Source: a virus
Length of the DNA: 25,654 bases
Reading direction: 5' to 3' (one strand)
Virus record (IMG/VR): IMGVR_UViG_3300038701_003475
Location: 1-25,654 of that record
Shown: piece after piece, positions 1 to 25,654 of the stretch
How the letters are laid out: the number at the start of each line of letters is the position of its first letter
Numbering within the stretch: position 1 is the stretch's first letter
Notes under the pieces: generated by a model
Told to the model about the DNA's origin: nothing
What the model saw: only the letters and a program-made list of their open reading frames with translations
Databases searched by the model: none
Made by a program: the position numbers and the translations under genes

Positions 1-2997
1 AGAGGAAGAACTGCCGCCGTCATCAGCCTGGAGAAGGAAGCGCTGGTTCGCCTCGGCCTTGGAGAACACGTCGGCCGTATTCGCCTTGTCGCCGACCGTG
101 CCCTGCAGGCCGGTGAAGTCGGCATTCAGCGTCAGGTCATAGCCGGCGAGGCTGCCGCCGTCATCAGCCTGGAGAAGGAAGCGCTGGTTCGCCTCGGCCT
201 TGGAGAACACGTCGGCCGTATTCGCCTTGTCGCCGACCGTGCCCTGCAGGCCGGTGAAGTCGGCATTCAGCGTCAGGTCATAGCCGGCCAGCGAACCGCC
301 TTCATCGGCTTGCAGAAGGAACGTCTCCCGCGCCTCAGCGCGCGACCGCCGCGTCTCCAGCTTCAGCGCGCGCTCGCGCTTGGCCACGTCGCCCAGGTTC
401 CGGCTCAACGCCTCAAAGCGCGCGGAGACCTCATCAAACGCCACCTCGAAATCATCGGCGGCGGCCTGGTAGGGCGAGGCCAGACCGATCATCGGGCGCG
501 TGACCGTCACGCTGCCCGCGCCCGACCGGCTCGCGACCGGCGCCACGCGGGCCGTGGCGAGCGCCGCGCCTTGCGGCGCCGTGACGACACCGGACAGGCG
601 GCCCAAGCGCCTGCGCTCCACAAGGCTTGCGCCGATCTCCACCCCCTCGCCGTCCAGCCAGACCACCTCCAGCACAGCTTCAGCAGCCGCGCCCAGGCAC
701 GCCACCTCACACGCCGCCTGAACCCGCTGGCCAGGCTCGACAGGCCGGCGCACCGGCCAGACCAGGGTCGCACTGTCCGGCCGGCCCGAGGCCCCAAACT
801 CGAAGGACGCGCGCAGCCCGCGCGGGTCACCGGAGCGCAGGGTCAGCAAGCCACCCATGACCGACCAGCCCGACGCGCCCGTGACCAATAGTGGATCTTC
901 CAGCCAGCTCGCCTGGGCCGGAAGCGCGGCCAGCTGCGACTGACCGGCCAGACGGCCAATGGCGAAGTCGAAGGTCTGACTGCTGTCCGACAGCGCCGAA
1001 GTCAGCTGGCCGAACGCCTCGTTAACCTCATCACGCGCCGCATCGATCTGGTCGCGGGTGCGATCAATGGCGTCATCAATCTCATCCCGTGTCAGCCCTG
1101 ACACCGCAGTCGCATCATCCGCCACCAGCGCTCCGGTGGTCACCTGAAGCGGCGTTGCAAGCCGGTCGCCCACCACGTTAAAGGCGCTGACATAGCGCAG
1201 CGTGACGTCGTAGGCGGTGTTGGCCTCCAGCTGGCCGACATCCACCTGTGTGGTGGCGATATCGTACTCGCCGCGCGAGACCCATCCGGCGTTTGGGTCG
1301 GTCCAGGCTTGGCCTGTGGCCGGGTCAATTTGTGGGCGAATTTCCACGCGGAAGGCCCGCGCCGTCACATTGTCGGCATCGCCGGTAATGATGATTCCCG
1401 GCCGATTGCCGGTGGCGGCCGCTGCGGCGAATACGCCAGCGTCCGGCGCGGCCACCGAATAGATATCCGGTATGGACAGAGTCGGCGGCGTTGGCGGCGT
1501 GTTGGTACGACCCAGGGCAAAATCGTGCTTGCCAGCACTTTCAGAGCGCACGCCGATGCGAAGCCGGTTGGCAATCGGATCAAAGTCCCGGTCAGAGATC
1601 AGAAATTCTGCACCATCGAGGAAGAATTCAGGCTCGGAGATCTCGAACGTCCAGCCCGGCTTGACCCGCGCCATCCAGGGCTTGACCGGGATCCGGCCCG
1701 CCATGGGTTCCTGACTTTCAAGGATATCATACATGGCCAGCTGGGCGGGCTGATCCTTATTCGACCCATCGGCCAGCAGCGCCACATAGGGGTAGCGGAT
1801 CGTGCGATCGCGCACACCAGAGCCGTTGGACACTTTGGGCTGGTCCACCTCGCGCCAACCCGCGCTCTCCTGTGTCACCTTTGGGGTGATGGATTTTATC
1901 GAAGTCAGAAGATCGGCGCGCAGATCCAGCTCCAGCGCGCCCTCTGTATCATCGGCGGTGAGCACCATGACCGGGGTGCGCGGTGTGCGCACCATCGGGT
2001 GGAACTTGCCCGCCACGCGCATATGGCGACCACCCCCGGCCTGAAGCAGGGCCTGGTGAACCTGCCATTTGCGATCCTTTGTGGAGGGCCAGGCACTGAC
2101 CTTCCAGCCATTGGCGTCGCAGACATTCGCCCCTTCCACATAGGCCGGCAGATAGACGTCCGCGATCGGCGCGCCGATGCCCGCCACCTTCACGCCATTT
2201 TCATAATGGCCCAGCACCCAGTTCAGATCGGCAATGTAGGGATTGGAGCCGGTATAGACATAGGTCGACACATCGCCATAGCGGCACGAGCCAGACCCGC
2301 CGGGATAGGTGCTGTCAAAGCGCGGATCATAGCACGGGACATCCTCAATCTCCTGAAGGTATTCAGCGCGCAGATTGTTGAATTTCTGAAGCTTGGAATC
2401 GACATACCAGGTCACATGCTGGTGGGCGACGCCTGACATTTTGTAGGCGCTGCCCCACGGCCCGAAGGGCTGCTGGGCCGCAGCCTCCAGCGCAGGCGGA
2501 GCCAGCGCCGTGACCTGCGGCTGGTCGCCCCTGGCGCGCACGACCCACAGCGCATCCTTCAGCCCACCGGCTGTGGTCGCCTTGCCGGAGGCATCAAAGC
2601 TGACGGGCTTGCGATCGGCCAGAAAATCGCCATAGGCCTTGATCGGACCGGCCCGCGAATAGGTGCGGGTCTCGGTGTAGTAGCGCTCATCCTTGCCCCA
2701 CTCATCCACATGGCGGATGACCCCTGCCACCGCGCGCTTGCCATAAATCACATTGACGCCCGCATCCTCTTCGGATCGGACCTGAATCGGAGAGCCTTCG
2801 ATATCCACCTGGGGCGTCAGGACCGCGCTCAGCGCCAGCGCGGCCGCGCCCTTGATCGCGTAGGGCGTGATGGCCAGCACGGCACCTTTGACCGCTGCGG
2901 CAGCCGCCGCGCTTCCCGTAAGGGCGCCAATCGCTGCACCAGCGTTCACGGACGCAAATTTGGAAATGGCCGCAATGGCCGCTGCACCGGCTTCCAT
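1..2997 (-). CDS. gpJ-like central tail fibre / host-specificity protein, 3' end missing
   Basis: This frame is open from the ATG at 2997 to the window edge (999 codons, no stop), so the C-terminus is missing. By position (last of the tail genes, after an NlpC-like gene) and layout it is the tail-tip hub and receptor-binding fibre. Residues 1-60 are Ala-rich and hydrophobic. A hub-type region follows (about 65-520, including a VNVIYGKRAVAGVIRHVDEW stretch). Then come a Pro-rich linker and FN3-like beta region (about 515-625), a charged helical segment starting LTRDEIDDAIDRTRDQID (about 630-660), a beta-rich segment, and a 47-residue tandem repeat from about residue 900. Each repeat carries a DVFSKAEANQRF motif of the kind seen in trimeric phage fibres. 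The start codon overlaps the previous stop (TGATG), which suggests translational coupling. The gpJ-like role is well supported by context; the domain limits are my estimates. Confidence 0.85.
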   Translation of the reverse strand, partial: MEAGAAAIAAISKFASVNAGAAIGALTGSAAAAAAVKGAVLAITPYAIKGAAALALSAVLTPQVDIEGSPIQVRSEEDAGVNVIYGKRAVAGVIRHVDEWGKDERYYTETRTYSRAGPIKAYGDFLADRKPVSFDASGKATTAGGLKDALWVVRARGDQPQVTALAPPALEAAAQQPFGPWGSAYKMSGVAHQHVTWYVDSKLQKFNNLRAEYLQEIEDVPCYDPRFDSTYPGGSGSCRYGDVSTYVYTGSNPYIADLNWVLGHYENGVKVAGIGAPIADVYLPAYVEGANVCDANGWKVSAWPSTKDRKWQVHQALLQAGGGRHMRVAGKFHPMVRTPRTPVMVLTADDTEGALELDLRADLLTSIKSITPKVTQESAGWREVDQPKVSNGSGVRDRTIRYPYVALLADGSNKDQPAQLAMYDILESQEPMAGRIPVKPWMARVKPGWTFEISEPEFFLDGAEFLISDRDFDPIANRLRIGVRSESAGKHDFALGRTNTPPTPPTLSIPDIYSVAAPDAGVFAAAAATGNRPGIIITGDADNVTARAFRVEIRPQIDPATGQAWTDPNAGWVSRGEYDIATTQVDVGQLEANTAYDVTLRYVSAFNVVGDRLATPLQVTTGALVADDATAVSGLTRDEIDDAIDRTRDQIDAARDEVNEAFGQLTSALSDSSQTFDFAIGRLAGQSQLAALPAQASWLEDPLLVTGASGWSVMGGLLTLRSGDPRGLRASFEFGASGRPDSATLVWPVRRPVEPGQRVQAACEVACLGAAAEAVLEVVWLDGEGVEIGASLVERRRLGRLSGVVTAPQGAALATARVAPVASRSGAGSVTVTRPMIGLASPYQAAADDFEVAFDEVSARFEALSRNLGDVAKRERALKLETRRSRAEARETFLLQADEGGSLAGYDLTLNADFTGLQGTVGDKANTADVFSKAEANQRFLLQADDGGSLAGYDLTLNADFTGLQGTVGDKANTADVFSKAEANQRFLLQADDGGSSSS
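11..292 (-). repeat. 141-bp tandem repeat (47 codons) in the tail fibre gene
   Basis: Bases 11-151 and 152-292 are tandem copies with a period of 141 bp. Positions 11-147 and 152-288 match base for base; they differ only at the junctions. A diverged partial unit lies at about 293-325. The period is a multiple of three, so the repeat adds 47-residue units to the fibre without shifting frame. At the left edge the copy breaks off into a Ser-Ser-Ser-Ser stretch. Confidence 0.95.
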
Positions 2998-3455
2998 CAG
3001 CTCACTCTCCAACAGGCAATAGACGCTTCAGATTTTGGCTCGCAGCTCTGGAAGGTCTTGGTGACCGGATCGATGCCGAAGACCACACTGCCGCCCGCAT
3101 ACTGAATCACGTAAAGCGCCACATCGAAGGGCGGCGCATAATTCGGGGCGGGATACGCCACCAGGTCCCCCGGCCAGCTCATGGCCAGCGGGATCCGCTC
3201 AAAGCCCTGGGCATCGACCGCATCGATCAAGGAGGCATGACCCTGTCTGGCCAGCGCCGTGATTGCACCGCGCTCACTGGTATAGCGCAGCCGCCTGACC
3301 GTCGGCAGCTTCACCGACCTGTGGCGACAGGTGAAGACAACGGCCTTCACACAATCGCGGCCCCCAATGCTGGCAGGCCGGTCGCGATAGTCCTTGGCGA
3401 GCGCCGACACCGCCGCCACGCGGGCTGCGTAGGCCTGTCCCTGTGCCGCGCTCAT
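2997..3455 (-). CDS. NlpC/P60-like tail protein, DUF6950 type
   Basis: This 152-aa protein sits between the gpL-position gene and the gpJ-like fibre, where lambda has gpK. A GGRDC motif near residue 34 carries the presumed nucleophile-type Cys. The middle has the RGAITALARQGHASLIDAVD pattern and then PGDLVAYP, and the protein ends in a CWRV motif. I recognise this layout from the DUF6950 family of phage tail proteins. In classical NlpC/P60 enzymes a His follows the GDLV motif; here that position reads FDVALYV, with no obvious His. It may therefore be a structural or inactive relative rather than a working peptidoglycan hydrolase. Both ends overlap neighbours as TGATG, so it is probably translationally coupled on each side. 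Confidence 0.7.
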   Translation of the reverse strand: MSAAQGQAYAARVAAVSALAKDYRDRPASIGGRDCVKAVVFTCRHRSVKLPTVRRLRYTSERGAITALARQGHASLIDAVDAQGFERIPLAMSWPGDLVAYPAPNYAPPFDVALYVIQYAGGSVVFGIDPVTKTFQSCEPKSEASIACWRVS

Positions 3456-4123
3456 CAGACGGCCCGCAGCGAACTGTTTGGCGCGGTCCCGGCCCCGCCA
3501 CCCGCACCGCCATTGCCGCCAGCGCCGCCGACGCCGCCCTTCACCGGCGGGGTGGTGCGCACATAGACCTCACGATTGACATTGATGACCTGGGAGAAAC
3601 CCAGCTCACCGGGCCAGATGCTCTGATGGAAGGCGTCGGTCTGGCGCTCGGCATCTTCATCCACAACAATCAGCTGGTCGGCCGTCATGGACGTAAAGCG
3701 CAGCGAGCGCGTGTCCTTGTCCCGGCGCAGGGCGGGCTTGTTCAACACCGCAGACTCCCAGACCGTTGGCGTGCCGATGACCGCGCCGGTGTCTCGCTCG
3801 ACAAGGCCCTGCCACAGCGTCCAGCGCGCGCCCTGCCCGGTCTGCTCCAGTTCCACCAGACCGTTTTGTGTGGCCGGGCTGATCTCGATATCCGGGGCAA
3901 TCGCACTGGCGACCGCGCCGTCCCGGATCAGCCCAATGCCGGTGACAAAGCCGAAGTCCGGATGATCATCCAGGAAGATTTCTTCAGTCAGCGCCCCGTC
4001 CGGCACAAAGCGCTGCTCGCCGCCCGACGACCAGCGCCACACCCCACCGGGCAGCTCCAGCCGCAGCGCCAGAAAGCGGTTCGGGTTGGCAGCCTGCCAG
4101 GCCACCACATTCAACATGTCCAT
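3455..4123 (-). CDS. Tail-tip protein in the gpL position
   Basis: This 222-aa protein precedes the NlpC-like gene, as gpL precedes gpK in lambda. It is beta-rich. An N-terminal FLALRLELPGGVWRWSSGG stretch is typical of tail-tip beta domains. Near residues 160-185 it has the pattern TDAFHQSIWPGELGFSQVIN, resembling the conserved end of tail proteins found before NlpC genes in proteobacterial phages. The last 30 residues are a flexible Gly-rich tail after PPVKGG. An AGGG-type ribosome site lies just upstream of the ATG at 4123, and the stop overlaps the next start. A tail-tip role is inferred from order and style. I cannot name the Pfam family with certainty. Confidence 0.6.
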   Translation of the reverse strand: MDMLNVVAWQAANPNRFLALRLELPGGVWRWSSGGEQRFVPDGALTEEIFLDDHPDFGFVTGIGLIRDGAVASAIAPDIEISPATQNGLVELEQTGQGARWTLWQGLVERDTGAVIGTPTVWESAVLNKPALRRDKDTRSLRFTSMTADQLIVVDEDAERQTDAFHQSIWPGELGFSQVINVNREVYVRTTPPVKGGVGGAGGNGGAGGGAGTAPNSSLRAV

Positions 4124-4143
4124 GAAACACCCTCACGAAGAGA

Positions 4144-4722
4144 CTATCGCTCGCGCAGCACAAAGGGATCGGTGCGCGAAAAGCCCTGACTGCGGGAAAA
4201 GGCGGAGAAGGTAACCTGACCTTGAAGGAAGGGTGCCACCAGCTCGACTGCATCCCCATCGCTGGGGGCGCGGCGGATCGGGGCATTGACCGTCACCGTC
4301 ACCCGTCCGGTTCCGTCCGCCGTGGCCGCATCGGTTATCTGATAGGTGCGTGGCACCCCCGCTGTGGTCACCGTCAGCCAGCGATTGGCGGCCAGACCAT
4401 AGCCCGGCGGCAAGCCCCGGAGGGACAGGCTCGTGCCCAGCTGGTTGGCCCCGTCCACCACCGGGGTGCCGGCATCGTCGGGCGCGTAACCGGGCTGCGG
4501 GATGGGCCAGCGGAACACGCCGCCCTGCACATACAGCTTCGACCAGGCCTCATAGCGGTGATCAGGCAGCTTGCGCAGATCGATCTGGACCTGCCAGCGC
4601 GCCCCGGCCGCCGAGATCTGCTGATAATTGGTGGCCAGCCCGCTCTCACTCTCCTGCACGGGCGGATAAAGCGACGGCCTGAACATCACCAGATCATCGT
4701 CAGGCAGCACGATTACGGACAT
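4144..4722 (-). CDS. Distal tail (Dit-like) protein
   Basis: This 192-aa protein follows directly after the tape measure. Residues about 33-80 carry a pattern (NYQQISAAGARWQVQIDLRK, then W, then GGVFRWPIP) like that of Dit-type or baseplate-hub proteins in other alphaproteobacterial siphophages, where a sampled-geometry segment is followed by an Arg/Trp-rich beta turn. The rest is beta-rich, with two VTV strands around residues 115-150. The ribosome site TAGGAG overlaps the tape-measure stop codon and lies 8 bases before the ATG at 4722, so expression is probably coupled. The family call rests on pattern and position, not a search. Confidence 0.6.
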   Translation of the reverse strand: MSVIVLPDDDLVMFRPSLYPPVQESESGLATNYQQISAAGARWQVQIDLRKLPDHRYEAWSKLYVQGGVFRWPIPQPGYAPDDAGTPVVDGANQLGTSLSLRGLPPGYGLAANRWLTVTTAGVPRTYQITDAATADGTGRVTVTVNAPIRRAPSDGDAVELVAPFLQGQVTFSAFSRSQGFSRTDPFVLRER

Positions 4723-4733
4723 TTCAGCATCTC

Positions 4734-7352
4734 CTAGCGATAGACCAGACGCTGCTCTTCGGACCGCTGGGCCGCATTGGCCTCACCGACACCGATGGCG
4801 GTCATGGCCCCCTGGACAGCGCTGCGATTGGCGCGCGCTTCAAAGTCATCGAGCAGCTGCTGGGTGACCACCGCGCCCCTGGCATCAAAGGTGAAATACT
4901 GGTTGACCCCGCCGCCGCGCGCGCCGCCGCCCAGACGCGGCTGGATATCAATGCGCTCATCGGCGGAGACGCGCGCCACGGGTCGGTCATTGACCTTCAG
5001 GATATTGTTATCGATCCCCGGCACCCCGCCAATCAGGATAGAGCCGCCGGTGTCGAGGCCAGGCAGGCCTGCGGCCGCGCTAGCCGCTGTGGCCGCCGCG
5101 TTAGCCGCACGCCCTCCGGCAATGGCGGCAGCCAGCTGGGTCGCAACCAATCCTCCAGCAGTCGTGATTGCACCGGCCATTTCCAAGCCCGCCGTTGCCC
5201 CGGCCCCGGTGATCGCCGTGCCGATGGGCACGGCGGCCGCACTGCCCTGTGCGGTTCCGGCAATCGCCGCGGCGGCCTGATCAAACAGAAGATCGGTCGC
5301 CGCATCAGCAAGACCTGTGGTCAGGCGCTCCAGCGCCGACTCGGCAAAGGACAGCCCCATGCCCTGCACAAAGTCATCAAAATCCCCGCCGTTCTGGCGC
5401 ATGGAGTCAAAGCCCGCCGCAAAGCCGTCATTGACGCTGCTGCGGAAATTGCCGACGCGCCCCGCCGCGTCCCGCTCGGCGGCGCGGGTCTCGGCCACAT
5501 CACGCGCGGTGCCGCGATCGAGACCCTGACCGGTCATGCGTTCGATGTCGGCGCGAATCTGCGCTTCACGCTCCAGCATGGCGACACGGGACTCGTCGCC
5601 ACGCAGGCGCGCTATCGTCAGTTCATGGCTTTCCCGCAGGCGATCCAGCTCGCTCGCCTGGGCGTCAGCACGCGCCTCAGCCAGCGCGGCGAGATCGGCT
5701 TCGGCGCGCGCGCGGGCCTCAGCGGTTTTCAGCCCCGCCTCTTCATAGCTGCGGATGCGCTCTGCAAGATCGGCGCGGGCTTCAAGGGCCGCCACAGCGT
5801 CGGTATCCCCGCGCGCCTGGGCCTGCTCCAGCGCCACGCGCTGCTGCAGGGCCTCCAGCGCCTCCGCCTGCTGCCGGGCAGCCTCATCGGGTTGATCCTT
5901 GTCTGCCGCCTTGACCTCATTGAGCCCCAGCTGGGCGCGGGTATGGGCCAGGATGGCGGCGATCTCGGCCTCGCTGATGCGCAGCGCCTCTTCACCCGTG
6001 CGCAGATATTCAGCGCGCGCGGCGTTCAGATTGGCCTCCAGCTCGGCCACCCGCTCCAGCGGGGTCTGGATGGATTGCAGCTGCTGGGTCAGCAGGGCCT
6101 CCAGCTCGCGACGGCGCTCCAGCGACATGGCCGCTTCGGAGTCTTCGTCTGGTGGCGTTCTGCCAAGGCGATTATCCCACATCGCCCCCATTCCAGCGCG
6201 CATGGCCATACGCTCCTCGGCCTCTGCGGCACGTTCGGCAAGCATCGCGCGGCGCTCAAGTTCATCATTCAACTGCTGAAGAGACGCTTCGGTTGACCGG
6301 ATGTTGGCCATTGCCTCACTGACGCTGACACTGACGACCGGCGCATCATCAACATAGTCCTGAAGCCGCTGTAAAAGCTGCTCCTGATGCTGGATCTGGT
6401 TTTCCAGCAGTTCGGTCTCGCGCTCTGCAAGCGGAATACGACCCGCCAGAATACGGGCCTTGCGCTCCTCTACGTCTGCTACGGCCTCTTGGCGCGCGAC
6501 CTCGGTATCCAGCGTCGCCAAGGCCTGCAACTGGCGGGCACGGTCCGCGCGCGCCTGCGCCTCAGCTATCGCTGCACCGGCCTCGGAGAAGCGTTGCAGA
6601 ACGCCTTCAGAGAAGGTGTTATTGACGTCCTCCGCCGCCCCCAGAATGCGTTCAATCTCATCGGCGCTCTGCTGCAACAGGGGCGCGGCATCGCGCAGGC
6701 CCAGCTTGTCGGCCAGGGCCAGACGGCGGGTCGGGTCTTCAATGTCGGCCAGCCGTTCCAGCACCCGGTCCAGCGCCTGTTCCACCGGCAGTTCATTACG
6801 GCCCAGACCGGACAGGCCCAGCGCCTGCAGACCGTCCCGCGCCTCGCCCTGCCCTGTGGCCCGAAACTCACCCAGACGCTTGGAGAATTCTTCCAGCGCA
6901 TTGTCAGCTGCGCCAACATCTTCTTCCAACAACTCGAACACGGTGCGAAATTCCAGCACGCGATCGGTGGCAAAGCCGGTCACGGTGGAGACGGTTTCAA
7001 GCCCGCGCGCCCAGCTGGCGGTTTCGCGGCTGCGCTCCATCATGACAAAGACTTCGCGCACAGCCAGCGCGATTCCCCCCACCGCCGCCCCGACGCCGAG
7101 CAGAACCGGATTAAGACCCACGAACAGCGAGCCCAGGGGCCCGGCCTGGCGGGCCAGATCATCCACCGCCTCGCCCGCCTCGCCCATGACCCGCTTGACC
7201 AGCTCGCCCTGCTGGCCCACCGGCTTCATGGCCTTTTCAAGATCCCGGCTCAGCCGCTGACCCGCCGGGCCTAGCTCCGCCAGCTGGCGCTTTAATTCTT
7301 CCTGACCGCGCAAATCCAGACGGATGGCGACTGTGCCGGCATTGCGTGACAT
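4734..7352 (-). CDS. Tail tape measure protein (gpH-like)
   Basis: This 872-aa protein sets tail length and is thought to enter the cell envelope during DNA injection. N-terminal residues 1-75 are charged and helical. Residues about 78-108 form a hydrophobic, Gly/Ala-rich potential membrane segment (LNPVLLGVGAAVGGIALAV). Residues 110-620 are almost entirely heptad-like Glu/Arg/Ala/Leu coiled coil. Residues about 670-770 are a second Ala/Gly-rich hydrophobic block, and the C-terminus contains GGGARGGGVNQYFTF. A strong GAGGAGG ribosome site lies 5 bases before the ATG at 7352. With the usual ratio of about 0.15 nm per residue, the tail would be roughly 130 nm long (inference). In lambda this gene directly follows G/GT; here an accessory cassette separates them. 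Confidence 0.92.
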   Translation of the reverse strand: MSRNAGTVAIRLDLRGQEELKRQLAELGPAGQRLSRDLEKAMKPVGQQGELVKRVMGEAGEAVDDLARQAGPLGSLFVGLNPVLLGVGAAVGGIALAVREVFVMMERSRETASWARGLETVSTVTGFATDRVLEFRTVFELLEEDVGAADNALEEFSKRLGEFRATGQGEARDGLQALGLSGLGRNELPVEQALDRVLERLADIEDPTRRLALADKLGLRDAAPLLQQSADEIERILGAAEDVNNTFSEGVLQRFSEAGAAIAEAQARADRARQLQALATLDTEVARQEAVADVEERKARILAGRIPLAERETELLENQIQHQEQLLQRLQDYVDDAPVVSVSVSEAMANIRSTEASLQQLNDELERRAMLAERAAEAEERMAMRAGMGAMWDNRLGRTPPDEDSEAAMSLERRRELEALLTQQLQSIQTPLERVAELEANLNAARAEYLRTGEEALRISEAEIAAILAHTRAQLGLNEVKAADKDQPDEAARQQAEALEALQQRVALEQAQARGDTDAVAALEARADLAERIRSYEEAGLKTAEARARAEADLAALAEARADAQASELDRLRESHELTIARLRGDESRVAMLEREAQIRADIERMTGQGLDRGTARDVAETRAAERDAAGRVGNFRSSVNDGFAAGFDSMRQNGGDFDDFVQGMGLSFAESALERLTTGLADAATDLLFDQAAAAIAGTAQGSAAAVPIGTAITGAGATAGLEMAGAITTAGGLVATQLAAAIAGGRAANAAATAASAAAGLPGLDTGGSILIGGVPGIDNNILKVNDRPVARVSADERIDIQPRLGGGARGGGVNQYFTFDARGAVVTQQLLDDFEARANRSAVQGAMTAIGVGEANAAQRSEEQRLVYR

Positions 7353-7363
7353 TTAGACCTCCT

Positions 7364-7438
7364 CGGCCCTTCGGCCTGCGGTTCCGCGCACGAGCGCGGG
7401 CGGCTTTTCGCCTTGCGCCGCCTTAGGGCGGCGGGGTG
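7364..7438 (+). repeat. Composite hairpin repeat copy R1
   Basis: This element lies upstream of the tape-measure ribosome site. In plus orientation it has a short 5' hairpin (GGCC at 7365-7368 with GGCC at 7373-7376). The conserved arm follows at 7391-7417 (CGCGGGCGG then TTTTCGCCTTGCG), then a 7-bp hairpin, CGCCGCC (7416-7422) with GGCGGCG (7427-7433), and GGGTG. The arm matches copies R2 and R4-R7. Confidence 0.8.
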
Positions 7439-7540
7439 TTAAAACCGGAGCTAACGGCGTTCGCGGGGTGCTGGACTTTGATGTGGCAGCGCCCGGCACC
7501 GCGTTCGCGGGCCGGGTGCCAGCTTGAAAGATGACCGGCG
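7439..7540. other. Intergenic remainder downstream of the antirepressor gene
   Basis: About 100 bases between repeat R1 and the antirepressor stop. It contains a GGCACC...GGTGCC inverted repeat near 7495-7520 and two nearby copies of a CGTTCGCGGG word. This could be a weak terminator-like structure for the minus-strand cassette genes. No T-run and no promoter was recognised. Confidence 0.4.
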
Positions 7541-8608
7541 CTAGGGCGCGCCGATGGTTCGGAAGACTTCGGCCAGCTTGGCCAGGCCCTTGGGTGTCAC
7601 CTTCACGGTGACGCGGCTGACTTCATCGCCGTCGCCGGTGGGTTGAAGATAGACCCGGTGCATCAGGCGACCGGCGGAGAGCTGGCTCTGATAGGCGCGC
7701 GTCGTCTGGCCCGAGCCGTAAATCCAGCCATGTTCGCGCATCCATTCGCGCAATTTGCGCTGCGGAGACACGCCCAGCGTGGTGGCCGCCTCACGCAGGG
7801 TCATCGCCCCACCGCTATCGACCAGCCGGTCATGGACCTCCACCTTGGGTTTGAGTGTTGCGACCTCCTGTTTCAGCGCAAGCTCGCGCTCCACACTTGC
7901 GAGCAAAACAGTTCTGAGCTGAACCGGATCATTTAATGCGTCACTCGCCTCAAAATCGGGTGCCGACGTACGCATGCGATAAAATTCACGCACAAGCGCT
8001 TTTTTAAAGGCCCGAACCTTATCATTATTGCGCATATATGTAATTAGCAGCGTGGCTTGAGGCTCGGTCAGAAGCGCCACTTCGCGGGTTTGTTGACCAC
8101 CACTCGTCTCAAAGGGTCGCATCTCAAATGCGACCCTTCCGAACTCCTCAAAATCAGCAAGATTTTGCCGAACTAACTGAATGACCGTCTTGTGATCCCG
8201 CTCGGTCTCGTCAGCCACGACAAGACTGGTCGTTCGTGGCTCACCGTCGTCGCACATCACGACAAGTTCGCTTTCCTGCGGATTGAGCGCCGCCACCTGA
8301 CCCTGTAACCGCATGTCCGGGACCACCGTGCCGGTGACAAAGGCCTGCAGCCGGGCGGACTGATGCGTGCCCACCGCGTCGCAGAAGCGGGCGATATCGG
8401 CCCCGGTGACACAGACCATGGACACGGTGGAGTCCGGGCCGGGCACGGCCAGACGCTGTGGCGCGCGGCAATGGTCCCGCGCGGTGCGCTGTGGATTGGA
8501 CAGGTTACAGGCCCGGCCCAGATCGCTGACCACCAGCCAGACCTTGCCGCCCTGGCGAATGGCGCGCAGCACCACCCCGGAAAAATCGAAATTCCAGATC
8601 TCAGACAT
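7541..8608 (-). CDS. Phage antirepressor-like protein: Bro-N + Rha + ANT/KilA-C domains
   Basis: This 355-aa protein looks like three phage regulatory modules in a row. Residues about 1-105 resemble a Bro-N domain (FDFSGVVLRAI, then WLVVSDLGRACNLSNPQ). Residues about 115-215 resemble the Rha (pRha) domain (TTSLVVADETERDHKTVIQL, then FMR-like RPFETSGG, then YMRNNDKVRAFKKALVREFY). Residues about 250-352 resemble the ANT/KilA-C domain (DSGGAMTLREAATTLGV, then LREWMREHGWIY). Such proteins bind DNA or partner proteins and modulate prophage repression. I chose the ATG at 8608 because AGGAGG sits just upstream; a frame-extending start at 8635 would lie inside the previous gene. The start overlaps the stop of the 142-aa gene by 8 bases. 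The Rha-coding stretch is visibly poorer in GC than both flanks. Confidence 0.82.
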   Translation of the reverse strand: MSEIWNFDFSGVVLRAIRQGGKVWLVVSDLGRACNLSNPQRTARDHCRAPQRLAVPGPDSTVSMVCVTGADIARFCDAVGTHQSARLQAFVTGTVVPDMRLQGQVAALNPQESELVVMCDDGEPRTTSLVVADETERDHKTVIQLVRQNLADFEEFGRVAFEMRPFETSGGQQTREVALLTEPQATLLITYMRNNDKVRAFKKALVREFYRMRTSAPDFEASDALNDPVQLRTVLLASVERELALKQEVATLKPKVEVHDRLVDSGGAMTLREAATTLGVSPQRKLREWMREHGWIYGSGQTTRAYQSQLSAGRLMHRVYLQPTGDGDEVSRVTVKVTPKGLAKLAEVFRTIGAP

Positions 8609-9029
8609 CACTGCTTCCTCCATCCTCATTGGCATCGGGCATGTAAAAGGCGATCAGGCGGTCACAAAGAAGGGCGGTGGGCAGGTCCGGCCCGGCCTGC
8701 GCCAGAAGATAGGCGCGCACGGCATAAAGATGGCGCGACAGGGTGCGCCGGGCCTTGTCCGCCTGGGCCTCGCCCTCCACCTCGCGCAGGATATCGGCCA
8801 GTGAAAAGGCCAGACACAGATGGGCAAGCGCGCCTTCCGCTGTGTGCGGGCGCGACCAGGACAGGGCGTCTTCGGCATGGTCCAGCCGGTCGGACAGATG
8901 CCCGCACCGGTCAAGATCGGGGGTGCGGCCCAGTTCGGCCGCATGCAGCCGGTCGATGGCGGCAATCAGCGTGCCCGCCGCTTTCGCGGACGGGCAGGCC
9001 GGTGTAGACAGGGCATCAGCCTGTGGCAT
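8601..9029 (-). CDS. Hypothetical 142-aa protein, cassette
   Basis: I do not recognise this protein. It is mostly helical, with an SRHLYAVRAYLLAQAGPDLP segment near residues 98-117 and two His/Cys-containing patches. It is co-oriented and coupled with the antirepressor: its last codons contain that gene's ribosome site, and its TGA overlaps the next ATG. The ATG at 9029 is preceded by GGAGG with 5-base spacing. That ribosome site lies in the loop of a TCGAAC/GTTCGA inverted repeat (9030-9048). The gene is divergent from the RHH regulator, so the shared 113-bp spacer is a natural control region. It may be a partner or modulator of the antirepressor, but this is guilt by association only. Confidence 0.65.
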   Translation of the reverse strand: MPQADALSTPACPSAKAAGTLIAAIDRLHAAELGRTPDLDRCGHLSDRLDHAEDALSWSRPHTAEGALAHLCLAFSLADILREVEGEAQADKARRTLSRHLYAVRAYLLAQAGPDLPTALLCDRLIAFYMPDANEDGGSSDV

Positions 9030-9048
9030 TCGAACCTCCAGTGTTCGA
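9030..9048 (-). promoter_or_regulatory. Inverted repeat enclosing a ribosome-binding site
   Basis: TCGAAC (9030-9035) and GTTCGA (9043-9048) are perfect inverted repeats with a 7-base spacer. On the minus strand the spacer contains the GGAG of the 142-aa gene's ribosome site, and the ATG follows immediately. It could be an operator or a translation-control hairpin. It is short, so chance is not excluded. Confidence 0.45.
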
Positions 9049-9099
9049 GCTATGGGTTAGGGCTGACTTGGCGGTGGTGCGCCTTGTCGGCCCGCGTCA

Positions 9100-9127
9100 T
9101 TTGTGACATTAAGAACCTAAGAACTTA
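9100..9127 (+). promoter_or_regulatory. Tandem TAAGAAC direct repeat in the divergent spacer
   Basis: TAAGAAC occurs at 9110-9116 and again at 9118-9124, with an 8-base period, just upstream of the ribbon-helix-helix gene. A small GTCA/TGAC inverted repeat lies next to it near 9097-9106. RHH repressors often bind short tandem or inverted words in their own promoters, so this is a candidate autoregulatory operator. No clean -35/-10 pair was identified. Confidence 0.4.
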
Positions 9128-9142
9128 CGCGATAGGTTGTCA

Positions 9143-9331
9143 ATGTCAAAAACTCAAAAACCCAATCGAGGTGGCAGGCCGCCCGTTGATAGTGAACCTG
9201 TAACAGTACGCCTGCACGCCGATCAGCTTGCGCTCATTGATCAGTTTCGGCGCGAACAGGATGACCTTCCATCTCGCCCAGAGGCCATCCGACGCCTTGT
9301 GGCGCAGGCCCTTCAGCAACCCCGCGACTAA
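9143..9331 (+). CDS. Ribbon-helix-helix (CopG/Arc-type) DNA-binding protein
   Basis: This protein has 62 aa from the ATG at 9143; an in-frame TTG two codons upstream is less likely because the AGG of GATAGG spaces better to the ATG. A short basic N-terminus (KPNRGGRPP) precedes an RHH pattern: beta strand PVTVRLHADQLALIDQFR, then a second helix RPEAIRRLVAQAL. Dimers of this fold use the paired strand for major-groove DNA contacts. It is the first gene of the plus-strand part of the cassette and divergent from the antirepressor unit, consistent with a local repressor. It could instead be an orphan antitoxin, but no toxin partner is apparent: the next gene is a lipoprotein. Confidence 0.8.
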   Translation: MSKTQKPNRGGRPPVDSEPVTVRLHADQLALIDQFRREQDDLPSRPEAIRRLVAQALQQPRD

Positions 9332-9397
9332 AAATCCCTTGGCACCGTGCGATTCGCGCGGCAAGGTCTGAACCCTTGCAACCAAAGGGGGCTTCCC

Positions 9398-9907
9398 ATG
9401 AAACATATTCTTCTAACAACAGTCGTCATTGCCGGACTGGCGGTCAGCGGGTGTGCATCAAATTTTGGCACCCAGACCGTGAATGACTTCAACCGCTACA
9501 CCCAGCTGGAGCCAGGTGAAACCACGATCTCTGAAATCTACGAGTCGTTCGGCCAGCCCCATCAGGTTGAGCAGATCGTGCAAACGAGCGAGCGGGTGTG
9601 GACGTATTACTCAATCCGGGAACGCACAAATGCCTCCACCTATGTCCCATTTGTTGGATTGGTCACAGGTGGCTCTGACGTTGATGCGACAGCCGCGGCG
9701 TTTTATTTTGACCGGAACGACATTCTTTTGCGCTCTGAACGGGATGAGCGCAGCCGTTACAAGAATATGTGGCTCGCCCTCGGTGACGCGGCCACTCGCT
9801 CCGGCGACGTTGCTGCGGTCGAATCCGAAATGAATCGGCTTGGACTTCCTTTCGACGAGCAGGCCGCCCGGCAACACGCCCAAGCCATCGATATGTTTGC
9901 CGACTAA
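9398..9907 (+). CDS. Lipoprotein with a BamE/SmpA-OmlA-like fold
   Basis: This is a 169-aa secreted lipoprotein. The signal peptide MKHILLTTVVIAGLAVSGC ends in a lipobox with Cys19 as the lipidation site. Residues about 35-75 match the SmpA/OmlA-type pattern: LEPGETTISEIYESFGQP, then a W-x-Y strand (VWTYY). The C-terminal part is helical. The start at 9398 has AAAGGGGG upstream, whereas an upstream in-frame start would break the signal peptide. Its stop overlaps the next ATG (TAATG), so the two lipoproteins are probably made together. Prophage lipoproteins placed among tail genes often alter the host envelope (exclusion of other phages, serum resistance). No specific role can be read from the sequence. 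Base composition is visibly less GC-rich than in the capsid genes. Confidence 0.8.
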   Translation: MKHILLTTVVIAGLAVSGCASNFGTQTVNDFNRYTQLEPGETTISEIYESFGQPHQVEQIVQTSERVWTYYSIRERTNASTYVPFVGLVTGGSDVDATAAAFYFDRNDILLRSERDERSRYKNMWLALGDAATRSGDVAAVESEMNRLGLPFDEQAARQHAQAIDMFAD

Positions 9908-10278
9908 TGCGCTACTTTGTTCTCGCATGTTGCCTTTGTCTTGGCGGCTGCGCCGCTGTGGCAGAAGGCACACTCCAGCCATCCCAGCAAATTCTGCTTA
10001 CCTCAACCCCGTCTGGTGCCATCGTGTGGCAAGGCCCTCGACGGATTTGCGAAACGCCGTGCCGCGTAAGACGTAGCCAACTGCGCCTCATGGAGGGCTA
10101 TGCGTTTGAATTCCCGGACGGGCGTCGGATTGAAGCTCCTGCCGGGTTTGAAGGTAATGGCGCGATCGTTGGCAATATAATCGCTGGCGGCATTGTCGGA
10201 GCAGCCGTCGATGCCGCGTCTGGACGGGCTCTATCGCGGGCCGATCACGTGCACATCGAGCTCGACGATCCGGCCTAA
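9907..10278 (+). CDS. Small lipoprotein, PEGA-like with a Gly-rich hydrophobic end
   Basis: This 123-aa protein begins with a signal peptide (MRYFVLACCLCLGGC) whose lipobox Cys is residue 15. The mature part has a PEGA-like strand pattern (LLTSTPSGAIVWQGPR, then CETPCRV). Near residues 80-105 follows a Gly-zipper-like hydrophobic stretch (GAIVGNIIAGGIVGAAVDA) that could span or insert into a membrane. Similar STPSGA...TPC...GGxxGxxVD layouts occur in chromosomal envelope lipoproteins. It is coupled to the preceding lipoprotein by a 1-base overlap. Its stop overlaps the stop of the convergent 62-aa gene in the sequence CTAA (10275-10278). Confidence 0.75.
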   Translation: MRYFVLACCLCLGGCAAVAEGTLQPSQQILLTSTPSGAIVWQGPRRICETPCRVRRSQLRLMEGYAFEFPDGRRIEAPAGFEGNGAIVGNIIAGGIVGAAVDAASGRALSRADHVHIELDDPA

Positions 10279-10463
10279 CTTTCGCCGCCCAGCGCCCTGG
10301 CGAGGGCGCGGGCGTCTTCCTGCGTCAGGTTCACATCATACCCGCTTTCGTTAAAGCGATAGCTGAGCCGGACAACGTCCGGGCGCGGGCGCGTGACGGT
10401 CAGCTCTTCGGTATTCTTGGGGTAGCGCACAAACCGACCCTCGGTCTTTTCAAAGGTTTTCAT
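10275..10463 (-). CDS. Hypothetical 62-aa protein
   Basis: I do not recognise a family. The protein has a basic N-terminus, a strand pair (PDVVRLSYRFNESGYDVNLT) and an amphipathic C-terminal helix (EDARALARALG). I chose the ATG at 10463 because GGAG lies 6 bases upstream; the ATG at 10466 would be too close. The gene is head-to-head with the zinc-ribbon gene and their start codons overlap. It is the only minus-strand gene between two plus-strand genes, so it may ride on read-through from the tail operon. Confidence 0.6.
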   Translation of the reverse strand: MKTFEKTEGRFVRYPKNTEELTVTRPRPDVVRLSYRFNESGYDVNLTQEDARALARALGGES

Positions 10464-10464
10464 C

Positions 10465-10758
10465 ATGGTCTCCATCACAGATATCCTGAATGTGTTGAAC
10501 AACTGGAAGCCCTGGCAACGGATGCGCGAGGCTCCTGAACGGATTGATCGCCTTGAGGCAGAGATTGCAGCCCTCAAGCGCGCGGTGACGGCACTTCCCG
10601 ATGACCCAAGGCCGATGTGTGGCAAGTGCGGGCGCGGTCGCATGGCCTTTGAAAACGAGCGCGCTGACCCGACCTTTGGCGTCATGGGCGGCAAGCAGGT
10701 GACCCGCAAATGCGAAACCTGCGGCCATGTGACAACGGCGCAGGAAATGCCCCGCTAA
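10465..10758 (+). CDS. Small coiled-coil / zinc-ribbon protein
   Basis: This 97-aa protein has a helical N-terminal half with a heptad-like segment (RIDRLEAEIAALKRAV, residues about 27-42). The C-terminal half holds two CxxC knuckles (CGKC near residue 52 and CETC near residue 83), typical of a zinc ribbon. The 30-residue spacing fits a single zinc-binding module. It could bind nucleic acid or a protein partner; the function is not known. The ATG at 10465 lies inside the overlapping start region of the divergent 62-aa gene, with AAAGG upstream. The stop overlaps the frameshifted chaperone stop in CTAA (10755-10758). It looks like an independently transcribed cassette gene inside the tail operon. 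Confidence 0.72.
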   Translation: MVSITDILNVLNNWKPWQRMREAPERIDRLEAEIAALKRAVTALPDDPRPMCGKCGRGRMAFENERADPTFGVMGGKQVTRKCETCGHVTTAQEMPR

Positions 10759-11620
10759 CCCTCCCCCTCTCGCATCCGGTCGCGCCGTTCTGCAATTCCG
10801 GTCATCACGCCCACCTCAGCGGCTTCCAGCAGCTGCAGGGCTTCGGTGTGGTGTCGGGTTTCGATGCGGCGCAGGGCTTCGCCGGTGTCGATGCCTTCCA
10901 CCCCGTCAAAGCCGCGGCGCAGGATTGCGCCACCGCGCACCAGATCCAGCACTCGCGCGCCCAGCAGGGTGTGCGGGGCGTGCTGGATCTGGGGGCAGAG
11001 ATGGGGCGGCGGCTGGGTCCGGTCATCCTCCAGCGTATAGACCCGCCCGCCTTTGGCGCAGGCGGCCCCTTCGGTGATGCAGTCCCGACAGTTTTGCGCG
11101 CCCCCTGCGAACAGGTAGTGGCAAAGGGCGCTTAGCCGTTTCCCTCATGACGCAGGGCCGCTGTTTGGGCATCCATCCATCGCTCGACCACGGCAGCGAT
11201 GCGCGGTTCGCGCAGGGCCGCCTCCACCGCCGTTTCGGTGGGCTCCACCGCTTCGCCGGTTTCGGCATCGCCAAAATGCTCCCAGCCCACGATCAGCGCC
11301 TTGACATGGGCGGTGATGGCCAGCGCCTGAATCACCCCGGATACGGACGACTGGATATCCAGCCGCCCCACCAGCGCGTCTGCGCCCCACGCCTTCAGCG
11401 CCGCCTGAAGGCGTTCGCGATAGGCCTCTTCGCTTTCACCCTCATCCCGGCCCGGTACCTGCTGACGGGCCACGACCCAGGCGGCGCGTTCGGTCGCCGT
11501 GGTGGGACAGTCCAGCAGCATCGCCGGGACCACGCGATCCTTGCCCTTGCCCGTGGCAAAGGCCGGAAATTCCAGACGGACCGGCTCACGCGGGCCCGCC
11601 TTCATATCAAGCCCGATCAT
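10755..11620 (-). CDS. Tail assembly chaperone GT fusion, made by -1 frameshift
   Basis: The frame 11138-10755 has no ATG, GTG or TTG start until 10952, yet it reads as a proper protein and lies exactly in the -1 frame entered at the slippery heptamer GGGAAAC (11138-11144). Slipping there joins 161 residues of chaperone G to 127 more, giving a 288-aa fusion. This is the lambda gpG/gpGT arrangement: both forms help the tape measure recruit tail tube subunits. The extension starts RLSALCHYLF and carries a Cys cluster (C-x10-C-x2-C-x6-C) that could bind a metal. It ends in a helical MTGIAERRDRM region. The stop overlaps the convergent zinc-ribbon gene's stop. The frame relation is seen directly; frameshifting efficiency is inferred. 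Confidence 0.8.
11132..11620 (-). CDS. Tail assembly chaperone G (unshifted form)
   Basis: This 162-aa protein lies between the tail tube and tape-measure genes, the fixed position of the tail chaperone in lambda-like phages. It has an N-terminal beta part (VRLEFPAFATGKGKDRVVPA), then helices (ESEEAYRERLQAALKAWG) and an acidic C-terminal third ending HEGNG. The start overlaps the stop of the tail tube gene as ATGA, indicating coupling. The last three codons and stop (GGA AAC GGC TAA) contain the slippery site for the GT product. The family is not identified by domain; position and the frameshift signal support the call strongly. Confidence 0.82.
   Translation of the reverse strand: MIGLDMKAGPREPVRLEFPAFATGKGKDRVVPAMLLDCPTTATERAAWVVARQQVPGRDEGESEEAYRERLQAALKAWGADALVGRLDIQSSVSGVIQALAITAHVKALIVGWEHFGDAETGEAVEPTETAVEAALREPRIAAVVERWMDAQTAALRHEGNG
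11138..11144 (-). other. Programmed -1 frameshift site GGGAAAC
   Basis: On the minus strand the heptamer reads G GGA AAC in the chaperone frame, an X XXY YYZ slippery sequence like the lambda G/GT site G GGA AAG. It lies one sense codon before the zero-frame TAA. The -1 frame after it stays open for 127 codons. Confidence 0.85.
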
Positions 11621-12591
11621 GCGGCGGCCGGATAGGTGGCGACCGTGTTGATCAGGGTTGCGGTGACCATGGGCGCACCCGACGTCTGCTCAGCGCGGAT
11701 GGTGTAGGACTCGCTGCGCAGGCCTTCGCCGGAGATCGGTCGCTCGGTCGGCGTGAAACGACAGGCCGGCAGGGTGAAGACCAGGCTGGCCGATGCGCCC
11801 AGGCTGTACTCAATCTCGATATCGTCGGCGGTCTTTGCCCGCGCGATCTCATAGAAGACATTGTCCTTGATGCGCAGGGAGGCGTTCTCAATCCCGGCGC
11901 TTGCGCCCACCTGGGGGGTGAATTCCTTCGCCGTGCGGTCAGCGCGCCCGGCGGGGCGGAAAGCTTCCAGCGTGCGGCGGTAGTAGAAATCCCCGCCCAC
12001 AAGATTGGCCAGCACCGTGCCGTTATAGCGCACCACCGCGCCTGCCCCGGCGGGCATGAAGGCGCGGGACAGGCCGGTCAGCGGCGTACCGGTGGGGTCG
12101 GAGGCCAGGTTATCAATGTCCGACGCCATCCCGTTAAAGGTGACGATGCGCCGCCCTGTCTCCTGCGCCACACCGATCTGCATGGAGTCCGGGGTCCAGG
12201 TATGGGCGCGCCGCCACTTCGTTCCTTCCGCCCAGACGACGCTGGCCCCCAGCGGCTCGCGCTGGCCGGAGGTGAAGACATGGGTGTAGGGATCTGCACC
12301 GGTTGGCGTGGCCGCATTAAACAGCTGGGGCAGGAAGAGGCCGAGCTGGGAGAAACACAGCGGCACGGAAAGGTTCAGAGACGCCTCGACCAGCCCCTCC
12401 GCCGGTTCCTGGGCATCCAGCACATTGTTCAGATCTCGCCCGATCAGCGGATCCTCCACCAGCTCATCTGAGCGGCGCGGCGTTAAAGGCGTAAAATAGT
12501 CGAAAGGTTGGTGATTGCCGGACGCGGCAGTACCCGCGACGGCCTGGGGCAGAATGAACGCCTTGGCCTGACGGCCAACAAGGTGAGGCAT
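11617..12591 (-). CDS. Major tail tube protein (gpV position)
   Basis: This 324-aa protein would polymerise as the tail tube around the tape measure. The N-terminal region (MPHLVGRQAKAFILPQAV) and beta-rich body, with recurrent strand patterns such as GADPYTHVFTSG and EGTKWRRAHTWTPDSMQIG, match tail tube proteins of alphaproteobacterial siphophages that I know by pattern. It is longer than lambda gpV (246 aa). AAGGA lies 8 bases before the ATG at 12591, next to a 12-base perfect palindrome (CCTTCATGAAGG, 12601-12612) that may affect translation of this abundant protein. The downstream chaperone start overlaps its stop. Confidence 0.82.
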   Translation of the reverse strand: MPHLVGRQAKAFILPQAVAGTAASGNHQPFDYFTPLTPRRSDELVEDPLIGRDLNNVLDAQEPAEGLVEASLNLSVPLCFSQLGLFLPQLFNAATPTGADPYTHVFTSGQREPLGASVVWAEGTKWRRAHTWTPDSMQIGVAQETGRRIVTFNGMASDIDNLASDPTGTPLTGLSRAFMPAGAGAVVRYNGTVLANLVGGDFYYRRTLEAFRPAGRADRTAKEFTPQVGASAGIENASLRIKDNVFYEIARAKTADDIEIEYSLGASASLVFTLPACRFTPTERPISGEGLRSESYTIRAEQTSGAPMVTATLINTVATYPAAA

Positions 12592-12600
12592 GGGACTAAT

Positions 12601-12612
12601 CCTTCATGAAGG
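12601..12612. promoter_or_regulatory. 12-base palindrome at the tail tube ribosome site
   Basis: CCTTCATGAAGG is a perfect palindrome that includes the AAGG of the tail tube gene's ribosome site. As RNA only a very short-loop stem could form, so a dimeric protein-binding site or chance are both possible. Confidence 0.35.
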
Positions 12613-12680
12613 GGCGCGCACGGCGCGAGAGGTTAGAGGCCCGGACGCCGCGCGCGGGCTGAAAGGCGGAGGGCCGGGCG

Positions 12681-12947
12681 TTAGCTCAGGCCGGAGATAG
12701 CGAGCTGTTTGTCGTCGGGATCGGCCCAGTGCTGGCCTTGCTTCAGACCCAGATCCTTCAGCTTGCGCCGGGACACCGGAACCACCGCGCCCTTTGGGCC
12801 CAGGGCCGACTCTTCAAGCAGGAAGACGCTAATCACACCGGAGGGTTTCACCGCCTTTGCCGCCTTGGCAGGCGCAGACGCCTTGGCCTCAGCCTTGGGC
12901 TTGTCGTCACCGGAAGTCGCCGCGTCGTTCTTTTTCACATCAGTCAT
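12681..12947 (-). CDS. Hypothetical 88-aa protein between gpU and gpV genes
   Basis: I do not recognise a family. The first 35 residues are a low-complexity Ala/Lys linker (KPKAEAKASAPAKAAKAVKP). The C-terminal 50 residues look folded: VISVFLLEESALGPKGAVVP, then SRRKLKDLGLKQGQHW. This looks like a disordered arm on a small beta domain. It lies in the operon between the tail terminator and tail tube genes, 18 bases after the former, with GGAAGGAAAA-type purine-rich bases upstream. A tail accessory role is inferred from position only. Confidence 0.65.
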   Translation of the reverse strand: MTDVKKNDAATSGDDKPKAEAKASAPAKAAKAVKPSGVISVFLLEESALGPKGAVVPVSRRKLKDLGLKQGQHWADPDDKQLAISGLS

Positions 12948-12965
12948 ATTATTTTCCTTCCTTTT

Positions 12966-13430
12966 TCACCCCAACCGGGTGAGCGATTCAAACTCGACCG
13001 AGATCTCGATATCGAGCAGGGTTTCCGGCGCGAAGCCGTCTTGCTTGCTGGTGTCGGTTTCAAGGCCCGTGACTCGGGCAAAGCTGACGACACCGCCCAG
13101 CGTCCAGTCATCATCGATCGCCCCGCTGATCGCCGTGGCCATGGCGTCTAGAAGCGCCTCGCGCGTGGCGTCATCCTTACCCACGCCGTTGAGGCCAATT
13201 CCGAAGCGGGCGGCCACAAAAAAGGGCGGCGGGGTTGCCAGCTGTTCAGTGTCCGGCGCACGCCCCAGCGGCATCAGCGTGGCGAGAAAACGGTTCTCAT
13301 CATTATCCGGGTCCGGATTGGCCAAGCGCGGATCCTGAAGCGCGAGCGCAGGCGCGCCGTCGACCCCAGCCAGCGCGGTGGACAGCACGGCATGGAGCGC
13401 GTCGCGGACTTGAGCATAGGTTGATGTCAT
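12966..13430 (-). CDS. Tail terminator / completion protein (gpU-like)
   Basis: This 154-aa protein sits at the gpU position. The N-terminal helix (YAQVRDALHAVLSTALAGVDG) is followed by a beta-alpha body, with FFVAARFGIGLNG and then REALLDAMATAISGAI. It ends in a DIEISVEFESL strand, a layout typical of the gpU/tail-terminator group that caps the tail at its head end. The GGAGG ribosome site lies about 11 bases before the ATG at 13430, inside the end of the preceding small ORF, which stops 2 bases upstream. Assignment rests on gene order plus secondary-structure pattern. Confidence 0.68.
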   Translation of the reverse strand: MTSTYAQVRDALHAVLSTALAGVDGAPALALQDPRLANPDPDNDENRFLATLMPLGRAPDTEQLATPPPFFVAARFGIGLNGVGKDDATREALLDAMATAISGAIDDDWTLGGVVSFARVTGLETDTSKQDGFAPETLLDIEISVEFESLTRLG

Positions 13431-13432
13431 TC

Positions 13433-13657
13433 TTAATTATCCTCCCGCGCGTCCGCTTGGTCGGTCCTCGTTGCGCCGGGGCAAGCCCGGCTCACTGCGG
13501 GCGGCTGTTCGCCTTGCGGCGCTACGCGCCGGGTGGGGGCCTGCCCCTGCGACGGCAGGGGGTTGCCTTGCGAGCGCTCTTGCGCTCGGGGTGGGATGCT
13601 GTCCAGTTGGCGGCGCTGATGGTCCATGAGGATCATGGCGGCGGGCGAATAGATCAT
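13433..13657 (-). CDS. Possible 74-aa protein whose 3' half is hairpin-repeat sequence
   Basis: The ATG at 13657 has GGAGGGA 9 bases upstream, follows the DUF6441-like gene's stop by 2 bases, and the frame ends 2 bases before the gpU-like start. Tight packing and a strong ribosome site argue for a real gene. Only the first 20 or so residues (MIYSPAAMILMDHQRRQLDS) look like ordinary protein; the rest is the translation of repeats R2 and R3 and is Pro/Gln/Arg-rich. It may be a small conserved ORF whose end was overwritten by repeat insertion, or a chance frame. Confidence 0.45.
   Translation of the reverse strand: MIYSPAAMILMDHQRRQLDSIPPRAQERSQGNPLPSQGQAPTRRVAPQGEQPPAVSRACPGATRTDQADAREDN
13461..13536 (+). 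repeat. Composite hairpin repeat copy R2
   Basis: In plus orientation: TCGGTCCTCG; then hairpin GCCGGG (13475-13480), loop GCAAG and CCCGGC (13486-13491). The conserved arm CTGCGGGCGG...TTCGCCTTGCGG follows, then hairpin GGCGC (13518-13522), loop TAC and GCGCC (13526-13530), and GGGTGG. It lies within the 3' half of the 74-aa ORF. Confidence 0.85.
13541..13594 (+). repeat. Partial composite hairpin repeat copy R3
   Basis: Hairpin CCCCTGC (13544-13550), loop GACG and GCAGGGG (13555-13561) leads into TTGCCTTGCGA, the 3' end of the arm. A terminal hairpin follows, GAGCGC (13572-13577), loop TCTT and GCGCTC (13582-13587), then GGGGTGGG. The inner part of the arm is missing, so this is a degenerate or truncated copy next to R2. 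Confidence 0.7.
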
Positions 13658-13659
13658 GG

Positions 13660-14358
13660 TCAGGTCCCTCCAAACCGGCGGCGGGTGATGTCGTCGAAGG
13701 CGGCGGAGAAGCGGGCCAGACCCTCACGGCCAATGGCCTCAGCCACGCTTTGAGGATCGATGCGTTTCTTCAGCCGCACCTGAGGCACCAGCACAAACAT
13801 GACGACACCGTCTTCAAAGTCGCCGCGCTTCAACGCAGCCGGCGACGCCTGTGCAAAGCCACCGCGCTTGCCGCGCCGCTTGCGAACCTTATCCGCGACC
13901 AGCAGAGCCAGCTTGCGACCGGGGATCTGGATATAACGCAGGCGACCGAAGCGTCGCTCGGCTTCGGTAATCGCATGTTTGCGGGCGCGCCTTAACCGCC
14001 CCGATGACCCAAATGATCGCCCCGCCTGGGGTGCGTTTTCGGTTGGGATCGCCAGCCAGAAACCAGAGTCAGATTGAATGGTTGCGCCCTCAGAAAAGGC
14101 GCGCACGATGTGGGGCGCGTTCGACCACCAGGTAATGGCCGGGTTGAGGCTGGCCCCACGCCTGGGATAGACCCGCGACCGCCAGGCGTTGGCGACCTTG
14201 GGACCCAGTGCCGCGCGGGTATCATCGCGCAGCTCTTTCTTGCCCCACTCAGACACCGCATCCGCAGCCGCCATGGCCGCCTCAGCCAGATCCTCCAGTG
14301 TCGCGTCGAGATCAGCTTTCAGCGACTCGTCGACTTTAACGTCGAGCTTTATGGGCAT
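13660..14358 (-). CDS. DUF6441-like tail protein (gpZ position)
   Basis: This 232-aa protein occupies the place of lambda gpZ, between the gpFII-like and gpU-like genes. I recognise the DUF6441 pattern. It has an N-terminal helix with SEWGKKELRDDTRAALGPKV, then LANAWR-like VANAWRSRVYP, a short strand region NPAITWWSNAPHIVRAFSEG, and WLAIPTENAP. A basic arm RKRRGKRGG follows, then FVLVPQVRLKKRIDP and a C-terminal helix ending FDDITRRRFGG. Proteins of this kind are minor tail components, thought to help tail completion or head attachment. The ribosome site is weak (GGGG about 11 bases upstream) and the repeat R4 lies just before it. Confidence 0.75.
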   Translation of the reverse strand: MPIKLDVKVDESLKADLDATLEDLAEAAMAAADAVSEWGKKELRDDTRAALGPKVANAWRSRVYPRRGASLNPAITWWSNAPHIVRAFSEGATIQSDSGFWLAIPTENAPQAGRSFGSSGRLRRARKHAITEAERRFGRLRYIQIPGRKLALLVADKVRKRRGKRGGFAQASPAALKRGDFEDGVVMFVLVPQVRLKKRIDPQSVAEAIGREGLARFSAAFDDITRRRFGGT

Positions 14359-14387
14359 GAGTTCAGAGCCCCGTTGTCAGGATCAGG

Positions 14388-14494
14388 CACCCGGCCCGCA
14401 TCGCGGGCCGCAAGGGCGACCGCCCGCCCGCAGCGAAACGAGCAAGCGCAGCGCGCCGAGTGAAAGCGAGGATACGCGCCACGGAGGTGGCGCA
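14388..14494 (-). repeat. Composite hairpin repeat copy R4 (inverted)
   Basis: Read on the minus strand: hairpin GCGCCAC/GTGGCGC (14476-14482 with 14487-14493, loop CTCC); a spacer; the arm TCGCTGCGGGCGGGCGG...CGCCCTTGCGG (14410-14437). Then hairpin GGCCCGC/GCGGGCC (14393-14399 with 14403-14409) and GGGTG. It fills most of the gap between the gpFII-like and DUF6441-like genes. Confidence 0.85.
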
Positions 14495-14532
14495 TCGCGG
14501 AGCGGGCGAAGACCGCGAGCGCATATTTACCC

Positions 14533-14880
14533 CTACCCCCCAAAATCAAACCGATACTCCCCCACGCTATCGGGGCCGGTGGGGGCCTGGGCGATGGTCA
14601 GGACTGCGCCGGAGGTGCGGGTGAAGGTGCCGCCCTTGACCGGCTTGATCAGAGCGCCCGACGAGTCCTTGAAGCCTGACCGGAAGGCCCGCCCGGTGCG
14701 GCGGGGAGCCACCATGCGGCCATACTCGCCGCCGTCCAGTTGCTCGACACTGTCATCGAGGACAACCGGGACCGCCAGAGCAACCGGTGTCCCGCCCGGC
14801 CCGGCATAATCCATGGGCTCCCCCATAGCGTCTCCGAAGGCGGCGGAGAAAGCGGTTTCAAAACTGGCGTCGAAAGTCAT
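14533..14880 (-). CDS. Head-tail joining protein, gpFII-like
   Basis: This 115-aa protein is close to the length of lambda gpFII (117 aa) and lies after the capsid gene. It starts MTFDASFETAFSAAFGDAMG, a pattern typical of the phage attachment/head-tail joining family, and has a beta-rich body with GEYGRMVAPRRTGRAF and ending GEYRFDFGG. I place the start at 14880 because AAAAGGAGG lies directly upstream at good spacing; an in-frame start 11 codons earlier would precede that ribosome site. In lambda FII joins the finished head to the tail. No gpFI-like gene is present between it and the capsid gene; that space holds repeats R5 and R6. Confidence 0.78.
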   Translation of the reverse strand: MTFDASFETAFSAAFGDAMGEPMDYAGPGGTPVALAVPVVLDDSVEQLDGGEYGRMVAPRRTGRAFRSGFKDSSGALIKPVKGGTFTRTSGAVLTIAQAPTGPDSVGEYRFDFGG

Positions 14881-14906
14881 GTTCCTATCCTCCTTTTGCC
14901 TGTCCT

Positions 14907-14984
14907 CCCCCACCTCCGTGGGGTCGGTCCTCGCTCACGCTGCGGGCGGGCGGTCGCCCTTGCGAGCCCGATGGGCTCGGGGTG
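14907..14984 (+). repeat. Composite hairpin repeat copy R5
   Basis: In plus orientation: hairpin CCCCAC/GTGGGG (14908-14913 with 14918-14923, loop CTCC); TCGGTCCTCGC; the arm GCTGCGGGCGGGCGG...CGCCCTTGCG (14939-14963). Then hairpin GAGCCC (14964-14969), loop GAT and GGGCTC (14973-14978), and GGGGTG. It faces R6 head-on across 20 bases. Confidence 0.87.
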
Positions 14985-15004
14985 CCAGATCCTGAAAGGT
15001 CGAG

Positions 15005-15102
15005 CACCCCGGCCCGCATCGCGGGCCGCAAGGCGAAAAGCCGCCCGCAGCGAGCGGGGCTTGCCCGCGCGCAGCGAGGAGGCTGTAGCCCGGACGGGCT
15101 AC
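15005..15102 (-). repeat. Composite hairpin repeat copy R6 (inverted)
   Basis: On the minus strand: hairpin GTAGCCC/GGGCTAC (15085-15091 with 15096-15102); TCCTCGCTGCGC; a GGGCAAGCCC hairpin; the arm CTCGCTGCGGGCGG, TTTTCGCCTTGCGG. Then hairpin GGCCCGC/GCGGGCC (15011-15017 with 15021-15027) and GGGGTG. With R5 it forms an inverted pair between the capsid and gpFII-like genes. Confidence 0.88.
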
Positions 15103-15110
15103 GCCGCAGA

Positions 15111-15126
15111 GCCGCCGTCAGGCGGC
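15111..15126 (-). terminator. Hairpin just after the major capsid gene
   Basis: GCCGCC (15111-15116), loop GTCA and GGCGGC (15121-15126) form a 6-bp GC stem 8 bases past the capsid stop codon on the minus strand. There is no T-run, so it may be a transcript-stabilising or attenuating hairpin rather than a classical terminator. Confidence 0.5.
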
Positions 15127-15133
15127 GAGTGCA

Positions 15134-16204
15134 TTAAGGCGCTGCCCCGCCCGAGCACTTCACCAGCACCTTGGGCTGTTTGCACAGCGGCAGAATGTTG
15201 GATTCAGACCACAGCTCGATGCCCTTGCCGTGCTTCATGGGTTCTGCCGACATGAAGATGGGCAGGGCCAGGCGGCCCGCGCCATCGTCAAAGTCCATAT
15301 CCAGAATGGTCGGCAGATCATTGAGCTCGGTGAGCGTATCGGCCGGGGCCGCAAAGGTGGCAAAGGTGTGGGCCGTGCCCACCGGATAGGCGTGGCCGGT
15401 ATTGGTGGCGATGAATTTCTCGGTTCCACCCTTGACCGGCACAGAGGCGCGATACTCGATATAGAGCACATTGCCGAACGGGTTGAACATGCGCCCGGTG
15501 ATGCCCGCCTGCTGGAAGCGGGGCAGTTCGCGATACTCACGCTTGTCCTGGCCTTCCCAAAGCGCGGACAGCTTGTCCACCAGATTACCGAAGAAGGTGG
15601 AGTCGACGAGCACCTCCACCATTTCGACGGTTTCACCGAGCAGGTTATCCTCGATATGGGCGCGGACCGCCTCATCCGCTGCACGGATCTGCGCCACGGT
15701 GGCATTGGCAAAGTCGAAGTAGACGGTTTTCTGGGTAACCCCGAAATCAGTGAACAGGTTGGACAGGGTTACGCCGTCGCCATCCTTGATGATGCCTTTC
15801 AGGGCCTGCACCCGGATATATTCCGTCGTGATGGCGTGCTTGCGGGCGATCTCCTGCTGGCGCTTGGCCAGTTCGTCGGGAAGGTTGGCCGCGATTTCGA
15901 CGCCGTCAAGCAGCACTTTGCGGTCCTGAAGATCCTTGGCCAGGATCTGATCTTCAACCGGGAAATGCGGCACCTGAAAGATTTTCAGGCCTTGGCGACC
16001 GCGATCATTCTTCTGTCCCGGCGCGCCGCGCTCTTTCGCTGCCAGCACCTGCAGGGTGCCGTTCTCTTCGGTGACCTGGACAAAGGTGTCGGTAATGGTT
16101 TCCAGCGGGAAGATGTTGAGCTGGGACACGTGGCCGGCGCGCTTGGGATATTTGCGCACTTCCATGGTCATGGAGCGCGCGGTGAACGGAAAATTGAAAG
16201 ACAT
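15134..16204 (-). CDS. Major capsid protein (gpE-like)
   Basis: This 356-aa protein is close to lambda gpE (341 aa) and belongs to the HK97-fold gpE-type major head proteins. Features include the N-terminal MSFNFPFTARSMTMEVRKYP with PRKAGHVSQLNIFP-type start, PGQKNDRGRQGLKIFQVPHF in the N-arm region, a long helix DELAKRQQEIARKHAITTEY, and the C-terminal GKGIELWSESNILPLCKQPK. I place the start at 16204: GGGAGAG lies about 8 bases upstream, and the ORF extension to 16234 lacks a ribosome site. It forms the icosahedral shell with the decoration protein upstream and the nested scaffold. High expression is expected; hairpins lie on both sides of the gene. Confidence 0.93.
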   Translation of the reverse strand: MSFNFPFTARSMTMEVRKYPKRAGHVSQLNIFPLETITDTFVQVTEENGTLQVLAAKERGAPGQKNDRGRQGLKIFQVPHFPVEDQILAKDLQDRKVLLDGVEIAANLPDELAKRQQEIARKHAITTEYIRVQALKGIIKDGDGVTLSNLFTDFGVTQKTVYFDFANATVAQIRAADEAVRAHIEDNLLGETVEMVEVLVDSTFFGNLVDKLSALWEGQDKREYRELPRFQQAGITGRMFNPFGNVLYIEYRASVPVKGGTEKFIATNTGHAYPVGTAHTFATFAAPADTLTELNDLPTILDMDFDDGAGRLALPIFMSAEPMKHGKGIELWSESNILPLCKQPKVLVKCSGGAAP

Positions 16205-16302
16205 GATGGGACTCTCCCTTACGGCGTCGCACACGCGGTGCCGTGTTCAGTGGAACAATGCGCTGCGGTGAGCGCTGTGAGGGGTGGAAGGACAAGGAGG
16301 AC

Positions 16303-16346
16303 GCAGGCCGGGCGGAGGCGATCATCTGCCCCCGCCTGGCCCCTGC
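16303..16346 (-). terminator. Imperfect hairpin between decoration and capsid genes
   Basis: GCAGG-CCGGGCGG on one side pairs with CCGCCTGGCC-CCTGC on the other, with one mismatch and a short asymmetry. It lies just past the decoration gene's stop on the minus strand. No T-run follows, so an attenuator or mRNA-processing role fits better than full termination. Confidence 0.45.
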
Positions 16347-16351
16347 GCGGA

Positions 16352-17041
16352 TCAGACCGCGTCGACGACCTTGATCTGTCGGGCGGCGAGCGCCGCCTCG
16401 ATCGCGGCTTTCTGGGCAAGGGTGGCCCCGGCCGGGTATCCCAGATGGCTGCGCACCACGATGGCCGGGCCGTTCTCCAGGATCAGTCCGGGGGCATCAC
16501 TGCCGTCCGGGACGGTGATATCGGCCAGCGCGATGGCCGCGACGGTCTGAGCTCCATCCACGGCGGCCAGATCCAGCGGGCCATATTTGCCGTCCGCTTC
16601 GGTGACCGTGATGGTGAAGCTGTCGCCCAGCGCGTATTCGGTGCTGATGCTGTCTGTGCCGATGGTGAAGGCGATCTGGCCGTTATCATAGGCGACGGCT
16701 TCGGTCGCCGCTTCAAGCTGATCGCCCTGCGGGTCGATGACCGAGAAGCTGGCCGCACCGGTGGCGGTGGCCGTGCATTCAAGGGTGTAGACGCCAACCT
16801 GTGGCGCAGCGCCGAGCGCAACGCCGGACAGCGTGCCCGCACCGGTATTCCCGCCCCCCGCCGCACTGGCGATGGAGAAGCGGTCATCGCGGGCAATCAC
16901 CTGACCGAGGGTGATGGCAACCGCCGCACCGGACCCGGCCTTGAAGGTGGCAGAGGCCCGGGTAAAGGACGGGTTGAGTTCGTATTTGAGAACGTCAGTC
17001 AGGGCCTTTGGCTCGGCCCCGGTGGACACCATGAGAGACAT
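16352..17041 (-). CDS. Head decoration protein (gpD-like) with an inserted beta domain
   Basis: This 229-aa protein lies directly before the capsid gene, as gpD does in lambda, where it caps the threefold sites and stabilises the packed head. Lambda gpD has 110 aa; this one is about twice as long. The gpD-like parts are at both ends: N-terminal VLKYELNPSFTRASATFKAG and GQVIARDD, and C-terminal DGSDAPGLILENGPAIV then a helical AGATLAQKAAIEAALAA. Between them, residues about 75-145 form an extra beta module (VGVYTLECTATATGAASFSV, then GQIAFTIG, then GDSFTITV). This module is common in long gpD-type proteins and may project from the capsid surface. The start at 17041 is followed by MSLMVSTGAEPKALTDV and preceded by a purine-rich GGAAGAGA. 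Confidence 0.85.
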   Translation of the reverse strand: MSLMVSTGAEPKALTDVLKYELNPSFTRASATFKAGSGAAVAITLGQVIARDDRFSIASAAGGGNTGAGTLSGVALGAAPQVGVYTLECTATATGAASFSVIDPQGDQLEAATEAVAYDNGQIAFTIGTDSISTEYALGDSFTITVTEADGKYGPLDLAAVDGAQTVAAIALADITVPDGSDAPGLILENGPAIVVRSHLGYPAGATLAQKAAIEAALAARQIKVVDAV

Positions 17042-17067
17042 GATCTCTTCCTTTTCAGATGTGTGGA

Positions 17068-17095
17068 TGCGGGGGCCTTGATGGCCGCCCCCGCA
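17068..17095 (-). terminator. Hairpin between the protease/scaffold and decoration genes
   Basis: TGCGGGGGC (17068-17076) pairs perfectly with GCCCCCGCA (17087-17095), a 9-bp GC-rich stem with a 10-base loop. It is in the 82-base gap before the decoration gene. Without a T-run it may adjust relative expression of scaffold and decoration protein. Confidence 0.5.
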
Positions 17096-17123
17096 GGAGC
17101 CGGGCGGTCAGGCCGCGCGGCGG

Positions 17124-17624
17124 CTAGCCGCGATTGGTGTGCAGCCGCTTGTTTGCCGCCGCAAGGGCCGCTTCGGCCTGAGAGGCTTTACCGCCAGACG
17201 CAGGCGCGCCGGATTTCACGCCGGGAGGCGTGAAGGTGCCGGCGGTCTTTCGAAAACCGGTCTGCTCCTTGCCGGCAGCTTTCAGAAGCGCAACAGCTCC
17301 GGCCACGGTTTCGGTGCCCGCAGCCACCTTGATGGCCAGCTGGCTGGCCAGCTTCGGGCGGGACTTTGCGGCGGCGTGGGCAAGCACCTGCCCGGCCTGG
17401 GCCTCGGCGTCGTCAACCTCCTCCTCAGGATCGGTTTCCTCCTCAGGATCAGTTTCCTCCTCAGGATCGGTTTCCTCCTCAGGATCGGTTTCCTCCTCAG
17501 GATCAGTTTCCGCCGCTGCCGTGACGCCAAGCTGAAGGCAGAGGGCTTCGAGTTCGGCTTGCGCGGCGTCATCACCGGCTTTCGCCTTGGCCTGAAGCGC
17601 GGCCAGTTTTGCCTGCAGGGACAT
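17124..17624 (-). CDS. Nested capsid scaffold protein (Nu3-like)
   Basis: This is the in-frame 3' part of the S49 protease gene, 166 aa from an internal ATG at 17624. The ATG is preceded by AGAGGAG with 6-base spacing, a better ribosome site than that of most genes here. The product starts MSLQAKLAALQAKAKAGDDA, a helical segment, then has a (TDPEEE)5 acidic linker at residues about 39-68. Helices follow (AQAGQVLAHAAAKSRPKLAS), then a Gly/Ser linker and a basic C-terminus (ANKRLHTN). In lambda, Nu3 is made from inside gene C in the same way and scaffolds the gpE shell before being degraded. Absence of aromatic residues and high Ala/Glu content fit a scaffold. The internal start is strongly supported but unproven. 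Confidence 0.82.
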   Translation of the reverse strand: MSLQAKLAALQAKAKAGDDAAQAELEALCLQLGVTAAAETDPEEETDPEEETDPEEETDPEEETDPEEEVDDAEAQAGQVLAHAAAKSRPKLASQLAIKVAAGTETVAGAVALLKAAGKEQTGFRKTAGTFTPPGVKSGAPASGGKASQAEAALAAANKRLHTNRG

Positions 17625-18695
17625 GGGGGTCTCCTCTGTTTTGATTGCGGGCTGTGGGGTGGGGGCGATCGATGCCGCCGGGCTTGCCGGGTCCGACGCT
17701 TGCGCCGCGCCCGCCAGTTGAGCAATGATAAAGGCCGCCTGTTCGGTCAGAACGCCGTCGATCAGGTCGACATCGGCCGCCATGGGATCGAGTTCCGGCG
17801 GTGGAGCGGGGTCGCCAGCGGTGAAGACCTTGGCCTCCCACCCCCGGCTTTCACGGATCGCGTCGAGATCCAGACCGCGACCGGCGGCCAGCTCCACATA
17901 GAAGCGATCCGCCAGGTGATCGACCTCGGCCTGGTAAAGCGCTGATTCCTGATCAGTGGGGGCGCGCAGCGGCGAGCCCATATCCTTCAGCACGCCGGAC
18001 TTGTAGAGGTGATGGCGCTCGCCCCACCGCTCCAGCGCACCGGCAAAGTCGAAAAAGCCGATACGCACACCCACCGAGCCGATCATGGCCCCGTCACTGG
18101 CGTAAAAGGCGTCGCACTGGGCGGCCAGCTTCATGCCGGCAGAGGCACAAAGCTCCTCGGCATGGCCGACAATGGGCTTGCCCCCGTTGGTGGCGTTAAG
18201 CGCGCGAATGGCCTGGGCCGCTTCAGCGCAGCCGGTGACATAACCACCGGGTGTATCAAAGCGGATCAGGATGGCGTCGACGCGCTCATCCTCATTGGCG
18301 GCGCGGATCGCGGCGACATAGTCGTCATAGCCCGGCCAGTACCACCCCGAATACCAGCCATGGAAGCCGCGCTTCATCAGCACGCCATCAATGGAGATCA
18401 AGGCGACATTTTTAATCAGCGTAAAGCCATGACCGGTCCGCTCGCCCCGTTCGGCCCAGTCGGGCACATCAGGAGCCCAGCCATCGGTGTCCGCTTCGGC
18501 AGGACCGGACGCAAAGGCCGACACCACGCCCTGGACCGCACGGGCCGAACCCGTCGCCACCCGTTCCATCAGTCCCGGTTCCATATCCGCACGGCGCGCC
18601 TGGGGCAGGAAATCAGGGTGGGCGAGCGCGTCTTCGTGGCCAGCGGCCAGCGCAAGGCGCTGCGGCCCGCTCGGCAGGCGTATGTGTCGGGGCAT
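17124..18695 (-). CDS. S49 (SppA-type) head maturation protease, gpC-like
   Basis: This 523-aa protein follows the portal gene and precedes the decoration gene, as lambda gpC does. Residues about 95-310 form the S49 domain: IDGVLMKRGFHG, then DAILIRFDTPGGYVTG, then ELCASAGMKLAAQCD with Ser185 as likely nucleophile. SGVLKDMGSPLRAPT supplies Lys237 as likely general base. From about residue 355 the protein is the scaffold region shared with the nested Nu3-like product, including the acidic repeat. The protease trims portal and scaffold proteins and itself during prohead maturation. GGAG lies about 10 bases before the ATG at 18695. Between it and the portal gene is repeat R7. Confidence 0.92.
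   Translation of the reverse strand: MPRHIRLPSGPQRLALAAGHEDALAHPDFLPQARRADMEPGLMERVATGSARAVQGVVSAFASGPAEADTDGWAPDVPDWAERGERTGHGFTLIKNVALISIDGVLMKRGFHGWYSGWYWPGYDDYVAAIRAANEDERVDAILIRFDTPGGYVTGCAEAAQAIRALNATNGGKPIVGHAEELCASAGMKLAAQCDAFYASDGAMIGSVGVRIGFFDFAGALERWGERHHLYKSGVLKDMGSPLRAPTDQESALYQAEVDHLADRFYVELAAGRGLDLDAIRESRGWEAKVFTAGDPAPPPELDPMAADVDLIDGVLTEQAAFIIAQLAGAAQASDPASPAASIAPTPQPAIKTEETPMSLQAKLAALQAKAKAGDDAAQAELEALCLQLGVTAAAETDPEEETDPEEETDPEEETDPEEETDPEEEVDDAEAQAGQVLAHAAAKSRPKLASQLAIKVAAGTETVAGAVALLKAAGKEQTGFRKTAGTFTPPGVKSGAPASGGKASQAEAALAAANKRLHTNRG
17421..17510 (-). repeat. 18-bp repeat x5 encoding an acidic linker
   Basis: Five tandem 18-base units, identical except for one G/A position that reads g, a, g, g, a across the units. 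Each encodes six residues of the TDPEEE type. The frame is preserved for any copy number. Confidence 0.95.
17631..17636 (-). promoter_or_regulatory. Internal ribosome-binding site of the nested scaffold
   Basis: GAGGAG on the minus strand, 6 bases before the in-frame internal ATG at 17624. In the protease frame it encodes the Glu-Glu of KTEETP, so it is coding and regulatory at once. Confidence 0.78.
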
Positions 18696-18716
18696 CTTTT
18701 TCTGTCTCCAGGTCTT

Positions 18717-18812
18717 CGGCCCGGACGGGCCGCGCTTCCTCGCTGCGCAGGGGCAAGCCCTGCTCGCTGCGGGCGGGCGGTCGCCCTTGCGGCTGGCAAA
18801 GCCAGCCGGGGG
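18717..18812 (+). repeat. Composite hairpin repeat copy R7
   Basis: In plus orientation: hairpin CGGCCC/GGGCCG (18717-18722 with 18727-18732, loop GGAC); TTCCTCGCTGC; hairpin GCAGGG (18747-18752), loop GCAAG and CCCTGC (18758-18763). The arm CTCGCTGCGGGCGGGCGG, CGCCCTTGC follows, then hairpin GGCTGGC (18791-18797), loop AAA and GCCAGCC (18801-18807), and GGGGG. It fills the portal-protease gap and is the most complete copy. Confidence 0.9.
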
Positions 18813-18832
18813 CCGCTAATCAATCAAATGCG

Positions 18833-20581
18833 TTAAGGGGCAGAGGACCGGCCCTGCCCTGCAAAATCTTCCTCATCATCCGGGTCATCATTGGCCCCGG
18901 CGTTTGCCGCGAGCTGACCGATATCGCCCATGCCGACACCGGCGCGCTCCATGATGCGCTTGTCGCGGGCGGTGCGGGCGACAACCTGTTCAAAGCTCAT
19001 CCCGCGGCGCGCCGCGATATCGGATGGTGCGGCGGACAGATTCTCGATCTCCATGCGGTCACCCGTGGCTTCCTTGACCGGATCCACATATTCACGCGCC
19101 GGGCCGATCCAGCCGCCAGCGATATAGGCGGCGGGCGCATCCCAGATGGAGGGGGCGTTATCGGGCACGGCCAAAGCGCCGTCTTCATAGGCTTCCTGAA
19201 GCACGGCCAGCAGCATTTTGCGGGCAAACAGCAGGCGGATCACGGCGCGCTCTCGCTTGATGGAGCGGAAAGCGTCATTGATTTCAGTGCGAGCGGAGCT
19301 GAAGGTGGTCTTGGAAAAGTCCCGCGTGGCCATGGAATAGCCCAGCCCCAGCGGAGCGCCTGCCTGGAGCGCCAGGAAGGACATGGCGTCCACCCACTCA
19401 TTGGCCCCGCGCTGTTCATTATTCCATTTCAGCTCATCGCCCGGGAAGGGCTGGATGACGCGGCTGCCCGCCACGGTATTGACGCCGTAGTCCTCGTAAT
19501 ATTTGGCCCGGTTTTCGATGACGCCATTGGCCGCTTCCGTGCCCAGAATTTCGGCCAGCGCCTCCGGGTCATTCATGGCCGACGTGTATTGCGCGACAAT
19601 CAGGGCGTTGATGATGCGCGAGCGGCGCTCCGCCTCACCCATATCCCGGAACGCCTGGAACGCGCCCAGCGAGGCCACGAAGTCAGACAGGCCACGCGTC
19701 TGGCCGGCGCGCCGGGTCCGCTTGATATGGATAACGCACGGGCGCGTATCGGTCGGGAAACCTGGCGTGCGGGCCGGATACCAGCGGCCCGAGAACCGTC
19801 CGAGCCCGCCCGCCAGACCTGTATCAAGAGGGTGGGCATCAAGAATATGATAGGCCACAACCCGCCCGCGATCATCATAGGCGACACCGGCCCGGCAATC
19901 GGCGACAGTCGCGGTGTAGCTTTCACCCATCCCGTCAATCGTGATCTGCCCCCCGGCCCCGTCCGGCCAGCCCACTGGCTGCTCCAGCTGGTCGGGATCA
20001 GTGACCTGAAGCCGGGTGACAAACCCCTCCTCGGCGTCTTTATCCGCCAGGATGAGGCAGACCGCTTCACCTTCAGCGCCAATATAGTTGCGGGCCAGCA
20101 GGTCCTGTTGAAGATCGAAGGGAAGCTGTTCTTCCCAATCATTTCTGAACAGCGGGTCCTCAGACCATTGGGCCCAGGCCGTCTCTATCGACTGGACCAG
20201 GGCCTCATACTCTGGCGAGACCGGATCAAGGCCGAACACCGCAGAGGACGGCGCGCTTTCAAAGCGCCACCCGTCACCGATAAGCAGGGACAGCTTCTGT
20301 TCCACCGCCGAGGCGGCCAGCGGCTCATTGCGGATGACATCGCGCGCCCGCGACACCGCCATAAGCCGATCCGATAGCCAGTCGCGATCCGCCGAGCCCC
20401 GCGAGGCAAAGGCCCCGGCAAACTGTGTCTCGAACGGATCACCCGCCGCATGGGCGGTGCGAGGCTTTCGCGGCAAGAGCAGGGTCTCACTCTGCGCCCC
20501 GGCAGCCCCGGATCGGCTTGACTGCGCCAGGCGGCGGCGCTGGCGCGCCCGACCCTTGTTAACGGCTTTGGCAACGGTCAT
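18833..20581 (-). CDS. Portal protein, lambda gpB family
   Basis: This 582-aa protein forms the dodecameric DNA gate of the head. The N-terminus is basic (VNKGRARQRRRL). Typical lambda-portal stretches include DRLMAVSRARDVIRNEPLAA near residue 75, then VEQKLSLLIGDGWRFES and AQWSEDPLFRNDWEEQLPFD. Later come FLQLTDPDQLEQP-like LQVTDPDQLEQPVGWPDG, VVAYHILDAHPLD, then HIKRTRRAGQTRGLSDFVAS and LGLGYSMATRDFSKTTFSSA near residue 415. The last matches the conserved gpB region that begins Y..A..D.S...ySS.R. Length is slightly above lambda gpB (533 aa). Start at 20581, 5 bases after the gpW-like stop. The stop is followed by repeat R7. Confidence 0.94.
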   Translation of the reverse strand: MTVAKAVNKGRARQRRRLAQSSRSGAAGAQSETLLLPRKPRTAHAAGDPFETQFAGAFASRGSADRDWLSDRLMAVSRARDVIRNEPLAASAVEQKLSLLIGDGWRFESAPSSAVFGLDPVSPEYEALVQSIETAWAQWSEDPLFRNDWEEQLPFDLQQDLLARNYIGAEGEAVCLILADKDAEEGFVTRLQVTDPDQLEQPVGWPDGAGGQITIDGMGESYTATVADCRAGVAYDDRGRVVAYHILDAHPLDTGLAGGLGRFSGRWYPARTPGFPTDTRPCVIHIKRTRRAGQTRGLSDFVASLGAFQAFRDMGEAERRSRIINALIVAQYTSAMNDPEALAEILGTEAANGVIENRAKYYEDYGVNTVAGSRVIQPFPGDELKWNNEQRGANEWVDAMSFLALQAGAPLGLGYSMATRDFSKTTFSSARTEINDAFRSIKRERAVIRLLFARKMLLAVLQEAYEDGALAVPDNAPSIWDAPAAYIAGGWIGPAREYVDPVKEATGDRMEIENLSAAPSDIAARRGMSFEQVVARTARDKRIMERAGVGMGDIGQLAANAGANDDPDDEEDFAGQGRSSAP

Positions 20582-20586
20582 GAGCG

Positions 20587-20817
20587 CTATACCCCCACCG
20601 GTCGACGCGGCGAGCGGCCGCCCCTGGCACGGGCGAGCTCGGCTTTAAGTTCGAGAATCCGACGACGAATAGACTGCTCCATCCCTGCTGCGTCACCGCG
20701 TGCGAGTTCGCGGTCCCCATGCTTCATGCGGCTTGCACGATCCGGGTCCAGAAGCGCATCCAGACGAGCCTCATACTTGGCGATATCTGCCTCAATAACC
20801 GCAACACTTCGCGCCAT
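20587..20817 (-). CDS. Small head-completion protein, gpW position
   Basis: This 76-aa protein lies between terminase and portal, where lambda gpW (68 aa) lies. It is entirely helical and charged: SVAVIEADIAKYEARLDALL, then RMKHGDRELARGDAAGMEQS, then RRRILELKAELARAR, with a short basic C-terminus. A head-joining or completion role is inferred. Similar small helical proteins occur here in many lambda-type clusters, though their sequences vary. I chose the ATG at 20817 because AAGGGG lies 6 bases upstream; the GTG one codon earlier is possible. The terminase stop is 3 bases upstream. Confidence 0.72.
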   Translation of the reverse strand: MARSVAVIEADIAKYEARLDALLDPDRASRMKHGDRELARGDAAGMEQSIRRRILELKAELARARGGRSPRRPVGV

Positions 20818-20820
20818 CAC

Positions 20821-23013
20821 TTACCCCTTGTTCAGTCGGCCCAGCCGCTCCAGGGCGGTCAGGGGTTTGCGTTCAGTGGGTGCGGGCGGGCCCGCGGGGC
20901 CCGGTGATGACGTCGCGGGCGACGCCTTGACCGGGCGGCCTTCAAACAGATCGTCCTGGGGACCATCGCTGGCTTCGACCAGCGACAGGATCAAGGCGTC
21001 GCGTTCGGCCCACATGGCGTCGGTCCACGCGCCGCGCTTGCCCCGGCGTGCGCCGAGATAATCGAGCAGGCAGATCGATTGGACGTCGTTATCAAACCAG
21101 TGGTTATCGCCGCGCGCTTTCCAGATCTGGCGCTTCAAGCCGGTCTGTTTGACCGTTTCTTCGTGCAGATATTCCGCCGTCAGCTGTTGAAACAGGGCTT
21201 CATCGGCCTCGGCCGGGAAGAAGCAATATCCCGGTGGTGGGCCATCTTCGCCGACCTTTTGCAAGGTGCGGGCATAGCGAGTGACCAATATCTGTTTGGC
21301 TGGCCAGGTCCCGGTATGCCAGACCTTCACGCCAAACCGTTTCTTCTTGCCGGTGCGTCCGACCTCTGACTGGACCGTGCGGGCGATCAGCGGCTTTGAC
21401 CAGCCAGGATCGCCCACCAGAACCTTGGCATTCAAATGATGCTGTCGGCGCACCCATTTGTGCACCGCGTCGGTGTTATAGCGACCGTCCACTCCAATGG
21501 CGTCAAACCGCATGTTTGCGCCGCCGGGCAGAGGCGCGCCGCGTTCGGCAATGACATCGAGCTTCGGCCAGGCCCCGCGGCGATCCTCCGCCGTTTCACC
21601 GGCGAGGAACCCCCAGTCGAGATACCAGCCGCGTTCATCGGCGTCATAGCCCTTGATCAGGTAATACAAGCCATCGCGCTGTACATCGACGGTGAGCGTA
21701 AAGACCAGCGGACCCCAGCTGCCTTGCCCCTGATGGAAGGTCGGGACGCGGCGCGCGGCCAAAGCCTCCCAATCTGGGGTGAGGGTTTCAATCTCATACG
21801 GGCGGCCGAGATCGAGATTGTAGAACGTCTTTTCAGCTTCCGGGTCGCCTTTGGCATCGTGCGCCTTTTGCGCCAGCATGTCCCACGTCAGAAAGGGGTT
21901 CATCACCCCGGTGATCCAGAAGCCGGGCTTTTGAGCATAACTGCCCATGTCGCGGGCTTTCCAGCGCTGAGCCTCGGCGTCGGTCTCGATCACCTGCGGC
22001 GGCTTTTCACCATCCAGCTCTCGGGTCGGGATCCACCGGCCACGGGCGTTCATCGCCCGCTTGTCGGCATGGGTGTGTTCCGCCCCGCAGGACGGGCAGT
22101 CATAACGCACATTCCACGGTGGGCCGTGGTCTTCGATCTGAAGCTGTTCAAAGTCCAGATCAAAGCGCGCGGGACAATGGACGCAGCCCATATACCAGCG
22201 CCGGCGGTTGGAGTTTTCATACTTCTTCGTGATCGCACAGCCGCGCGCAATGAGCGGCGTCGAGATATCAAACTTCTTCGCCAGACCCAGCGAGTAGAAC
22301 AGGTCCGCCCGCTTGTCCGACAGGGACAGCGGATGCCCCTCGCCGCCCGCGTCCTCCTCCCAACCCGAGATATCATCGCGGATCAGGAAGCGCACAGTAT
22401 GCTGGCGCAGCGTGTTGGGACTCTCCGCCCCGGCCAGAAGCAGGGATGCGCCCGAGCGGAACAGGATTTTCAGCCCCGTCGACCCGCCATCAGTACGTGC
22501 CGAGCGCGGAATAACGCTGGCCGGAAGGCCGGACTCTGCATCGCCAGACAAGGTGGGGCTGGCCTCCACCACAGGCCAGAACTTGTTCTCCACCCAGTGC
22601 TTGGCCTGACCCAGGGTGGGCTGGATCATCATGGCCATGGCGCGAATGTTTGACAGCACACCGGCGAGGAAGACATCCGCCGCGACCGTACCCCCCGACT
22701 GGGCGCACTTGATCAGGGCGATATCCATGGCCGGGTCTTCCGGGCTTAACCGGTCAAGGATTTCCTCCAGAAACGGCGCGGTATCGACCCGGAAGGGGCC
22801 GGGTTTTGGCGAGCCCTCGGGGAAGACCACATGATCCTCGGCCCAGCGGGCGGGGCTGAACGGGGGCGGCGGGGCCAGCGCATCCAGCGCGGCGGCCTCG
22901 ATCGCCAGGGCGTTCATCACAAATACGTAGGACGGATCAGAGCCGAACTCTGGATCCGGCGCAAAATCCGACGCAGGCGCGGAGCCGTCAGGCATGGCTC
23001 GGCTCTTTGGCAT
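20821..23013 (-). CDS. Terminase large subunit, gpA family
   Basis: This protein has 730 aa, the full length expected for a gpA-type terminase that cuts concatemeric DNA and pumps it into the prohead. The ATPase part shows IKCAQSGGTVAADVF (residues about 101-115; the P-loop lacks the classical GKT lysine but gpA relatives often read AQxGGTE) and Walker-B-like VRFLIRDDI (about 208-216). A zinc knuckle has Cys277/Cys280 and Cys306/Cys309 (CVHC...CPSC). The nuclease part begins FTLTVDVQRDGLYYLIKGY with an acidic residue at about 443. The gene overlaps the small-subunit stop by 26 bases. An alternative ATG at 22995 has the better AAGAG-like ribosome site, so the true start may be there. Confidence 0.95.
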   Translation of the reverse strand: MPKSRAMPDGSAPASDFAPDPEFGSDPSYVFVMNALAIEAAALDALAPPPPFSPARWAEDHVVFPEGSPKPGPFRVDTAPFLEEILDRLSPEDPAMDIALIKCAQSGGTVAADVFLAGVLSNIRAMAMMIQPTLGQAKHWVENKFWPVVEASPTLSGDAESGLPASVIPRSARTDGGSTGLKILFRSGASLLLAGAESPNTLRQHTVRFLIRDDISGWEEDAGGEGHPLSLSDKRADLFYSLGLAKKFDISTPLIARGCAITKKYENSNRRRWYMGCVHCPARFDLDFEQLQIEDHGPPWNVRYDCPSCGAEHTHADKRAMNARGRWIPTRELDGEKPPQVIETDAEAQRWKARDMGSYAQKPGFWITGVMNPFLTWDMLAQKAHDAKGDPEAEKTFYNLDLGRPYEIETLTPDWEALAARRVPTFHQGQGSWGPLVFTLTVDVQRDGLYYLIKGYDADERGWYLDWGFLAGETAEDRRGAWPKLDVIAERGAPLPGGANMRFDAIGVDGRYNTDAVHKWVRRQHHLNAKVLVGDPGWSKPLIARTVQSEVGRTGKKKRFGVKVWHTGTWPAKQILVTRYARTLQKVGEDGPPPGYCFFPAEADEALFQQLTAEYLHEETVKQTGLKRQIWKARGDNHWFDNDVQSICLLDYLGARRGKRGAWTDAMWAERDALILSLVEASDGPQDDLFEGRPVKASPATSSPGPAGPPAPTERKPLTALERLGRLNKG

Positions 23014-23758
23014 CGGCGCGCTCAGTGGCTGCCTGATGTGCCGCCTGCGCCTCTTTGATCAGATCAGAACGGGCTTCGGCGATGTACTGATCCAGCAGGC
23101 GGGTGACGCCGTCACTGATCGCCTTGCGGGCGCGGCCCGGACTGTCGGGATTGGCCTCCTCCGCCACCAGGCCGGGCAGCTGGAGCAGGGCGTCGCGCAG
23201 GCTACTCATCCGGGCGATTTCGCGGAAGCGCAGCTCAGCCATCGGGACCAGTTCACGCAGGCGTTCCTTGTAGCCCAGCTCCTTCATCTTTGCGTCGAGG
23301 ACCGCGCCGTGAGCCTTTGCCCGGCTGACGGTATCCTGCATGGGGTCGCGGGTGGGCGGCGGTGCCGATGTCGCGGTTTCGAGCCGGTCTGCGTCTTCGT
23401 CGTCAGGTGCAGGATCGCTGGCCGGTTGTGTGGGCTCGGGCGGCGCAGCGTCGTCGGTATGAAGTAGCGGGGCCGTGAAAGCACCAGGGGCCGGGGCCTG
23501 TCGCTTCAACGGGTTCTGGTAGTCATTGCGGGCGGTATCAGACGCCGCCGCATCAATCAGCTGTTTGCCGTCACGCTCATCATCATCCACCCAGACGATC
23601 TGGCCGAGCTTGTTCCACTTGCTGGCCACCGCGCGGGTGAAGGGCTTGCCCGTATCCGGGTTGGTCCGGGCCGCCGCATAGGCCGCGAGCGAGACAAAAT
23701 ACGCCGGAGACCCGTCAGCAAGCGTGCAATCACGAAGGCGGTCCGGCGCGTCGGGCAT
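22988..23758 (-). CDS. Terminase small subunit
   Basis: This 256-aa protein lies immediately upstream of, and overlapping, the large subunit. N-terminal residues about 8-60 (CTLADGSPAYFVSLAAYAAA, then GKPFTRAVASKWNKLGQIVW) look like the DNA-recognition part, with a short helix-turn-helix-like region. Residues about 85-140 are an acidic Pro-rich linker. The C-terminal 115 residues are helical (VLDAKMKELGYKERLRELVP, LLQLPGLVAEEANPDSPGRA) and probably mediate oligomers and binding to the large subunit. AGGGAGG lies about 11 bases before the ATG at 23758. Its N-terminal domain is duplicated in the adjacent small gene (23765-24031). Confidence 0.8.
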   Translation of the reverse strand: MPDAPDRLRDCTLADGSPAYFVSLAAYAAARTNPDTGKPFTRAVASKWNKLGQIVWVDDDERDGKQLIDAAASDTARNDYQNPLKRQAPAPGAFTAPLLHTDDAAPPEPTQPASDPAPDDEDADRLETATSAPPPTRDPMQDTVSRAKAHGAVLDAKMKELGYKERLRELVPMAELRFREIARMSSLRDALLQLPGLVAEEANPDSPGRARKAISDGVTRLLDQYIAEARSDLIKEAQAAHQAATERADAKEPSHA

Positions 23759-23764
23759 TGTGGG

Positions 23765-24031
23765 TCAGGCCTCCCTGTTTAGGGGGTCGGTTCTGCGGCA
23801 GGTTTTGCGGCAAAGGGCGACAAGGCCTTTGGGTTTGGCTGGCGCGCCGGGCTCTGCGTCCGCCCAGGCGATGAGTCCCTGCTTGTTGCACTTGCTGGCC
23901 ACGGCCCGGGTGAAGGTGCGGCCGGTGCCGGGATTGACCCGGGCGTCCGCATAGGCGGCGAGCGATTTGAAGTAAGCCGGCGAGCCGTCAGACAGGGTGC
24001 GATCGAGCAGGGACGCGGGAGCGTCGGTCAC
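23765..24031 (-). CDS. Small paralogue of the terminase small-subunit N-terminus
   Basis: This 88-aa protein starts with GTG at 24031; GGGGAGGG about 9 bases upstream supports that start. Residues about 7-56 clearly resemble the N-terminus of the following terminase small subunit: DGSPAYFxSLAAYAxARxNP, then G(K/R)xFTRAVASKxNKxGxI. It then diverges into a short basic tail with several Cys residues (LVALCRKTCRRTDPLN). It could be a DNA-binding-only protein that competes for or co-binds the packaging site, or a remnant of a gene duplication. It ends 6 bases before the small-subunit start and begins just after the methyltransferase. Confidence 0.75.
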   Translation of the reverse strand: MTDAPASLLDRTLSDGSPAYFKSLAAYADARVNPGTGRTFTRAVASKCNKQGLIAWADAEPGAPAKPKGLVALCRKTCRRTDPLNREA

Positions 24032-24046
24032 AGTACAAGCCCTCCC

Positions 24047-25612
24047 CTACTCCGCCGCGGCGCGCTCCCCTTCGCCGGCGGCTTCGCGTTCTTTCATCGC
24101 ATCCTCGATCGAGGCGCCATCCTCGCGGATCGGCGTGAGGCCGCACAGAACCGCGCGGCGGAGAATGACGCTGGCGAAGCCGGGCGACAGCTCGGTGAGC
24201 CGGGCCAGGCGACCGCGATTGTGACAGGCCTCCAGCAGCGAACCGGAGCCGCCGAACAGATCCAGCACGACCTCGCCGGCGACCGAGCTGTTGCGCAGGG
24301 CGCGCTCGAGCAGGGCGACCGGCTTCATGGTCGGGTGCGCTTTCGAGGCGCGCGGCTTCGGGCACTCCCAGACCGACTCCTCGTTGGTCGGGCCATGCCA
24401 TTGATGGGCGGCGCCGGGCTTCCAGCCGTAATGCAGCGCCTCGTGGCGGTAATTGATGTCGGCGCGGGAGAGGACCATCTGGTTCTTCACCCAGGACAGG
24501 CCGTGACGCGTGGGCAGGCCGGCGTCCATGAGCGCCAGCATCACGGCGAGCTGGCCGTCACTACCTGGCGCTGAAAACGCCCAGACCGCCCCCCCCGGTC
24601 GCAACGCCGTACGCGCATTGGCGAAGGCGGCGCCCAGGAATTCGCGTAGCTTCTCCAGCGGCAGATCGTCGGACGCGATCTCGGTGTCGTTGCCTTTCAG
24701 GCCGAGCGCCTTGTTCTGCGCCCTGACCTTGCCAGCATAGTCGACGCCATAAGGCGGGTCGGTCAGCAGCATGGCCGCATCGCCCTCACCGCAGACGCGG
24801 GCGACGGTCGCGGCGTCCAGACAGGACCCGCAGACCAGGCGGTGCTCGCCGGCCGCCGGGTTCTCCGGGTCGGCCGGGATGATCCACAGCTCGCCCTCCG
24901 CCGCGATGACGGGGCCGAGAAGCGGGTCGGTTTCGGCCTCGGCGATGGCGCGCTCGTTGGCCGACTCCGGATCGGGCAGGATCCACAGCTCGGCCTGGTC
25001 GCCTTTCGGCGGCGGCGCGACCTCGACCGGCTCCGCCGGCGCACCGTCAGGCGCAGGCGAGGACGGCGCAGCGGACTGCTGGCTCGCCTCGGCGCGGACC
25101 TCGGTCCAGGGCTTCGGCTCGGTCGGCTTGGTCTGGCGGGCCGCCTCTCGACGCGACGCCGGGACATCGAAGTTCTCGACCAGCTTGGACAGCTCGTTGG
25201 GCGAGAAGCCGACGTCAGCGAAGTCGACGGCCAGCTCGTGCAGATCGGCCAGCTCGGCCTTCAGGCTGGCGTCATCCCACTTCGCCATCTCAGCGATGCG
25301 GTTGTCGGCCAGGACGTACTTGCGCGCGTCGAGCAGCGACAGATGCGAACAGTCGATGCCCGGGGCCTCGGCGAGGCCGGCGACCTTCGCCGCCTCCACG
25401 CGGCCATGGCCAGCCAGGACCATCCCGTCGCGCCAGACTGCGATCGGCGCGTTGAAGCCCGAAGCCTTGATCTGATCAGCGAGAACCTGCAGCTGGCGCT
25501 TCGAGTGCTTGCGGGCATTGCGCTCATACGGCTTCAGGTCAGCCAGCGCGTAAACCCGCAGCCGATCACCAAACGCACTCGCGTCAACACCCGAACCCAA
25601 AACGTCAACCAT
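24047..25612 (-). CDS. ParB-domain / DNA methyltransferase fusion
   Basis: This is a 521-aa protein. Residues about 20-125 are a ParB-like nuclease domain (LKPYERNARKHSKRQLQVLA, then GMVLAGHGRVEAAKVAGL, then ADNRIAEMA). Residues 150-260 are a Pro/Glu-rich linker that repeats an ELWI(L/I)P motif (near 208 and 241). Residues about 260-500 are an adenine/cytosine-N methyltransferase of beta type: DPPY at 285-288 precedes the SAM-binding FGGSGS at 454-459. This fused layout is common in phages just upstream of terminase and probably methylates phage DNA to evade restriction or mark packaging. A typical ELDP is here TELSP. AAGGA lies 7 bases before the ATG at 25612. Target specificity cannot be read. 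Confidence 0.92.
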   Translation of the reverse strand: MVDVLGSGVDASAFGDRLRVYALADLKPYERNARKHSKRQLQVLADQIKASGFNAPIAVWRDGMVLAGHGRVEAAKVAGLAEAPGIDCSHLSLLDARKYVLADNRIAEMAKWDDASLKAELADLHELAVDFADVGFSPNELSKLVENFDVPASRREAARQTKPTEPKPWTEVRAEASQQSAAPSSPAPDGAPAEPVEVAPPPKGDQAELWILPDPESANERAIAEAETDPLLGPVIAAEGELWIIPADPENPAAGEHRLVCGSCLDAATVARVCGEGDAAMLLTDPPYGVDYAGKVRAQNKALGLKGNDTEIASDDLPLEKLREFLGAAFANARTALRPGGAVWAFSAPGSDGQLAVMLALMDAGLPTRHGLSWVKNQMVLSRADINYRHEALHYGWKPGAAHQWHGPTNEESVWECPKPRASKAHPTMKPVALLERALRNSSVAGEVVLDLFGGSGSLLEACHNRGRLARLTELSPGFASVILRRAVLCGLTPIREDGASIEDAMKEREAAGEGERAAAE

Positions 25613-25654
25613 CTCAAATCCTTGTGTGGCTAGCGAAGTTCCGCGTCTCTTTTC
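25613..25654. other. Window-edge upstream sequence
   Basis: 42 bases upstream of the methyltransferase, holding its AAGGA ribosome site. No promoter, terminator or repeat is recognisable. Confidence 0.5.

Follow-up and report, generated by a model that had tools for sequence, protein, structure and literature searches.

The chaperone and tape measure genes of the virus analysed here are separated by a cassette of seven genes that was acquired by insertion, and we consider it fairly probable that it represents an ant moron, a module under its own control that combines regulation with lysogenic conversion. Its content resembles a second immunity switch accompanied by lipoproteins of the outer surface. 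The window, as the whole stretch of 25,654 nucleotides is called here (IMG/VR record IMGVR_UViG_3300038701_003475), is a viral contig with a lambda-like late operon on the − strand. The virus apparently comes from marine-type bacteria.

The cassette (positions 7541-10758) holds seven intact open reading frames in 3.2 kb. The genes for the antirepressor-type protein ANT and for two small proteins, p8.6 and p10.2, lie on the − (late) strand, and those for a ribbon-helix-helix protein (RHH), the lipoproteins lip1 and lip2 and a Zn-ribbon-like protein lie on the + strand. Both flanking genes are intact: the tape measure gene (4734..7352, −; phrog_8125 tape measure, E 7e-10) has its own ribosome-binding site, GAGGAGG, and the GT-like tail-assembly chaperone (10755..11138, −) is 32-55% identical to its relatives. 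Packing is dense: p8.6 overlaps ANT, lip1 and lip2 share one base, p10.2 and the Zn-ribbon gene overlap in their start codons, and the stop of the Zn-ribbon gene overlaps that of the chaperone gene. The GC content of the cassette is 0.601 against 0.655 in the rest of the window, below that of every non-overlapping segment of the same length outside it (minimum 0.6305). This composition is uneven: the segment from RHH to lip2 has a GC content of 0.574, and GC3 is 0.49-0.62 in RHH, lip1 and lip2 versus 0.74-0.79 in the late genes, whereas p8.6 stands at 0.669 and the AT-rich part of ANT is confined to its middle. The ORF coordinates and GC values bear out the original prediction of seven genes between chaperone and tape measure, four of them opposite to the late strand and with lower GC. 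Its further description of the content as regulatory and envelope-type holds for RHH, the antirepressor and the two lipoproteins, but not for p10.2 and the Zn-ribbon gene, which form a separate third unit and are neither RHH-type regulators nor secreted. Scans of NCBIfam and PADLOC assigned no cassette protein to a named or defence family above cut-off, and p8.6, lip2, p10.2 and the Zn-ribbon protein had no match among annotated phages.

Collinear relatives were recovered through the capsid protein, namely viral contigs of 60-76% identity and a prophage of Oceanicaulis sp. HTCC2633, with head and tail genes in the order of the window; single-sequence searches of viral contigs with the tape measure, tail tube and ANT proteins returned no close relatives, whereas the capsid query did find some. 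The cassette genes are missing from all ten of the related loci with a readable junction and so are not fixed at this site. In L008, L009, L010, L013, L014, L015 and the more distant L037, the gap between chaperone and tape measure is 0-40 bp, and the ribosome-binding site of the tape measure gene can fall inside the final chaperone codons. The junction measures about 0.3 kb in L006 and about 0.4 kb in L007, where it holds one and two copies, respectively, of a GC-rich repeat and no cassette gene, and about 0.4 kb in L038, likewise free of cassette genes. Because these ten junctions lack it, the cassette is a true insertion between tail genes, and both the separation of genes that adjoin in relatives and the differing base composition are features of a moron. 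A transposon or integron insertion was considered and dropped, as no transposase, integrase or target duplication was seen within the cassette.

The largest gene, ANT (7541..8635, −; likely start the ATG at 8608, MSEIWNF), encodes a weak Bro-N segment followed by Phage_pRha and KilAC (ANT) domains. It matches Pfam ANT (1.6e-21) and Phage_pRha (6.9e-18), both above cut-off, and phrog_63, anti-repressor (6.6e-41), and tblastn matched it to 307 phage records. The two Pfam domains place it among the KilAC/Rha proteins, which are established antirepressor-type phage regulators, as the PHROG names agree. The first gene of its operon, p8.6 (8601..9029, −), which occupies what we call position X and whose stop overlaps the ANT start, has no known domain; no family match was found in the Pfam, PHROG, NCBIfam and PADLOC scans and no relative among viral contigs. 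Two homologs lie in prophage-like regions, one (L052, 45-51%) between TerL and portal genes with an HTH gene and a fragment of ANT next to it, the other (L053, 33-44%) near an HTH gene and an integrase. A 36-aa ANT match in L052 was given no weight, as it may partly be a repeated palindrome. The contig does not include the primary immunity region of this presumably temperate phage, nor the primary repressor on which ANT would be expected to act.

Divergent from p8.6-ANT lies the CopG-type repressor gene RHH (9143..9331, +), with matches to Pfam RHH_1 (5.4e-05, above cut-off) and phrog_4738, transcriptional repressor (6.4e-08). Its product is 63% identical to the RHH of L091 and 57% identical to that of L085, both at the same kind of junction. 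Between the two transcription units, a direct repeat, TAAGAAC-C-TAAGAAC (9110..9124, strand unassigned), with 8-bp spacing, overlaps a CTTAAT −10-like box of the putative promoter directed towards ANT and is the best candidate for the RHH operator. TAAGAAC occurs only twice in 25.6 kb and its complement nowhere, and a comparable repeat appears in 2% of shuffles. In a consensus promoter scan no promoter passed, and terminators were at chance level. A possible sigma-70 promoter between the divergent genes was rejected, since the TTGACA at 9143-9138 lacks a good −10 at proper spacing.

The same core, RHH divergent from X-ANT, is found between tail tube or chaperone and tape measure in L085 and L091-L094, whose tape measure belongs to another lineage than that of the window. 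In L085, a prophage of G375, the major tail protein gene is followed by two small genes, membrane-type genes and RHH, and divergent from RHH come a small gene, ANT, genes for a DNA methyltransferase, a GmrSD-type protein and HEPN proteins, and then the tape measure; the gene beside RHH matches Pfam Imm_superinfect, a superinfection-immunity protein (E 3e-19). The viral contigs L091-L094 carry the core ahead of the tape measure with a cargo of methyltransferase, NsnA/GmrSD, HEPN or type II REase-like ATPase genes; this cargo differs among them, and they were counted as one ANT lineage because their ANT genes form a single cluster at 90% identity. The layout nearest to the window is that of L091, with two envelope-type genes behind RHH that point away from the divergent X-ANT. 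The envelope genes beside RHH encode TonB_C-type and membrane proteins in L091 and lipoproteins in L092 and L094. Other arrangements also occur: ANT stands next to the tape measure gene, separated from it by a gene for a HicA toxin (L084), lies behind the tail tube (L183), or lies just after the tape measure together with a lipoprotein (L080). Among the core genes, ANT is the one most consistently present, while the cargo varies.

An RHH/Arc gene lies divergently upstream in 23 of 80 KilAC loci (16 of 52 clusters), and this placement accounts for 23 of the 29 RHH/Arc matches; the count of 23 is a lower bound, because the profiles were built from the window, L085 and L089 sequences. In L089, an Arc-family gene is divergent from RHH-ANT, which is the mnt-arc-ant order of P22, with a lysis-type amidase behind. 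That the divergent core recurs in unrelated phages, and that RHH/Arc genes face KilAC antirepressors in those 23 loci, supports the earlier suggestion that the module has its own control.

Where X-ANT begins, the CopG-type loci share a further feature. Their divergent regions hold a two-part hairpin, a conserved linker, CUAACCGCAAC, and a second hairpin that includes the ribosome-binding site. In a structure-free MAFFT alignment of ten loci from which the window was omitted, 84.6% of pair cells form, both sides have changed in 11 of the 13 pairs, and covariation is 0.462 as compared with at most 0.209 for slid partners; for 22 members, in an alignment fitted to the model, the values are 0.565 and 0.154. 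Members outside the training set lie upstream of other genes, mostly opposite an RHH gene. No match for the leader was found in Rfam 15. With its measurable covariation, the leader common to these loci is a candidate for a new regulatory RNA. In the window, the corresponding 5' leader of the p8.6-ANT mRNA (9027..9100, −) has two hairpins around CCCUAACC, with a GGAGG ribosome-binding site in the second. It is the top match in the window of the leave-one-out model R2, weak at E 0.0099 and 12.9 bits (next match, E 0.042 and 11.3 bits); two matches of similar strength in the relatives L013 and L015 show the noise level. We treat it as a candidate member of the R1/R2 element, weak on its own, to which exact position, strand and the CCCUAACC linker lend support. 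In the open-access literature, searches turned up no description of this junction site or of the leader.

Both products encoded behind RHH have a signal peptide and lipobox that can be read off the sequence, VSGC in lip1 (9398..9907, +) and LGGC in lip2 (9907..10278, +). The lip1 protein (phrog_3135, 5.4e-09) is predicted to consist of a BamE-like domain and a C-terminal helical extension. Its own Pfam scan gave no BamE match, while its relatives match Pfam BamE and the family profile reaches PDB BamE chains at E 0.004; in its low-confidence predicted structure (pLDDT 54), BamE chains are among the better PDB matches, none of them significant. The assignment is transitive, via these relatives, and for this reason lip1 is called only BamE-like. 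In lip2, a weak PEGA-like beta segment (Pfam PEGA, only 0.15) and a glycine-rich stretch can be seen; its structure model (pLDDT 35) was uninformative. No phage relatives of lip2 were found, and it is probably of host origin because 43 of 190 genomes from the order to which Oceanicaulis belongs contain a match.

The positions of lip1 relatives bear on when the gene might be expressed. The closest (L054, 63% identical) lies about 105 bp behind an XRE-type repressor gene on the same strand. Another directly follows cI in E. coli phage PhiR26_1, at the place that rex takes in lambda, and a third lies three genes after cI in Salmonella S107. The PhiR26_1 version is present in 67 of 5426 E. coli genomes and stands directly behind the repressor in the two prophages inspected. 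In Alteromonas phage P24, the relative is in line with the late genes, so some members of the family may be late-expressed. Being mostly behind repressor genes, most of the inspected relatives appear to be placed for prophage expression, the one in P24 not. The original prediction of a lysogenic-conversion or superinfection-exclusion module therefore gains support in its lysogenic part, for lip1, from these positions; its exclusion part we infer, the closest direct hint being the Pfam superinfection-immunity protein beside RHH in L085.

The genes next to the chaperone stand apart. The gene for p10.2 (10275..10466, −), a putative protein of 63 aa, is head-to-head with that for the Zn-ribbon-like small protein (10465..10758, +; CGKC...CETC). 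The same head-to-head pair is carried by the related prophage L081 (p10.2 homolog 44%, Zn-ribbon homolog 39%), where the Zn-ribbon homolog is directly upstream of a CI-like S24 repressor, named as such from its sequence. This pair does not fit a scheme of repressor and cargo and counts against the ant moron reading. Also weighing against it are the negative promoter scan, the absence of the primary immunity region from the contig, the lack of phage matches for lip2, the position of the P24 relative among late genes and the transitive nature of the BamE assignment.

If the cassette is an ant moron, it could act as follows. In the lysogen, RHH would be expressed and would repress the p8.6-ANT promoter, probably via the TAAGAAC repeats, and lip1 and lip2, co-transcribed with RHH, would supply lipoproteins that reach the cell envelope and there hinder superinfecting phages; lip1 might do so by disturbing DNA entry or the assembly of outer-membrane proteins. 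When the phage infects a cell free of RHH, a brief synthesis of ANT would antagonise resident or own repressors and bias the phage towards lytic growth. The structured leader could impose a post-transcriptional check on the p8.6-ANT mRNA, and late transcripts may read through the cassette to the tape measure gene.

Other readings of the same observations were weighed. The cassette could occupy a site for defence or exclusion cargo alone, with RHH and ANT serving as local regulators of that cargo in the manner of an antitoxin-type autoregulator and ANT not acting on phage repressors. Defence-like cargo does lie at the same site in L085, L092 and L094 (DNA methyltransferase, GmrSD/NsnA, HEPN, type II REase), L084 has its HicA toxin, and the RNA leader and RHH are also found with other downstream genes; but KilAC/Rha proteins are established phage regulators of antirepressor type, as their PHROG names also say, and ANT is what stays while the cargo changes, so that we regard this reading as unlikely. 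It is less likely still that the cassette is a leftover mosaic of early-region and host genes, brought here by illegitimate recombination and lacking a coordinated function. The resemblance of p10.2 and the Zn-ribbon gene to two paired genes in a related prophage's immunity region, the host-derived look of lip2 and a leader weaker than those of relatives would suit such an origin; all seven reading frames are nevertheless intact and densely packed, in a layout that matches independent loci. We give very little credence to an assembly chimera in this metagenomic contig, for although no second contig with the whole cassette was found, the tail genes on both sides are complete down to their final codon, and the core is carried at this junction by unrelated phages, one of them in a bacterial genome assembly.

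The ant moron reading extends an idea formed on one site in P22-like phages to genomes of siphophage type, where the late-operon site is another one and the regulators are unrelated. We tentatively put forward a broader possibility, on which the chaperone/tape-measure junction of alphaproteobacterial siphophages would be a recurrent platform where a switch of RHH, new RNA leader and antirepressor has interchangeable anti-phage cargo under its control (exclusion lipoproteins, superinfection-immunity protein, restriction-modification, GmrSD/HEPN, HicA), the leader gating antirepressor translation on a signal. For the discovery of further exclusion and defence genes carried by prophages, the junction offers a predictable site, and the leader makes the question of antirepressor silencing after transcription directly testable.

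Among known systems, BamE resembles lip1 through profile and weak fold, and lip1 differs from it in the extra C-terminal helices, the negative Pfam scan of its own and in being phage-encoded. Ltp of S. thermophilus phage TP-J34 is a prophage-expressed moron lipoprotein that blocks injection through binding to the tape measure protein of an arriving phage (PMC3952083). Unlike the lipoproteins of the window, Ltp is from a Gram-positive system and is encoded in the lysogeny module rather than beside the tape measure gene; an action of lip1 on the incoming tape measure protein in the manner of Ltp is speculation by analogy. In lambdoid prophages, the rex position after cI likewise places the lip1 family directly downstream of a repressor on the same strand, as in PhiR26_1 and 67 E. 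coli genomes, but in the window the repressor is an RHH protein and the site is in the tail region.

The closest parallel is the ant moron or immI of P22 (mnt-arc-ant with sieA), located between genes 16 and 9 within the late operon (PMC2629481, PMC8022706, PMC11016777). In P22 the region is highly variable and largely not expressed from the late operon (PMC8022706, PMC2629481), and its deletion lowers lysogeny (PMC11016777). As in immI, an RHH repressor gene in the late operon is divergent from an antirepressor operon, beside which P22 has an exclusion gene, and the content varies between related phages and is missing from some. In other respects the two differ: the window site is the chaperone/tape-measure junction whereas that of P22 precedes the tailspike, X is not an RHH protein, the cargo consists of lipoproteins, and a structured RNA leader stands where P22 uses sar antisense RNA. 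The regulators are also of other families, with ANT matching KilAC and Rha and no P22 Ant domain, and RHH being of CopG type (RHH_1) rather than Arc. Because neither the Arc/Mnt nor the P22 Ant family was matched, the cassette is not filed as a homolog of immI; judged by sequence and analogy, it appears to work like immI while not being homologous to it.

The two-hairpin leader that precedes the antirepressor operons is a predicted, so far undescribed structured RNA. Its two hairpins come with a CUAACCGCAAC linker and the RBS lies inside the second hairpin; covariation is strong, and Rfam gave no match for the leader. It is also found 5' of some other small phage genes, and in most cases a ribbon-helix-helix gene lies opposite the leader. 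Copies include, among others, L085:9094-9169 (-), L091:5582-5659 (+), L093:4603-4680 (+), L115:5459-5532 (+), L128:5220-5295 (+) and the window's candidate at 9027-9100 (-). Within the window's antirepressor gene, the Rha-coding part (8100-8145) holds an inverted repeat, AAGGGTCGCAT...ATGCGACCCTT. Several similar TTTGAAAT palindromes occur at L052:8103-8420, and these may account for the short L052 match to this gene.

The cargo between chaperone and tape measure genes is defence-like at L085:4775-9628, L092:6735-9925 and L094:6738-9732. A methyltransferase is accompanied there either by GmrSD/NsnA-like and HEPN genes or by a GHKL ATPase of type II REase-like character; L085 also carries a superinfection-immunity protein. 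In the cassette-free loci L006 and L007, the otherwise empty gap is filled by one and two copies, respectively, of a repeat similar to the GC-rich intergenic palindromes scattered along the window's late operon (7396-7436, 13465-13520, 14386-14436, 15008-15080 and 18734-18814).

Other window duplications include two adjacent copies (73%) of one segment at 23586-23757 and 23859-24030, where the terminase-small-like region has paralogous N-termini in tandem; a 141-bp tandem duplication (99%) at the contig end (11-151 and 152-292), which may be an assembly artefact; and, within the protease/scaffold gene (17401-17532), an 18-bp unit repeated in tandem five or six times, encoding (DPEEET)n.

In E. 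coli prophages, a BamE-annotated lipoprotein gene (for example, L055:3001-3381; 67 of 5426 genomes) lies directly 3' of the repressor, the rex position. It is a candidate exclusion gene.
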